A DNA stretch of 64,000 nt. Origin: Flavobacteriia bacterium (lineage in GTDB: Bacteria; Bacteroidota; Bacteroidia; Flavobacteriales_D; Crocinitomicaceae). Of this stretch, positions 1-64,000 are shown piece after piece; position 1 is the first letter of the stretch; every line of letters begins with the position of its first letter. The notes beneath the pieces are model-generated. The model saw only the letters and a list, made by a program, of their open reading frames with translations. It ran no database searches and was not told where the DNA came from. The stretch spans positions 1 through 64,000 of the forward strand of contig JACPDW010000010.1 in NCBI GenBank assembly GCA_016183815.1, written 5' to 3'. A program made the position numbers and the translations under genes.

Positions 1-2031
1 TCGATAAATTTGATTCGGCTCATGTTGTGAATTATAGACCAAACATCCTAAAGCACCAAAGGTGGAATTGTTAAATACATTTCCTTCAACCTTATATCCA
101 CTACACCAATTAAAATTGAGTTGTTTCATATAAGGCATAGCAGACGGTTTGTTGTTGTTGGCTTCAAATTTATTACGTATCACCGTAGCGTTCCAATGTG
201 AACTCAAATAGATGCCAAATCCACAGTTTTCAAATTGCGAATTGTCCACCAAAAAAGGAAAGGACGATGTGGCATTACTTGCATCAATACCTATTTCTAA
301 ATTTTTAAACTCACAATAAGGTAAATTGGGATTAAAATAAGCATCTTGAGTTTGGTTCTGAGGTAAAGTTGGAGAAGCGTATCTTCCTAACACACTATAC
401 CCTGCATCTATACTTCCGATTCCAACTGGTCTATTTGTCCAAGTACTTACGTTTGTTCGATTGTCAATAAACTTCGACCGATATATCCTTACTCCATTAA
501 CATGATACATAGATATACCGCAATTAGCATCATTTCTAAAAAAGTTATCGTCCCATGTAAACTCACAATCTGCAATGTACCCTTTGTTTTTAATTTCGAT
601 ATTGTTGTTATTCAAAGAGTGGTAATACAAAAAGGCAATACTCCTCCAATTATTTTTGAAATAAGAATTTGTAGCATTAATTATACCACCTGTAGATGCC
701 CAATCGTCTGGTTTCCATACCTGAATAGCTTCGTGGGCATTTTCTAAAATAGCTCCATTTTTCATGATTAAAGTCCCTTGATGACCTTGTGTTTGGGTTT
801 GTGCACTGTTGCCCCATATTTCTATGCCCTCCCAAAAATCCTTTCTTTCATCTTCTAAAAAATAGTAATTTGTAATTTTTCCACCATCAATAATTAAACT
901 TGCACCTGGCTCTATTATTATTTTTCCATTATTTGGCATCATAACTTCACATTTTATAGTTAGAGTATTTCCTGTTTTAATAATTAAATTTTGATATAAT
1001 TTTATCTTAAAATCCCAAATTTCATTTTGAATAATTTCCATTGGGTTAACATAAGGAGTTATTTCTTTTACATATTTATGCATAAAAATATTGTTTACTA
1101 CAAAATTGTTGTCATATAGTGATAAAGATCTATGCATACGCCCAGATTGTTTTGGGCTAATATATCTACTATTAGCAGATCCGCTCATAATATTAAATGG
1201 AAAAGATGCTGTATTCCAAAAGCAATCATTTGTTAAATAACAAGAATAATCAGGGCTTGGATTACAACATGAATTTTGACCACATTCTCCAAAAACATCA
1301 TTTAAATATTCATAATGATTCATGTTTAAAATTTCACTATCATAAGTATGATGTAATCCAACAGAATGTGCATATTCATGAGCTATATGATTAACATGAT
1401 CATCCCAAACAACATACCAATCAGAATACATTGAAAAATATGTATGAATAAAAGAATATTCATCTAATAAATTATATGAATAATAACCCCATGTACCTCC
1501 TTGTGGTGGTGGCATAGTAAAAATGTGGTTTAAAGCATATTTAGTTTCTGGAAAATTATTATGTAACCATGTCATTATAGAAAATCCACTATTCGATGAA
1601 TTAAATAAGTCATTTTTAATGAAAATAATATCATTTAATTCAAATCTAATTTTAGTGTCAGTTATATAATTAATTTCGGGTTCGCAAATTAAATCATAAC
1701 CTTTTTCTTGAACATTTGAATATATATCATTAATTCTGTCAAACATCAATTGAACTTGATTTCTAAATTGTGGAATATCTTGCCAAGCATTTGATCCATC
1801 ATCTTTTTGACAAACAATCCAATTTACCAAAATTGTTTTAATTGGAACATTATCATTAGCTTGCCAAAAAGAGGAGATTCTATATTTTTCATTCCAAGAT
1901 TCTGATTCATTATTACAATTCGATATCTTATTATTTACTCCAATATCATAAGATCCACAAAATCCTAAATTTTGAGCTAAGCAGCATTCATTTACGAAGA
2001 TAAATGTAATAATAAAAAAAGTTATTTTCAT
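1..2031 (-). CDS. Secreted metzincin-type (M43/pappalysin-like) zinc metalloprotease with beta-helix-like C-terminal region; C-terminus runs off the window
   Basis: Absent from the ORF track because no stop lies inside the window. Minus-strand translation from the ATG at 2031: MKITFFIITFIFVNECCLAQNLGFCGSYDIG...; contains HIAHEYAHSVGLHHTYDS (HExxHxxGxxH) and a downstream FNIMSGS Met-turn candidate; distal part has repetitive G/N-rich segments like right-handed beta-helix proteins. Confidence 0.85.
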   Translation of the reverse strand, partial: MKITFFIITFIFVNECCLAQNLGFCGSYDIGVNNKISNCNNESESWNEKYRISSFWQANDNVPIKTILVNWIVCQKDDGSNAWQDIPQFRNQVQLMFDRINDIYSNVQEKGYDLICEPEINYITDTKIRFELNDIIFIKNDLFNSSNSGFSIMTWLHNNFPETKYALNHIFTMPPPQGGTWGYYSYNLLDEYSFIHTYFSMYSDWYVVWDDHVNHIAHEYAHSVGLHHTYDSEILNMNHYEYLNDVFGECGQNSCCNPSPDYSCYLTNDCFWNTASFPFNIMSGSANSRYISPKQSGRMHRSLSLYDNNFVVNNIFMHKYVKEITPYVNPMEIIQNEIWDFKIKLYQNLIIKTGNTLTIKCEVMMPNNGKIIIEPGASLIIDGGKITNYYFLEDERKDFWEGIEIWGNSAQTQTQGHQGTLIMKNGAILENAHEAIQVWKPDDWASTGGIINATNSYFKNNWRSIAFLYYHSLNNNNIEIKNKGYIADCEFTWDDNFFRNDANCGISMYHVNGVRIYRSKFIDNRTNVSTWTNRPVGIGSIDAGYSVLGRYASPTLPQNQTQDAYFNPNLPYCEFKNLEIGIDASNATSSFPFLVDNSQFENCGFGIYLSSHWNATVIRNKFEANNNKPSAMPYMKQLNFNWCSGYKVEGNVFNNSTFGALGCLVYNSQHEPNQIYR

Positions 2032-2041
2032 AATTTTAGTT

Positions 2042-2995
2042 TTAAATCATTATTATTTTCTTAAAGAAATATCTTTTTTTAGATTGAATTTTAACAAAAT
2101 AAATACCTGATATTTTATTAAATAATGTTAAAAACATTGAATTTTTTACGATTGTTATATTAAAAGGAATTATGTTTCCTAATAAATCATATACAAAAAC
2201 ATTTTCAATATCATTTGTGTTTATTCCAAAAATTTGAGTTTGGAAATTTTCACTTGGGTTAGGATAAAAAATAATTTTATCCATTAAAAAATTATTTTTT
2301 AATGATAATAATTCTGAGATAAATTCACAATCTAATGTGTCTGAATAATAATTAAATGGGTCTGTTAAATTATGATTATTAAAACACCTTAATTTGTTTT
2401 CTAATGAATAATCTAAATTAACACAAATGTAATTATGTACAAATAAATAATCAGATCCAAAATATTGATGAAAATCTTCAAAATAATTATTGCCGTATTC
2501 GTCAGGTACGTTTCTTAACAATTTAAATTTAATTAAATTTCTACCATTAACATTTATAATATTTTTTTCAATTACTTCTGTAGTAATATACTTATCAAAA
2601 GGTAAACAAATACTATCCTCTATTACTGTTCGCCAAGTGTCACCTACATTTGCAATAAAATTAATAATTGTATCAAATTCATTTAATCTAAAATTATATT
2701 TTAATAAAACACTGTCTTGTAAAGTTAAAACAGCAAATGTATTTTGAAAACTACTATCTTCAATAAGCTCTGGAAAGCCAGAAAATATCCATTTTGCTTT
2801 TTTTGTATAAATCTGACATACTTTTGAATTAATTATTGTATCTCTATCGATTTTGTACTTTGAAAATCCTTCAAACCATTGGTTGTCAGTATAATTGTAA
2901 TACCAAACTGCATTTGAACTTGGCCAAAATTCATTCTGTGCATTTATTTCAAAATTAATAAATATTAAAATAATAAAAATTAGTTTTGTGTTCAT
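2042..2995 (-). CDS. Secreted T9SS-sorted hypothetical protein
   Basis: Start reassigned to ATG at 2995 (MNTKLIFIILIFINFEINAQ signal peptide); C-terminal KIIFYPNPSENF...GIYFVKIQSKKRYFFKKIIMI is a T9SS type A tail. Confidence 0.8.
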   Translation of the reverse strand: MNTKLIFIILIFINFEINAQNEFWPSSNAVWYYNYTDNQWFEGFSKYKIDRDTIINSKVCQIYTKKAKWIFSGFPELIEDSSFQNTFAVLTLQDSVLLKYNFRLNEFDTIINFIANVGDTWRTVIEDSICLPFDKYITTEVIEKNIINVNGRNLIKFKLLRNVPDEYGNNYFEDFHQYFGSDYLFVHNYICVNLDYSLENKLRCFNNHNLTDPFNYYSDTLDCEFISELLSLKNNFLMDKIIFYPNPSENFQTQIFGINTNDIENVFVYDLLGNIIPFNITIVKNSMFLTLFNKISGIYFVKIQSKKRYFFKKIIMI

Positions 2996-3005
2996 GTTTA
3001 AAATT

Positions 3006-3354
3006 TTAAAAAATATGTTTTGTAATAATTTCTTTTTGAATCGCTTCTTCAAAATCACCTGACTTGGGCATAAAAGTTTCCCAATAATTCATCCATCGAG
3101 AATACGAACCAAACCCTGGTATTTTTGCATTCGGATCATCGCTGATTTGAGACATTGAATCAAAATAGTGTAATATTCTTGCTTTTTGTACATAATAATT
3201 TTCTGTCGTGTTGAGAACAGGTTGCGAAAAATATTGAAAAACAAACAACATAAACAGAAAAAAAGCAAATCCTTTTTTAATAATTCTAGAGAGAGAAAAG
3301 AAATTTACCCCCCCATTTAATAAGCAGATAATCAGCAAAATACAACTTTTTCAT
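3006..3354 (-). pseudogene. Truncated 5' remnant of a T9SS/secreted protein, with a G7 tract near its start
   Basis: 110-aa ORF with hydrophobic signal-like stretch (IIKKGFAFFLFMLFVFQYFSQ) then PVLNTTENYYVQKARILHYFDSMSQISDDPNAKIPGFGSYSRWMNYWETFMPKSG, which resembles the N-terminus of large secreted Bacteroidota proteins but stops abruptly. The plausible ATG at 3354 is out of frame across a 7-G run (3308-3314). Confidence 0.55.
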
Positions 3355-3740
3355 AACAACAACATTAACAATTAGATTCGCAATTTAAAAATTAATTTTG
3401 AATTATACAAATATTTTTCGATAAATGTATGAAAATTTTATAAATTCAGCAGGAAAATAGGGGAGTTTGTCGAAAAGTGTTTCTGTTTTAGATGTAAATA
3501 AAAAACATTAAAAATATCTATCTACTAAAGTTTTTAAAAGAATATATTTCTGAAATCTAGAAAAATCTATATTATTAGGAATTGTATTATGTTTATTAAT
3601 TTTCATACTTTAGAACATTTAAATTAAATTTGTAAAAAATCATTTAATTTTAAACATTTAAAAGTAATTCAGAAATCTCAAATTAATTAAACCTTTTATT
3701 GTTTATTTTGTCAAATGATTAATTAGTATTACCCTTTAAT

Positions 3741-5420
3741 ATGAAAAAGTATCAAAAAATAACAATTTTTACTTTATTGATTTGTTCCAACTCATTCTCA
3801 CAAAACTTTACAATAAATTTTACATCATCCATTGGTTTTGGAAAAAAAATAACTGGTGTGAACACTGGTCCAAGTAGTGTTGTTTCAGGAACAACAGAAG
3901 AATGTTTGAAAGAAATAGGCACTGCCTTGGTTAGAACACACGATTATACAGGCCCTTTTGACTATTGGGGTTACTCAAATTTTTATAATAAATTTAACCA
4001 AACTTTTAATTATTCTTTTCAATCCCATTTACCATCAGGGTATAATTGGTCAACTAGCGACGCAAAAATCTCTGAAATTGTCAACGCTAATTTGCAACCA
4101 TTTTTTAGACTTGGAATCAGTGATGAACCAGGTACAACTTCTCCTCCAGCAACACCAATGCCCAAAGATGAGGATCAATACAATTTTCATACTTTCGCTG
4201 GTATTGCTAAAAGGACAGCCATGCATTATACAGCATCTTTTGATAATGGGTTTAATTACGATATCCCCTACTGGGAGATTTGGAACGAACCCAACAATAA
4301 TGGTTTTTGGCAGATTGATTCTGTCAATGCTTATTATAGGTTATATCAACAGTGTGTGGATTCATTAAAATCATTTAATCCACAACTAAAAGTGGGGGGT
4401 CCTGCTGCTGCAAAAAATGCTTTTTATACTGGTGGAATACATTATACTATAAATCAGGATTATGTTTCCAACTTTTTGAATTTTTGTCAATCAAACTCTG
4501 TTCCACTTGATTTTTATTCCTTTCACATGTATGACAGGACAAATCCCTACAGTTTAAGAATGTTAACCGATACCCTTGCCTATTTTTTAAACCAATATGG
4601 GTTTGATTCAACAGAAATAATTGTTTCAGAAACAAATATTAACACCGGTGGGTATAACAATACGTCTAAAGGGTGTTCTTATCTAACTTCTCAGTTAATC
4701 TCTACTGTAAACTCTAGATTATCTAAATTTATATGGTATCGAGGTGTCGATTTGAATCCACTTTGTAATTCAGATATTGGAACTACTGCTAGTTTGACGT
4801 TAAATGGGTATGCATATAAGTTTTTTAATGAATTAAATGAGTTAACTCCCATTTTGTTATCTTCAACAGGAAATCAATATAGCACAGCAAATATCAGAGA
4901 TTCGTTAAACAATCTAATGATTTTATCAGGGAAAAATTCGACAAATGACCTTGTTAAACTACTTGTTTCAAATCATGAATCCATGCACGATTCACTGAAT
5001 ATAAATATACAAAACTTACCATGGAGTTCAACTGATGAAATTAAAATCACCATAGAACAAATAAAATCTGATGCTTATTCAAGCTCTAATTATACCACAG
5101 TTGGTGGCACTAGTTTAAACATTACATTAGATTCTGTTTCTGATGCTTCTGTCTATTTTATTACGATTAAAAATGAATCTTTATTGTCTGATCAGTCAAT
5201 TAATAACGAAAAAGGAAATTTAAAAATTTTTCCAAATCCTGCTGAAAATACAATTCATTTTTCCAAAGAAGTAGAAAATGTTCAAATTTATGACGTTTTA
5301 GGACAACTAATTTTAACTCAAAATGAACCAACAAATCAAATTTTATTAAACAACTTTAAGGAAGGTCTTTATTATATTAAATTAAATGATTTGACCATAA
5401 AATTTGTTGTAAAACATTGA
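3741..5420 (+). CDS. Secreted GH39-like glycoside hydrolase with T9SS tail
   Basis: Signal peptide; PYWEIWNEPNNNGFW (acid/base Glu context), LKVGGPAAA, LDFYSFHMY, EIIVSETNI (nucleophile context); C-term NLKIFPNPAENTIHFS...GLYYIKLNDLTIKFVVKH. Confidence 0.8.
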   Translation: MKKYQKITIFTLLICSNSFSQNFTINFTSSIGFGKKITGVNTGPSSVVSGTTEECLKEIGTALVRTHDYTGPFDYWGYSNFYNKFNQTFNYSFQSHLPSGYNWSTSDAKISEIVNANLQPFFRLGISDEPGTTSPPATPMPKDEDQYNFHTFAGIAKRTAMHYTASFDNGFNYDIPYWEIWNEPNNNGFWQIDSVNAYYRLYQQCVDSLKSFNPQLKVGGPAAAKNAFYTGGIHYTINQDYVSNFLNFCQSNSVPLDFYSFHMYDRTNPYSLRMLTDTLAYFLNQYGFDSTEIIVSETNINTGGYNNTSKGCSYLTSQLISTVNSRLSKFIWYRGVDLNPLCNSDIGTTASLTLNGYAYKFFNELNELTPILLSSTGNQYSTANIRDSLNNLMILSGKNSTNDLVKLLVSNHESMHDSLNINIQNLPWSSTDEIKITIEQIKSDAYSSSNYTTVGGTSLNITLDSVSDASVYFITIKNESLLSDQSINNEKGNLKIFPNPAENTIHFSKEVENVQIYDVLGQLILTQNEPTNQILLNNFKEGLYYIKLNDLTIKFVVKH

Positions 5421-5505
5421 TATTAAAATTTTTATAAAAATGGGATAACAAGATAGAGTGAAAAATAAATAATTAGTTTAAATTATAAGTTTAACGATAA
5501 TCAAT

Positions 5506-5636
5506 GGCACCTAATTGTTAGTATAAAGCGAAGCGATGGCATTTGCGGGTACCGAGAGGAAGTCCGTCATTGATGACGGAATCACCGAATCGGTCGCAAA
5601 TAGCTGAGTGGAGTGCATTTACTAACAATAAGTGCC
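5506..5636. repeat. Nested palindromic (cruciform-forming) intergenic repeat unit
   Basis: Concentric inverted arms: GGCAC(5506-5510)/GTGCC(5632-5636); TTGTTAGTA(5515-5523)/TACTAACAA(5620-5628); ATTTGCG(5541-5547)/CGCAAAT(5595-5601); ACCGA(5551-5555)/TCGGT(5590-5594); TCCGTCAT(5563-5570)/ATGACGGA(5573-5580). Confidence 0.75.
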
Positions 5637-5649
5637 GAGTTTTCTTTTG

Positions 5650-5680
5650 TTACTTTTCTTTTGCGGAAAAAGAAAAGTAA
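5650..5680. repeat. Perfect 13-bp hairpin adjacent to the cruciform repeat
   Basis: TTACTTTTCTTTT-GCGGA-AAAAGAAAAGTAA. Confidence 0.75.
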
Positions 5681-5760
5681 AAATTAGTTTTCAGTTTGAG
5701 GTATGGGTTTGCAATTAATGTTGGTAACCCAATTCCTAATATAAAAAAAATTTAAAACAG

Positions 5761-7020
5761 ATGAATTTAAGAAAAAGATTAATAATGAGCTTCATGGCAG
5801 TATTTTCATTAAATGTAAATGCTCAAACAAATATTTTACACTTAAACTTATGTTCTCATAACGAAATGAGTGACATTGGTTATGGAGTAAATTACAATAC
5901 AAATTATTCAGTAATAAAAGGTAAGGCCTTGGAGATTGCTGACAGTGTTAATGCAAACTCAGCAAAATGGAACATGCAAGTTGAGTCAAATTTCATCAGA
6001 GCATGTTTACAATTTGATAATGCCGCAAATAATTCAAATGATTTAATGCAATGGATGGATAATTTACCTCATGTTGAGGTGGATCCCCATAATCATCTTG
6101 ACACAATAGTAACGAATTCGGGTTATAATCCATATAATTATGCTGATTTAAATCATTTATTGGACTCCTGTGGATTGACTACCAGAACTAATATTGGAGG
6201 ATTTATTTACAAAGCTCAAGATTGGTCAAACTGGGATCAAGATTGGACATTATGGAAAAATGGATTACATGGTCGTACTTTCCCTTGGGTTACTTGGACT
6301 CCTCAAGTATTATGGGGAGGAGGAACTTTTAACCATTTTAACGACCCACACCCTTCTGGAATTTGGCATCCCAGTGGTCCAACTACTACCAATTATCTAC
6401 TCAATAATCCCGCTCAACTTCTTTCCATAGGGAATAGTTGTCCTTGGTTAATTAAAGACACAACAGATATTGCTAGTTTATTAAATGAGATTAACAACTA
6501 TATTACAGTTATTAATTCAACATCAAGTAATTCAAATACCTTTTATACAGCAACAATAATGTTTGATTTCAGACATATTTTAGACCCAAATTATGTATCA
6601 AAAATTTCGGAAGTATTAAGAGGTTTAAAAGCACATGTAACTTCAGGCAAAATAGTATGGCAAACTTTAACAGAAAAACGAGAAGATTGGTTGAGTTCTC
6701 ACAATAATTCTACGGATTATTTTTTAATCGATTGCAATGATTTAGTTGCTGGCGTTGAAAATTTAGGTATAGAAAAAAAAGATTTTTTCATTTCTCCAAA
6801 CCCATTTTCAAATCAAACAAATATTTTTACTAAAGAAAACTTAATAAATGCTGATATTAAAATTTATAACTCATGTGGACAAATCGTGAAGGAAATTAAA
6901 AATATTTCAGGTCAACCAATTGCCTTGTATCGTGAAAATATGACAAATGGTTTGTATTTCATTCAATTAGCTCAAGACAACACAATTATTTTGAATGAAA
7001 AATTATTGATTACAGATTAA
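5761..7020 (+). CDS. Secreted T9SS-sorted protein of unknown function
   Basis: Signal peptide MNLRKRLIMSFMAVFSLNVNAQ; HVEVDPHNH...YNPYNYADLNHLLDSCG; C-term FFISPNPFSNQTNIF...NGLYFIQLAQDNTIILNEKLLITD. Confidence 0.8.
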   Translation: MNLRKRLIMSFMAVFSLNVNAQTNILHLNLCSHNEMSDIGYGVNYNTNYSVIKGKALEIADSVNANSAKWNMQVESNFIRACLQFDNAANNSNDLMQWMDNLPHVEVDPHNHLDTIVTNSGYNPYNYADLNHLLDSCGLTTRTNIGGFIYKAQDWSNWDQDWTLWKNGLHGRTFPWVTWTPQVLWGGGTFNHFNDPHPSGIWHPSGPTTTNYLLNNPAQLLSIGNSCPWLIKDTTDIASLLNEINNYITVINSTSSNSNTFYTATIMFDFRHILDPNYVSKISEVLRGLKAHVTSGKIVWQTLTEKREDWLSSHNNSTDYFLIDCNDLVAGVENLGIEKKDFFISPNPFSNQTNIFTKENLINADIKIYNSCGQIVKEIKNISGQPIALYRENMTNGLYFIQLAQDNTIILNEKLLITD

Positions 7021-7102
7021 TCTTTAGATTCAACCCAACTTAAGCTTTTTAAGATAGGTTAAAGATTAGTGAAATTGATTTTGTTTTACTTCATAAATTT
7101 TG

Positions 7103-7110
7103 TATCTTTG
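7103..7110 (+). promoter_or_regulatory. Bacteroidota -7 element TATCTTTG upstream of M14 peptidase gene
   Basis: Matches TAnnTTTG, 19-26 nt upstream of ATG 7129. Confidence 0.45.
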
Positions 7111-7128
7111 TATTGCTAATTCTTTAAT

Positions 7129-9594
7129 ATGACAATAATTTCCCTTTCAAAAAAAAACATTTTTTTTCCTATTTTTTCACAAAACATACTTTCTGGAAAT
7201 AAATTTGAATTAAAAAATAGGAAAATCCAAAAGGATACAAAATGGTGTAATTATTTATTGGGAATATCATTAGTTGTACTTAGTTTTTCTTACTGTTTTT
7301 CACAAAAATATTCTAAATGTAAAATCTTTGTGAACGAAAACCAAATGCAGCAATTACAAACGCTTGGAATAGCTGTTGATCATGGAGTTTACAAAAAAAA
7401 TACTTTTTTTATCAGTGATTTTTCTGAATACGAGATAAACAAATTAAATCAAAATGGATTTTCTTATGAAGTGTTGATTGATGATGTGAGTTCATTTTAT
7501 CAAAACAGAACAGTTTCAGGAATAAAAAGGAATGCATTGTGTTTAAACGAAACAGCAAATGTTATTGTTGACCCTACTCATTTTCAATTGGGAAGTATGG
7601 CAGGATTTTATACCTACAATGAACTTCTTTCAATTTTAGATGAAATGCGGCTTGCTTTTCCAAATTTGATTTCAGAAAAAGCTCAAATTGGATCTTATTT
7701 AAGTCATGAAGGTCGTCCGATTTATTACGTTAAAATTTCTGATAATCCAGAAAACGACGAAGTAGAACCAGAGATTTTATATTCAGCCATCCATCATGCA
7801 AGAGAACCTGGATCAATGATTTCAACAATCTATTATATGTGGTATTTACTTGAAAATTATGACAATAACGTTGAAATTAAAAGGTTGGTTGATGAAAGCG
7901 AAATGTATTTTATTCCTCTTTTAAATCCTGATGGCTATGTTTATAATGAAACCACAAATCCAAATGGAGGTGGACCTTGGAGAAAAAACAGAAGAAATAA
8001 TAACGATGGGACGTATGGAGTTGATTTAAACAGAAACTATTCGTATGATTGGGGTACTACTGGAATTAGTTTCGACACCGACTCTGATGTTTACCCTGGA
8101 ACTGGACCCTTTTCAGAACCTGAAACTCAAGCAATGAAATGGTTTTGTGAACAGAGAGATTTTCTTTTCGCATATAACGCCCATACTTTTTCAAACTTAA
8201 TGTTATTTCCAATTGGTTCTCAAGTAGATTTATTTGCTGAAGATCACGATTATTTTCAAAGCATTGCCAACGAAATGGTACTTTATAATGGTTTTGTGGC
8301 TCAAAAATCTTCTTCCTTATACCCAGCTTCTGGGGATTCAGACGATTATATGTATTTAGAAGACCTTTCAATTAAACCAAAAATTTATGCTTTTACCCCT
8401 GAAATTGGTAGTGATGAAGATGGTTTTTGGCCTACAATTGATAGAATTATTCCACTTTGTCAAGACATGTTACATTCTAATCTGACACTTGTTCGGGCTG
8501 CCCACCATTACTGGTTAATAAAAGAGAATAATCCACAAAGTTTAACTGAATTGAATGGTAATTTTCAATATGAAGTAAAAAGATTAGGATTAATCGATCA
8601 AGCACTTCAAGTGTCTTTATTACCCTATCAAAATGTATTAAGCACGGGAAATTCTAACACACATCAAGGATTAGTTGATGAAACAATTACTGCGTCCATT
8701 TCCTATCAATTAAATCAAAACTTAGAAACGGGAGACACCATTAAATTTTTACTAAAAAGAACATTTAACACCTATGAAATCACTGATACAATAGTTAAAA
8801 TTTTTGGAACACCTCCTTTACAAATCTTAGAAAATGGAGATCAGTTTGAAAATTGGTCTGGTAATTGGGAATTAAGTTCAACAGAATTTGTATCGCCCTC
8901 CTCTTCTTTTACAGAAAGTGCTGTGGGTGAATACAATAACGATGTGAATAAAGTTATTCAATATTTACCGACAATTGATTTAAGTAACTCAAGTGCTGTT
9001 AAAATTGAATTTTTTGCAAAATGGTCAATCGAAAACAACTACGATTATTGTTCTTTTGAAGTATCGTTAGACAGTGGTTTAACTTGGATTCCTCAATGTG
9101 GAAAATATACAAATTCAGGCACTTCAGCTAATGGCAGTGTGCAGCCAGAAGGAAAACCTATTTATGATGATGTTCAAAATGATTGGGTATTGGAAGAAAT
9201 TTCTTTGAATGATTATGTAGGCGAAAAAATTCATGTTCGTTTTCTTTTTGCTTCCGATGGTGGTGTAAAAGACGATGGATTTTATTTTGATGATTTCAAA
9301 GTATATTATAATTCGTCAAACAACTCTATCAAAAATTTAGAAAACAACAAGTTAGTTAATATTTTCCCAAATCCAAGTAACGGAGAGTTAATTATTTCTG
9401 CTGAAAACATGACAGAACAAAGTACGTTAATGATTTTTGATGTCAACGGTAGAATAGTTTTTGAAAGTGAATTAGAAGCGCCTTATTTTGTTAAAAAAGT
9501 ACCAATTTATCATTTAGACAACGGTTCTTATTTGGTTCAACTTTCAACAAACGACCATATTGTTCATAGAGAAAACATTATTTTGATGAAATAA
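7129..9594 (+). CDS. Secreted M14-family zinc carboxypeptidase with T9SS tail
   Basis: SAIHHAREPGSM (HxxE), LLNPDGYVYN, RKNRRNNNDGTYGVDLNRNY, TPEIG; C-term LVNIFPNPSNGELIIS...GSYLVQLSTNDHIVHRENIILMK. Confidence 0.92.
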   Translation: MTIISLSKKNIFFPIFSQNILSGNKFELKNRKIQKDTKWCNYLLGISLVVLSFSYCFSQKYSKCKIFVNENQMQQLQTLGIAVDHGVYKKNTFFISDFSEYEINKLNQNGFSYEVLIDDVSSFYQNRTVSGIKRNALCLNETANVIVDPTHFQLGSMAGFYTYNELLSILDEMRLAFPNLISEKAQIGSYLSHEGRPIYYVKISDNPENDEVEPEILYSAIHHAREPGSMISTIYYMWYLLENYDNNVEIKRLVDESEMYFIPLLNPDGYVYNETTNPNGGGPWRKNRRNNNDGTYGVDLNRNYSYDWGTTGISFDTDSDVYPGTGPFSEPETQAMKWFCEQRDFLFAYNAHTFSNLMLFPIGSQVDLFAEDHDYFQSIANEMVLYNGFVAQKSSSLYPASGDSDDYMYLEDLSIKPKIYAFTPEIGSDEDGFWPTIDRIIPLCQDMLHSNLTLVRAAHHYWLIKENNPQSLTELNGNFQYEVKRLGLIDQALQVSLLPYQNVLSTGNSNTHQGLVDETITASISYQLNQNLETGDTIKFLLKRTFNTYEITDTIVKIFGTPPLQILENGDQFENWSGNWELSSTEFVSPSSSFTESAVGEYNNDVNKVIQYLPTIDLSNSSAVKIEFFAKWSIENNYDYCSFEVSLDSGLTWIPQCGKYTNSGTSANGSVQPEGKPIYDDVQNDWVLEEISLNDYVGEKIHVRFLFASDGGVKDDGFYFDDFKVYYNSSNNSIKNLENNKLVNIFPNPSNGELIISAENMTEQSTLMIFDVNGRIVFESELEAPYFVKKVPIYHLDNGSYLVQLSTNDHIVHRENIILMK

Positions 9595-9639
9595 ATCGAA
9601 AAAAGTTGAATATTTAGAATCTAAAAATCTTACAAAAAT

Positions 9640-10680
9640 ATGAACATAGTATCTTTTTTTGCAGGTGCAGGAGGTTTAGACCTTGGTTTTCAAAAAGCAG
9701 GATTTAATGTTATTTGGGCAAATGAATACGACAAGGAAATTTGGGAAACTTATGAAAAAAACCATCCACACACAATTCTTGACAGAAGAAGCTTAGTAAA
9801 TATTCCTGCTGAAGATGTTCCCGAATGTGATGGAATAATTGGAGGTCCTCCTTGCCAAAGTTGGAGTGAAGCGGGTGCTATGAAGGGAATTGAAGATAAA
9901 AGAGGTCAGCTTTTTTATGATTTCATTAGAATCTTAGAAGCGAAACAACCTAAATTTTTTCTTGCTGAAAATGTAAGCGGAATGCTTTTAGGCAGACATT
10001 CAGAGGCATTAGAAAACATAAAAGAAATGTTCAGAAATGCAGGAATTGGCTACGAACTTTCATTTGAAATGGTTAATGCTTGTGATTTCAACGTGCCACA
10101 AGACAGAAAACGAGTAATTTTTGTAGGTATTCGTAAAGATTTGGGTTTTAAATACCAATTTCAAAAACCTAACTTTCCTAAACTAACGCTTCAAGAAATC
10201 ATTTACGATTTAAAAGACAATGTTTTACCTGCATTGCCATACAACAAAACCAACAGAGAAAAATGTGCTTTGCCAAACCACGAATATATGATTGGTGATT
10301 TTTCCACAATTTTTATGTCAAGAAATAGAGTTAGAAGTTGGGATGAACAATCGTTTACAATTCAAGCAGGTGGCAGACACGCTCCTATTCATCCACAAGC
10401 ACCAAAAATGAAATTCATAGAGCAAAACATTCGGGTTTTTGTTCCAGGGAAAGAACATTTATACAGACGTTTGAGTGTTAGAGAATGTGCGAGAATTCAA
10501 ACTTTTCCAGATGATTTTATTTTCCATTATACAAGTGTGCCTGCAGGTTACAAAATGATTGGAAATGCTGTTCCAGTTAACCTCGCTAAATATCTTGCAG
10601 AGACAATCAAACAACAGTTAAAACAGCATACATCAACAAAGGATTTAAAAATTGAAAAACAAGAAGCAGTAACAGTATGA
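9640..10680 (+). CDS. DNA (cytosine-5-)-methyltransferase, M.HaeIII-like (predicted GGCC specificity)
   Basis: [39 protein letters not shown] (PCQ), [35 protein letters not shown] motifs; the body closely resembles M.HaeIII, including the target-recognition stretch [33 protein letters not shown]. Confidence 0.95.
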
Positions 10681-11525
10681 CAAATATTTTAGAGGCGATT
10701 GTAAATATAACAAATAACCCAGTTGTTGAAATTCGGAATCATTACACAGGAAGAAATAGAGCAAACAATGTTGGAGAAGCATTAGAGATGTTTGTAAAAG
10801 ATGCTTTTGCAAACACCATACAAGAAAAGGACGAACAAGTTAAAAACACAAGATTTAACCAAGTATTTTCTTGGCTTGGCAATCAAAATCACCCACCTGA
10901 TATTATGATTCGTCTAGGTGATGCAATAGAAGTGAAGAAAACGCAAAGTGCCAATAGTGATTTGGCTCTAAATAGTTCCTACCCAAAATCAAACATTCAG
11001 TCCAACAGCAATATAATAACTCAAGAATGTAGAACTTGTGAAAATTGGACAAAAAAAGACTTGATTTATTGTGTTGGACATACAATAGACGATTCTATAA
11101 AATCACTTTGGATGGTTTATGGTAACATCTATGCAGCCAAGCACGAAACTTACCAGATAATTAAACAAAAAATTACAGATGGTTTAAACGAAATTCCAAA
11201 TGTTGAACTTGCAGAAACAAACGAATTAGGAAGAGTAAACAGAGTTGACCCATTAGGAATTACCAATTTAAGAATTCGTGGAATGTGGCAAATTCAGAAT
11301 CCAAGAAGAGTTTTTAATTATTTGCATACAACTGGAGATTCTTTTGAACTTGTTGCTGTTATACCTAAAAATAAATACAACTCGTTCCCGACTGAAAGCA
11401 AAAACAGAATTGAAAACTTAGATAATCCGAATTTGAGTATTTCTGATGTTCAAGTTAAAGACCCGAACAATCCTGCAAATTTGATTGATAGTAAATTGAT
11501 TGTTTTTAAAAATAAAATAAAGTAA
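10677..11525 (+). CDS. Type II restriction endonuclease, probable NgoPII family
   Basis: Overlaps the methyltransferase stop by ATGA (10677-10680); N-term [48 protein letters not shown] resembles NgoPII-type endonucleases; [17 protein letters not shown] is a plausible PD-ExK-like core. Confidence 0.8.
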
Positions 11526-11569
11526 TAAATCAATTTCACTATTGAATACGTCTTTTATTTAGCTTACAT

Positions 11570-11637
11570 TAATCTACGTTCTTATTCTGCGTTTATCAGC
11601 GAGAAAATTAAAAATCTCTCACAGAATCAATCAGAAG
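11570..11637. repeat. Degenerate dispersed intergenic repeat remnant (TCTGCGTT/CAGCGAGA...TCTCTCaCAGA type)
   Basis: ATCTACGTTCTTATTCTGCGTTTATCAGCGAGAAAATTAAAAATCTCTCACAGAATCAATCAGAAG has partial GAGA...TCTC symmetry and resembles short repeats seen in Bacteroidota intergenic DNA. Confidence 0.35.
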
Positions 11638-11676
11638 TTTTAATTCCATTAACAAATTATTGAAAATTTTCTGATA

Positions 11677-13494
11677 TTACTCCAAATTTTGCAGTTTTAT
11701 TAATTTAGAATATAGTCCTTTTTCATTTTTTAATAATTCGTAGTGGGTTCCGCTTTCAACAATTATTCCTTGTTCAAGTACTAAAATTAAATCTGCTTTT
11801 TTGATTGTGGACAAACGATGAGCAATAACAAAGGAAGTTCGTTCTTTCATTAAATTATCTAACGCTTGTTTAACTGATTTTTCTGATTCAGAATCTAAAG
11901 CAGAAGTGGCTTCGTCTAAAATTAAAATTTTTGGATTTTTCAGCAAAGCACGAGCAATAGCAATTCGCTGTTTTTGTCCACCTGAAAGTTGAATACCTCT
12001 ATCACCGACCTGAGTGTCAAAACCTTCTGGGAATTTTTCAATGAACTCAAGACAATTGGCTTTTAAAGCGACATCTTTTAATTGATTTTCATCGGCTGTT
12101 TTGTTTCCATATAAAATATTTTCTCTAATTGAACCAGCAAAAAGCAAAACTTCTTGAGGAACATAAGCCATGTGTGAACGCAGAAATTCTACATCAATGT
12201 CATTAATATCAGTTTCATTGATTAAAATTTTACCATTTGTTGTGTCATAAAATCGTAAAATCAATGAAGCAATGGTGGTTTTTCCTGCACCAGAAGATCC
12301 CACAAGTGCAATAGTTTGATTAGGTTTTGCAGAAAAACTTAATCCTTTAAGGACATTGATATCAGAACGTTGAGGGTAACTAAAGTGGACATTATTAAAT
12401 TCAACAGAACCATTTATTAGAGGTTTTTGTGTGCCCTTCATCAATTCTTTTTCACTATTATTACCTATTATCCTCATTAATTGATCTGTTGCTCCAACAG
12501 CTTTTTGTATTCCAGCAAATAATTCGGGTAAAGAACCCACAGAAGCACCCATCATGATGGTAAAGAAAATAAAAGAATAAAAATCTTCCATGCTTAACTC
12601 TGGATTTTTGCCTTGTGTTAACAAAAGACCTTGCCAGATAACAAAAACTATTGCTCCAAAAATGCAAAAAATGATAAATGAAGCAAAAACACCTCTCCAT
12701 AATCCGCTTTTAATATTTAATTGAAAAATACTATTTAAGTGCGTGCGATAACGTCCAATCAACCAAACTTCATTTGTAAACGCCTTAACGTTGGTGATTC
12801 CATTTAAACTTTCTTCAACAATGACGTTTGATGCAGCCATCTCGTCTTGTGCTATTTTTGATAATTTCCTGATATATCTTCCAAAAAACACCGCAATAAT
12901 CGACATCACAGGAACAGTCGCCAACATTAAAAAAGCCAATTTCCAAGACAAAAAGAATAAAAATAGAATCCCACCTAATACAATAATAATTTGACGAAAA
13001 AATTCAGCAATTGTTGTACGTAAAGTTTCTTGAATTTGAGTAATGTCAGCACTTATTCTTGAGCTTAATTCACCCACTTTTTGCTGATTAAAAAAATCCA
13101 TTGGCATATAAATTAACCTCGAAAAAGCATGGGTTTTAATGTCTCTTAGTACGTTTTCAGTAACTTTTGTAAAGATGATTACCCGAAAAAAAGAAAAAAT
13201 AGCTTGTAAAGCAAATAAAATGAATAAAGCTAAAGCGACATTGTTGATATTATTTAAGTTTATCCACTGTAAATTAGAAGGGGATACGGACTGGGTTGTG
13301 CTACCACCAAGTAATTTCCCCATTAGCACTGGAAAAAGTAAACCCATTCCTGTAGATAAAATCAAAAAAATCCACCCAATCAAAAAAGATATTTGATAAG
13401 GTTTTAAATATTGAAAGATTTTTTTTGCCTGTTGAATTGATTCTTTACTTAACTTGACTTTTTCGGTTTTTTTTTCTCGTTTTGGTCGTAACAT
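11677..13494 (-). CDS. ABC transporter, fused permease/ATP-binding (MsbA-like exporter)
   Basis: Walker A GSSGAGKTT, signature LSGGQKQR, Walker B ILILDEATSALD, H-loop IAHRLST; N-terminal TM domain. Confidence 0.92.
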   Translation of the reverse strand: MLRPKREKKTEKVKLSKESIQQAKKIFQYLKPYQISFLIGWIFLILSTGMGLLFPVLMGKLLGGSTTQSVSPSNLQWINLNNINNVALALFILFALQAIFSFFRVIIFTKVTENVLRDIKTHAFSRLIYMPMDFFNQQKVGELSSRISADITQIQETLRTTIAEFFRQIIIVLGGILFLFFLSWKLAFLMLATVPVMSIIAVFFGRYIRKLSKIAQDEMAASNVIVEESLNGITNVKAFTNEVWLIGRYRTHLNSIFQLNIKSGLWRGVFASFIIFCIFGAIVFVIWQGLLLTQGKNPELSMEDFYSFIFFTIMMGASVGSLPELFAGIQKAVGATDQLMRIIGNNSEKELMKGTQKPLINGSVEFNNVHFSYPQRSDINVLKGLSFSAKPNQTIALVGSSGAGKTTIASLILRFYDTTNGKILINETDINDIDVEFLRSHMAYVPQEVLLFAGSIRENILYGNKTADENQLKDVALKANCLEFIEKFPEGFDTQVGDRGIQLSGGQKQRIAIARALLKNPKILILDEATSALDSESEKSVKQALDNLMKERTSFVIAHRLSTIKKADLILVLEQGIIVESGTHYELLKNEKGLYSKLIKLQNLE

Positions 13495-13703
13495 ATTTCT
13501 TGTTTATGGTGCAAAAATAGATATAATAGTGCAATTGTATTCTTGAGGAAAAGCAAAAAAACTATAAAATAAGCGTTCACACGATATTATTGCTTTATGG
13601 AATAATTTATTTTTAGTTTCATTATTTTAAAATCAATTTTGCAATGTTATAATATTTGAAAGTTTTTGAAAAAAAATATACTTTTTTGATACAAAAAAAT
13701 AAC

Positions 13704-13711
13704 TACTTTTG
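13704..13711 (+). promoter_or_regulatory. Bacteroidota -7 element TACTTTTG upstream of etfB
   Basis: TAnnTTTG match, with TTG at 13686-13688 as a possible -33; ATG at 13729. Confidence 0.5.
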
Positions 13712-13728
13712 CACCCAAATTTTATAAG

Positions 13729-14469
13729 ATGAAGATATTAGTTTGTATCAGCAAAGCTCCTGACACTACATCAAAAATTGGATTTACTGATAATCACACA
13801 AAATTTGATGAAAACGGTGTTCAATATATAGTAAATCCTTACGACGAATGGTACGCTTTAGTTAGAGCATTGGAAATTAAAGAATCCAACGGTGGAAATG
13901 TAACCATTATTAATGTGGGTACTGTTCAAGACGAAGCGATCATAAGAAAAGCATTAGCCATAGGTGCTGACGATGCTGTACGTGTTGATTCTGAAGCTAA
14001 TGATGCTTATTTCACTGCATTTCAAATTGCAAATTATGCTAAAGAAAATGCTTTTGATTTAGTACTAACAGGAAAAGAAACCATTCAATACAACGGCTCT
14101 CAAGTAGCTGGAATGATAGCTGAAATTTTAGACCTCCCTTTAATTTCATTAGCAACAAAATTAGATGTTAATGGAAACAATATCCTTATTGAACAAGAAG
14201 TAATTGGCGGTGTTCAAGTAGCTGAATTGGCTTTACCCGCTGTAGTTAGTTGTGCTAAAGGTATGGCTGAGCAAAGAATTCCAAATATGCGTGGAATTAT
14301 GGCTGCAAGAACTAAACCTCTTCAAGTTATTAGCCCTGTTTCCTGTGACACATTGACTTCCTTTGTGTCATACAGTATGCCTGAAGCGAAAAAAGAATGT
14401 AAATTAATTGACCCTAATAATTTAGATGAATTAGTTCAATTATTACACAACGAAGCAAAAGTTATATAA
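13729..14469 (+). CDS. etfB: Electron transfer flavoprotein beta subunit
   Basis: MKILVCISKAPDTTSKI...DDAVRVD...LVLTGKETIQYNGSQVAGMIAE; immediately upstream of etfA. Confidence 0.93.
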   Translation: MKILVCISKAPDTTSKIGFTDNHTKFDENGVQYIVNPYDEWYALVRALEIKESNGGNVTIINVGTVQDEAIIRKALAIGADDAVRVDSEANDAYFTAFQIANYAKENAFDLVLTGKETIQYNGSQVAGMIAEILDLPLISLATKLDVNGNNILIEQEVIGGVQVAELALPAVVSCAKGMAEQRIPNMRGIMAARTKPLQVISPVSCDTLTSFVSYSMPEAKKECKLIDPNNLDELVQLLHNEAKVI

Positions 14470-14489
14470 TCCATTATAAATTAAAAAAG

Positions 14490-15431
14490 ATGAAATCTTT
14501 AGTATATATCTCAAGCGATCAAGGATTATCCAAATCCGCTTTTGAAACGGTTACTTATGCTAAAAAACTAGGTGGCGATGTTATAGTAGTAAGCAACGGA
14601 AGTAATTCCGACCTTTCAAAATTAGGTAATTATGGTGCTTCTAAAATTTATGTAGATCGTTCTCTAAAACAAGCAGATGCTCAACTTTTAGCAAAATTAG
14701 TGGTTTTTATCGCTGAAAAAGAAGGAGTTGAAATCGTGATCTTTTCTCATGATTTTACAGGTAAAGCGGTTGCCCCAAGAGTTTCTGCAAAATTAAAAGC
14801 AGGTTTAGTTTCAGGTGCAATTGAATTGCCAATAACTGAAAATGGTTTTTTGTGCAAAGTAAATGTATTTTCTGGTAAAGCTTTTGGAATGGTTAAAGTT
14901 TTGTCTTCTAAAAAAGTAATCTCTTTACTTCCAAACTCTATTCAACCTGAAGAAACAGGAACATCTTGTACTGTTGAAGAAATAGATGCAAATTTGGGTA
15001 GTTCAAATTTAAATATTAAAGAATTTAAAAAACCCGAGGGTGAAGTTCCTTTACCAGAAGCAGAATTAGTGGTCTCAGCTGGCCGTGGCTTAAAAGGACC
15101 AGAAAACTGGAAAATTGTTGAAGATTTAGCAAAATCTTTAGGAGCAGCTACTGCTTGTTCAAGACCTGTTGCTGATGTTGGTTGGAGACCTCATCACGAA
15201 CATGTTGGTCAAACTGGTTTCGCAATCCGCCCTAATTTATACATTGCTTGTGGTATTTCAGGTGCAATCCAACATTTAGCTGGAGTTAATGGCTCTAAAG
15301 TTATTGTGGTTATAAATACAGACAAAGAAGCTCCTTTCTTTAAAGCTGCTGATTACGGTATCGTTGGTGATGTGTTTGATGTACTTCCCAAATTTACTGA
15401 AGCAGTAAAAAAATTAAAAGGAAACAGTTGA
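14490..15431 (+). CDS. etfA: Electron transfer flavoprotein alpha subunit
   Basis: ELVVSAGRGLKGPENW, ATACSRPVADVGWRPHHEHVGQTG, LYIACGISGAIQHLAGV FAD-binding motif. Confidence 0.95.
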   Translation: MKSLVYISSDQGLSKSAFETVTYAKKLGGDVIVVSNGSNSDLSKLGNYGASKIYVDRSLKQADAQLLAKLVVFIAEKEGVEIVIFSHDFTGKAVAPRVSAKLKAGLVSGAIELPITENGFLCKVNVFSGKAFGMVKVLSSKKVISLLPNSIQPEETGTSCTVEEIDANLGSSNLNIKEFKKPEGEVPLPEAELVVSAGRGLKGPENWKIVEDLAKSLGAATACSRPVADVGWRPHHEHVGQTGFAIRPNLYIACGISGAIQHLAGVNGSKVIVVINTDKEAPFFKAADYGIVGDVFDVLPKFTEAVKKLKGNS

Positions 15432-15496
15432 TTTTAAAATTTATTTTTAACTTTGAAAAATAAGGAAACTATTTCTTTTCAATTGTTAAAAATTAT

Positions 15497-16084
15497 ATGA
15501 ATAAAGTCAAATTGGAGATTGCCGGCTTGTCGTATAGCCAAACTCAATCTGGTGCTTATGCCTTAGTTTTAGTTGAATCTGGTGGCAAAAGAAGTATTCC
15601 TATCATTATCGGTGGATATGAAGCACAAGCCATCGCTATTGAGTTGGAGAAAATGAAACCCAACAGACCATTAACCCACGATTTATTTAAAACTTTTGCC
15701 GAATCTTTTGGAGTTAAAGTAATTGAAGTGGTTATTTACAACCTAAACGAAGGTATTTTTCACTCAAAATTAATTTGTGAAAAGGAAGGTCAGTTTTCTG
15801 AAATTGACGCCAGAACTTCTGACGCAATTGCCCTTTCTTTACGTTTCAAATGCCCTATTTATACTTTCGAATCTATTTTATCTTCAGCTGGAACTAACCT
15901 AGACGAAAGTAATGATATTTCAACAGAACTTAGTGAGGAAGAATTAATTGAAGAAGATGCAAATCCAATGAATAATTTAAATATCGACGAACTCAGAAAA
16001 TTATTACAAGACGCTATTGACGACGAAGATTATGAAAAAGCATCTAAAATAAGAGATGAATTGAAAAAAAGAAACTTACCTTAA
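15497..16084 (+). CDS. Bifunctional nuclease (BFN/DUF151) domain protein with C-terminal UVR motif
   Basis: N-term BFN domain (KRSIPIIIGGYEAQAIAIELE...RTSDAIALSLRFKCPIY); C-term DELRKLLQDAIDDEDYEKASKIRDELKKR is a UvrB/UvrC-type motif. Confidence 0.88.
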   Translation: MNKVKLEIAGLSYSQTQSGAYALVLVESGGKRSIPIIIGGYEAQAIAIELEKMKPNRPLTHDLFKTFAESFGVKVIEVVIYNLNEGIFHSKLICEKEGQFSEIDARTSDAIALSLRFKCPIYTFESILSSAGTNLDESNDISTELSEEELIEEDANPMNNLNIDELRKLLQDAIDDEDYEKASKIRDELKKRNLP

Positions 16085-16094
16085 AACTAATCAT

Positions 16095-17351
16095 ATGTCA
16101 CTAAAAATTCGTTTAATCATCATGAATTTTCTCCAATTTTATGTTTGGGGAGCATGGTTAATTACTATTGGCACATATTGTATGAATGGAAAAGGTTGGT
16201 CCTTTCCTCAATTTGGTGCAATTTTTTCAACATTAGCCCTTTCAAGTCTAATTATGCCCGCTTTAGTAGGAATTATAGCCGACAAATGGATGAATTCAGA
16301 AAGATTATACGGTTTATTACACATTTTTTACGGGATAATATTGTTTTTTGTACCAAATGTGGACAATCCAGACACTTTATATTACATAATTTTCGCTGCA
16401 ATGTTATGTTATATGCCAACTATTTCTCTTACCAATTCAACATCTTATTCCATCTTAAAAAATAATGGTTATGATGTTGTAAAAGATTTTCCACCAATTC
16501 GTGTATGGGGAACCATTGGTTTTATTGCTGCTATGTGGGTTACCAACATAAGTGGGAGTAAAGACAATGGAAATCAATTTTATATAGCTTCTATAGTTGC
16601 TGTTTTGTTAGGGATTTATGCTTTTACTTTGCCCAAATGTCCTCCTCAAAAATCAATTTCTAAAAATGCCAGTATTTTAGAACAATTGGGATTAAACGCT
16701 TTTAAATTGTTTGGAAATTACAAAATGGCCTTGTTTTTTATTTTTTCAATGTTTTTGGGGGCCGCTTTACAACTTACAAATATGTATGGAGATGCTTATT
16801 TAGACGGATTTAAAGAAATTCCAAAATACACAGACAGTTTTGTTGTAAAATATTCTACTATAATAATGTCCATCTCTCAAATTTCAGAAACTGTATTTAT
16901 TTTGACCATTCCTTTTTTCTTAAAAAAATTTGGCATCAAAAAGGTAATGTTATTTAGTATGTTTGCTTGGGTACTTAGATTTGGGTTTTTTGCTTATGGC
17001 AATCCAACCGATGGACTTTGGATGATCATTGCTTCCTGTATTATTTATGGTATGGCCTTTGACTTTTTTAACATTTCTGGTTCATTATTCGTTGAGACTT
17101 CTACGGACACATCTATAAGATCAAGTGCTCAAGGATTATTTATGATGATGACTAATGGAATTGGAGCATTTTTAGGCACAAAAGTTAGCAGTTGGATGAT
17201 TGCTTCATTCTTTATATTAGAAAATGGGAATTCAGATTGGAAAGGGATTTGGTTAAGTTTTGCGATATACTCAGCAATTATTGGACTTCTTTTTGCTGTA
17301 TTTTTTAAACACAAGCATGAAGCAGATCAAATCAAAAACATTCATCATTAA
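16095..17351 (+). CDS. Nucleoside permease NupG-family MFS transporter
   Basis: MSLKIRLIIMNFLQFYVWGAWLITIG...MPALVGIIADKWMNSERLYGLLH closely resembles the NupG/XapB N-terminus; about 12 TM segments. Confidence 0.85.
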   Translation: MSLKIRLIIMNFLQFYVWGAWLITIGTYCMNGKGWSFPQFGAIFSTLALSSLIMPALVGIIADKWMNSERLYGLLHIFYGIILFFVPNVDNPDTLYYIIFAAMLCYMPTISLTNSTSYSILKNNGYDVVKDFPPIRVWGTIGFIAAMWVTNISGSKDNGNQFYIASIVAVLLGIYAFTLPKCPPQKSISKNASILEQLGLNAFKLFGNYKMALFFIFSMFLGAALQLTNMYGDAYLDGFKEIPKYTDSFVVKYSTIIMSISQISETVFILTIPFFLKKFGIKKVMLFSMFAWVLRFGFFAYGNPTDGLWMIIASCIIYGMAFDFFNISGSLFVETSTDTSIRSSAQGLFMMMTNGIGAFLGTKVSSWMIASFFILENGNSDWKGIWLSFAIYSAIIGLLFAVFFKHKHEADQIKNIHH

Positions 17352-17518
17352 AATGATAATTTTGGTTTTTAATTAATCAAATAAAAAAATAAGTCAAATT
17401 ACTTATTCAACTATAAAGTAAAAAAAAGTATTTTTGTCGTTACTTAACATTATTTTATCAAAAATAAATATTTATTTGTATCTTTATCTTTTGGTATCAA
17501 TCAAAAAGTGCCTAAACT

Positions 17519-18055
17519 TTGAGTCAATTTATTAACATAGAATTCCTATTTAAAGAACATTATAAAAGAATGTTTAGATTGGCAAAAAATCTATTACACG
17601 ACCCCCAAGCGGCAGATGATGTAATACAAGAAATTTTTATCTCTATCTGGAAAAACAGAAAATCTTTAAGTATTTCAAGTAGTATTGAAGCCTATTTGAC
17701 AAAGTCAACTGTAAATAAATGTATCACTGTTATTGAACAGAATAAAAAATTTCAAAAAACTGAAATAAATGACTCAAATCAATATTTTGCTACTCAATCC
17801 AACGAAGAAGAAATGGATTTTGAGCTAATTCAACAATGTATTAATGCCTCTTTAGATAAACTTCCACCAAAATGTAAAGCAATTTTTATGTTATGTCGTT
17901 TTGAAAATATGAAGTATAAAGATGTAGCAGAACATTTAGAAATTAGTATTAAAACTGTTGAAAATCAAATGTCTATAGCACTTCACAAGTTGCAAGAAGA
18001 CCTTAAACCTAAACTAAAAAACTTCTACTCTGAAAAAAAAATTGAATTTTTTTAA
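17519..18055 (+). CDS. ECF RNA polymerase sigma factor
   Basis: Sigma2 (FKEHYKRMFRLAKNLLHDPQAADDVIQEIFISIWKN) and sigma4 (LPPKCKAIFMLCRFENMKYKDVAEHLEISIKTVENQMSIALHKL); TTG start. Confidence 0.9.
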   Translation: MSQFINIEFLFKEHYKRMFRLAKNLLHDPQAADDVIQEIFISIWKNRKSLSISSSIEAYLTKSTVNKCITVIEQNKKFQKTEINDSNQYFATQSNEEEMDFELIQQCINASLDKLPPKCKAIFMLCRFENMKYKDVAEHLEISIKTVENQMSIALHKLQEDLKPKLKNFYSEKKIEFF

Positions 18056-18121
18056 AAAATTTTAGTTTTTCTTTGGGGGTAAAATCAAAAAATACAGTCT
18101 AATATTTAAAACCGTAATAAA

Positions 18122-19024
18122 GTGAACAACAAAAATTTGATATCAAAAGTAATTTCTGGAAATGCAAGCTCTTCCGAAATGAATAAATTTCAAAGTTGGT
18201 TGTCAGAAAATGATGAAAACAAACTAGATTACCAACAACAATTGACAATCTGGCAAATGACATCTAATGAAAACCAAATTGATGACCTAGAACCCGATGT
18301 TGAGTCAGCATGGGCATCTTTCTTAGAGAAAAAAGAACAAAGTTTTGATTCTTCTTCTAAAATAATTTACAAAATAGCCGCAGTACTGATTGTTGTTTTA
18401 ACCGTTGGTTCAATTTCTTCTTATGTGCTTTTTAAAAATAATCAACAAGAAAGTAACTTTTTTGCTAAGAATTGGTTTCCAAAAGTAAAAACTGAGAAAA
18501 AAGAAGCAAAAGAAAATAATTCTACTTTGAACATCCAAACTGCTGAAAATTCTGCTAAACTGTCCCTTAAAAGAAAAGTTAGAAGAAAAAATTCAAATAA
18601 AAATTATGTTGAATATGTTTTGATTGATAGTTCTAACATTAAATTAACTGACAATAGTGCTTTGAAATTTTTAGAACAAGATAAACAAAATTCAAGAATA
18701 GCTTCTTTAATGGGAGCAGGAATTTTTGACATCAAACCTTCTAATCAATTATTTATCCTTGAAACAGAACATGTTATTATTCATGTTGAAGGAACTAAAT
18801 TTAGAGTCAATGATCCAAGTGATGATTTTCCCTTTGTTGAACTTTATGTAAATGAAGGATCTATGGAAGTTTTTGAAAAAAATAATATCAGTAATAGTAT
18901 CTCCCTTAATTCAGGTCAAAAATACTTGTTTGATATTAAAAATAGACAATTTATTGAAATAAAAGAAAAAGCTAAAAAACAAAATAAATGGAAATTGTTT
19001 TGGAAAAATAATAAAAATAAATAA
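18122..19024 (+). CDS. FecR-family anti-sigma factor
   Basis: Single TM (IAAVLIVVLTVGSISSYVLF), LIDSSNIKLTDNSALKF..., VIIHVEGTKFRVND FecR signature, GTG start, downstream of the ECF sigma gene. Confidence 0.85.
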   Translation: MNNKNLISKVISGNASSSEMNKFQSWLSENDENKLDYQQQLTIWQMTSNENQIDDLEPDVESAWASFLEKKEQSFDSSSKIIYKIAAVLIVVLTVGSISSYVLFKNNQQESNFFAKNWFPKVKTEKKEAKENNSTLNIQTAENSAKLSLKRKVRRKNSNKNYVEYVLIDSSNIKLTDNSALKFLEQDKQNSRIASLMGAGIFDIKPSNQLFILETEHVIIHVEGTKFRVNDPSDDFPFVELYVNEGSMEVFEKNNISNSISLNSGQKYLFDIKNRQFIEIKEKAKKQNKWKLFWKNNKNK

Positions 19025-19042
19025 CCCTAAAAAAATATTCAC

Positions 19043-19489
19043 ATGAAAAAATTTAACTATTCCTTTGTTTTATTGATTGCAGTCTCAACTTTTCTGTTGC
19101 TATCTCAAACTTTTCAATTCAACCCTGAAACAGGCGACCAACAACTAGATTTTAAACTTAATGAAATCAATTCTAATGCTTTGTCTGATATTAATCAATT
19201 TGTAGAAAGAGTAAGTGAAGTCTATGTTGTTGACCCAAACAAAGTTAAAGACTTACTTAATTTTATGAACCCTGCAGATATTTTAATCAGCTTCCAAATT
19301 CAAAATATTACAGATTATACTCTTGCTGAGATAGTTGAACATTATAGAACCAACGAAGAAAAATCCTGGCACAATATGTTACCTCATTTTGGAATAACAA
19401 AAACTTCCTACGAATATGTAGAGTTGAAAAAAATTAAGAAATTTTACGAACCTTCCTATACAATTAAAAACCTAAGTAAAGTTAAATAG
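19043..19489 (+). CDS. Small secreted/membrane-anchored hypothetical protein
   Basis: N-terminal hydrophobic segment; 18 bp downstream of the FecR gene, probably co-transcribed. Confidence 0.7.
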   Translation: MKKFNYSFVLLIAVSTFLLLSQTFQFNPETGDQQLDFKLNEINSNALSDINQFVERVSEVYVVDPNKVKDLLNFMNPADILISFQIQNITDYTLAEIVEHYRTNEEKSWHNMLPHFGITKTSYEYVELKKIKKFYEPSYTIKNLSKVK

Positions 19490-19501
19490 TTCAACACATT
19501 T

Positions 19502-19562
19502 TTTTCGTCTGACCACGCTCACGAAAAGAAAAGTAATCGGATAACTTTTGTTCATCCGATTA
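19502..19562. terminator. Two consecutive hairpins in the convergent intergenic region (bidirectional terminator candidate)
   Basis: TTTTCGT(19502-19508)/ACGAAAA(19521-19527); TAATCGGAT(19534-19542)/ATCCGATTA(19554-19562). Confidence 0.55.
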
Positions 19563-19730
19563 TTTCATTGTAACTTGTTTGTATTCAATTGTACTAAAGT
19601 TTAAAAGTAAATCAAATTAATTTTATTTCAATTTCAATTTTGTGTTTTTTTTAACCTCAAAATACTAAGTTATTATAGTTTTTGTCATTTTCTAATCAAA
19701 GATTAAAAAAGTTAGTACTTTAAGCAGGTC

Positions 19731-20927
19731 CTAGATATGAAATTCAACGTCATCTAAATCGTTCTTTTTTTTACCTCCAATCATGTTACCAAACATTAGA
19801 ATAATAGCAGTCAAAAGAATAACTTGAATAATAAGTGAACTGTTTACCAAATCAATTTTAAGTGAGTCATCCAAAGCCAAAAAAAGCAAAATAGTTATTA
19901 ACCCACGAGGTGCAATGAAAAGTAAAGGAAAATTGGGCAATCGAACAGTAAAAAGTTGAAACCCTCTAAAAATAAAAATTGTCGCAACTATCGACCCAGA
20001 CCAAAGGAGAGTTTCTGAATTTAATACATCATTAATTTCTATAAGGAATCCAAAAATAATAAAAAAGACGGCTCTAATTAAAAAAGTAAATTCACTCACA
20101 ATTTCTTTAAATTTATGTACTTCAGTATTTAATTTATCTAAATCAATTTTCTGAAACCATTTGAATTCTTTTAACTTAGGTATATTCCCTAAAAATAAAC
20201 CAAACAAAAGAATAAAAATCAACCCTGGTAGATGAAAAAGCTTTGAAACGTCGTATATCAACACAATTAAGATAATAATTGGAAGAAATTTAACATGATG
20301 TTTAATGTTTTTAAGTAATACACTTAAAACAAAAATTGCAATCAGTGAGACTAAAACAATAATAAGAATTTGAAGTAAAAAAATGCCAACGGAATAAATA
20401 TCCACAATTTTATTTAAAATAATAAAGTTAAAAAAAAGAATGCCAAAAATATCAGACAAACTACTTTCATATATAATAAACTCGCGGTGTTTTTTTGTAA
20501 AATTTCTAACCGATGGAATTGCAATTGCACTACTTATGATACAAAAAGGAATGGCATTTGCAATACTACTTCTGAAATCATTACCAAAACTTTGAAACAC
20601 GTAGGCTAATAAAAAAGCTAAAGCAAACATTGGTAATAATGAAACAATTACAGATTTGAATATTAACTTTTTCTTTGAAGAGGTTAACTCTAGATCTAAA
20701 GAACCTTCCAATACAATCAATACTAAACCTAAAGAACCTAAGATTGGCAATGTATTTTTTAATTCTGGGACTTCTATTTTGAATTGAACAGATAAATATT
20801 TTGCAAAAACCCCTAAGATTAATAATAATATAACAGAAGGAATTTTAGTTTTTCCTGCCGATATATCGAAAATATAAGCAAAAAGTAATAAACTACAAAT
20901 TATTATTATTATTAAAGTTTCACTCAT
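19731..20927 (-). CDS. Cation:proton antiporter family membrane protein
   Basis: About 12 TM segments; IPSVILLLILGVFAKYL, LIVLEGSLDLEL, SSAIAIPSVRNF...IIYESSLSDIFGILFFNF typical of CPA-type exchangers. Confidence 0.82.
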   Translation of the reverse strand: MSETLIIIIICSLLLFAYIFDISAGKTKIPSVILLLILGVFAKYLSVQFKIEVPELKNTLPILGSLGLVLIVLEGSLDLELTSSKKKLIFKSVIVSLLPMFALAFLLAYVFQSFGNDFRSSIANAIPFCIISSAIAIPSVRNFTKKHREFIIYESSLSDIFGILFFNFIILNKIVDIYSVGIFLLQILIIVLVSLIAIFVLSVLLKNIKHHVKFLPIIILIVLIYDVSKLFHLPGLIFILLFGLFLGNIPKLKEFKWFQKIDLDKLNTEVHKFKEIVSEFTFLIRAVFFIIFGFLIEINDVLNSETLLWSGSIVATIFIFRGFQLFTVRLPNFPLLFIAPRGLITILLFLALDDSLKIDLVNSSLIIQVILLTAIILMFGNMIGGKKKNDLDDVEFHI

Positions 20928-22699
20928 TATTCAATAGTTGTATTTATCAAAGCTTTCCTGTATTCAGTTAATATTGATGATTTGTAAATAAATCCTACAA
21001 ATTTAGTCTGATAAACTACTGGAAGTATCCAAAAATTATTTTTTTCAAATTTAGTTAATATTGAATTAATATTTTCATCAAGCCTTGCGAATTCTTTTAC
21101 TTTTTCCATTAAATCGGAAACCTTAATTCTATCATATTTCTCAATTTCAAATAAATATTCTTTAATATTATCTAAAAAGATTAATCCTTTTAAATTGTTG
21201 TCATCGTCTATAACAGGGAATACGTTTTTATCAGATATTTTGACATTTTCTATTAATTCACCTAACAACATATTTACTTTGAGTTTTATAGAATCTTTTT
21301 CAATTAAGTTTTCTATGTCAATACTATTCAATAATGCCAAATCCTTACTATTAGAGAACATTTCGTCTTCCTCAACTAATCTTTTTGTATCCATAGAGAA
21401 GGGTTCAAAGTATTTTGAAATAGTATAGCTTATAGAAGAAACTATCATTAAAGGAATCATTAAGGTATAGCCCCCGGTTATTTCAGCAATCAAAAATATT
21501 GACGTCAAAGGTGCATGGTACAAACCACTTAAAACTCCTGCCATACCTACAAGCGTAAAATTAGAAACAGATACATCTATTTGAAACCAAATATTTAAAA
21601 TTTTAGCCAATAAAAATCCTAAAAATGCACCTACAAATAAGGAAGGAGCAAAATTGCCTCCATTGCCACCACTTCCAATAGTTAAAGCCGTCGCAATTGG
21701 CTTCAACAAAATGATACATAAGATAAAAAACAACAAATGCCAATCTTTTATAATAAACTCATGTAAAACGCTGTTAACATGGAGATAAGTTGTGTTATCA
21801 GTAGAAAGTGCTTTAATAAAATTCACACCTTCTCCAAAAAAACTTGGAAAAAGTAAGATTAAAAAAGCAAGTAAAATACCACCAAAAAAGACTTTAAAAT
21901 ATTTATTTACCTTAAATTTATGAAAACTTTCTTCGACCTTGACAAACACCCTTAAATGATAAACAGACAATAAGCCCGATAAAACACCAAGAGCAATATA
22001 AAAAAAGGTGAAATTGTAATTAAAAGGGATTACTTTGTTAAAAGAAAATAATACATCTGAATGGAGAATAATTTTTGAAATTAAAGCTCCACTTGCCGCT
22101 GCTAAAATTAGCGGAATAAAAGCAGTGATACTTATATCCAAAAGCAATGCCTCTAAGGCAAAAAGCACTCCCGCAATAGGAGCATTATAAGCAGCTCCAA
22201 TACCGCCTGCGATTCCACAAGCCAACAATAAAGATCGATCGTTGTAATTTAATTTATAGGTTTTTGAATAATTTGAACCAAACGCAGCTCCTGTTAGTAA
22301 GATTGGTGCTTCAATACCTGCTGAACCCCCAAATCCAATTGTTAATGAACTTGTAAGAACTTGATCATACATTTGTTTTTTAGGTATATAGCTAGAATTT
22401 TTCTTTATTCTTCTATGTAAAAACGATATACCTTTTTCAATTTTGTTTTTTAATAAATAATGGACTAATAAAACAGTGAGCAAAATACCAACAATAGGTA
22501 AGCCAGCAATTAGATATTTTGAATTTAAAAATTTTAAATCAGCTAAATAATTTAAAATAATGTGAATAATAGATTTTAAAACAACTGCTACTAAACCTGC
22601 ACTTAAACCAACTAAAACACTCGAAAATAAAATAAATTGTTTAGGTGAAGATTTTTCTTTTATCCATTTAATTAATTCATGTATTCGAATGGTCTTCAT
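20927..22699 (-). CDS. ClC-family chloride channel/transporter with C-terminal CBS domains
   Basis: GSAGIEAPILLTGAAFGS, GIAGGIGAAYNAPIAGVLFALE, GSGGNGGNFAPSLFVGAFLG; C-term tandem CBS-like segments; TAATG overlap with the following antiporter gene. Confidence 0.92.
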   Translation of the reverse strand: MKTIRIHELIKWIKEKSSPKQFILFSSVLVGLSAGLVAVVLKSIIHIILNYLADLKFLNSKYLIAGLPIVGILLTVLLVHYLLKNKIEKGISFLHRRIKKNSSYIPKKQMYDQVLTSSLTIGFGGSAGIEAPILLTGAAFGSNYSKTYKLNYNDRSLLLACGIAGGIGAAYNAPIAGVLFALEALLLDISITAFIPLILAAASGALISKIILHSDVLFSFNKVIPFNYNFTFFYIALGVLSGLLSVYHLRVFVKVEESFHKFKVNKYFKVFFGGILLAFLILLFPSFFGEGVNFIKALSTDNTTYLHVNSVLHEFIIKDWHLLFFILCIILLKPIATALTIGSGGNGGNFAPSLFVGAFLGFLLAKILNIWFQIDVSVSNFTLVGMAGVLSGLYHAPLTSIFLIAEITGGYTLMIPLMIVSSISYTISKYFEPFSMDTKRLVEEDEMFSNSKDLALLNSIDIENLIEKDSIKLKVNMLLGELIENVKISDKNVFPVIDDDNNLKGLIFLDNIKEYLFEIEKYDRIKVSDLMEKVKEFARLDENINSILTKFEKNNFWILPVVYQTKFVGFIYKSSILTEYRKALINTTIE

Positions 22700-22828
22700 T
22701 GTTTAAAATCTTATTTATTACACAACGACAAAATATTGTGAAAAATGTACATTTATATTAAAGAATTGATTACAACTATAAAAAAAGAAATAAATTCTTA
22801 AGTTTTCAAAATTAGGCATTTCTAATTT

Positions 22829-25210
22829 TCAATACAAATATTTTTGAAATAATTGATAAATCCTATTGTATTCATCATACCAAGAACTGTATTCTTTAAA
22901 TCCATGTCTTTCTATCGGATAAGTCGTTATATTCCAATTTTTCTTTCCTTTTTCAATTAATCTTTGACTCAAACGCATAACATCTTGATATTGCACATTA
23001 TCATCAATTAATCCATGTAACAAAAGAAGTTCATCTTTTAACGATTCTGATAAATAGATTGGAGAACTTACACGATACGCTTCTGGGTCTGTTTCAGGAA
23101 AATTAAGAATATTTGATGTGTATTCTAGATTATAGTGAGCCCAATCTGTAACAGAACGAAGAGCAGCACCACAAACAAATTTCCCTGGATATTTAAACAA
23201 AGCCATTAAAGTTAAAAATCCACCGTAAGACCCACCATAAATTGCAATTTTATTTGAATCGATAGCATATTGTTCAATCAACAATTTACGAGCAAAAATA
23301 TAGTCATCTAAATCTTTACCCCCCATATTTCTATAAATTGCAGTACGATAATCTCTACCATAACCATCACTGCCATGATAATCAATGTCAATCACAGTAA
23401 CACCTTCGTTTGCTAACATTTGATGAAACAAATATTCTCTATAATAGCTACTCCAATATTGATGTGCATTTTGTAAATATCCAGCTCCATGCACAAACAT
23501 CACTGCTGATTTTTTATTATTCTTTTCGGAAGGAAGATATATTCGAGCTGGACAATTTACCCCATCTTTTCCTTTAATCTGAATTAAAATGGGGTTTGTG
23601 AAAGAAATTTCTTTAAATTCTGCTGTTTTAGAGAAAGTAATTTGCTTTTCAAATGAATTGGCTTGTATATTCTTATGATAAATCTCCCATGGAGTATTTT
23701 TAGTAGAATATAAAAAGGCCAATTCTCTTCCATTTGGACTAATTACAACTTGATGTGCTCCTTCTTTTTCTAATATTTTTGTTAATTCGTTATTTTTTAA
23801 ATTGTATTGATAAAAATCAAGATTACCAGCATGACTTTTATTTAAATGTAAATAAAAACAATTTTGATTTTTGTCAAACAATGTTTCTCTTACTTCATAA
23901 TTTCCATTGGTTAAAGCAGTTTTTTTTCTATTCATCAAATTAAATAAATACAAATGACTGTATCCTGTTTCCTCCGACTGAAAATAAACGTTTTCCTCTT
24001 CTTTATCAAATCCTAAAACAGCTGGATCAAAATTCCATTCAGAAATTCCTGGTCCACCTATCCAAGCAGCATCATATTGATATTCAATCATTTCATATCT
24101 CCCTTCAACTAAATAAATTAATACTATCCATCGATGTTTATTATCTAAACTTCTTAAATCACACAAAGCTGTTTCATTTTTATTAGAAAATATCAAAGGG
24201 TGAATAGAAAAATTTGAAGGAAAAGAAACAATTTCTTTCGGTTTATATAAGGAATAATAGGAAGGTGTATCGTTTAAGTGAGGTAAAAAGCGAAAATCAA
24301 TATAATACATACTGTCTTTAACTCGATTATAAATAGCTAATTGGTGTTTACTTAAATGATGTATTGAAACTTTTGACCTTGCTTTTTTGCTTTGAGAATA
24401 ACCTTCTTCGTTGACCATTTCTTGAATTTCAGTGGCGTCATTGTTTGGATAATCGGATAATACAAAACTGACAAACGTATGTTTCAAATTGGTTTGTATT
24501 TGTTCTATCTCATGATTTCCATAATACATTTTTTTAGGGGATTTTAATGTGATTTTTTCTTCATTTTCCTCTATTAAATGATTCTTTTTATCCTCTTTTT
24601 GGATAAATTCAAATAATTCTTTTTGTTGCTGAATTAAATAATCGTTTTGTTTTGTTGTTTTTTCAATAGCATTTCCCTTCAAAAAATTTGTGATTTGTTT
24701 GATTGAAGAATGTTTTAAATTTAACTCATAAAGATTAGAATTTTGTTCATAAACAAGCACATTTTCATCTTCTCCAATAAAAAACTGATTTACTGGACTT
24801 TGTGTTTGTACTAAAACTTGAATTTTTTCCGTTTTTTTATCAAAAAGAAATAAATTGCCCTTTTCAATAAAAAAAATATGCTTAAAATTAGTTTGTTTTT
24901 TATCATTTAATAAGAGTTGGAATGACTCTTCTATCGGATTTTTTTGGATATTTTTTTTCTCAAGATCATAAAAGTAGGTTGAATACAACAGTTCTTTTTC
25001 AGGATTCCATTCAAAAAATATTTTTTTATTATCCCACGACCATTGAACATTTTTCGGTGGGTGTCCAATAAAATCATATCCTTTCATGATTTTTTCTAAT
25101 TCTAAATTTTGGCAAAAAAAAGCAGAAGAAATCATCAAATAAAGTACTAAAAAAAACAATAACATCTTAAAGTTTTCAATTTTTCTTATAAAATTTAAAT
25201 TGGAAATCAT
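22829..25210 (-). CDS. S9-family (prolyl oligopeptidase/DPP IV-like) serine peptidase
   Basis: IAIYGGSYGGFLTLMALFKYP (GxSxGG), LLLHGLIDDNVQYQDVMRLSQRLIEKGK, ERHGF; N-terminal beta-propeller. Confidence 0.9.
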   Translation of the reverse strand: MISNLNFIRKIENFKMLLFFLVLYLMISSAFFCQNLELEKIMKGYDFIGHPPKNVQWSWDNKKIFFEWNPEKELLYSTYFYDLEKKNIQKNPIEESFQLLLNDKKQTNFKHIFFIEKGNLFLFDKKTEKIQVLVQTQSPVNQFFIGEDENVLVYEQNSNLYELNLKHSSIKQITNFLKGNAIEKTTKQNDYLIQQQKELFEFIQKEDKKNHLIEENEEKITLKSPKKMYYGNHEIEQIQTNLKHTFVSFVLSDYPNNDATEIQEMVNEEGYSQSKKARSKVSIHHLSKHQLAIYNRVKDSMYYIDFRFLPHLNDTPSYYSLYKPKEIVSFPSNFSIHPLIFSNKNETALCDLRSLDNKHRWIVLIYLVEGRYEMIEYQYDAAWIGGPGISEWNFDPAVLGFDKEEENVYFQSEETGYSHLYLFNLMNRKKTALTNGNYEVRETLFDKNQNCFYLHLNKSHAGNLDFYQYNLKNNELTKILEKEGAHQVVISPNGRELAFLYSTKNTPWEIYHKNIQANSFEKQITFSKTAEFKEISFTNPILIQIKGKDGVNCPARIYLPSEKNNKKSAVMFVHGAGYLQNAHQYWSSYYREYLFHQMLANEGVTVIDIDYHGSDGYGRDYRTAIYRNMGGKDLDDYIFARKLLIEQYAIDSNKIAIYGGSYGGFLTLMALFKYPGKFVCGAALRSVTDWAHYNLEYTSNILNFPETDPEAYRVSSPIYLSESLKDELLLLHGLIDDNVQYQDVMRLSQRLIEKGKKNWNITTYPIERHGFKEYSSWYDEYNRIYQLFQKYLY

Positions 25211-25211
25211 A

Positions 25212-26537
25212 CTAAAACATTTTGGACTTTAAATAGGATATCAACGGAAATTGAATGGAAAAAGAAAAGTTTTTATTGTCAGTTTGTTCAACAACAAAAG
25301 AATACTTAACTCCATTTTGTGTCCAATATCCTCCATTTAACGGTTTATTTTTTAGTTTAGGAGCAAAATCTGTTGAATACAAAAACAAAAAATCTTTTTT
25401 CTGAATAATTTTTAAAGGAGGTGAATTTAATATATGAAATCTATTGTTTTGTTTTCTCATAATACCTTTGGCAAACAGTTGAGCAACAAATTGCTTTTGA
25501 AATTCATTCATTGACAACAATATAGCATAACCTGGCTTCAAAACTTCTTTGGTTTTTTTAACTTCAACCATATTAAACTCATCGTCCATTTCAGTTTCGA
25601 TGTACGTTTCTTTTACAAGATGACTGCCCCCTTCAACAACAGCAATATCCCCTTCCCACGCTTTTACAAATGATTTTAATGGAAAAGCAATTTTACTTGC
25701 ATATTTTTGTAAAAAACTCCACAAAGGATGAGTTAGATTATTTTTAAATTGCTCTAAATCAAAGTGAAACTGGATACTTTTATTCCCTTCAAATTGAGAA
25801 TTAAAACTCAATCCGTTATTTTTAAGTTTTATTGGAGAATTTTGATCAAAAACAAAAGAACCTTTTAAATAGGTGTTTATACTGTCAGTATCATGAGCAA
25901 AATAGACACTTTTAATCCCCAATTCCATCCATTTAGACCATTTTGATAATATCTGAACATGTTCATTTTTGTATGGATTTAATCTTTTTAATTCTTTCCA
26001 ATACAAATGTTCATCGCCTTTTCTTGAATACATCACATGATACATTCTTTTTGGCAATTGATTGCCTTTATAAACAAAAAACCAGGTTTTACCGTAAGTG
26101 AAATATATTTTTTCCTTTTTTAATCGATGGACTTTTTGACCACCCACAATGGTATCTTCAATTAAAAAGTCTTTTTTTAACCTATTTATCCCATTAAAAA
26201 TTTTACTACTGTCTTGTACTGAAATCAAACCACCCCACTCTCCGTTTTCATTAGCAAAAAAATAAATGGGTTTTTGAGCTTGAATTCCATACATTTTACT
26301 TTGTGCTAAAATAAAATCATAAGATAAATATTCCCTAAATGGAACCCTATTAAAAAACATAAATGCATGAGATTCTCTTGCTAATTCAATAAGGTTAATT
26401 TTACCAATAAAATCACCAACAGGTATTCTATCAGACAGTAAGGGTTCGGGTTCTTTTTTAAATAATATTGGTCGCAAATAAAAAAAAGCGACTAATAAAG
26501 AAAGTAAAAAAGCGATAAAAAGACCCTTTCTTGCCAT
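25212..26537 (-). CDS. Membrane-anchored hypothetical protein, likely paralogue of the adjacent 626-aa protein (DUF4836/DUF3352-like)
   Basis: N-terminal TM; IPVGDFIGKINLIELARESHAFMFFNRVPF...; ends 2 bp before the S9 peptidase gene on the minus strand. Confidence 0.75.
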   Translation of the reverse strand: MARKGLFIAFLLSLLVAFFYLRPILFKKEPEPLLSDRIPVGDFIGKINLIELARESHAFMFFNRVPFREYLSYDFILAQSKMYGIQAQKPIYFFANENGEWGGLISVQDSSKIFNGINRLKKDFLIEDTIVGGQKVHRLKKEKIYFTYGKTWFFVYKGNQLPKRMYHVMYSRKGDEHLYWKELKRLNPYKNEHVQILSKWSKWMELGIKSVYFAHDTDSINTYLKGSFVFDQNSPIKLKNNGLSFNSQFEGNKSIQFHFDLEQFKNNLTHPLWSFLQKYASKIAFPLKSFVKAWEGDIAVVEGGSHLVKETYIETEMDDEFNMVEVKKTKEVLKPGYAILLSMNEFQKQFVAQLFAKGIMRKQNNRFHILNSPPLKIIQKKDFLFLYSTDFAPKLKNKPLNGGYWTQNGVKYSFVVEQTDNKNFSFSIQFPLISYLKSKMF

Positions 26538-26542
26538 CTGAA

Positions 26543-28423
26543 TTAATCTTTACTCATCACATAAACCGTATTAATCAAATCAAGTAAATATTTACCTGAA
26601 TGTTCGTAATTTCCTTCAAAAGTATATTCTAAACTAAATGAAGTTTTTTCTTTAGTTGTTTTTGAGGAACTCAACTCGAAAACTCCAGTTTTACCTTTCA
26701 TTGCGTTTATTAAATCATTTTGTTTTTTGCTTAACATGTCTTGTGGCAATTTATCAATCGTTAATCCCCAATTAAAATGACCATACATAAACTTGCTTTT
26801 TTTAGCTTTTTTAGCTTGAATTCCACTTAAAGATGCTGAACCATAACCCTTTGTATGAAATTTAGCTAAATCCTCATCATTAGTAAATATAAATAAACCA
26901 TTTTGGTTGATTATATAAATTGGGATTGAATTAAAAAGAGCTTCTTCAACAACCCAATATTCATTTTCTTTGTGGAAACGCGAAGTCATTTTACTAAAAT
27001 ATTTTAATATTTTTTCAGGAATTTCATTCTTATTAGTCGAGAAACCAAATGTAAAAATTGGCATTTCCTCCTCTCCTTCAGATTCTTTTTCACTGTATTC
27101 AAAGGTTTCTTCATCATAAAAGAACTCAATTTTTTTTGTTTTTACCTTTTTTATACCATTAAAACAAGCAAACATACTTCCCTTATAAGTATTAAAAACA
27201 GCTTCTGTATTTACAAATTCATTAATTAGCTCAATCATCAACAAATTTCCACTCACTCTTGGGTCGTTTTGTTTTTCTAAAACAGGAACAATTACGTCAA
27301 AAGCTTGTTTGTATCCTTTGTTCAAATTAATGTTATAAGTAATAAAACCCAGAGTATTAGAAGGAATATATTGAAAAACTTTTTTATCAAAACGTGTATC
27401 GGTTAATGCTTCATAAATTGACCCTAAGCGTTCACTATAATTGGCATCAAAGTTTAATAAAATTTGATTATCATTTAAATTGATTTGCCCTAAAATGACA
27501 TTTCCTGTGTATATTTCTTTAATGTCTTGCACTAAATCAGGAAATAAAGTCTGAAAATACCAAATATTGTTGGTTGAACTAAAATTTCTAGAATTGTCTA
27601 AATAAAAAATACCATCTGAATTATTTAACAATTGTTTTTCAAAGTTTTTATCTTTTGATTTTAAATGAATATTTGATAAAAACAACTCATTCATTATAAT
27701 TTTAAAATATTCAAATTGTAATTCCAAAGTTATACTATCTCTTAATTCCCAATAGGTTTTATTAAGTAAGTCATAATCACTCACTTCTACTGAATCTGAT
27801 GGAACTACTATTTCTTCCTCAAAAATTTCCTCTTCATTAAGTTCGTCTTCTTCGCCCTCATAATACTCTTCTTGATAATAATCATATTGAGAATACCCTC
27901 GAGCTAACCAAATTGAGTCTGTTATTACCGAAACCCTTTCAGATGTTGGGTCTATCCTTAAAACGATGGCACTGTTACCTTTAATTAATAGATGATTAAA
28001 TTGACTTGAATACAATTCCACATCATTTGTCCAATTTTCTTTTTTATCAAAATCATCAAAAACTGAAAATAATAATTTTTTATTTTTTATGCCAAAAGTA
28101 AACCCTGCCAGTTCAAATTTTCTATTTTTTCCATAAAAAACATGTAGTTTTTGGTCAAAATCTATCCCTGAATCTTTTAAAGTTTTGTTTGAGGTTGACC
28201 CATCAAATAACTCGGCATGTATTTCGTCCATGAAATCATATTGAATCAAATCATCTAGAGGTATTTTTTTTAATAGACTAATATTATTTATACCTAAAAC
28301 ACTTACTGCATCTTTAGGAATTAATTCATCAGGACTTTGACTATAAATTAAATTTGAACTAAGTAAAACATGAAAAAGTATTAACGAAGTTATAGAGTTA
28401 TTAATAAAAGATTTTTTTTTCAT
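26543..28423 (-). CDS. Secreted DUF4836-like hypothetical protein
   Basis: Signal peptide; DELIPKDAVSVLGINNISLLKKIPLDDLIQYDFMDEI; acidic insert YYQEEYYEGEEDELNEEEIFEEEIVV; 4-bp overlap with the upstream gene. Confidence 0.78.
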   Translation of the reverse strand: MKKKSFINNSITSLILFHVLLSSNLIYSQSPDELIPKDAVSVLGINNISLLKKIPLDDLIQYDFMDEIHAELFDGSTSNKTLKDSGIDFDQKLHVFYGKNRKFELAGFTFGIKNKKLLFSVFDDFDKKENWTNDVELYSSQFNHLLIKGNSAIVLRIDPTSERVSVITDSIWLARGYSQYDYYQEEYYEGEEDELNEEEIFEEEIVVPSDSVEVSDYDLLNKTYWELRDSITLELQFEYFKIIMNELFLSNIHLKSKDKNFEKQLLNNSDGIFYLDNSRNFSSTNNIWYFQTLFPDLVQDIKEIYTGNVILGQINLNDNQILLNFDANYSERLGSIYEALTDTRFDKKVFQYIPSNTLGFITYNINLNKGYKQAFDVIVPVLEKQNDPRVSGNLLMIELINEFVNTEAVFNTYKGSMFACFNGIKKVKTKKIEFFYDEETFEYSEKESEGEEEMPIFTFGFSTNKNEIPEKILKYFSKMTSRFHKENEYWVVEEALFNSIPIYIINQNGLFIFTNDEDLAKFHTKGYGSASLSGIQAKKAKKSKFMYGHFNWGLTIDKLPQDMLSKKQNDLINAMKGKTGVFELSSSKTTKEKTSFSLEYTFEGNYEHSGKYLLDLINTVYVMSKD

Positions 28424-29142
28424 TGAGGTGTTTTGGAAGTACTAAGATAAATAGTATTTTCTAATATAGACAAATTATTTACTAACGAATAGGTGTTCGT
28501 TTTAATCATACACGCCGTTTTATTTGGAGAAATTTTTGCAGAATTATTATCACATTTTTCAATGGGTTTATCAAAACGTGTAACAGAGATATAAGTACCT
28601 TCTTTTAAACGAGTTAAATCCTCAGACTTTAAACGTTTAGTCGTTTGTTGGGTTAAAGTTGGAACAGAACGAATCAATTTATTTTCTTCCCAATCCAACC
28701 AAGTGTGATTAATTTCTTTTATTTCTTGTTGTTTATCTTTCTCAATAACAATTTCTTTAATGGCTTTTTGTAAAGATTGAACATCATCAAAGTCGCATTG
28801 AAATCGTAAAATAAAATTTGAAAAATCACTTTCAACTTTAACTCTATGAATACCTTCTTTATTCTCTAATTTTGTTTTATATTCGTCAATCATTTGTTTA
28901 ATCTCACTTATTTTAGGTACTTTTTTACCGTCTAAACTATCAAGTGCTAAAATTGAATTTATTTTAACTTTACTAGAACTTAAATTAACAACATATTTAA
29001 AAGTGCCTGTACCATCGTTATGAATTGTCAAATCATCACTGATTTCAATACAAGAATGAAGAAACAATAGTATAGGAATACTTAATAAAAAGCATGGGGA
29101 TTGTACTTTTGTAATTTGAATTAATTTTCTAAAAATAAACAT
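28420..29142 (-). CDS. Putative lipoprotein (LppM/DUF3153-like)
   Basis: Lipobox-like LLFLHSC followed by IEISDDLTIHNDGTGTFKYVVNLS. Confidence 0.72.
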   Translation of the reverse strand: MFIFRKLIQITKVQSPCFLLSIPILLFLHSCIEISDDLTIHNDGTGTFKYVVNLSSSKVKINSILALDSLDGKKVPKISEIKQMIDEYKTKLENKEGIHRVKVESDFSNFILRFQCDFDDVQSLQKAIKEIVIEKDKQQEIKEINHTWLDWEENKLIRSVPTLTQQTTKRLKSEDLTRLKEGTYISVTRFDKPIEKCDNNSAKISPNKTACMIKTNTYSLVNNLSILENTIYLSTSKTPQ

Positions 29143-29324
29143 AAGTGCTTACAAAATTATAAAAGATAACAAGCAAAAAAAATACCAAAACAATTCTTTT
29201 CATTCTTTTTTAACCTCATTCTTCTTTAAATGTGTTCTATTTTAATTAAAAACGTAAATCTAACAAGAAAATTAAGGAAAATAATGATTGATTTCAAATG
29301 TCAAAAAATTTAGCTTAAAATAAG

Positions 29325-29332
29325 TAACTTTG
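29325..29332 (+). promoter_or_regulatory. Bacteroidota -7 element TAACTTTG immediately upstream of nrnA-like gene
   Basis: TAnnTTTG consensus ending 11 nt before ATG 29343. Confidence 0.5.
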
Positions 29333-29342
29333 TGCTGTGGAA

Positions 29343-30347
29343 ATGTACAACGATATTTTTAATAAAATAGATTTATCTCATTCAATTGTTATTACTTCTC
29401 ATCAATCTCCTGATGGAGATTCAGTGGGGAGTAGTGTGGCTTTGTATGAGATTTGTCGTCAAATCAAAGAAAAAAAGGAAAGTGATATTTTAATTTTTTT
29501 TCCCGATAAACTACCTTCTCATTTGTTGCCAATGCTCACCAATGTGTCTTTTATTGTCGGTGATGAGAATGTTGATTTTGCTAACAAAAAAATTTTAAAC
29601 GCAACTCTTCTCTTTTCATTGGATTATAATTCTCCAAAAAGAGTTGGTGAGTCCTTTACTGAAGCCCTATCTCAAACAAGTGCTTTCAAAATTATGATTG
29701 ACCATCATCTTCAACCTGAGAAATATGCGGACATCTTAATCTCAGATACCGACGCAAGTTCTACCTGTCAGTTGTTATATGAAGTGTTAGAAAAAGCCAA
29801 TAAACTAAAACTCCTCAACACAAATGTTGCGAAAGCTCTTTATCTTGGAATTGTAACAGATACAGGGTCTTTTCGTTATAACAACGTGAAACCCAAAACC
29901 CACGCTATCGTTTCTGAACTTCTTAAGAAAGAAATTCAACACGATAAAATACACGAAGAAATAATAGATTCAAATACAGCAGATAAATTAAAACTACAAG
30001 CGTATCTTATCCATCATCATTTAAAAATATTCCCTGAAATGTCTTTGGCCTTTATTAGCGTAAATAAAAAGGAAAAAAATGAAATGAATGTTTTAAAAGG
30101 AGATACTGAAGGTTTGGTAAATACAGCACTATCCATCAAAGGCATCAAAATTGCAGCTTTTTTTTCGGAAGAAGAGGATTTTGTTAAAATATCGTTTAGA
30201 TCAAAGGGTAAACAACATCCAGTTAATGTGTTAGCAAACACATATTTCAATGGTGGTGGACATGCAAATGCATCTGGTGGAAAATACAAAGGTTCACTTG
30301 AGGAGTGTTTAAATTATTTTTTAAGTGTAATTCCTCAATTTGTTTAA
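29343..30347 (+). CDS. nrnA: DHH/DHHA1 phosphoesterase (NrnA-like oligoribonuclease/pAp phosphatase)
   Basis: SHQSPDGDSVGSSVALYE, SLDYNS, MIDHHLQPE, TDTGSFRYNN, and C-term GGGHANASGGK (DHHA1). Start placed at ATG 29343 rather than GTG 29337 because of promoter proximity. Confidence 0.9.
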   Translation: MYNDIFNKIDLSHSIVITSHQSPDGDSVGSSVALYEICRQIKEKKESDILIFFPDKLPSHLLPMLTNVSFIVGDENVDFANKKILNATLLFSLDYNSPKRVGESFTEALSQTSAFKIMIDHHLQPEKYADILISDTDASSTCQLLYEVLEKANKLKLLNTNVAKALYLGIVTDTGSFRYNNVKPKTHAIVSELLKKEIQHDKIHEEIIDSNTADKLKLQAYLIHHHLKIFPEMSLAFISVNKKEKNEMNVLKGDTEGLVNTALSIKGIKIAAFFSEEEDFVKISFRSKGKQHPVNVLANTYFNGGGHANASGGKYKGSLEECLNYFLSVIPQFV

Positions 30348-30349
30348 AA

Positions 30350-30862
30350 ATGAAAGTGTTTAATTTTTTACTTTTTACTTCTTTGCTGTTAAGTTCTTGT
30401 CAAGAAAAAAAGCAAGAAAAAGAAATAAAATGGACAAAAGAGCAATCGGTGACTTGGAATAAAAACATGGCTTTAGAAGAAGAACTACAAATCAATTTGT
30501 TTTTAAGCAAAAAAGACTGGAAAATGCAAAAAACCGGTTCTGGTTTACGTTATTATATCTACAAAAATGGAAATGGAAAAATTGCATCAGAAGGTCAAGA
30601 AGCCAAAATAAAATATTCAATTCGTCTTTTAGATGGGAAATTATGTTATCAAACAGAAAATGGTGAGACTTTTATGTTTCAAATAGACAAAAGTGAAATT
30701 GAAAGTGGAGTACAAGAAGGAATTAAAAAAATGAAAGTGGGCGATAAAGCAAAATTAATTATCCCAAGTCATATTGCACATGGTTTGGTTGGTGATTTAG
30801 ATAAAATTCCCCCTCTTAGTCCAATAGTAGTTGATGTTGAATTGTTAGAGTTAAAACCATGA
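30350..30862 (+). CDS. FKBP-type peptidyl-prolyl isomerase lipoprotein (GldI-like)
   Basis: Lipobox LLLSSC; FKBP core GQEAKIKYSIRLLDGKLCYQTENGETFMFQIDKSEIESGVQEGIKKMKVGDKAKLIIPSHIAHG. Start at ATG 30350. Confidence 0.85.
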   Translation: MKVFNFLLFTSLLLSSCQEKKQEKEIKWTKEQSVTWNKNMALEEELQINLFLSKKDWKMQKTGSGLRYYIYKNGNGKIASEGQEAKIKYSIRLLDGKLCYQTENGETFMFQIDKSEIESGVQEGIKKMKVGDKAKLIIPSHIAHGLVGDLDKIPPLSPIVVDVELLELKP

Positions 30863-31695
30863 TTAAAAAAAGTATTTTATTTCTTTTACTAATTTTTATT
30901 TCTTCCTGTAAACCAGAAGCTGTAAAGGAAAAAGAACCTTTGTTTTTTAATAAAGAAAAAAAATTTGTTAAAAACAGTGATTCTTCCTCAAAAAAAGAAG
31001 TGAAAAAACTTCAATTAAATAACGGAATTGTCATTACTTTTTACACTAAAGGAACAGGAGAAAAATTAAAAAAATTTGATGTGGTTAAAATCGACTATAA
31101 AGTGAGGTTAAAAGACAGTACGATAGTTGACGGAAATCATTTATTAAAAAAAGAGTGGTTGCCTTTTATAATTGGATTTAACATGCAAACTCCTGGCTGG
31201 GATCTTGCACTTTCAGAAATGAATATCGGAGATGAGGCAGAAATATTTTTGCCCTCAAAATTGGCAAGAGGTGAAAATGGAATTAAAGGTTTAATACCAC
31301 CAAATGCAGACAATTATATACGTATTAAAATAGTAGATAAACTTCCCCCAACAAAAGTTGTTGAAGGTACAAAAATCTGGCTGTTAGAAGAGAATAAAAC
31401 AGAAAATAATAAAGCAACTCTTCAAAGTACTATTGAATTTCATTATATGGTCAGTACTCCATCTAATCCTCGTTATGACATCAGCTATAGAAAAAACAAA
31501 CCTTACACCTTTAAATTTTCTGATTTTGGTATTGTAAAAGGACTAAAGAAAGCACTCTTAGGAGTTAAAAAATCAGATAAAATGTGGGTGTTGATACCGT
31601 CTTCTCAGGCCTATGGCAGTAAAGGTTTAATGAATCTTATTCAGCCAAATGAACCAGTATTTTACGATTTATTTGTGATGGATGTCAGAAAATAA
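30859..31695 (+). CDS. Lipoprotein with two FKBP-like domains
   Basis: Lipobox FISSC; two FKBP cores (...GWDLALSEMNIGDEAEIFLPSKLARGENG... and ...VKGLKKALLGVKKSDKMWVLIPSSQAYGSKG...); ATGA overlap with the upstream gene. Confidence 0.82.
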   Translation: MIKKSILFLLLIFISSCKPEAVKEKEPLFFNKEKKFVKNSDSSSKKEVKKLQLNNGIVITFYTKGTGEKLKKFDVVKIDYKVRLKDSTIVDGNHLLKKEWLPFIIGFNMQTPGWDLALSEMNIGDEAEIFLPSKLARGENGIKGLIPPNADNYIRIKIVDKLPPTKVVEGTKIWLLEENKTENNKATLQSTIEFHYMVSTPSNPRYDISYRKNKPYTFKFSDFGIVKGLKKALLGVKKSDKMWVLIPSSQAYGSKGLMNLIQPNEPVFYDLFVMDVRK

Positions 31696-32517
31696 ATTCA
31701 GTTTTTCAAATATTTTTATTACCTCTTTAGCTGGTGCAACGTCGTGGACTCTTAAAATTTTAGCTCCTTTAAGTAAAGCTAAGGTATGAAGCACTGTACT
31801 TCCATTTTGAGAATCTTCAATGTCAATATCTAATAGCTTATATATCATAGACTTGCGAGAAACACCCACAAGTATTGGTCTGTTTAAGATGGTAAACTCC
31901 TTAATGAATTGAAAGAGAGAATAATTTTGATCTAAGTTTTTAGCAAAACCAAATCCTAAGTCAATTATCACATCGTTTATATTGTTTTCTTTCAACAAAA
32001 CCAATTTTTCAGTAAAAAATTTTAAACACTCTTTAAAAATTGATTCATATTGGAAAGAATTATGCATTTTTTGAAAATCATTATTATTGTGCATTAAAAT
32101 ATAACAGGGTTTGTATGACGCTAATACTTCAAATAATTTTTCATTAAATTGAAAAGCACTTATGTCATTTATTATTCCAACACCGTGATCCAAAACAAAT
32201 TTAGTAACAGTTGAACTAAAAGTATCCACACTAAAAAGTGCATTTGGAAACTCTCTTTCAATAGCTATAACAATAGGTTTTAATCTATCCAACTCTTCTT
32301 TTTCTGGCAAATAAATTGCTTGAGGTCTAGAAGACATCGCTCCAATGTCAATAAAATCGGCACCTTCTTGAAGTTGTTTTTCTATTTCATTTAAAACTTC
32401 TTTTATGGTATTTTTTCTGCTGTTTAAATAAAATGAATCAGGCGACACATTAATTATCCCCATAATTTTAGGAGATTTTAATTCTATTAATTGATTTTTT
32501 ATCTTAAGCACCTGCAT
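31669..32517 (-). CDS. folP: Dihydropteroate synthase
   Basis: IMGIINVSPDSFY, GADFIDIGAMSSRP, FSVDTFSSTV, GIINDIS, DVIIDLGFGFAK, PILVGVSRKSMI, LRVHDV. Confidence 0.95.
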   Translation of the reverse strand: MQVLKIKNQLIELKSPKIMGIINVSPDSFYLNSRKNTIKEVLNEIEKQLQEGADFIDIGAMSSRPQAIYLPEKEELDRLKPIVIAIEREFPNALFSVDTFSSTVTKFVLDHGVGIINDISAFQFNEKLFEVLASYKPCYILMHNNNDFQKMHNSFQYESIFKECLKFFTEKLVLLKENNINDVIIDLGFGFAKNLDQNYSLFQFIKEFTILNRPILVGVSRKSMIYKLLDIDIEDSQNGSTVLHTLALLKGAKILRVHDVAPAKEVIKIFEKLNLFSDIHHK

Positions 32518-32796
32518 TTTAAAAACTCATTTTTATTTAAATATTTAAACAATGAATGACAAAAATAAACAAACAATTTACTTAAAAAAAAATTACTGTG
32601 TATTGATTTGATTAACAGATTTTTATAATTTCTTGACTTTTCAATTATGTACAACTTTTTTATTAAAACAAATAAAATTGAAAATCAAGTTAAAAATAAT
32701 TTTAAAGTAAAAAAATCAAATTACATTAATTTTTAGTTAATTTTCTATTTAAAAGCTTAAAAATTTTTATCTTCAACCCGTAAATCAAACATATTT

Positions 32797-33339
32797 TTGA
32801 TGAATCAAACACTAGAACAATATCAGTCAATTGTAAAACAATGTAGGAAAATCTTTACAGACAAAACTAAAGATTATGGAACATCTTGGAGAATTTTACG
32901 AACAAGCTCATTAACGGATCAAATTTACATTAAAGCACAAAGAATCAGAACGATACAAGAGACTGGCAACAATAAAATCGGAGACGATATTGATGGCGAA
33001 TTTCGTGCTATTGTCAATTATTGTATAATGGCTCTCATTCAAAATGAAGAAAATTTAATCGAAACAGATCTTCTTATTGAACAAGCCCAAAATTTGTATG
33101 ACAAATACAGCATAATTGCTTTTGAATTAATGGAAAAGAAAAACCATGATTATGGTGAAGCATGGAGAGATATGAGGGTAAGTTCTTTAACAGACTTAAT
33201 ATTAATGAAGTTACTTCGTATAAAACAAATCGAAGACAACGATGGTAAAACAATTGTAAGCGAAGGAGTCTCCTCCAATTACTATGATATATTAAATTAC
33301 AGTATCTTTGCATTAATTCATCTTCAAAATTTTAACTAA
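32797..33339 (+). CDS. DUF1599 (nucleotide-modification-associated) protein with internal duplication
   Basis: KTKDYGTSWRILRTSSLTDQIYIKAQRIRTIQE and KNHDYGEAWRDMRVSSLTDLILMKLLRIKQIED are tandem copies of the same motif. Confidence 0.85.
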   Translation: MMNQTLEQYQSIVKQCRKIFTDKTKDYGTSWRILRTSSLTDQIYIKAQRIRTIQETGNNKIGDDIDGEFRAIVNYCIMALIQNEENLIETDLLIEQAQNLYDKYSIIAFELMEKKNHDYGEAWRDMRVSSLTDLILMKLLRIKQIEDNDGKTIVSEGVSSNYYDILNYSIFALIHLQNFN

Positions 33340-35225
33340 TGGAAAAAAATAGAATTATTAGTGGTCAATCACTTCTTTTTAATTCCTTGTTTGTTTTATT
33401 AAACTTAGCTGGTTTGACATTTGTAACCTTAGGGTTTCATGATTCCTTTATTGAAAGTAAATGGATGTTGACAGGCATTGGCTTTGCTTTGATGGCTTTT
33501 AGTGTTTTCGGAATGGTAGTCTTTAAAGGCAAATTAATGATGGCGACCGTTTCAAGAGTTTTAGTCGGGAGTTTATTCATTGTTTCTGGTTTAATAAAAG
33601 CGAATGACCCTCTGGGTTTTAGCTATAAATTGGAAGAATATTTTGAAGATGGGGCTTTGGCATTTAGAATTAAAGAGTGGTTTGGTACTCCTGGTTTTTC
33701 TTTAGAATTTTTCATTGATTGGGCCTTATCTTTATCCGTTTTAATTTGTATTGTTGAAATAGTGTTGGGTGTTTTAGTGTTGTTAGGAGGAAAAATAAAA
33801 TTAGTTTCTTGGTTGTTGTTGTTAATGATGTTGTTTTTTACTTTTCTCACTTGGCACACAGCTAATTGTGATGGTAATGTAAAATTTGTTGATAGAGATA
33901 CTTATCTTTCTTCAAATCCACTTTATGAGATAAAATTACAAGAGGCAAAGACGAATAAAGATTTAAAAATTGTCTCAAAGTCTTCTTCTCAATTGGTTGT
34001 CGATGAAAAAAAACAACCTCAATGTGTTACAGACTGTGGTTGTTTTGGTGACGCTATGAAAGGTTCGATAGGTCGCTCTTTAACCCCAAAAGAATCCATG
34101 TGGAAAGACATTATCTTAGATTATTTAATATTTTGGATATTTTTAGCTCAATGGATAATAAGACCAAACACTGGTAAAGAAAACAAATATATAATCCCAA
34201 TTTCATTACTTCTGATTGTATTTTTCTCTTATATTTTTAACTGGTATTTTCCTCTTTTATTTGGTTTTGTTTCTTTAGTTGGTTCTCTTTGGGTTTTAAA
34301 AGCAGGAGGAAGGGCCTTTGGAAATTTTTGGGGAGTGAGCATTTTAGTTTCTCTACTGTCTTATTTTTTAACATCTTACGTTCAACTTTTTGAGCCAGTT
34401 AAGGATTACAGACCATATTCTGTTGGAAGTAATTTAAGACAAAAGATGAACGACGGTATCGAAGGAAAATACGTCAATCTGTTGGTTTATAAAAACTTAA
34501 AAACAGGTAAAACGAAAGAATACGATGGCAATAGTAAAGAATATATCGATTCTAAAATCTGGGAAAATACCAGTTGGAAATACGACACAATGGTTACCAA
34601 AGAAATTATTCCAACCAAACTACCTTCAATTACTGGACAATTTAACCCTGTTATTTTATTCAATGACATTCAAGAGGAAGAAAAGCAAATGAACTATATT
34701 CAAGAAATCATTAATACATCAATGATTCCAGGATATACTTTGTTCGATAAAGAAAATATAACATTTGTTCATGTTCCAGAAAAGGATTACAATACTAACG
34801 ATTATGATACAACGTTCTTTCAAATAAAAGAAAAAGGTTTGATTTTAAATCCTGAATTATCCGAAATAAGCATCAGAGAATTTTTGATTAAAGAAAAACA
34901 AGTTATTATTTTATTCTCTAAAAATTTAAAAGAAGGCAATTTCTCTAAAATCTCTTCGTATAAAAAAATATTTGAAGAGGCTAAAAAACGCAAAATCCCA
35001 ATGCTTTTAGTTTGTAGTTCAAACAGAGATCAAATTATAAAATGGAGAAAAAAACATCAGTTCTCAATTCCAGGGTTTATAAATGATGAAACTGAATTAA
35101 AAGCAGTTGCTCGATCTAATCCATCGTTGATGATTTTGAACAATGGTGTTGTCGTGGGCAAATACCCTCATAGATCTACTCCGACTTTTCAATGGTTACT
35201 TAAAAACAAAATCATAAAAAAATAA
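33339..35225 (+). CDS. BT_3928-like DoxX/MauE-type membrane protein
   Basis: Multiple TMs; LVGSLFIVSGLIKANDPLGFSYKLEEYF (DoxX-like); CVTDCGCFGDAMKGSIGRSLTPKESMWKD; TAATG overlap with the upstream stop. Confidence 0.85.
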   Translation: MEKNRIISGQSLLFNSLFVLLNLAGLTFVTLGFHDSFIESKWMLTGIGFALMAFSVFGMVVFKGKLMMATVSRVLVGSLFIVSGLIKANDPLGFSYKLEEYFEDGALAFRIKEWFGTPGFSLEFFIDWALSLSVLICIVEIVLGVLVLLGGKIKLVSWLLLLMMLFFTFLTWHTANCDGNVKFVDRDTYLSSNPLYEIKLQEAKTNKDLKIVSKSSSQLVVDEKKQPQCVTDCGCFGDAMKGSIGRSLTPKESMWKDIILDYLIFWIFLAQWIIRPNTGKENKYIIPISLLLIVFFSYIFNWYFPLLFGFVSLVGSLWVLKAGGRAFGNFWGVSILVSLLSYFLTSYVQLFEPVKDYRPYSVGSNLRQKMNDGIEGKYVNLLVYKNLKTGKTKEYDGNSKEYIDSKIWENTSWKYDTMVTKEIIPTKLPSITGQFNPVILFNDIQEEEKQMNYIQEIINTSMIPGYTLFDKENITFVHVPEKDYNTNDYDTTFFQIKEKGLILNPELSEISIREFLIKEKQVIILFSKNLKEGNFSKISSYKKIFEEAKKRKIPMLLVCSSNRDQIIKWRKKHQFSIPGFINDETELKAVARSNPSLMILNNGVVVGKYPHRSTPTFQWLLKNKIIKK

Positions 35226-35226
35226 T

Positions 35227-35970
35227 ATGAGAAAAAATATCGTTGCGGCAAATTGGAAAATGAATTTAACCAAAAAGGAGGCCTTATCCATTTTTGAACA
35301 ATTAGAAGAAGTACAACTGAAAGATAATCAAGAAATTATTGTTTTTTCACCTTATGTTTTTCTTGATGCACTTAAACAAAAACAAAAAAAAGTCAAAGTA
35401 GGTGCTCAAAATTTTCACCCAGCGCCCCATGGTGCCTATACTGGAAAAGTCTCCATCAATCATTTATTGGATTTAGAAGTTGAATGTGTTTTAATTGGTC
35501 ACTCCGAAAGAAGAATGTTGTTTAATGAAAGTGACGAGCTTATTAAAACAAAAATCGATGTCGCAGTCGAAAATAAGCTGGAAATAGTTTTTTGTTGTGG
35601 AGAACCCATTGACATTAGAAATAAAAGTAGTCATTGCTCTTATGTTTTACAGCAAATGGAAGCAAATTTATTTCATTTAGACCATGAACAAATCAAACAA
35701 ATTAGTATCGCTTATGAACCAGTATGGGCTATTGGAACTGGTAAAACTGCAACTACAGAACAAGCAGAAAATATGCACCGTTTTATTCGAATGTGTGTTG
35801 AACAGCGTTATGGTTTTGAAATTTCAAATGAAATGAGTATATTGTACGGAGGAAGTTGTAATGCAACTAATTCGTCTGAACTTTTTGCATGTGAAAACAT
35901 CGACGGAGGATTAATAGGTGGTGCTTCATTGAAAGCAGAAGAGCTTTGTAAAATCATTTCTTCACTGTGA
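35227..35970 (+). CDS. tpiA: Triosephosphate isomerase
   Basis: RKNIVAANWKMN, GAQNFHP, GHSERR, AYEPVWAIGTGKTA, YGGSC, GGLIGGASLK. Confidence 0.98.
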   Translation: MRKNIVAANWKMNLTKKEALSIFEQLEEVQLKDNQEIIVFSPYVFLDALKQKQKKVKVGAQNFHPAPHGAYTGKVSINHLLDLEVECVLIGHSERRMLFNESDELIKTKIDVAVENKLEIVFCCGEPIDIRNKSSHCSYVLQQMEANLFHLDHEQIKQISIAYEPVWAIGTGKTATTEQAENMHRFIRMCVEQRYGFEISNEMSILYGGSCNATNSSELFACENIDGGLIGGASLKAEELCKIISSL

Positions 35971-36803
35971 AAAACACTTTATGTTTAAAAATTTCTCTTC
36001 AACCATTTAACCCTTGGTCTGAAATATTAGTTTCACAATTATCAGAAATGAATTTTTCCTCATTTGAAGAAAAAGACAATTGTTTATTGGCTTATGGAAA
36101 TGAAGATGAAATAAATATAAATCAAGTATTAAATGAAACTTGCTTAAATAATGCTCCTATTACTTTTGAATGGACAACAGAAATATTTCCTTATCAAAAT
36201 TGGAATGAAAAATGGGAAAAAGAGTATGAAGCCATTCATATAGATAACAAAATAAGTATTACTGCACCTTTTCACAATCAAAAAGAATACTTAGATATTA
36301 ATGTACTTGTGCAAGCACAAACTTCTTTTGGGACTGGTCACCACCCTACTACACAGTTAGTAATAAGTACTATGAACAAAATATTTCCATTTCCTAAAAA
36401 AATTCTAGATATGGGAACTGGAACAGGAGTATTGGCAATTTTAGCTGAAAAACTTGGTGCAAATGCAGTAACAGCAGTGGACATTGAAGATTGGTCAATA
36501 GATAACGCAAAAAACAATGCTCATTTAAACGAATCAAAATCTATTACTTTTTTGTGTGGGGATATAAATATTTTGAAAAATGAAATATTTGATTTAATTT
36601 TAGCCAACATAAATAAAAATACCTTAACGAATCATGTTCCCATTTACTCTAAGTGTTTAAATGTGAATGGTCTTTTAATTTTGAGTGGTTTTTTAGAAAG
36701 CGATTTTGATGAAATGAATACAATTTGTATTGAAAATCAGTTGATTTTATCAGAAAAAAATCAAAAAGAAGGTTGGTTATGTTTGTCGTATTCTAAAATT
36801 TAA
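35967..36803 (+). CDS. prmA: Ribosomal protein L11 methyltransferase
   Basis: WNEKWEKEYEAI, QTSFGTGHHPTTQL, ILDMGTGTGVLAILAEKLGA, ILANINKNTL; GTG start overlapping the tpiA stop. Confidence 0.92.
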   Translation: MKNTLCLKISLQPFNPWSEILVSQLSEMNFSSFEEKDNCLLAYGNEDEININQVLNETCLNNAPITFEWTTEIFPYQNWNEKWEKEYEAIHIDNKISITAPFHNQKEYLDINVLVQAQTSFGTGHHPTTQLVISTMNKIFPFPKKILDMGTGTGVLAILAEKLGANAVTAVDIEDWSIDNAKNNAHLNESKSITFLCGDINILKNEIFDLILANINKNTLTNHVPIYSKCLNVNGLLILSGFLESDFDEMNTICIENQLILSEKNQKEGWLCLSYSKI

Positions 36804-36808
36804 AAAAA

Positions 36809-39800
36809 ATGAAAAAAATTGCCTTTCTTTTATTTTCTTTAATCTTTTTTAGTTCATTTTTTTATGCACAAGAGTTAAAAAAACAGAAAGAAAGTTTTAT
36901 TAAGGACTTTAAAAATCTTGTTGAACCTTTTTTAAAAGAAGAAAATAAATCGTTTGTTCGAAATGAACTGGAAAAAACCATTATGGATCCAATGGGTTTT
37001 TCAGATGATTTAACCGTTGATATGATAAGTACTTATGAGATCCTTAAATCTAAAAATTTCAAACCTTTTCCTATAATTTACAATTACATCTATTCTGTTT
37101 GTGCTTTTATGAAAGATAAAAACGGTAAAAGCGCTTTTAAAGATTGGGAAAAAATTATTGAAAAAATGATTGAGAATAAAAACCAAAGTAAAATGGAAGA
37201 TTTTTTAGATTTTTCTGCTGGTTTTTTCTCAAATAGCGTTTTAATTCATAATCCAACCTTTGATTGGTTATACAGAGGTGGTTCTTACAGCTTTGAAGAT
37301 CCAGATAGACCTATGGTTATTTTTGAAGGAGGAAATTTAGTTTGTGGAGTAGAAAACACTAGAGAAGATAAAGATAAAAACCCTTACGTTGATAGCATTG
37401 TGATTTACGAAGCAAAGGGCGTTTTTGATCCTTTCCTTAAAAAATGGAAAGCAAAAGGAGGAATCATTTCATGGGAAAAAGTTGGATTGCCCAAAAACGA
37501 AACCTATGCTGAACTTTCTTATTACAACTTGTCATTAAAAAGTTCGAGTTTAGAATGTGATACTGTTATTTTACATACACCCTATTTTCAAAAACCTATA
37601 AAAGGAAAACTCTCTGATAGAGCTTTTAGAATAAATAGAGAAGAAGACAAAACCTATCCTCAATTTAAATCTTTTGATAAAAGGTTAAAAATCAAACAAA
37701 TTGTACCAAATGTTGATTATGATGGTGGGTTTTCTTTGATGGGTAAAAATTTTGTAGGTATTGGTACAGGTGGTGAACCAGCGTTTATAGTTCTTCACCG
37801 AAATAGCAAACCATTTATCAAGCTTTTTACTCAATACATTTCGATCAATAAAGAAATGATTAAATGTTACAACGCACTTTCCTCAATTTATATAGGAACA
37901 AAAGACTCCATTTTTCACCCAAATATTGAATTTAATTACGATTTAAAAACCCAAATGATAGAATTTGTAAGAGCTTCAAAGGGTATGGGAACGGCACCTT
38001 TCTCTAATTCGTATCATCAAGTGGATATGTATATTCCAAAATTACTATGGAAATACGATAGTCCTGAAATTGAATTAACTTACATTATGGGGCAAAGTTT
38101 AGACCAACGATTCGCTCGTCTTGAATCAAAAAATTATTTTGACAATAAATTATACGACCGATTACAAGGCATGAATAAAAATCATCCTTTAGCTGCAATT
38201 GCTGAATATTGTTTTAAATATGACGAATATGTCTTACCCGAAGGAAAAATGGCTACTGCCTTAGGATTAACGATTGAACAAGCAAAAGTAATTCTATTGG
38301 ATTTAGCTACTTATGGGTTTTTAAATTATGACGTTGAAAATAAAATCATCTCAGTGAATCAAAAATTGTTGACATTTGCAAGAGCTAAATCACAAAAAAT
38401 TGACTACGATAATTTAAAATTTGAAGCAGACTTTAGACCAAAAAAACTAAGCGGTTATACCGATGAACAAATAAAAAAAGAAACATTTTTACAAGATATA
38501 CAATTAGAATACGATAAAAAAAACAAATATCGTGAAGGGTTAAAAAACTTTGGAATATTTAATCTTGGTACAATGGAAATTAGGATGGAGGGTATAGATA
38601 TGATTACTCTTTCAGACAATCAAAGAACTCATGTATTTCCTACTAACAACAATGTAATCATCAGAGAAAATAGAAATTTTGATTTTGCTGGCTGGATTAT
38701 CTCAGGAAAATTAGAAATAAACACATTAGAAGCAAATTATATTTATAATACACATAAAGTAAATATTTTTAAGTCCGAAAAAACATTGTTACGTGTAAAT
38801 CCTTTACAAGAAGCAGATGGAAAAAAACCAATAATTGTTTCAAATGAATTAAATGCTTTGGTTGGTGAATTATTGGTAGATGACCCAAGTAACAAAAGTG
38901 GATTAAGTAAAAAATTTACAGATTTTCCAAAATTGAATGTGAGCAAACCTTCGTTAGTTTATTATAATCAAAAATCTTTGTTTAAAGGTGCCTACGATAG
39001 TACACGTTTTTATTTTACTGTTGATCCATTTTCAATGGATAGCTTAGATAATTTTGTTGAAAAAACTCAGCGTTTTACTGGAGAATTGACTTCTGCTGGT
39101 ATTTTTCCTAAATTTAAAGAACCACTTAAAATTATGCCAGATTATTCTCTTGGATTTACTACAAAATCAGCTGAAAACGGATATCCAATTTATGGGAATA
39201 AAGCAAAATTTGATAATAAAATACTTTTATCTTCAAAAGGATTACAGGGTGCTGGTACCATTACTTATGTTGAATCCACTTCAATCTCAAAGGGCTTAAC
39301 TTTTTTACCAGACTCTACAATGGGATATGCTGAATTTGATAACAAACCTGTAGAAGGTGGTACTGAATTTCCTGATATTCAAGGGCAAGATGTGTATATC
39401 ACCCTTGTTCCTAAAAACGATGTATTGAAAGTAAAAACGGATATCAATAGAGAAATGACGATGTTCAACAAAGAATGTCGTATAAAAGGAACTGTTTATA
39501 TCCAACCTTTTGGTGCAAGTGGAAATGGTGTTACTACTTTTACAGATGCTAACTTAGGATCTAAAAAACTCAAGTTTACTCGATGGGAAATTAATTCCGA
39601 TACGGCGAATTTTAATGTAAAAAACAATTTTGTGGTGGACGATGAAGACCCCCTTTCTTTAAAAACAGAAAATTTACAAGCTCACGTCTCATTCAAAAAA
39701 AGAAAGGGTGAATTTAAATCCAATTCAGGTTCTTCAAGAGTTGAATTTCCTGTAAATCAGTATTTATGTAAAATTGACTTTTTCACTTGGTTCATGGACA

Positions 39801-41434
39801 AAGAGGAGCTTGAACTATCAACGAATGCTGATCGATCAATAGATATTGAAACGGATTTAGATTTAGTTGGAGCTAATTTCTTTTCATTACATCCTGAACA
39901 AGATTCTTTACAATTTAAGTCTAGACAAGCTCGTTTTAGCATAAGGCAAAAAACAATAACTTGTAAAAAAGTAGAATATATTGAAGTGGGCGATGCTCGT
40001 ATTTTCCCTGATACAAATACTGTGTTGATTAGAAAAAAGGCCAACATGGATCCACTTGTAAATTCAGAAATTTTAGCTAATAAAATTACAAAATTCCACA
40101 AATTTAGAAATTGTGATACTAAAATTCATGCCCGAAGAAAATATGAATCGACAGGTGATTACCCCTATTATGATAAAGACAGCAATGTGACTTTATTGAA
40201 AATGGATAGAATTTGGCTGGATTCAACCTATCAAACTACTGCGACAGGTAAAATTACTGAAAAAAGCAACTTTACTTTAAGTGAACAGTTTTCTTATTAT
40301 GGCGATGTGCTCATCAAGGCAAACGTTCAACACATTAAATTTTCTGGTTCAATAAGGGTGAATCATACTTGTAACAATTTTACTCGAAGTTATATGGCAA
40401 TTTCTTATGAAATAGATCCAAAAAATATTCAAATTCCAATTTCTCCAAAAACATTGAAAAGTATAGATAGTACTCAACTTTTTGTAGGTATTTTATGGAG
40501 AGATTCAAAAGATTTTGAAGAGATAAAAATGTATCCTACCTTTTTATCTGAAGCAGTTAATGTGAAAGACAAAATCGTTTTCTCGTCAGAAGGGTTTTTA
40601 CAATATAATTCCAACACAAGAGAGTTTCAAATTGCAAGCAAAGAAAAATTAGTCAACAGAGCTGAAAAAGGAAATTATCTGGCCTTTAACATTAATACCT
40701 GTTCCTTAAATGGTCTCGGTAAAATTGATTTAGGAGTTGACATTGAGCCAGTTAATGTTGAAGCCATTGGTAGAATAAATTATTACGAGAAAAATGGTCA
40801 AACCACCATGGATTTAACTTTGAAATATGATATTCCTCTTGAAGAAAACTCTTGGGAAAAAATTGCAGATAAAATCAACCTAATTCCAGACTTAAAACCG
40901 ATGGACTTTCTTTCAACCACTTACAAAAGTGCATTATTAGAATGGACAGATCAAAAAACAGCAGATAAAATTGAATCCGATTATACCTTAATGGGACAAA
41001 TTCCTAAAATGCCAAAAGAAGCTAAAGCATCCATTGTAATTTCTGGAATTAAATTAAGTTCATTTTATGACAGCAAATTTGATGAAAAAGGTATCATTTC
41101 AACTACTGATAAGGCTGCAATTGTTAGTCTATTTGGCAAACCAGTATTTAAAATGTTACCAGTAAAAGTGTTTTTCCAACAATTACCTACTTTAAGTGGT
41201 GGAGATAAGTTTGGTTTATATTTTCATCTTCCAGGAAGTAATCAGTACTTCTTAGATTTTTACAAACAAAAAAATGATGGTGAATTAAGAATTTATACTA
41301 GTGATGGTGAATTTATCAATGAAGTTAATGAGTTGAAATCAGACAAGAAAAAATCTAAAAACTTTTCTTATACTCCAACTACAAATAGAGTATATTTAGT
41401 TAAATTTTTAAAATTATTTGGAATAGAGGAATGA
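36809..41434 (+). CDS. Very large secreted hypothetical protein (1541 aa)
   Basis: Signal peptide MKKIAFLLFSLIFFSSFFYAQ; uninterrupted ORF; no motif recognised with confidence. Confidence 0.85.
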   Translation: MKKIAFLLFSLIFFSSFFYAQELKKQKESFIKDFKNLVEPFLKEENKSFVRNELEKTIMDPMGFSDDLTVDMISTYEILKSKNFKPFPIIYNYIYSVCAFMKDKNGKSAFKDWEKIIEKMIENKNQSKMEDFLDFSAGFFSNSVLIHNPTFDWLYRGGSYSFEDPDRPMVIFEGGNLVCGVENTREDKDKNPYVDSIVIYEAKGVFDPFLKKWKAKGGIISWEKVGLPKNETYAELSYYNLSLKSSSLECDTVILHTPYFQKPIKGKLSDRAFRINREEDKTYPQFKSFDKRLKIKQIVPNVDYDGGFSLMGKNFVGIGTGGEPAFIVLHRNSKPFIKLFTQYISINKEMIKCYNALSSIYIGTKDSIFHPNIEFNYDLKTQMIEFVRASKGMGTAPFSNSYHQVDMYIPKLLWKYDSPEIELTYIMGQSLDQRFARLESKNYFDNKLYDRLQGMNKNHPLAAIAEYCFKYDEYVLPEGKMATALGLTIEQAKVILLDLATYGFLNYDVENKIISVNQKLLTFARAKSQKIDYDNLKFEADFRPKKLSGYTDEQIKKETFLQDIQLEYDKKNKYREGLKNFGIFNLGTMEIRMEGIDMITLSDNQRTHVFPTNNNVIIRENRNFDFAGWIISGKLEINTLEANYIYNTHKVNIFKSEKTLLRVNPLQEADGKKPIIVSNELNALVGELLVDDPSNKSGLSKKFTDFPKLNVSKPSLVYYNQKSLFKGAYDSTRFYFTVDPFSMDSLDNFVEKTQRFTGELTSAGIFPKFKEPLKIMPDYSLGFTTKSAENGYPIYGNKAKFDNKILLSSKGLQGAGTITYVESTSISKGLTFLPDSTMGYAEFDNKPVEGGTEFPDIQGQDVYITLVPKNDVLKVKTDINREMTMFNKECRIKGTVYIQPFGASGNGVTTFTDANLGSKKLKFTRWEINSDTANFNVKNNFVVDDEDPLSLKTENLQAHVSFKKRKGEFKSNSGSSRVEFPVNQYLCKIDFFTWFMDKEELELSTNADRSIDIETDLDLVGANFFSLHPEQDSLQFKSRQARFSIRQKTITCKKVEYIEVGDARIFPDTNTVLIRKKANMDPLVNSEILANKITKFHKFRNCDTKIHARRKYESTGDYPYYDKDSNVTLLKMDRIWLDSTYQTTATGKITEKSNFTLSEQFSYYGDVLIKANVQHIKFSGSIRVNHTCNNFTRSYMAISYEIDPKNIQIPISPKTLKSIDSTQLFVGILWRDSKDFEEIKMYPTFLSEAVNVKDKIVFSSEGFLQYNSNTREFQIASKEKLVNRAEKGNYLAFNINTCSLNGLGKIDLGVDIEPVNVEAIGRINYYEKNGQTTMDLTLKYDIPLEENSWEKIADKINLIPDLKPMDFLSTTYKSALLEWTDQKTADKIESDYTLMGQIPKMPKEAKASIVISGIKLSSFYDSKFDEKGIISTTDKAAIVSLFGKPVFKMLPVKVFFQQLPTLSGGDKFGLYFHLPGSNQYFLDFYKQKNDGELRIYTSDGEFINEVNELKSDKKKSKNFSYTPTTNRVYLVKFLKLFGIEE

Positions 41435-42051
41435 GTTTTGAATACATACTTTTTTGTTTAATAGCGTATTTACTTGGCTCGATACCCTCGTCGGTTTGGA
41501 TTGGGAAAAGTTTTCATCAAATCGATGTGCGTGAACATGGGAGTAATAACGCTGGAGCAACTAATACTTTTAGGGTTTTAGGTAAAAAAGCAGGTATAAT
41601 TGTTTTAATGTTAGATATAATAAAAGGTGTTTTGGCTGTTTTGATTGTCGATTTGTTTGTTCAATCAGATGAATACTATTTTGTTCTCTTAAAACTTTCT
41701 TGTGGAATATTGGCTGTTATTGGGCATATTTTTCCAGTATTTGCTCGCTTTAACGGAGGAAAAGGTGTCGCTACTTCTTTTGGGATTTTAATTGGGATTT
41801 TTCCTTTGGCTGCTTTGATTACTTGTTTTGTTTTTTTAATCAGCTTTTTAATTAGTAGATATGTTTCACTTGGAGCATTAATAAGTGCTTTTACCTTTCC
41901 ATTTACAGTTATTTTTGTGTTGAAATACGATAATACTATTTTGATGATTTTTTCAATTCTTCTTTCACTTACAGTAATAATAACTCACCATAAAAATATT
42001 CGACGATTATTGAATGGAACTGAAAATAAAATGAACTTTTTTAAAAAATAA
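41431..42051 (+). CDS. plsY: Glycerol-3-phosphate acyltransferase PlsY
   Basis: LLGSIPSSVWIGK, DVREHGSNNAGATNTFRVLGKKAG, VIGHIFPVFARFNGGKGVATSFG. Confidence 0.96.
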   Translation: MSFEYILFCLIAYLLGSIPSSVWIGKSFHQIDVREHGSNNAGATNTFRVLGKKAGIIVLMLDIIKGVLAVLIVDLFVQSDEYYFVLLKLSCGILAVIGHIFPVFARFNGGKGVATSFGILIGIFPLAALITCFVFLISFLISRYVSLGALISAFTFPFTVIFVLKYDNTILMIFSILLSLTVIITHHKNIRRLLNGTENKMNFFKK

Positions 42052-42108
42052 TCGTATATACGTTTATTGAGGAATCATTAGTTTGATTTCAATATTAAAA
42101 TTTTACGT

Positions 42109-45100
42109 ATGACAAAGTATATTTCCCTGTTATTCTGCTTGTTATTTTATACTCTAAGTTTTGCTCAAAACCCTGAGCCAGAAATAAAAAGTAAAGCAGA
42201 TAAAGCGTTTAAAAAAGAAGATTTTGTTGAAGCAAGCAAATTATATGCTCAATTATTGACTTTTAATCAAACTGATCCATTTTACAACTATCGATATGGT
42301 ATTTGTTTAATGTACAACTCCAGAAAAAAAAATGAATCCATCAAACATTTAACTTTTGCGTCTAAATCTGAGGGCTTTGACAATGAAGTATTTTTTTATC
42401 TCGGAAAAGCTTATCATTTAGATTATCGTTTTAAAGAAGCAATAAATTATTACAATTTATACAAAACAAAAGCAGGCACAAAAATCAACATGGAGTTGGA
42501 TGTGGATAGAAATATCGTTATGTCTGAAAATGGTATTCGTTTGCTGAGTTCTTCTAATGAAGTAATTGTTCTTGATAAACAAGAAATTGAAATACCAAGT
42601 TTTTTTCGAATCTATGATTTAAAAGACATTGGAGGAAATATTATCGTAACCGCTCAATTTCAATCTAAAATTGATAAAAAAAGAAACCATACTCCTTTAA
42701 TACATTTTCCTTCAAACCCTAAAAGAATCTTTTATTCTAGTTATGGTGAAGAAGAAAACAGTGGAAAAGACATTTATATGCGTCAAAGGTTACCTGATGG
42801 AACGTGGTCTTTACCACAAAAAATACAAGGAAATGTAAATACTCCAAGTGATGAAGATTTTCCTTACCTCTCTCCAAAAGGAAATTATTTGTATTTCAGT
42901 TCAAAAGGGCACAATAGTATGGGTGGATATGATATTTTTAGATCGAGATACAATGCAGAAACAAATGAATTTGAAGCACCTGAAAATTTAGATTTTCCAA
43001 TTTCCTCTCCAGACAATGACCTTTTTTATGTAGTAGATTCTTTAGAAGAAAACGCCAATTTTGCCTCAGCTCGTCAAAGTTTGGACGGAAAAATGCACGT
43101 TTATCAAATTAAAGTAGAAAAAATTCCAATTCAATTTGTGGTTGTTAAATCTTTTTTTAGTTCTACAATTAATCCAAATAACAAAAAAGTCAGTGTTGAA
43201 GTATTAGATTATTCCAACGGAAAAAAGATTGGAACGTTTAATTCAAGTACAAAAGGGGCTGTATTATTAACTTTCCCTAAAGGTGGTAAATATGAATATG
43301 TAGTTTCAGTTGATGGTTCTTCCAAAAGTTTTAGACACTTGATAACTATTCCATTTTTGAAAAATTTCAGGCCGTTAAAACAAAAAATAATTCATGAAAA
43401 CGATGCTAATAATCAAGAGACCGTTACAATTCAAAATTTCTTTGATGAAGATTTAGATGATGAATATGAGGTGATTAGAGAAATAGCCATGATGAGAGGT
43501 GAATTAAATCCAAATTCTGACCAATATGATTTAGATAAAATATCTAAAAAAGCGGACAATAGTGAGATCTATTCCAAATTAGGAATGGCAAAATTAAATG
43601 ACACGGAAGTAATTAAGAGATTAGAAGAATTAGTTGAAACACAAGAAAAAAGAAATGAAGACTTAGAAAAAGTCAAAGAAACTTCACTTTCACAATCAAT
43701 GGAAAATATCAAATCCTTAAATGTATTACAAGAAGATCTAAAAAAAACAGTTTCTATAGCTAACTCAAAAAGTGGTGACGATAGAAGAGAAAGTTTTCAA
43801 AATGCAGGTTTAATAGTAAATGAATTAAATTTTTTAGAGGATTATTCAGAAAGACTGATTAAAACAGCTGATTCACTAAATGAAATCATTGACAAAAATA
43901 AAATTGAAATTTCAAAATATAAAAACATTGTCAATGAATTAGATAAATTGCTCAAATCGGGGGACATGAGTGCCTTCATTTCAAAATTGAATAATGATTT
44001 AAGTTCATTGCAGCAATTGCAAAAGGAGAATCCTGAATTTATTTTACCTTCATTATATACTCAAATCATGGCTCAACATGAAGAAATGAATGCCATTGAA
44101 GAAAAAATATTTGAAATTAAAGCCAAAAATTTTACTTTTCAATCTGAGATAGAAAAATTGAAAATAGAAGAAGAAAATGCTAGCGGAAACAACAAAGCAT
44201 CAATTCAAAAGAAAATTGATGAAAAGAAAAATATCCAAACTACTCTTGACAATGAAATCAAAGCACTTCAATTGAAATTAATCAAATCAAATGATCAATT
44301 ATTAAAACTTGAATCTTCATTGGCTTATTTTCAAGATATTTTAAATTCTACCCCACCTCATTCAGATGTTAACTCAAGTCGAGCAAGCAAAGCTTTAAAA
44401 GAACTTGATAATGATAATACTCGAAATCTGAAAACTTATGTTGAACAACAATTAAAAGAACTAGGTGTTGATATGAGGGCATTATCTTCAGAATCAGAAA
44501 AAAAGAAAATTGAACGATACAATAATCAAAAAAGTTTAGCTCGAAATTTGAATTCTACTAATGAAGATTTATTGGCGGATAATACTACAACTAATAATGA
44601 TACTTCTAATGAATTAGCTCCAACGGAAAATAAACAAAATATAAATTCAAATGAAAATCAAAATAATTCCAATAATAAAAATCACGAAGTTTCGGGAAAA
44701 GCTAATAACAATTTAAACAGCGATTCAAATCAAAAATCTAATTCCGAAAACGGTAAAAACCTTACAGACAAGGATACCAATGAGAAAAAAGAAAGTTCTT
44801 CTTCAAATGAAAAGCCAAATACTGAGTCCAAAAACAATTCAACTGAATTTAATAAAAACAAAGAGAACAAGATTTCTAATGAAAATCAAGCGAATTCCAA
44901 TAATAACAATGAATCTGTAAACTCTAATAACAAATCAAACAACGATTCAAATCAAAAATCCAATGCGGAAAACAACATAAATCAATCAATTAAAAACACA
45001 AATGAGAAAAAAGAAGGGTCTTCTTCAAATTCAAATGAAAATCAAAACACAGAATCTAAAAACAATTCAACTGAAAAGAATAAAAATGAGGACTTAACAA

Positions 45101-48100
45101 AAAATAATAATTCGAATGAAAATTTATCCACACAAAATAATATTTCTAACTCAACAAAATTAAGTTCTGAAATTGATACAAATCTTATAAAAAAAATGAA
45201 TAATCCTCAATTTATTGAAGAAAAACTTAACACAAATGTTGAAAAAGCTTCATTAAACAAAACATTTTTAGATTCAAACCCAAATTTAACCGACGATCAA
45301 AAAGAAAAAGCCAAAATCAGACAAGATAAAAAAATTCTTCTCTCAATTGACAGTGATATTCAAAGATTAAAAATTGTCACTTCAAACAATCCTGATAATC
45401 AAGATGCTAAACAGAGTCTTACTCTTTTGGAAGAAAAGAAAAAGTCATTAGAAAATCAGATCCTTGAGAAAGAAAAAGAGTTAGAAACAAAATTCCCTGA
45501 AATAGCAAAAACCACTGCTTGGAACGAGGAACAATTGATTGAGATGACTAATCCAGATTTAGCGAAAGAAATTGGTACTATAAACAATAACAGAACTTTT
45601 TCAGATTATACAAAATCAAAACTTCTAATTGATAAAAATCAAGAATTACTTAACGAACTTTCTTTAGATAAAGAAGTTTTGAAAAAAGATTTAAGTAAAA
45701 ACTTAAATAACACTGAAGCCAAAAATGAGATAAATATGATGGACGCTCTTCTACGAAACACTGAAAAGAAAAAAGAAGAAAGCGAACGTTTTGTGTCTAA
45801 TTATAAAATTAAAGAAACATTAAAAAATTTAGGTTCTGATGAGGAAAAACTTTTAAATGCTGAATTATTAAAACTAAACCCTGTCGTGCTTAAAGCTCGA
45901 AAAGAGTTGCTTAAAGACAACCTTGCTTTTGCTAGTATGCCAGTGAACTCATTAAATGATATCAACAATCAAACGAGCATCTTATCTGGATATTATAACG
46001 CACTTTCTGATAGAATTTATGAATTAGAGAAAAAACAATCAACAAACAAAAAAGATACTAGTCTTGTTTCAGAAATAAAACTTCTTAATCAAGAATTAGA
46101 AATGACTCGAAAAAAACTCGATGAAAACGAATTGAAATCAGATGAATTGGATAAACAAATGTTAGCTGAAAATTATGTTACACTAAACAATGAAATCAGC
46201 TATTTAAAACAAGAAGACAACGAGTTAAAATTAAAAATCAATGATCCAAATACTCCAAAAAAGGAAAAAAAGGAGTTGATGGAAAAAAGAGCTGAAACTT
46301 TGGGTAAACAAGCAGAAACGTATGAAAAAGTAAATGCTTTACAAACAGTAATTTTAAGCAAATATCCTCCTAATAAAATTAGAAATAAAAAAATGTCTAA
46401 AGAACCCCAAAATATATTGGATTCTTTGGCTTATTCTAGATTCAAATTAAATGAAGCTGAAATTAAAGAAGGACTAGTCGCTTACAAGGAACAAAAAAGT
46501 CCTAGTAAAAAAATTAAAATACTTCCAGAATTAATAGAAAAACAAGAGGAGAACAGTATCATTGCTCAACGATTATTATACAATTCCCAATTGAAAAAAC
46601 ATCTAAGACAAGTTACAAGTTATACTACGGACATGTACGCTTTAGAAAGCAAACAATCCATTCAAAAGTCCGTGATTAAATTAAAAAATGCTAAAGATGA
46701 TGCTGAAAAATCTTTAGAAAAAGAAAAATTAGCTCTAACAAAAGCAAAAAAGAAGAAAAAGGATCTTCATATCAAAAAAATTAGCAACATCAAAAAAGAA
46801 ATAGACAACATCGAACTTATTGAGAAAAATTTAGAATTAGAATTATTAAAAAGAGAAAGTTTTGAAAAAGAAATTAAAAAAGAACTTCCAAAAAAACAAG
46901 TTATCGATATTGCAGATGAAAATAAAATGCGTTCTAATGCTCAATATCAAACGGCAAAAGAGTTGTATATTAAAAAGAAATTAGCTCTCGAAGGTATGAA
47001 ACTTATTTTCGATGAATTAGATGAAGGAAAAAATCGATATAATGTTGCTGTGGTCGATTATGCCAACGATCCTAATAGAAAAAACAAACAATATGCTGGT
47101 CAAACTTTTGAGAATTTAAAAAGCAACTTTAAACAGTTTTCAGAGTTACAAAATAAATACCAAGAAATATCTAAAGAATACTCTTCCAATACTTCTGATT
47201 TTCACGATTTAACAAAACTAGAACAGCTTTTTGAAGAAGATATTGAAAAACAAAAACGTGAAGAGGAATTAAAAAACAAAAACATTGTAATCGAACAAGT
47301 AGATATGTTGGCTTATGAAGAAAAATTATCCTTTGAAAACCAAATACCTAATGAGGGTATGTATTATCAAATTATGATTGATAAATCTGATAAGATGTTA
47401 AATATCAGGCTGATGGATAATTTTTCAGATATCAGAGCAATAATGAAAGAAAATGGAGAAACAGAGTTTTATACATCTTTTGTTAATAGTGCTGTAAATG
47501 CAGAGAAGATGTTGTCTGATGTACAAAAATTGTCTTATATTAATGCAAATATTGTAGCTTACCAAAATGGTAAACAAATTCCATTTGTTGAAGCTAGAAT
47601 GATTTCAGATAATGAATACTATACACAACTTGCTTTAAAAGAAAGTAAAGCACAAAAGGGGAAAAATAAAAAAGGGAAAACTAAAGCAAAAGCTAAAACA
47701 ACTAAAGAGACAAACTATTCTGAAGATATCGTTGTTCAAAATAAAAAAGAAAAAAATAGCAATGATTTCGGAAGTTATAATAGTGCTGAAACAAATTCAA
47801 ATTCGAATCAAAGCTCTATTAATTCACAAAAAAATGAAAAGAAAGAGTTTCAATCTTCTGAAAATTTGACAAACAATTCAGTTAAGAATGAAAATAAAAA
47901 TATAGAGAATACTACAACTAATAATTTGTCAAATAATCCAACAAATACTCAACAAAATTCATCTCAAAAAGACAAAACCAATTCTGAAAAAACCACTGAA
48001 ATCAATAATTCTGATAACAATACAATCTCAAAAGAAAAAAGTTCTACAAATAATGAATCAACTGTTGTTGTGGATAAAAACAAAACTTGGAATGAAGTCA

Positions 48101-48480
48101 ATACAAATTCTAATAATCAGAATAGTTATTCTTCAAATAAATCGACTGACAAATATGAAAATCTAAAAAATGCAGAATCTATCGATAACAAAAAAGGATT
48201 GTATTTCACTGTTCAAATTGGAGCATTTTGGAATAAAAAATACCCTTCAAATTTAGCTGGAATTTCACCTGTTTATTCAAAAAGTTTTGATGGAATGATT
48301 CGATATTCTACTGGAATTTTCCACTCCTTAGAAGAAGCAATTCCTGCCAAACAACAAATGATTGCAAATGGTGTTTTTGATGCATTTGTAACCGCTTATT
48401 ATGATGGAAAACGAATTACTATTGCAGAAGCACAACGATTACTCAGCGAAAAAGGGGCTGGAATTTTGGAAAATAAATAA
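42109..48480 (+). CDS. Giant secreted TPR/PD40/coiled-coil/Asn-rich protein with SPOR-like C-terminus
   Basis: TPR (KADKAFKKEDFVEASKLYAQLL), PD40 strands (FPYLSPKGNYLYFSSKGHNSMGGYDIFRS), long Glu/Lys coiled coils, two N/S-rich linkers, C-term YFTVQIGAFWNKKYPSNLAG...IRYSTGIFHSLEEAIPAKQQM. Confidence 0.88.
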   Translation: MTKYISLLFCLLFYTLSFAQNPEPEIKSKADKAFKKEDFVEASKLYAQLLTFNQTDPFYNYRYGICLMYNSRKKNESIKHLTFASKSEGFDNEVFFYLGKAYHLDYRFKEAINYYNLYKTKAGTKINMELDVDRNIVMSENGIRLLSSSNEVIVLDKQEIEIPSFFRIYDLKDIGGNIIVTAQFQSKIDKKRNHTPLIHFPSNPKRIFYSSYGEEENSGKDIYMRQRLPDGTWSLPQKIQGNVNTPSDEDFPYLSPKGNYLYFSSKGHNSMGGYDIFRSRYNAETNEFEAPENLDFPISSPDNDLFYVVDSLEENANFASARQSLDGKMHVYQIKVEKIPIQFVVVKSFFSSTINPNNKKVSVEVLDYSNGKKIGTFNSSTKGAVLLTFPKGGKYEYVVSVDGSSKSFRHLITIPFLKNFRPLKQKIIHENDANNQETVTIQNFFDEDLDDEYEVIREIAMMRGELNPNSDQYDLDKISKKADNSEIYSKLGMAKLNDTEVIKRLEELVETQEKRNEDLEKVKETSLSQSMENIKSLNVLQEDLKKTVSIANSKSGDDRRESFQNAGLIVNELNFLEDYSERLIKTADSLNEIIDKNKIEISKYKNIVNELDKLLKSGDMSAFISKLNNDLSSLQQLQKENPEFILPSLYTQIMAQHEEMNAIEEKIFEIKAKNFTFQSEIEKLKIEEENASGNNKASIQKKIDEKKNIQTTLDNEIKALQLKLIKSNDQLLKLESSLAYFQDILNSTPPHSDVNSSRASKALKELDNDNTRNLKTYVEQQLKELGVDMRALSSESEKKKIERYNNQKSLARNLNSTNEDLLADNTTTNNDTSNELAPTENKQNINSNENQNNSNNKNHEVSGKANNNLNSDSNQKSNSENGKNLTDKDTNEKKESSSSNEKPNTESKNNSTEFNKNKENKISNENQANSNNNNESVNSNNKSNNDSNQKSNAENNINQSIKNTNEKKEGSSSNSNENQNTESKNNSTEKNKNEDLTKNNNSNENLSTQNNISNSTKLSSEIDTNLIKKMNNPQFIEEKLNTNVEKASLNKTFLDSNPNLTDDQKEKAKIRQDKKILLSIDSDIQRLKIVTSNNPDNQDAKQSLTLLEEKKKSLENQILEKEKELETKFPEIAKTTAWNEEQLIEMTNPDLAKEIGTINNNRTFSDYTKSKLLIDKNQELLNELSLDKEVLKKDLSKNLNNTEAKNEINMMDALLRNTEKKKEESERFVSNYKIKETLKNLGSDEEKLLNAELLKLNPVVLKARKELLKDNLAFASMPVNSLNDINNQTSILSGYYNALSDRIYELEKKQSTNKKDTSLVSEIKLLNQELEMTRKKLDENELKSDELDKQMLAENYVTLNNEISYLKQEDNELKLKINDPNTPKKEKKELMEKRAETLGKQAETYEKVNALQTVILSKYPPNKIRNKKMSKEPQNILDSLAYSRFKLNEAEIKEGLVAYKEQKSPSKKIKILPELIEKQEENSIIAQRLLYNSQLKKHLRQVTSYTTDMYALESKQSIQKSVIKLKNAKDDAEKSLEKEKLALTKAKKKKKDLHIKKISNIKKEIDNIELIEKNLELELLKRESFEKEIKKELPKKQVIDIADENKMRSNAQYQTAKELYIKKKLALEGMKLIFDELDEGKNRYNVAVVDYANDPNRKNKQYAGQTFENLKSNFKQFSELQNKYQEISKEYSSNTSDFHDLTKLEQLFEEDIEKQKREEELKNKNIVIEQVDMLAYEEKLSFENQIPNEGMYYQIMIDKSDKMLNIRLMDNFSDIRAIMKENGETEFYTSFVNSAVNAEKMLSDVQKLSYINANIVAYQNGKQIPFVEARMISDNEYYTQLALKESKAQKGKNKKGKTKAKAKTTKETNYSEDIVVQNKKEKNSNDFGSYNSAETNSNSNQSSINSQKNEKKEFQSSENLTNNSVKNENKNIENTTTNNLSNNPTNTQQNSSQKDKTNSEKTTEINNSDNNTISKEKSSTNNESTVVVDKNKTWNEVNTNSNNQNSYSSNKSTDKYENLKNAESIDNKKGLYFTVQIGAFWNKKYPSNLAGISPVYSKSFDGMIRYSTGIFHSLEEAIPAKQQMIANGVFDAFVTAYYDGKRITIAEAQRLLSEKGAGILENK
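44647..45102 (+). repeat. In-frame 228-bp (76-aa) tandem duplication in the Asn-rich linker
   Basis: Unit 1 SNENQNNSNNKNHE...DSNQKSNSENGKN...TNEKKESSSSNEKPNTESKNNSTEFNKNKENKI; unit 2 SNENQANSNNNNES...DSNQKSNAENNIN...TNEKKEGSSSNSNENQNTESKNNSTEKNKNED; the two starts are 228 bp apart. Confidence 0.75.
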
Positions 48481-48488
48481 TATTTTTG

Positions 48489-48496
48489 TAACTTTG
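48489..48496 (+). promoter_or_regulatory. Bacteroidota -7 element TAACTTTG upstream of clpS
   Basis: TAnnTTTG match 18-25 nt before ATG 48514. Confidence 0.45.
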
Positions 48497-48513
48497 ATAT
48501 CACTCTTTATAAA

Positions 48514-48786
48514 ATGACAAAAGTAAAAGAACAAATTGAAACTTTAGCTGTTGAACAAGAAACAGAACTCAAAAATCTAATCGTTTATAATGATGATGTA
48601 AACACTTTTGATTTTGTAATCGAATCTTTAATAAAAATTTGTAAACATGAGTTAGAGCAAGCTGAACAGTGTACTTGGATTATTCATTATAACGGTAAAT
48701 GTCAAGTTAAAGAAGGGTCTTTTGATGAGCTTGCCCCAATGTGTTTATCTCTTTTAAACAGAGGGATTACTGCTGAGGTACAATAA
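48514..48786 (+). CDS. clpS: ATP-dependent Clp protease adaptor ClpS
   Basis: NLIVYNDDVNTFDFVIESLIKICKHELEQAEQCTWIIHYNGKCQVKEG. Confidence 0.93.
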   Translation: MTKVKEQIETLAVEQETELKNLIVYNDDVNTFDFVIESLIKICKHELEQAEQCTWIIHYNGKCQVKEGSFDELAPMCLSLLNRGITAEVQ

Positions 48787-48856
48787 GTGATGATTAAAAT
48801 ATATTTTCTATTAGGAAAATTTATTCTAACCTCAAATAATTCAATAGATTATACTT

Positions 48857-50566
48857 GTGAATAAGTGTTTGATTTTATTTTGTTTTATTGGAGTTATTTT
48901 TCCAACATTTTGTCAAAATACGACAACAGTAGATTGTTCAACTCTTGAGTCTTCCCCTGCAAATTTGAAATCCATTGAAAAAAAAATCAATGAGGGGTTT
49001 GATTACTTTTCCAAAGGAGAGAAAAAAAAATCTATAGACAATTATTCAATAGCAATTTGTTTAGCTCAAAAAATTAAAAATTCACTATATGAAGCAAAAG
49101 CAGTTGATGGATTAGGCTTGGTTTATGCACAAACTAGTGATTTTTATAAAGCATATATATGTTTTAATAATTCTTTAGACCTTTACAAAAGTGAGAATAA
49201 TATCAAAGGAATTGGCGTAGCTTCAAGTCACTTAGGAAATACTTTAAGGTATTTAGGAAATCACCCAAAAGCATTAAACTACATGTATGATGCACTTAAA
49301 ATTTGCAAACAATTAAATGACCAAGATGGGATTGGTAAAAATTACATCAACATAGCATTAACTTTTCAAGAATTTAAAAATTATGACGCAGCAATTAAAT
49401 ATAACAATTACGCTTTAAATATTTATAAAGAAAAAAAAGATACTTCTCTTATAGGAACAATATACAACAATTTAGGCACAATTTATCAAGATCAAACTCA
49501 GTATAAAAAAGCCTTATATTATTACAAAAAAGCTTTATACTTAGGTGAAAAATGTAATTCCTGCTTTCATATTGGATCAACTATTGGTAACATTGGATTA
49601 ATTCACGTTGAAAATCAAAACTACAAATTAGCATTAGAATTTCAAAATAAGTCTTTGGATTATGCATTAAAAAATGATTATAAAGAAGGTCAAGCAGACG
49701 CCTATTTTAGTCTTGGATCTATTTACCAAAAACAAGACAAAATTAAAGAAGCTTTACTCAATTTTGAAAAGGCGTTCAATTTAGCTGAAAAATACGGTTT
49801 TGAAAAATTATTAATTAATTCATCAAAAAAATTAGCTACAATTTACAACGAAAATAATGATGAACATAATGCATTAAAATTTTTAAAAATAAATTCAGAA
49901 CACAATGAAAAATTAATTATTACTGAAAAAATTCAATTGATAAACGACACTAAAGCAAAATACGAAATCGAACAATACGAAAGTGAAATCCTTGACTTGC
50001 AAAACAAAAAAGAAATCGATTTTTTACAAAAAGCAATTTTAATTTCTACCATTTTTTTAATTTTAATTATTCGAGATAAATAAACTAAAAGAAGAAAACG
50101 CATTAATTGAACAACAAAAACTGAAAAGTGAAATCGAATTTAAAAACACAGAATTGACAAGTTTTGCACTCAATATTGTTCAAAAAAATGAATTTCTCAA
50201 CGAACTGAAATTTGAAGTAAAAAAAATTAGAACCAAATTTGCTTCTGAGAAAACAAAGAACAATTAAATAAACTGGCTGTAAGTATTACTCAAAATTTAT
50301 CTGTAGAAAAAGATTTAAAAGAGTTCACTTCTAAAATCGATTATTTTTCTCAAAACTTCTTTTTTCAACTAACAGAAAAATTCCCCACATTAACTGAAAA
50401 CGAAAAGAAATTATGTTCTCTAATACGATTAAACTTATCTACAAAAGAAATATCTACCTTATTAAATTCTAATCCTAAAACAGTAGAAATGGCAAGGTAT
50501 CGTTTACGAAAAAAGTTAAATCTAGATCCAGAAACCTCGTTAAGTATTTTTTTAAATAGAATTTGA
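48857..50566 (+). pseudogene. TPR-TM-coiled coil-HTH regulator disrupted by two single-base frameshifts
   Basis: Three frames join in order: TPRs to 50083 (…LIIRDK*), then KLKEENALIEQQKLKSEIEFKNTELTSFALNIVQKNEFLNELKFEVKKIRTKFASEKT, then KEQLNKLAVSITQNLSVEKDLKEF...LTENEKKLCSLIRLNLSTKEISTLLNSNPKTVEMARYRLRKKLNLDPETSLSIFLNRI*, ending with an HTH domain. Confidence 0.8.
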
Positions 50567-50617
50567 ATTACTTAACAAATTTTAAAAAATCAATGAAAAT
50601 TTACTTTATTATCAATG

Positions 50618-50747
50618 TAAGACCGTTGCAAAAGTCTATAATCGAGGCTTTTCAAAAATTTGAATCAGCAGTCTCGATTGTTTGCTTCGGGATGAGGAAT
50701 TTAAATTTTTGGATTAACGATGAGAATTGGATTTTGCAAAGGTCTTA
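50618..50747. mobile_element. MITE-like palindromic element with imperfect terminal inverted repeats
   Basis: TAAGACCgTTGCAAAA at the left (50618-50633) versus TTTTGCAAAGGTCTTA at the right (ends 50747); internal inverted pair AATCGAG(50640-50646)/CTCGATT(50673-50679); no transposase ORF. Confidence 0.6.
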
Positions 50748-51132
50748 ATATTTGTTTTTAAATAGTTAGTACTATTTAAGTAGATTATAAATTTTAAAAC
50801 AATGTTATAAATATCTTAGTTATCAACCCCTACTTTTTTATTTGCTTTCAAAATATATCACTACAAAATAGTTATTTAAATATTAAATATTCTTTTTTTT
50901 AAGATTTTTAACTCGTTTTTAGTTAGAATTATAAAAATTCAAATGTAGTGTAAACTATTAAGTATAACTATTGATTATCATTTATTTATTAATTTAATTG
51001 TAGTGTTTATATTTAATATATATCAAATATAATAGAGTTCATGTAGGGGTGAATTTATTTGTATTTAGAAAATTTAATGATTAATTTGCAGTGTTGAAAT
51101 TTAATTCAATATTAATTATTAAAAAACAAACT

Positions 51133-52251
51133 ATGAAAAAGTTACTTTACATTTTTGTATTTATTGCCAGTAATGGATACTTTTTTTCTCAAAACATCGG
51201 TATCAATGCTACAGGAGCTACTCCTGATGCTTCGGCTGGTTTAGATGTGGATTTTACCAATAAAGGTTTGCTTATCCCTCGTGTTGCCTTAACAGGAACA
51301 GGTGATATTGTAACCCTAACAGGAGCTCCTTACATCACCTCTACTTTAGTCTATAATACAGCTACTGCAGGAGCTAGTCCCAACAATGTTACTCCTGGAT
51401 ATTATTATTGGAATGGGGTGAAATGGGTGGCTTTTACTGGACCGAGCAGTAACGATTGGAGTTTGTTAGGTAATGCTGGTACCTCAGCTGCAACAAATTT
51501 CATTGGCACAAACGATGCGGTAGATTGGGTGATGAAAACCAATAATACGGAAAGAGCTCGAATTTTGTCAAATGGTTTAATGGGTATTGGAACTTCTACA
51601 CCTGTTTCTAATGTACATTTAAATGGTAATATGGTTTGGGGCAATGGAACAAACGCCGCCTCAGTTGGAGGTGTTTTGTCTACTGACCAGGGAGGCTGTA
51701 TTCAACTTGGAGGTCTAGACGCTACTGCAAATCCAGTAGCTGGTGGTTCTCCATATTTTGATTGGAAATATGGAAATGGTTTAATCCAAGATTACAATGT
51801 GCGCATAATAAATGATGCCGATGAAAAATTATCGTTTTATACACTTACTTCATTTCCTTATGCTGGCGGAGTACCTTTGATGACTTTAAAACAAAATAAA
51901 GTTGGAATTGGTCTTGCAGCACCAACAGCTGTTTTAGACGTTGCAGGGACTTTTAAATTAGGTACAGCAGGTGATGTTTCAACGGCTTTAAAAAGAGGAA
52001 CATTTACAGTTAATATACCAAGCACAGCAAATGCTACAGCAGGCACTACCACTGCAACGGTTACAGGAGCTGTCGTAGGAGATATTGTCATCGTCCAACC
52101 TCCCTCTACAATGGATAATAAATTTGTTTTAATTGGTTGTACTGTAACAGCTGGTAATACTGTGACTATTTCCTTTCGTAATTTAGATACTGCTGGTGGT
52201 GCAGATGATCCTGTTGCTTGTGATTGGTCTTATATATTAGTTCGTCCTTAA
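51133..52251 (+). CDS. Secreted tail-fibre-/adhesin-like hypothetical protein
   Basis: Signal peptide MKKLLYIFVFIASNGYFFSQ; NIGINATGATPDASAGLDVDFTNKGLLIPRVALTGTG, GLMGIGTSTPVSNVHLNG, KVGIGLAAPTAVLDVAGTFKLG repeats. Start at ATG 51133. Confidence 0.8.
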   Translation: MKKLLYIFVFIASNGYFFSQNIGINATGATPDASAGLDVDFTNKGLLIPRVALTGTGDIVTLTGAPYITSTLVYNTATAGASPNNVTPGYYYWNGVKWVAFTGPSSNDWSLLGNAGTSAATNFIGTNDAVDWVMKTNNTERARILSNGLMGIGTSTPVSNVHLNGNMVWGNGTNAASVGGVLSTDQGGCIQLGGLDATANPVAGGSPYFDWKYGNGLIQDYNVRIINDADEKLSFYTLTSFPYAGGVPLMTLKQNKVGIGLAAPTAVLDVAGTFKLGTAGDVSTALKRGTFTVNIPSTANATAGTTTATVTGAVVGDIVIVQPPSTMDNKFVLIGCTVTAGNTVTISFRNLDTAGGADDPVACDWSYILVRP

Positions 52252-52277
52252 ATTTAATTGATGTAAAAACAAAGATT

Positions 52278-53543
52278 ATGAAGTATATTAAATTTTTCCT
52301 TTTTATTTTGTGCATTAGCTTAGGTTTTTGTTCATTTTACTTTAGTCAAGCACGATTGGTAGTCAATGGTGCCTATATGGTAATTGATAATGCGGCTTAT
52401 TTAGTAGTAGATAACCCAAATGCAAACGCTATTGTCAGAAATTCGGGACATATTATTTCTGAAGACGAAGATGATAATTTGAAGTGGAATATAGGAACAA
52501 CAGTAGGAACTTATACCATTCCTTGGGGATATTCTACCACAGATTATTTACCTTTAACATTCACAAAAAATGCTGGTGTAGCCGCTGGAAACATCATATT
52601 TTCAACTTATAGAACAGGTACTTGGGAAAATAGTTCCTATCTTCCAGCAGTTATTGGCAATTTTAACAACGCACTAATCAACGATCATTCGGAGTTTGCT
52701 GTAGATCGCTTTTGGAAAATGCAAGCAAATGCTTATGGAACTAAACCAGATTTAAGTAATATAATTTTTACTTATGCAGATATTGAACATACTGTTGCTT
52801 CCAATACCATCTCAGAAGCAGATTTAGAAGCATGGAGATGGGATCCTGTTACTTCAACATGGTATCAATATGGGACAGATGGTGTTGCTAATACAGTTGC
52901 CAATACAGTAACAGTTGACAATATAAGTGCAGCAAGTTACATGGATTGGTGGAACTTAATCAGTAATATCAGTACTGCCCTACCCATTGAAATGACAGAA
53001 TTTACAGCTTCCTGTAGTAACAATAGAGTAGAAATTCATTGGACCACAGAAAGCGAAATCAATAACATAATGTTTACAATAGAAAAAAGTGATGATGGTG
53101 TCAATTTTTATCCTATAGGTACTCTAGATGGTTCATTATATAGTCTTTTCCCAAATTCTTATTCATTTTATGACAATTCATATAGTTCATCTGCAATAGT
53201 CTATTATCGGTTAAAACAAACTGACATCGATGGAAAAACAGCTTATTCTGATATTATTGCCAATAGTTGTGCTTCTGAAACAAGTGATTTTGAAATCGTT
53301 TCAATATTTAATAACGGATCAGATATTTTAGTTTTTGTAGAGTTTCCTAAAACTATGGATGTATCCTATTTTCTTTACGATACTAATGGAAAATTAATTC
53401 AGGAAAGTCAATTGTTGAATAATGATGGTAATGTATTGCCAATAACTTTTGACAAAAGAAATTTACTTGTAGGCATATATTATCTAAGTTTTTTCAACAA
53501 AGAAACATTAGTTAAAACAGTTAAAATACCAATTAATAAATAA
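52278..53543 (+). CDS. Secreted T9SS-sorted protein
   Basis: Signal peptide MKYIKFFLFILCISLGFCSFYFSQ; LPIEMTEFTASCSNNRVEIHWTTESEINNIMFTIEKSDDG motif common in T9SS cargo; C-term YDTNGKLIQES...GIYYLSFFNKETLVKTVKIPINK. Start at ATG 52278. Confidence 0.82.
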   Translation: MKYIKFFLFILCISLGFCSFYFSQARLVVNGAYMVIDNAAYLVVDNPNANAIVRNSGHIISEDEDDNLKWNIGTTVGTYTIPWGYSTTDYLPLTFTKNAGVAAGNIIFSTYRTGTWENSSYLPAVIGNFNNALINDHSEFAVDRFWKMQANAYGTKPDLSNIIFTYADIEHTVASNTISEADLEAWRWDPVTSTWYQYGTDGVANTVANTVTVDNISAASYMDWWNLISNISTALPIEMTEFTASCSNNRVEIHWTTESEINNIMFTIEKSDDGVNFYPIGTLDGSLYSLFPNSYSFYDNSYSSSAIVYYRLKQTDIDGKTAYSDIIANSCASETSDFEIVSIFNNGSDILVFVEFPKTMDVSYFLYDTNGKLIQESQLLNNDGNVLPITFDKRNLLVGIYYLSFFNKETLVKTVKIPINK

Positions 53544-53544
53544 A

Positions 53545-53614
53545 AGGGAGGATGAATATTTTTCTTAAAATTAAACGCGATTAAAAATAAAAAAAGTTTT
53601 ATTAAATCCTCCCT
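53545..53614. other. Long-loop hairpin AGGGAGGAT...ATCCTCCCT
   Basis: Perfect 9-bp complementary ends (53545-53553/53606-53614) around an AT-rich loop. Confidence 0.55.
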
Positions 53615-53625
53615 AATTTAATGTT

Positions 53626-53922
53626 ATGAAAATCAAAGATTTGACTCCTTTTGTTGAAGATGCACTAGATAAAAAAGGAAAAAAAACTGGGCAGAAATTT
53701 ATATCTTATGGGAAAATAGTTGATATTCAATATACAAATAATAAAACAATTAGTACTGTAAGTGTTTTGCAAGTTTATGAAATTCAAAAGTATCTATCTG
53801 AAACATCATTGATTGATAATAATTATCAACATTGTGTAAGAGCTTTTTCTTTACAAGATTTGCCGCAAGAATTTAAATCTATACTAAATATGAGTATTCA
53901 AAGAAAAATAAATGATAAATAA
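53626..53922 (+). CDS. Small hypothetical protein (98 aa)
   Basis: ATG-started ORF MKIKDLTPFVEDALDKKGKKTGQKFISYGK...; no recognisable family; flanked by paired hairpins. Confidence 0.6.
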   Translation: MKIKDLTPFVEDALDKKGKKTGQKFISYGKIVDIQYTNNKTISTVSVLQVYEIQKYLSETSLIDNNYQHCVRAFSLQDLPQEFKSILNMSIQRKINDK

Positions 53923-53933
53923 TTAAGAAATAG

Positions 53934-53996
53934 TGGGGAGAGTAGGGTTTTGTTAGGTACATAAAGTTCAAAATAGTTTTTCAGTAAATCTCCCCA
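53934..53996. other. Long-loop hairpin TGGGGAGA...TCTCCCCA followed by T-run
   Basis: Perfect 8-bp complementary ends (53934-53941/53989-53996), then TTTTT. Confidence 0.55.
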
Positions 53997-54147
53997 TTTT
54001 TAAAAATTACGAAAAATCGACTATAAACTTTATTACAACATTAAAAACATAAAAAGATTTTTTTCATTGCTCATACAATTGTTCCTAATTTGAATTTCTT
54101 AAACATTTCTTAACTTATTCATTGAAAAATAAATCGAATGTTTTCAC

Positions 54148-54155
54148 TACTTTTG
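54148..54155 (+). promoter_or_regulatory. Bacteroidota -7 element TACTTTTG upstream of speD-speE fusion
   Basis: TAnnTTTG match; ATG 54169. Confidence 0.5.
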
Positions 54156-54168
54156 CAAAAAAAATCAA

Positions 54169-55449
54169 ATGAGCAAAGCATTAGGAAACCATATCTTGGT
54201 TGAATTTATGGGTTGTGACCCTCACATCATGAACGATGTTTCTACAATAGAAACTGACATGGTGAAATCAGCACAAAAAGCAGGTGCAACAGTAATTAAT
54301 TCAACTTTTCATCATTTTTCACCTTATGGTGTTTCTGGTGTGGTAGTGATTCAAGAAAGTCATTTAGCTATACACACTTGGCCTGAATACGGCTATGCTG
54401 CTGTTGATTTGTTTACTTGCGGTGAAATGGATGCTTGGATTTCTTTTGATTATTTGAAAGAATGTTTTGCGGCCAAACAGTATTCAGCCATTGAAATGAA
54501 AAGAGGTGCTGTTCAGTTATTGACTAGAACAGACTTTGACCTTTCTTCCATGCGTGAGAAAGCAACTGAATGGAGAAATCCAGAAATGTACACGAGAAAT
54601 GTCTGGTTTACTGACAAAGACGAAAATCAAGCTCTTTCTTTACGTTTTACTGGCGAAGTATTTCATGATGTTCAATCTCCTTTCCAACGAGTAAGAATTT
54701 TAGAATCATATAAGTATGGTAAAATGTTGACCTTAGACGATATGGTCATGACTACCATCAACGACGAATTTCATTACCACGAAATGATTTCTCATCCAGC
54801 GATGTTCACACACCCTAATCCAAAAAATATTTTAGTTATTGGAGGTGGTGACGGTGGAACCATACGTGAAATTTTACGTCATGAAGGAGTTGAAAAAGTT
54901 ACAATGGTAGAAATTGATGGTGAAGTAATTGAAGCTTGTAAAAAATATTTACCTGAAATTGCTTCTTCATTTTCTCATCCTAAATTAGAATTAATTGTTG
55001 ACGATGGAATTGCATTTATCCAAAACGCAAAAGCGGATTCTTATGATATTATTTTAGTAGATGGATCAGATCCTGTAGGTCCTGCTGAAGGTTTATTTTC
55101 CGTTCAATTCTACAAAAATTGTTACAATGCATTAAAAAAAGAAGGTATTTTGGTGGCACAAGGCGAATCTCCAAAATTTAATGAGAAAGCATTTTCTGAA
55201 CTAAACTTTACTTTACAAGGAATTTTTGGAAAAGACAAAGCTCCGGTTTCTTTATTTTTTGTACCAACCTATCCAACAGGAATGTGGAGTTTCCAATATG
55301 GAATAAAAGGCGATACTTTACCAAAAAATATTAATAAAGACGAAGAAATTGATTTTTTCGTGGAAACCAAAGGTTTACGTTATTATAATGCTGATATTCA
55401 CAAGGGAAGCTTTGCAACACCAAATTTCGTGAAAAACCTCCTAAAATAA
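54169..55449 (+). CDS. Fusion of S-adenosylmethionine decarboxylase (SpeD) and spermidine synthase-like (SpeE) domains
   Basis: N-term [18 protein letters not shown]...[23 protein letters not shown] (SpeD); C-term [82 protein letters not shown] (SpeE). Confidence 0.92.
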
Positions 55450-55457
55450 TCTTCATG

Positions 55458-55542
55458 CTCAATTCTCAATTCATCATTCTTCATTCTCCATTACTCATTC
55501 TCAATTATCCATTCTCTATTAATCATTCATAATTAAAAAAAC
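55458..55542 (+). repeat. Degenerate heptamer ([CA]ATTCTC-type) array, G-free, abutting start codon
   Basis: ctcaattctcaattcatcattcttcattctccattactcattctcaattatccattctctattaatcattcataattaaaaaaac then ATG 55543. Confidence 0.75.
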
Positions 55543-56580
55543 ATGTTCGACCCAAACGGTGTTGGTATAGCAAACGGAAATATTTTTGGTTTTCCAGTTT
55601 CAGAAAAAGAAGCAAATTTGGTCATCATTCCGATACCTTGGGATGCCACAGCTTCTTATGGAAAAGGTGCAAGCGAAGGACCACTTGCAATTTTAAATGC
55701 TTCAACACAACTCGATTTTTTTCATCCTCAATTAGCAAAAGCATACGATACTAAAGTGTTTATGACAGCAATTTCAGAGGATTGGAAAAAAATTAATAAC
55801 GAATTAAGTCTTACTGGAATAGAATATATTGACTTTTTAGAAACAGGTGGAAAAATAGAGGAAAATATTCATTTTCAAGAAGTTGTAAAGGAAATTAACG
55901 AGGCTTCTTTAGCATTAAAAAATAACCTTAAAGAAAAAGCGAAAAGTCTTTTAAATGAAGGAAAAATAGTTGCTGTTTTAGGTGGAGAACACTCGACACC
56001 TCTCGGTTTAATAGAAGCTTTAGATGAGTTAGGACAACCTTTTGGCGTTTTACAAATCGATGCTCATGCCGATTTACGAGATGCATACGAAGGATTTGAA
56101 CAATCCCACGCAAGTATAATGTTTAATGTGTTAAAAAACTGTCCAAATATGGAACGTTTGGTTCAAGTGGGTATTAGAGATGTGGCTGAATCTGAGGTGC
56201 AATTAATTGAAAATTCAAACAAAAGGATAAAAACTTTTTATGATTGGGATTTAAAAGATGAGTTGTACAAAGGTAAATCGTGGGATTATTTAGTTCAAAA
56301 AATCATTTATAGTTTGCCTCAAAATGTCTATATCTCCTTTGATATCGACGGATTAAAGCCAAATTTATGTCCCAATACTGGAACTCCAGTGGCTGGAGGG
56401 TTTGAATTAGAGGAAATCAACTATTTATTTTTTGAATTAGTTAAAGCAGGCAAAAAAATCATTGGTTTTGATCTTAACGAGGTGGGCATTTCTAACAATT
56501 CAGATTGGGATGCCAATGTTGGTGCTAGAGCTTTATGGAATTTGGTTTGCGCAACGGAAAAAAGTAGAAGAAATTTCTAA
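55543..56580 (+). CDS. Agmatinase/arginase-family ureohydrolase
   Basis: IPIPWDATASYGKGASEGP, VLGGEHSTPLG, VLQIDAHADLRDAYEGFEQSHAS, YISFDIDGLKPNLCPNTGTPVAGGF, GFDLNEV. Confidence 0.92.
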   Translation: MFDPNGVGIANGNIFGFPVSEKEANLVIIPIPWDATASYGKGASEGPLAILNASTQLDFFHPQLAKAYDTKVFMTAISEDWKKINNELSLTGIEYIDFLETGGKIEENIHFQEVVKEINEASLALKNNLKEKAKSLLNEGKIVAVLGGEHSTPLGLIEALDELGQPFGVLQIDAHADLRDAYEGFEQSHASIMFNVLKNCPNMERLVQVGIRDVAESEVQLIENSNKRIKTFYDWDLKDELYKGKSWDYLVQKIIYSLPQNVYISFDIDGLKPNLCPNTGTPVAGGFELEEINYLFFELVKAGKKIIGFDLNEVGISNNSDWDANVGARALWNLVCATEKSRRNF

Positions 56581-59201
56581 TTAAAACTCAGTATAATCTG
56601 ATAAAACTCACTTAAAGCTTTTTCTATTCCATCTGAATTTTTACCTCCAGCCGTTGCAAAAAAGGCCTGACCACCACCACCTCCGTGTATGTGTTTTGAA
56701 AGCTCTCTTATTATTTTACCAGCATCTAGTTTTTTCTCGTTAACTAAATTGTCAGAAAAAATGATACTCAAACTGCATTTATCGTCTTCTATGCCACCAA
56801 TAATTCCAGCAAAATTTGAAACTTCTCCTTTTAATTGAAACAAAATGTTTTTTATTGAAGAAGAGTCTAAATTTACTTTTTCAATCAAAATTGATAATCC
56901 ATTTGAGTTTTGGATTTTTTGCTTTAAATTTTCTTTTACAACTTTTGTTTTTTCTTTTTGAAACTGTTCAATCTGCTTATGTAAAATACTGTTTTTCTGT
57001 ATCAAATCATCAATACTTGCTTCTAAATTCTTAGGGTTTTTGAATTTTTCAGCAATCGTATCTAATAAAGTTGCTTTTTCAACATAATAATTTTCAGCTG
57101 TTTCGTTTGTAATGGCTTCTATTCTTCTAATTCCAGCTGCCACAGCTGATTCTGAAGTAATTTTAAACAAACCAATTGAGCCAGTTGTTGTAACATGTGT
57201 TCCACCACATAATTCTTTTGAGTCCCCAAACTGAATCATTCGTACAGAATCTCCGTATTTTTCGCCAAACAACATCATTGCTCCAGCTTCTTCTGCTTGT
57301 TTAATAGGAATAGAACGAAATTCTTTTAAAGATAAATCGGTCTTAATCAATTTTTTAACCAATGTCTCAATTTGAATCAATTCTTCATCACTGACTTTAG
57401 TAAAATGAGAGAAGTCGAAACGTAAATAACCCGGACTAACTAAAGATCCTTTTTGCTCTACATGTGTTCCTAGAACTGTTCTCAAAGCATGATGTAATAA
57501 GTGTGTAGCGGTGTGATTCGCGGCAGAAAAACTACGTTTTTTTGTATCGACTTTTGCAGTATAATTTCCTGAAATATTTGTAGGAATTTTTTCGCTTAAG
57601 TGTATAATTAAATTATTTTCTTTTTTGGTATCAAAAATATAGATTTTGTTGTCACCTTGTTCTAACACCCCAATATCGCCTACTTGTCCTCCTCCTTCGG
57701 GGTAAAAAGGGGTTTTATCAAGTACTATTTGAAAGAAAATTTTATTTTTTTGATTTACTTTCCTATATTTTAAGATACTTGTATTGGTCTCTAACTCATC
57801 ATAACCAATAAATTCTGTTTCTTTGCCTGTTTGTAATTCTACCCAATCCTCTGTTTCAATAGTTGTGGCAGCACGAGAACGATCTTTTTGTTGTTGGAGT
57901 TCTTTGTTAAAACCTTCTTCATCAATACTTAAATCCTTTTCACGAGCAATCAAAGAAGTTAAATCAACAGGGAATCCATAAGTGTCGTATAATTCAAAAA
58001 CAGCCGTTCCATCAATCACTTTATTGGAGTTTTTTTTTGTTTCAACAATCAAGTTTTCAATGCGTTTAATTCCTTGCTCTAACGTTCTAAAAAAACTACT
58101 TTCTTCTTCAAATATTACCTTCTGAATAATGTCTTTTTGCTTTAATAATTCGTTGAAAGGATTTCCCATTTCTTGACCTAAAATAACCGACAAACCAGAT
58201 AAAAAGGGTTCTTTTAATCCCAAGGTCTGATATCCATAACGTACAGCTCTTCTTAAAATTCTTCGAATGACATAACCAGCACCAGTATTTGAAGGCAATT
58301 GCCCGTCTGCAATAGAAAATGCAATAGCTCGGACATGGTCTGCAATTACACGTAAAGCAATATCAGTTTCTAATTTATTACCATATTTCACTCCAGAAAC
58401 TTGCTCCATGTGTCGAATAAGTTTTTGAAATAAATCTGAATCGTAATTGGAAGTTTTTCCTTGTAAAGTCATAGCTAAACGTTCCAAACCCATTCCTGTG
58501 TCCACATGTGTTGAAGGTAATAGTTCTAAGCTTCCATCTGCTTTTCGATTGAATTGCATAAAAACATTGTTCCAAATTTCTATCACTTGCGGATGATCTT
58601 TGTTTACCAGTTCTTTTCCAGACGATTTTAAGCGTTCTTCAATTGGTCGAATGTCCACATGAATTTCTGTGCATGGACCACACGGACCAGTGTCCCCCAT
58701 TTCCCAGAAATTGTCTTTTTTGGAAGCTAAAATGATGCGTTCTTCATCTATAAATCTTTTCCAAAGGTCAAAGCTTTCAAAATCTTGAGGCACATTATCT
58801 TTTTTATCACCCTCAAAAACAGTTACATACAATTGTTCTTTCGGGATTTTATATACTTCTGTTAATAATTCCCAAGCCCAAGAGATGGCTTCTTCTTTGA
58901 AATAGTCACCAAACGACCAGTTTCCCAACATTTCAAACATTGTATGATGATAAGTGTCCACTCCAACCTCCTCTAAATCATTATGTTTTCCTGAAACACG
59001 TAAACATTTTTGTGTATTGGCAATTCTTTTGAAACTTGGAATTGAATTTCCTAAAAAGTAATCTTTAAACTGATTCATTCCTGCATTTGTAAACATCAAA
59101 GTTGGGTCATTTTTTACCACCATCGGAGCAGAAGAAACAATTTTATGTCCTTTACTTTCAAAAAAATCAAAAAAATGTTGGCGAATCTCTTGTATTGTCA
59201 T
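56577..59201 (-). CDS. alaS: Alanyl-tRNA synthetase
   Basis: MTIQEIRQHFFDFFESKGHKIVSSAPMVVKNDPTLMFTNAGMNQFKDYFLG, NHTATHLLHHALR, LCGGTHV; start at ATG 59201. Confidence 0.97.
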   Translation of the reverse strand: MTIQEIRQHFFDFFESKGHKIVSSAPMVVKNDPTLMFTNAGMNQFKDYFLGNSIPSFKRIANTQKCLRVSGKHNDLEEVGVDTYHHTMFEMLGNWSFGDYFKEEAISWAWELLTEVYKIPKEQLYVTVFEGDKKDNVPQDFESFDLWKRFIDEERIILASKKDNFWEMGDTGPCGPCTEIHVDIRPIEERLKSSGKELVNKDHPQVIEIWNNVFMQFNRKADGSLELLPSTHVDTGMGLERLAMTLQGKTSNYDSDLFQKLIRHMEQVSGVKYGNKLETDIALRVIADHVRAIAFSIADGQLPSNTGAGYVIRRILRRAVRYGYQTLGLKEPFLSGLSVILGQEMGNPFNELLKQKDIIQKVIFEEESSFFRTLEQGIKRIENLIVETKKNSNKVIDGTAVFELYDTYGFPVDLTSLIAREKDLSIDEEGFNKELQQQKDRSRAATTIETEDWVELQTGKETEFIGYDELETNTSILKYRKVNQKNKIFFQIVLDKTPFYPEGGGQVGDIGVLEQGDNKIYIFDTKKENNLIIHLSEKIPTNISGNYTAKVDTKKRSFSAANHTATHLLHHALRTVLGTHVEQKGSLVSPGYLRFDFSHFTKVSDEELIQIETLVKKLIKTDLSLKEFRSIPIKQAEEAGAMMLFGEKYGDSVRMIQFGDSKELCGGTHVTTTGSIGLFKITSESAVAAGIRRIEAITNETAENYYVEKATLLDTIAEKFKNPKNLEASIDDLIQKNSILHKQIEQFQKEKTKVVKENLKQKIQNSNGLSILIEKVNLDSSSIKNILFQLKGEVSNFAGIIGGIEDDKCSLSIIFSDNLVNEKKLDAGKIIRELSKHIHGGGGGQAFFATAGGKNSDGIEKALSEFYQIILSFN

Positions 59202-59283
59202 TAGAAAAAATATAGATTGCAAATTTAAGATATTCCAACAAAAGTAAATCCAATTACCAAAGAATTATTATTTAACCTAAATA

Positions 59284-59437
59284 CATAATTCTCCATTCTC
59301 AATTCTCAATTCATAATTCTCTATTCTCCATTCATAATTCTCCATTCTCAATTCTCAATTCATAATTCTCCATTCATAATTCTCCATTCTCAATTCTCAA
59401 TTCTCAATTCATAATTCTCAATTCATAATTCTCAATT
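59284..59437 (+). repeat. Heptamer/decamer ([CA]ATTCTC / CATAATTCTC) array, G-free, upstream of aminotransferase gene
   Basis: cataattctccattctcaattctcaattcataattctctattctccattcataattctcc... ; no G from 59263 to 59452. Confidence 0.85.
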
Positions 59438-59471
59438 AAAAAAAAACACTATGTTTGTTAAAAAAATTTAA

Positions 59472-60674
59472 GTGAAAAATAAAGAAGAATTTTTAGCTGT
59501 TCAAGCTCAAACAAATACAAATCCTTTTTTGTTAGAAATTGAAAATGCAAAGGGTGTTTATTTGTTTGACAAAAATGGAAAAAGTTATATGGACATGATT
59601 TCTGGAGTTGGGGTAGCAAATATCGGTCATCAACATCCAAAAGTAATACAAGCTATTAAAAAACAAGCAGATAAATATTTACACGTCATGGTTTATGGTG
59701 AATTTATTCAAGAAATGCCTTTAAAATTTTCCAAAAAAATCACCTCGCTGTTACCCTCTAATCTAAACTGCGTTTATCCTGTTAATTCTGGAACAGAAGC
59801 CAATGAAGCAGCAATTAAATTAGTAAAAAGAGTTACAAAAAGATCTGAAATAATTTCTTTCAGAGGTTCTTACCATGGAAGTACACATGGTTCTTTGAGT
59901 GTATCAGGAAATGAAATTAAAAAAAGAGCATTTCGTCCTTTATTGCCAGATGTACGTTTTTTGGAATTCAATAATACACAAATGTTGGAACAGATCTCCG
60001 ATAAAACAGCAGGAGTAATAATGGAAACTGTACAAGGTGATGCTGGAGTGAGGATTCCAACTTTAGAATTTATTTCCGAACTTAGAAAAAAATGTTCGGA
60101 AGTAGGTGCTTTACTTATTTTCGATGAAATACAATGTGGGATGGGAAGAACTGGTAAACTGTTTGCTTTTGAGCATTTTAATGTTGTCCCTGATATATTA
60201 ACTTTGGGTAAAGCAATAGGTGGCGGACTTCCAATGGGTGTTTTGGTTTCTTCCCATGAAAATTTACAAGAGTTTACCACCAAACCAAATTTAGGTCATA
60301 TTACCACTTTTGGAGGAAATCCTTTGATTTGTGCCTCAGCATTGGCTACCTTACAAGTTTTTTCAGATGAAATTGATTTTGAAGAAGTGGAGAAAAAAGC
60401 AAAAATTTTAGAAAAAATAATTATTTCAAGCAACGAAATAAAATCCCACAGAAGAATAGGAATGTTTTATGCTTTTGATATGGAAAGTGCTCAAAGAGTA
60501 GAAAAAGTAGTAAAAAAATGTCTTGAATTAGGTGTTATAAGTTTCTGGTTTTTATCCCACCCTTATAGTTTTCGTATCGCTCCACCTTTAAATATTTCTT
60601 ACGAGGAAATTGAAAAAGCAGCTCAACTTATTTTAAAAGCCATTGAAGAAACTAATACCAAATACAATTATTAA
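59472..60674 (+). CDS. Class III PLP-dependent aminotransferase (acetylornithine/ornithine aminotransferase-like)
   Basis: NSGTEANEAAIKLVKR, SFRGSYHGSTHGSLSVSG, LLIFDEIQCGMGRTGKLFAFEHFNVVPDILTLGKAIGGGLPMG (PLP Lys); GTG start. Confidence 0.9.
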   Translation: MKNKEEFLAVQAQTNTNPFLLEIENAKGVYLFDKNGKSYMDMISGVGVANIGHQHPKVIQAIKKQADKYLHVMVYGEFIQEMPLKFSKKITSLLPSNLNCVYPVNSGTEANEAAIKLVKRVTKRSEIISFRGSYHGSTHGSLSVSGNEIKKRAFRPLLPDVRFLEFNNTQMLEQISDKTAGVIMETVQGDAGVRIPTLEFISELRKKCSEVGALLIFDEIQCGMGRTGKLFAFEHFNVVPDILTLGKAIGGGLPMGVLVSSHENLQEFTTKPNLGHITTFGGNPLICASALATLQVFSDEIDFEEVEKKAKILEKIIISSNEIKSHRRIGMFYAFDMESAQRVEKVVKKCLELGVISFWFLSHPYSFRIAPPLNISYEEIEKAAQLILKAIEETNTKYNY

Positions 60675-60696
60675 ATATTCCAAAAATAATTTGTAT

Positions 60697-60763
60697 TATA
60701 CCGATACTATATGAAAATAGACAAATTTTTAATTGATCTATCTTGAATATGTATTCGGTATAA
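60697..60763. terminator. Inverted repeat between convergent genes
   Basis: TTATACCGATAC(60697-60708)/GTATTCGGTATAA(60751-60763), one bulged base. Confidence 0.4.
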
Positions 60764-60768
60764 ATAAT

Positions 60769-62136
60769 TTAGGGTCTTTTATATTTGCAACAGGAAGGCA
60801 AAGCATCATACACTTCCTTTTTTGCTCTATGTGTTTCTGTGTCGTAACCAACATCAGCTAAATGTTGTTTAATTTGTTCTAAAGAAATTTTATTGGATTG
60901 ATAACGGACAGTTAAACTTAAATTCTCTTTAATCCATTCAGCATATAAAATTCCTTCCTTTGAAATTAAAGTTTTTTCAATTTTTTCTTTACACATAGAG
61001 CAAGCACCCCATACTTTTATAGTTTCTTCTACAATTAAACATTGTTCGTCAATACATTTTTTTACAGTTGGTGTGGCACAGGGCTTGTCTTTTGGATTGG
61101 GAAAAAATCGCCAATTTATTCCAGCGGTAACCTGAAGTGGCATAGCAACTTGAGTACCTTTCATTTTTTGATAAAGTGGAATATCAACAATTGAAAAAAA
61201 GCGAACTTGTTTAGTAATGGAAATGTTTAACTGTGGAGAAAAATAAAAGGTTTTACCTCCAGTAGAAGAAACATCAATATTATACAATCCAAGATAATCA
61301 ACACCTTTTTGAGTATTCATTTTTCCAAGCCATTCGTAACGAAATTGTGCTAATACATGAAAGTTTTTTAAAATTTTTGTGCCAAAAAAAACAGAAAAAC
61401 TTGCAAAATCACCAAAACGCATTCCTAAAGAATTCCAACCTCTTCTCATATACATTCCTTGAAAAAATAATTGAGAATTAATTTTTGGAAACTCACTCAT
61501 AAAAAACAAATATCCTATAAAATCATTTGCTCCAGTTGTAGTCTGAACTGTTGGTGGTGATGTTTGCCAAATTTCCGTTGAATCAATAAAAAATTGACCA
61601 TTTTGTTCATTTAAAAATTTTGAATAACCAATAAATGTTGAATCTTCATGTGAACCTAATGGAATTTTCATACCTAATCCAAGAGTTAATTCAGTATTCC
61701 AACTTAAAGATTGTTTGCTAAACACTTTATAACGAGGTAACAATATCAAATCACCAAACCCTTTGGATTGAATAATCCTTTGTTCATTTTTTACTGTATC
61801 TTTAAACTCATATATTGACCGATGTGTAAAATAACCACTCGAAACAGAAAAAGTCAATTTGTCATTTAATCCATAATCAGTCCTTAAAAATAGATAGTTT
61901 GAAGTCAATTTGTCAAAAAATGGGATACTTTGTTTGTCTTCAGTATAAAATTTTTTGGACGAACTAAAACGATCTGAAAAAGCAAGTTCCAATTCTCCTT
62001 TTCCTAAAACTCCACTTGCCATTCCACCAGCCAAAGGGTTACTCCCTCCTCCAGAACAACACCCTTGCGAAAAAAGAAAATTACCTGAAAAAAAATTGCT
62101 TATTAATACAAAAACTAAAATTAATTTTTGATACAT
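60769..62136 (-). CDS. Outer-membrane beta-barrel-like protein fused to a C-terminal heavy-metal-associated (HMA) domain
   Basis: Signal peptide; GCCSGGGSNPLAGGMASGVLGKGELELAFSDRF then alternating-strand barrel segments; C-term CLIVEETIKVWGACSMCKEKIEKTLISKEGILYAEWIKENLSLTVRYQSNKISLEQIKQHLADVGYDTE (HMA, CxxC) and SCCKYKRP. Confidence 0.82.
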   Translation of the reverse strand: MYQKLILVFVLISNFFSGNFLFSQGCCSGGGSNPLAGGMASGVLGKGELELAFSDRFSSSKKFYTEDKQSIPFFDKLTSNYLFLRTDYGLNDKLTFSVSSGYFTHRSIYEFKDTVKNEQRIIQSKGFGDLILLPRYKVFSKQSLSWNTELTLGLGMKIPLGSHEDSTFIGYSKFLNEQNGQFFIDSTEIWQTSPPTVQTTTGANDFIGYLFFMSEFPKINSQLFFQGMYMRRGWNSLGMRFGDFASFSVFFGTKILKNFHVLAQFRYEWLGKMNTQKGVDYLGLYNIDVSSTGGKTFYFSPQLNISITKQVRFFSIVDIPLYQKMKGTQVAMPLQVTAGINWRFFPNPKDKPCATPTVKKCIDEQCLIVEETIKVWGACSMCKEKIEKTLISKEGILYAEWIKENLSLTVRYQSNKISLEQIKQHLADVGYDTETHRAKKEVYDALPSCCKYKRP

Positions 62137-62891
62137 TTTTTTATATCTTTAACACGACCAGCTTCCATTAAATAAATCTGATAAACACCAGATTGTAAAT
62201 CGTTTAAATCCAAATCGATATTTTTGGTATTTAATGTAACTGGGCTATTTTTTATAATTTTTCCATCAATATTTATCAATTGTATGTTGTCCACTTTTAA
62301 ACTTTCTATCCAACTAACAGTAATACTGTTTTTAATGGTTGGATTTGGGAAAACAAAACTTTGACTAATTGAATTTTCTTGAATTGAATTCAAACAACCA
62401 GCATTAATTTCGTTAAAAGCTTCGTTTACAGCTGCTGTAACGCCAGATTCATTAGGAGTGGTATTGACATTATAATAAACTTTTCCATTACAGCCAATTA
62501 CAACCGCCTTAGGCATTCCATACGAACCGAAATCATCCATGTTAATTGCACTAGTAGAAAATTCAATCGCCATACTTAATCCAGTATTCATCGACCAAGT
62601 TGTTAATGAAGAACAAGAAGTGTTTGCAAAATCATCGGCTAACCAAAATTCAACTTTATTTGGATGTGAAATTGCAAAATTTATAACTGAATTATTAACC
62701 TCAAGCAAAGGTGAAGCACAACTTGAACAAGGCATTGGCCAACCAATTACAATTACTTTCCCTTCATTTAATTTATCGTACAAAACATATTGATCGTTTT
62801 TACAATCTGTTGCTGTAATCTGAGGTGCAGTTTGTGCGATTATAAATGAAGTCACTGTCAACCAAACAATTAAGATGTAATTTTTTTTCAT
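62121..62891 (-). CDS. Secreted T9SS-sorted thioredoxin-like protein with PCSSC motif
   Basis: Signal peptide; VIVIGWPMPCSSCASPLLEVNNSVINFA...GSYGMPKAVVIGCNGKVYYN (cis-Pro-like MPK); C-term FVFPNPTIKNSITVSWIE...GVYQIYLMEAGRVKDIKKCIKN. Overlaps the HMA-fusion start by 16 bp. Confidence 0.82.
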   Translation of the reverse strand: MKKNYILIVWLTVTSFIIAQTAPQITATDCKNDQYVLYDKLNEGKVIVIGWPMPCSSCASPLLEVNNSVINFAISHPNKVEFWLADDFANTSCSSLTTWSMNTGLSMAIEFSTSAINMDDFGSYGMPKAVVIGCNGKVYYNVNTTPNESGVTAAVNEAFNEINAGCLNSIQENSISQSFVFPNPTIKNSITVSWIESLKVDNIQLINIDGKIIKNSPVTLNTKNIDLDLNDLQSGVYQIYLMEAGRVKDIKKCIKN

Positions 62892-62974
62892 AAAACATTT
62901 TTTTGTAAAATTAAAAAAAAAATTTCTTTTAATCCTTATTAATTCAAGTCAATTATTGGAATCCAACTTTAAAT

Positions 62975-64000
62975 TTATTTTTGAAAAATACTCCCTACCT
63001 CTTTGGTTATTTTCTGCAATGTTTCCATACCTTTTTGAAGTGCTTCAGAAGACATATCCTCATAATTTGAAAATAAATTTTCAGTAGCTTCCTGTGAAGG
63101 ATAAACTAATATATAATCGTTTTTATTATAAGCTTTATCCATTTTTAATAAAAAGTTTTCTGTTTCATTTGAGAACGAAACACTCCCTTTTCTTGCACTA
63201 CAAATCACTAGTAAATCGCTTTTATAAATTTTAATATTTTTTAAAAAAACCTCCTCTAAAGTGTTAATTAAATGGATATTCAATTCAATAGTTGTTTTCC
63301 TATTTTCTAAATACAATTTGATTTTTTCACTAACATAAGAATTGGCAACAATTTCTAAAGAAATATTCAGTTGAAGTGATAATCGGATAATTCTTTCCAA
63401 CCATGAAGTAAAACTATTTTCTAAATCTGAAAATGGTGGACAATAAAGAAAAATTCTTTTTTTCTCTATAAAAGGACGGTCAATTTTACAAAAAAAGATG
63501 GTTTTAGGACAAAATTCTAATAAGCGTTCTCTTTCATCACCAACAATTTTCATCAATAATTGGTCGTGTTTACTGTCATTAAGCACAACAATATCAGCAG
63601 CTAACTCTTTTGAAGTTCGTGCGATACCACTACTAATGTTATTATCTATTGTAGCAATTGGATTAACTTTAATTTCTCCTCCTGAATAATGTTTCACAAT
63701 TTCTTCCATGTGATTTCGGGAAGCACGTATCTTTTTTTCGGCTTCAATATCATTCTGAAGAACACTGACAACAGATATTGGATTTATTACCTTTTTGTCC
63801 GTTATTAATATTGAAAAGTCAATTAAATTTTCATTTCCTTTTAATTCATTTGTCGCCACAATAAGATGTTGACTTCTTTTAGAAGGAGAAGTCAATGCTT
63901 CATCATCAATGTTTTCTAATAAATATTTTCTTGAAGCATTTTCTGTGATTAAAGAGGCAATCATACAAGTTAAAAGAATTAAAATTACTGTTCCATTGAC
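62975..64000 (-). CDS. C-terminal part of a CPA2-type cation:proton antiporter with USP-like cytosolic domain; N-terminus beyond the window
   Basis: The frame stays open to 64000 (VNGTVILILLTCMIASLITENASRKYLLEN...), so the tracked M at 63964 is internal; remainder resembles a tandem universal-stress-like domain (RTSKELAADIVVLNDSKHDQLLMKIVGDERERLL). Confidence 0.75.
   Translation of the reverse strand, partial: VNGTVILILLTCMIASLITENASRKYLLENIDDEALTSPSKRSQHLIVATNELKGNENLIDFSILITDKKVINPISVVSVLQNDIEAEKKIRASRNHMEEIVKHYSGGEIKVNPIATIDNNISSGIARTSKELAADIVVLNDSKHDQLLMKIVGDERERLLEFCPKTIFFCKIDRPFIEKKRIFLYCPPFSDLENSFTSWLERIIRLSLQLNISLEIVANSYVSEKIKLYLENRKTTIELNIHLINTLEEVFLKNIKIYKSDLLVICSARKGSVSFSNETENFLLKMDKAYNKNDYILVYPSQEATENLFSNYEDMSSEALQKGMETLQKITKEVGSIFQK

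Follow-up and report, generated by a model that had tools for sequence, protein, structure and literature searches.

A conserved gene pair for a surface-directed thioredoxin-like protein and an outer-membrane barrel in Bacteroidota: a candidate copper/silver relay

Two overlapping genes near one end of the 64,000-nucleotide stretch of DNA analyzed here (the window) provoke a question: why would a thioredoxin-like protein bearing a T9SS sorting tail (gene 1) be encoded together with an outer-membrane barrel that ends in an HMA domain (gene 2)? The first-pass annotation of the window had viewed the pair as a plausible copper or soft-metal system unlike any that it recognized. Its gene coordinates, the 455-residue length of the barrel protein, the 16-bp overlap, the signal peptide and the HMA end were all borne out by the open reading frames and by domain searches (Table 1). 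The answer developed below is graded: the pair is a conserved module of Bacteroidota, it very likely handles metal of some kind, and on balance we consider it probable that the metal is copper or silver, possibly relayed across the outer membrane.

Table 1. Features of the gene pair, with positions in the window.
Feature	Residues	Positions	Strand	Basis
Gene 1, T9SS-targeted thioredoxin-like protein, 256 aa		62121-62891	(-)	ORF listing
Gene 1, signal peptide (approximate), MKKNYILIVWLTVTSFIIAQ	1-20	62832-62891	(-)	by eye
Gene 1, CSSC active-site-like motif	55-58	62718-62729	(-)	alignment
Gene 1, T9SS type A sorting domain	180-252	62136-62354	(-)	PF18962
Overlap of genes 1 and 2, 16 bp		62121-62136	(-)	
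Gene 2, outer-membrane barrel with C-terminal HMA domain, 455 aa		60769-62136	(-)	ORF listing
Gene 2, signal peptide (approximate), MYQKLILVFVLISNFFSGNFLFSQ	1-24	62065-62136	(-)	by eye
Gene 2, N-terminal GCCSGG tail, before strand 1	25-30	62047-62064	(-)	
Gene 2, barrel	49-344	61105-61992	(-)	AlphaFold model
Gene 2, HMA domain, motif GACSMCK	368-432	60841-61035	(-)	PF00403, CopZ models
Gene 2, CSMC metal-site-like motif of the HMA domain	379-382	60991-61002	(-)	
Gene 2, C-terminal CC, in SCCKYKRP	449-450	60787-60792	(-)	

We examined the conservation of the pair at two depths. Among 300 genomes of the host's order (the window genome plus 299), homologs of the barrel and of the thioredoxin protein at E <= 1e-30 were found in an identical set of ten, nine besides the window genome. 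The two genes are adjacent in all of these genomes that can be read; in G078, the two genes lie at the ends of two different contigs. Counting every order-level match as a homolog was rejected, as most of them were isolated HMA domains or T9SS tails. When 84,980 species genomes were then scanned with two patterns, 80 loci were obtained, all from records whose titles describe MAGs of Bacteroidota or unassigned bacteria, and removing near-duplicates and adding the order-level loci resulted in 83. Two of these (L090 and L136) were left out because the barrel lies at a contig edge. At 79 of the 81 observable loci, the thioredoxin gene is directly upstream of the barrel gene on the same strand; the gap has a median of 16 bp and is shorter than 100 bp at 75 loci. 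The other two, L121 and L128, have no thioredoxin gene beside the barrel. Because this arrangement is kept in about 80 independent loci, the pairing far exceeds chance, and the co-occurrence proposed for the two genes holds at both depths.

The window itself, viewed in isolation, would have given a different impression. No metal gene lies beside the pair there and nothing adjoining it is conserved, a solitary position that would fit a surface thioredoxin with a housekeeping role and a porin unrelated to it, kept side by side by chance without forming a functional unit. We reject that explanation as highly improbable, given that order and strand are the same at 79 of 81 loci, which span many deep branches. 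Upstream of the pair, on the same strand, is an antiporter-like gene (717 aa; 62975-64000 of the window, running past its end; L062:4976-7129), the C-terminal part of whose product resembles universal stress proteins (UspE, 0.0027). It was dismissed as a part of the system: neighborhood clustering did not find it beside the homologs.

What kind of protein does gene 1 encode? The PCSSC thioredoxin-like domain and T9SS tail read from it at first pass are both recovered. The sorting tail scores above the cut-offs of both PF18962 (Pfam, 1.2e-10) and TIGR04183 (NCBIfam, 2.1e-8), and in the AlphaFold model (mean pLDDT 89.8) a thioredoxin fold leads into a beta-sandwich tail; a helix at residues 3-13 falls within the putative signal peptide. 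The tail is present in all 63 gene 1 homologs, and a gene for the T9SS sortase PorU (NF033707, 1191.8 bits) is found in the host genome. The top Foldseek match is ResA (2h1b, TMt 0.79). By profile, gene 1 stays below the Pfam cut-offs for Redoxin (17.2 vs. 26.6 bits) and AhpC-TSA (13.3 vs. 26 bits), families that match two or three of the 63 homologs, weakly.

The aligned homologs point to a restricted set of residues. All 63 have PCxxC, and C30, P54, C55, C58, C93 and M126 are invariant; M53 is kept in 55, and H35 and H136, otherwise conserved among the homologs, are missing from the window protein. M126-P127 aligns with the cis-Pro loop of the thioredoxin fold, therefore placing a Met beside the CxxC. 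Judged from these residues, a PCxxC with a Met before the cis-Pro would be suited to Cu(I) binding or to thiol chemistry. Sister T9SS thioredoxin proteins are encoded at L072, L076 and L077 (G121, G106); at L072, one is near an HMA gene and genes that resemble, by eye, those of a copper ATPase and a multicopper oxidase, and other partners replace the barrel.

The partner protein, gene 2, was assigned a barrel body at first pass, and the structural check agrees: the signal peptide, the strand pattern and Foldseek together predict an outer-membrane beta-barrel, modeled with a mean pLDDT of 86.1 and a pTM of 0.76. The chain runs from the signal peptide (a helix in the model at residues 2-17) through GCCSGGGSNPLAGG and a long beta-rich body to the C-terminal HMA domain. 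The best-matching folds are 4rl8_C, a COG4313 channel (TMt 0.78), and FapF (5o67, TMt 0.70). In our reading of the model, there would be 12 membrane strands and one extracellular hairpin (166-192). Turns of 2-4 residues are found on one side of the barrel and mostly longer loops on the other; both ends of the chain are on the short-turn side, which would therefore make the GCC tail and the HMA domain periplasmic. Profile searches were less informative: the barrel has no good match to any Pfam or NCBIfam family and no PDB relative at E <= 1, and PF13557, which gives no match to the window protein at E <= 1, weakly matches four of 69 barrel relatives, at 0.0015 or weaker.

The N-terminal tail deserves particular scrutiny. 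C26 and C27 are present in 69/69 barrel homologs, an invariance that is partly selected, many of the loci having been retrieved by the pattern QGCCSGG; the order-level matches, retrieved without it, likewise keep the GCC motif. COG4313 channels carry an N-terminal plug, a segment before strand 1 that sits inside the lumen of the 12-stranded barrel (PMC4493636). A cysteine plug in the lumen of gene 2 is an analogy to these channels, not a result, because the model places the GCC tail with very low confidence (block pLDDT 30-44).

More distant barrels share some of these traits. The divergent barrel at L071:8059-9309 (G115), 27% identical to gene 2, starts with SQCCGQS and ends in an HMA domain with a CCKYER tail; no thioredoxin gene adjoins it. 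The barrels of L160-L187 were rejected as module members: they belong to other subfamilies, with no such thioredoxin or HMA gene within their short flanks. The N-termini of those at L160-L182 are Cys-rich (QACCSAG, TCSCAGAP, QCPCMGG), and a thioredoxin or a protein containing the motif DGGPGKDGIP is frequently encoded next to them; the neighbors at L160 include ArsR-like and CDF-like genes.

We next turn to the C-terminus of the barrel. The HMA domain of gene 2 is real, though weak in Pfam: PF00403 gives an E of 0.0026 and 18.5 bits, under the cut-off of 24.8, and no HMA domain of the host genome scores lower. The NCBIfam CopZ models match it at 1.4e-7 and solved structures of ATP7B and CopZ at 3.2e-6 and 1.7e-5, and the modeled domain is a ferredoxin-like beta-alpha-beta-beta-alpha unit with its CxxC at C379-C382. 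On relatives, PF00403 reaches 4.3e-8 for the best fused member and 48 bits for the separate HMA protein of L065. A Cys aligns to the CSMC site in 17/17 rows covering those columns, which mix HMA and HMBD sequences that are non-homologous there. The C-terminal CC of gene 2 recurs at the end of separate HMA proteins.

Comparison across loci reveals that the barrel C-terminus is a swap site for metal domains. A fused HMA domain is found at six loci that form one clade (support 96), nested in the tree among loci with a separate HMA gene. A fused HMBD takes its place at 17 loci (15 by pattern, L147 by PF19335 at 2.5e-11, and L144 as read from its tail), and on the tree HMBD fusion requires four changes, of which three or more fall on well-supported branches. 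Pfam alone detects HMBD in 11 and HMA in six of 69 barrels. At 27 loci, a separate HMA gene (~113 aa) immediately precedes the other two, giving the order HMA, thioredoxin, barrel. Fused domain and separate gene avoid one another (1/22 vs. 27/59; Fisher p = 4e-4). The remaining loci have no metal domain close by, or have an HMA gene further off. A simple end-to-end fusion of neighboring genes was rejected, since a separate HMA gene precedes the thioredoxin gene, whereas a fused domain sits at the C-terminus of the barrel protein: the HMA domain has moved.

These fusions bear on a redox explanation of the pair, in which the thioredoxin protein would reduce or isomerize the disulfides of other surface proteins during copper or oxidative stress; the HMA/HMBD barrel would pass thiol equivalents, or would only anchor and protect its partner. 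Such upkeep would leave unexplained why two unrelated metal domains are fused to the barrel. The ResA-like fold and invariant CxxC of gene 1 speak for it, as do the further T9SS-tailed proteins with related thioredoxin domains at some module loci (e.g., L109); no electron donor gene is consistently linked to the module in the neighborhoods compared. We regard this explanation as quite improbable.

Do the neighbors of the module identify the metal? Copper context was tallied as a gene for CusA, CusB, a copper-type AraC regulator, HYC_CC_PP or a P-type ATPase in the fetched region. Such genes occur within about 8 kb at 23/82 loci, compared to 0/23 control regions of 17 kb, an enrichment that is indicative because the controls were drawn from a small number of Flavobacteriales contigs, without lineage matching to the loci with Cus neighbors. 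The Cus genes share the strand of the barrel almost throughout (CusA at 11/11 loci, CusC at 10/10, CusB at 11/12). At L108 and L111, CusA pieces, CusC, a pair of CusB-like adaptors bearing HMBD and an AraC regulator run directly into the thioredoxin and barrel genes; the family assignments here are CusA/CzcA and CusB/HlyD. HYC_CC_PP is found at ten loci, and TonB receptors are on the same strand at 13. L142 combines HYC_CC_PP, two HMA genes and a TonB receptor with a downstream copper-type ATPase (CopA-type, 577 bits to the copper-ATPase model); of the two P-type ATPase calls, that of L131, a locus with a CusB match as well, does not resemble a copper ATPase. One run at L067 (G173) comprises an HYC_CC_PP-like gene, a TonB receptor, HMA, thioredoxin, barrel and a YncE-like gene. 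Directly upstream of the module at L081 are MbnP, itself T9SS-tailed, and two MauG-type peroxidases (an MbnP/MbnH pair). The soft-metal link suggested by the first-pass annotation is thus strengthened by HMBD in place of HMA, by Cus operons, HYC_CC_PP and copper-type AraC regulators, and, once, by MbnP/MbnH.

The host genome adds context of its own. One run at L219:5514-9724 (G000:C33) encodes HYC_CC_PP, a TonB receptor, a YncE-like propeller and an HMA protein with a CCQP tail, a set similar to the genes that accompany thioredoxin and barrel at L067, and the genome has a CusA-type pump with an adaptor; a copper P-type ATPase (TIGR01511) was not found in this genome, which is rated 100% complete. 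Two other loci merit mention. At L221:480-1498 (G000:C19), near a contig end, a MerT-like protein with a C-terminal HMA domain is encoded next to an ArsR-type regulator. At L224:13028-15622 (G000:C21, ~65028-67622), directly downstream of CusA-/CusB-type genes, is a putative membrane H+-pyrophosphatase of 864 aa, whose unusual Cys-rich tail of about 120 residues is metallothionein-like.

Metal handling in general is well supported by this context. The architecture might be right and copper/silver wrong, with a different soft metal (Hg, Zn or Cd, for instance) as the substrate: the window's HMA domain resembles MerTP too (2e-6), TIGR00914 does not tell CusA and CzcA apart, and L109 has genes that by eye resemble those of a zinc ABC transporter. 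The HMBD fusions, CusB-like adaptors, copper-type ATPase and MbnP/MbnH point instead to Cu/Ag, and we think another substrate unlikely.

How might a copper/silver relay operate? The barrel would be a narrow channel with 12 strands and the COG4313/FapF fold, its Cys-Cys N-terminal tail and its C-terminal HMA or HMBD (or, in relatives, a separate HMA protein) facing the periplasm. The gene 1 protein would be exported by the T9SS and held on the outer surface. The periplasmic domain would hand Cu(I) or Ag(I) to the Cys tail of the channel by ligand exchange, and the tail would hand the ion on to the surface thioredoxin-fold protein. Excess metal would thereby leave the periplasm, or else metal would be captured and taken in. 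The pairing of the genes, the T9SS tail, the predicted folds, the conserved cysteines, the exchange of metal domains and the copper neighborhoods come directly from computation. We infer metal identity, transport, direction and a redox role, or reduction, for the pair; that it relays metal between periplasm and surface has, in our estimation, an about even chance of being correct. Only tentatively do we propose the full version, a continuous chain of soft ligands that needs no RND or TonB machinery, with the Cys-Cys tail gating the channel and an acceptor or donor at the surface. Several observations weigh against the relay reading. About 29 barrel homologs have neither a fused metal domain nor a detected HMA gene nearby, most Flavobacteriales loci resemble the window in having no adjoining metal gene, and CusC is already an exit for Cus, so that an extra channel is not obviously needed. 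Further, we know of no electron source for a surface thiol.

As to direction, export is slightly favored over import because of the Cus and regulator neighbors. The opposite course would have the surface thioredoxin reduce or capture copper and the barrel deliver it to the periplasmic HMA/HMBD, for cuproenzymes or buffering. The TonB receptors would suit this uptake, as would MbnP/MbnH beside the module in L081, a pair known from methanobactin operons (PMC3621798); the most telling neighbors, Cus efflux pumps and copper-type AraC regulators, argue against it. The direction of copper through PcoB is disputed: one study reported that this 12-stranded barrel of an E. coli resistance operon lets copper in (PMC9210255), and another, on the Caulobacter protein, supports efflux (PMC12509749). 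We hold uptake to be possible yet somewhat unlikely.

No description of the module was found in the literature searched (subscription papers were mostly outside its scope), in keeping with the first-pass impression of a system not recognized as described. The module is probably a so far undescribed means by which copper is moved or trapped at the outer membrane, and we know of no counterpart to its surface thioredoxin partner or its exchangeable C-terminal domains. Should this be true, the T9SS gains a role in metal handling, and a widespread, unnamed barrel family of uncultured Bacteroidota gains a likely function. Through the conserved module, the question of how copper crosses the outer membrane becomes testable with two genes.

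How, then, does the module compare to known systems? Gene 1 is like ResA/TlpA in its fold and CxxC; it differs in its predicted T9SS export to the surface, its two extra invariant Cys residues, the Pro before the CxxC and the Met before the cis-Pro. The C-terminal domain of gene 2 has the HMA fold and CxxC of CopZ/MerP-type metallochaperones, but it is fused to an outer-membrane barrel, has CxMC in place of MxCxxC and is followed by a CC tail. CusCBA is often next to the module on the same strand, and its CusB adaptor carries HMBD too; unlike CusCBA, the module lacks an RND pump, an adaptor and a TolC-like component of its own, and it is often found where Cus is absent. The best structural matches of gene 2 are the COG4313/PF13557 (Phenol_MetA_deg) channels and FapF; in contrast to gene 2, the solved proteins have no linked metal domain, and they share no profile match with it. 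COG4313 proteins have been described for hydrophobic molecules (PMC4493636).

The closest parallel in function may be PcoB/CopB (E. coli pco, Caulobacter PcoBA), which, like gene 2, is a 12-stranded outer-membrane barrel. Membership of gene 2 in this family was rejected: neither it nor its relatives match the family in Pfam or NCBIfam, and PcoB is not among the best 50 Foldseek fold matches of gene 2. PcoB has a disordered, metal-binding periplasmic N-terminal tail and belongs to copper-resistance gene sets (PMC9210255, PMC12509749). That tail offers His and Met where gene 2 offers Cys-Cys; gene 2 adds a C-terminal HMA/HMBD, and its partner is a surface thioredoxin in place of a multicopper oxidase. 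Our best reading is that the module may work like PcoB in some respects while being non-homologous to it.
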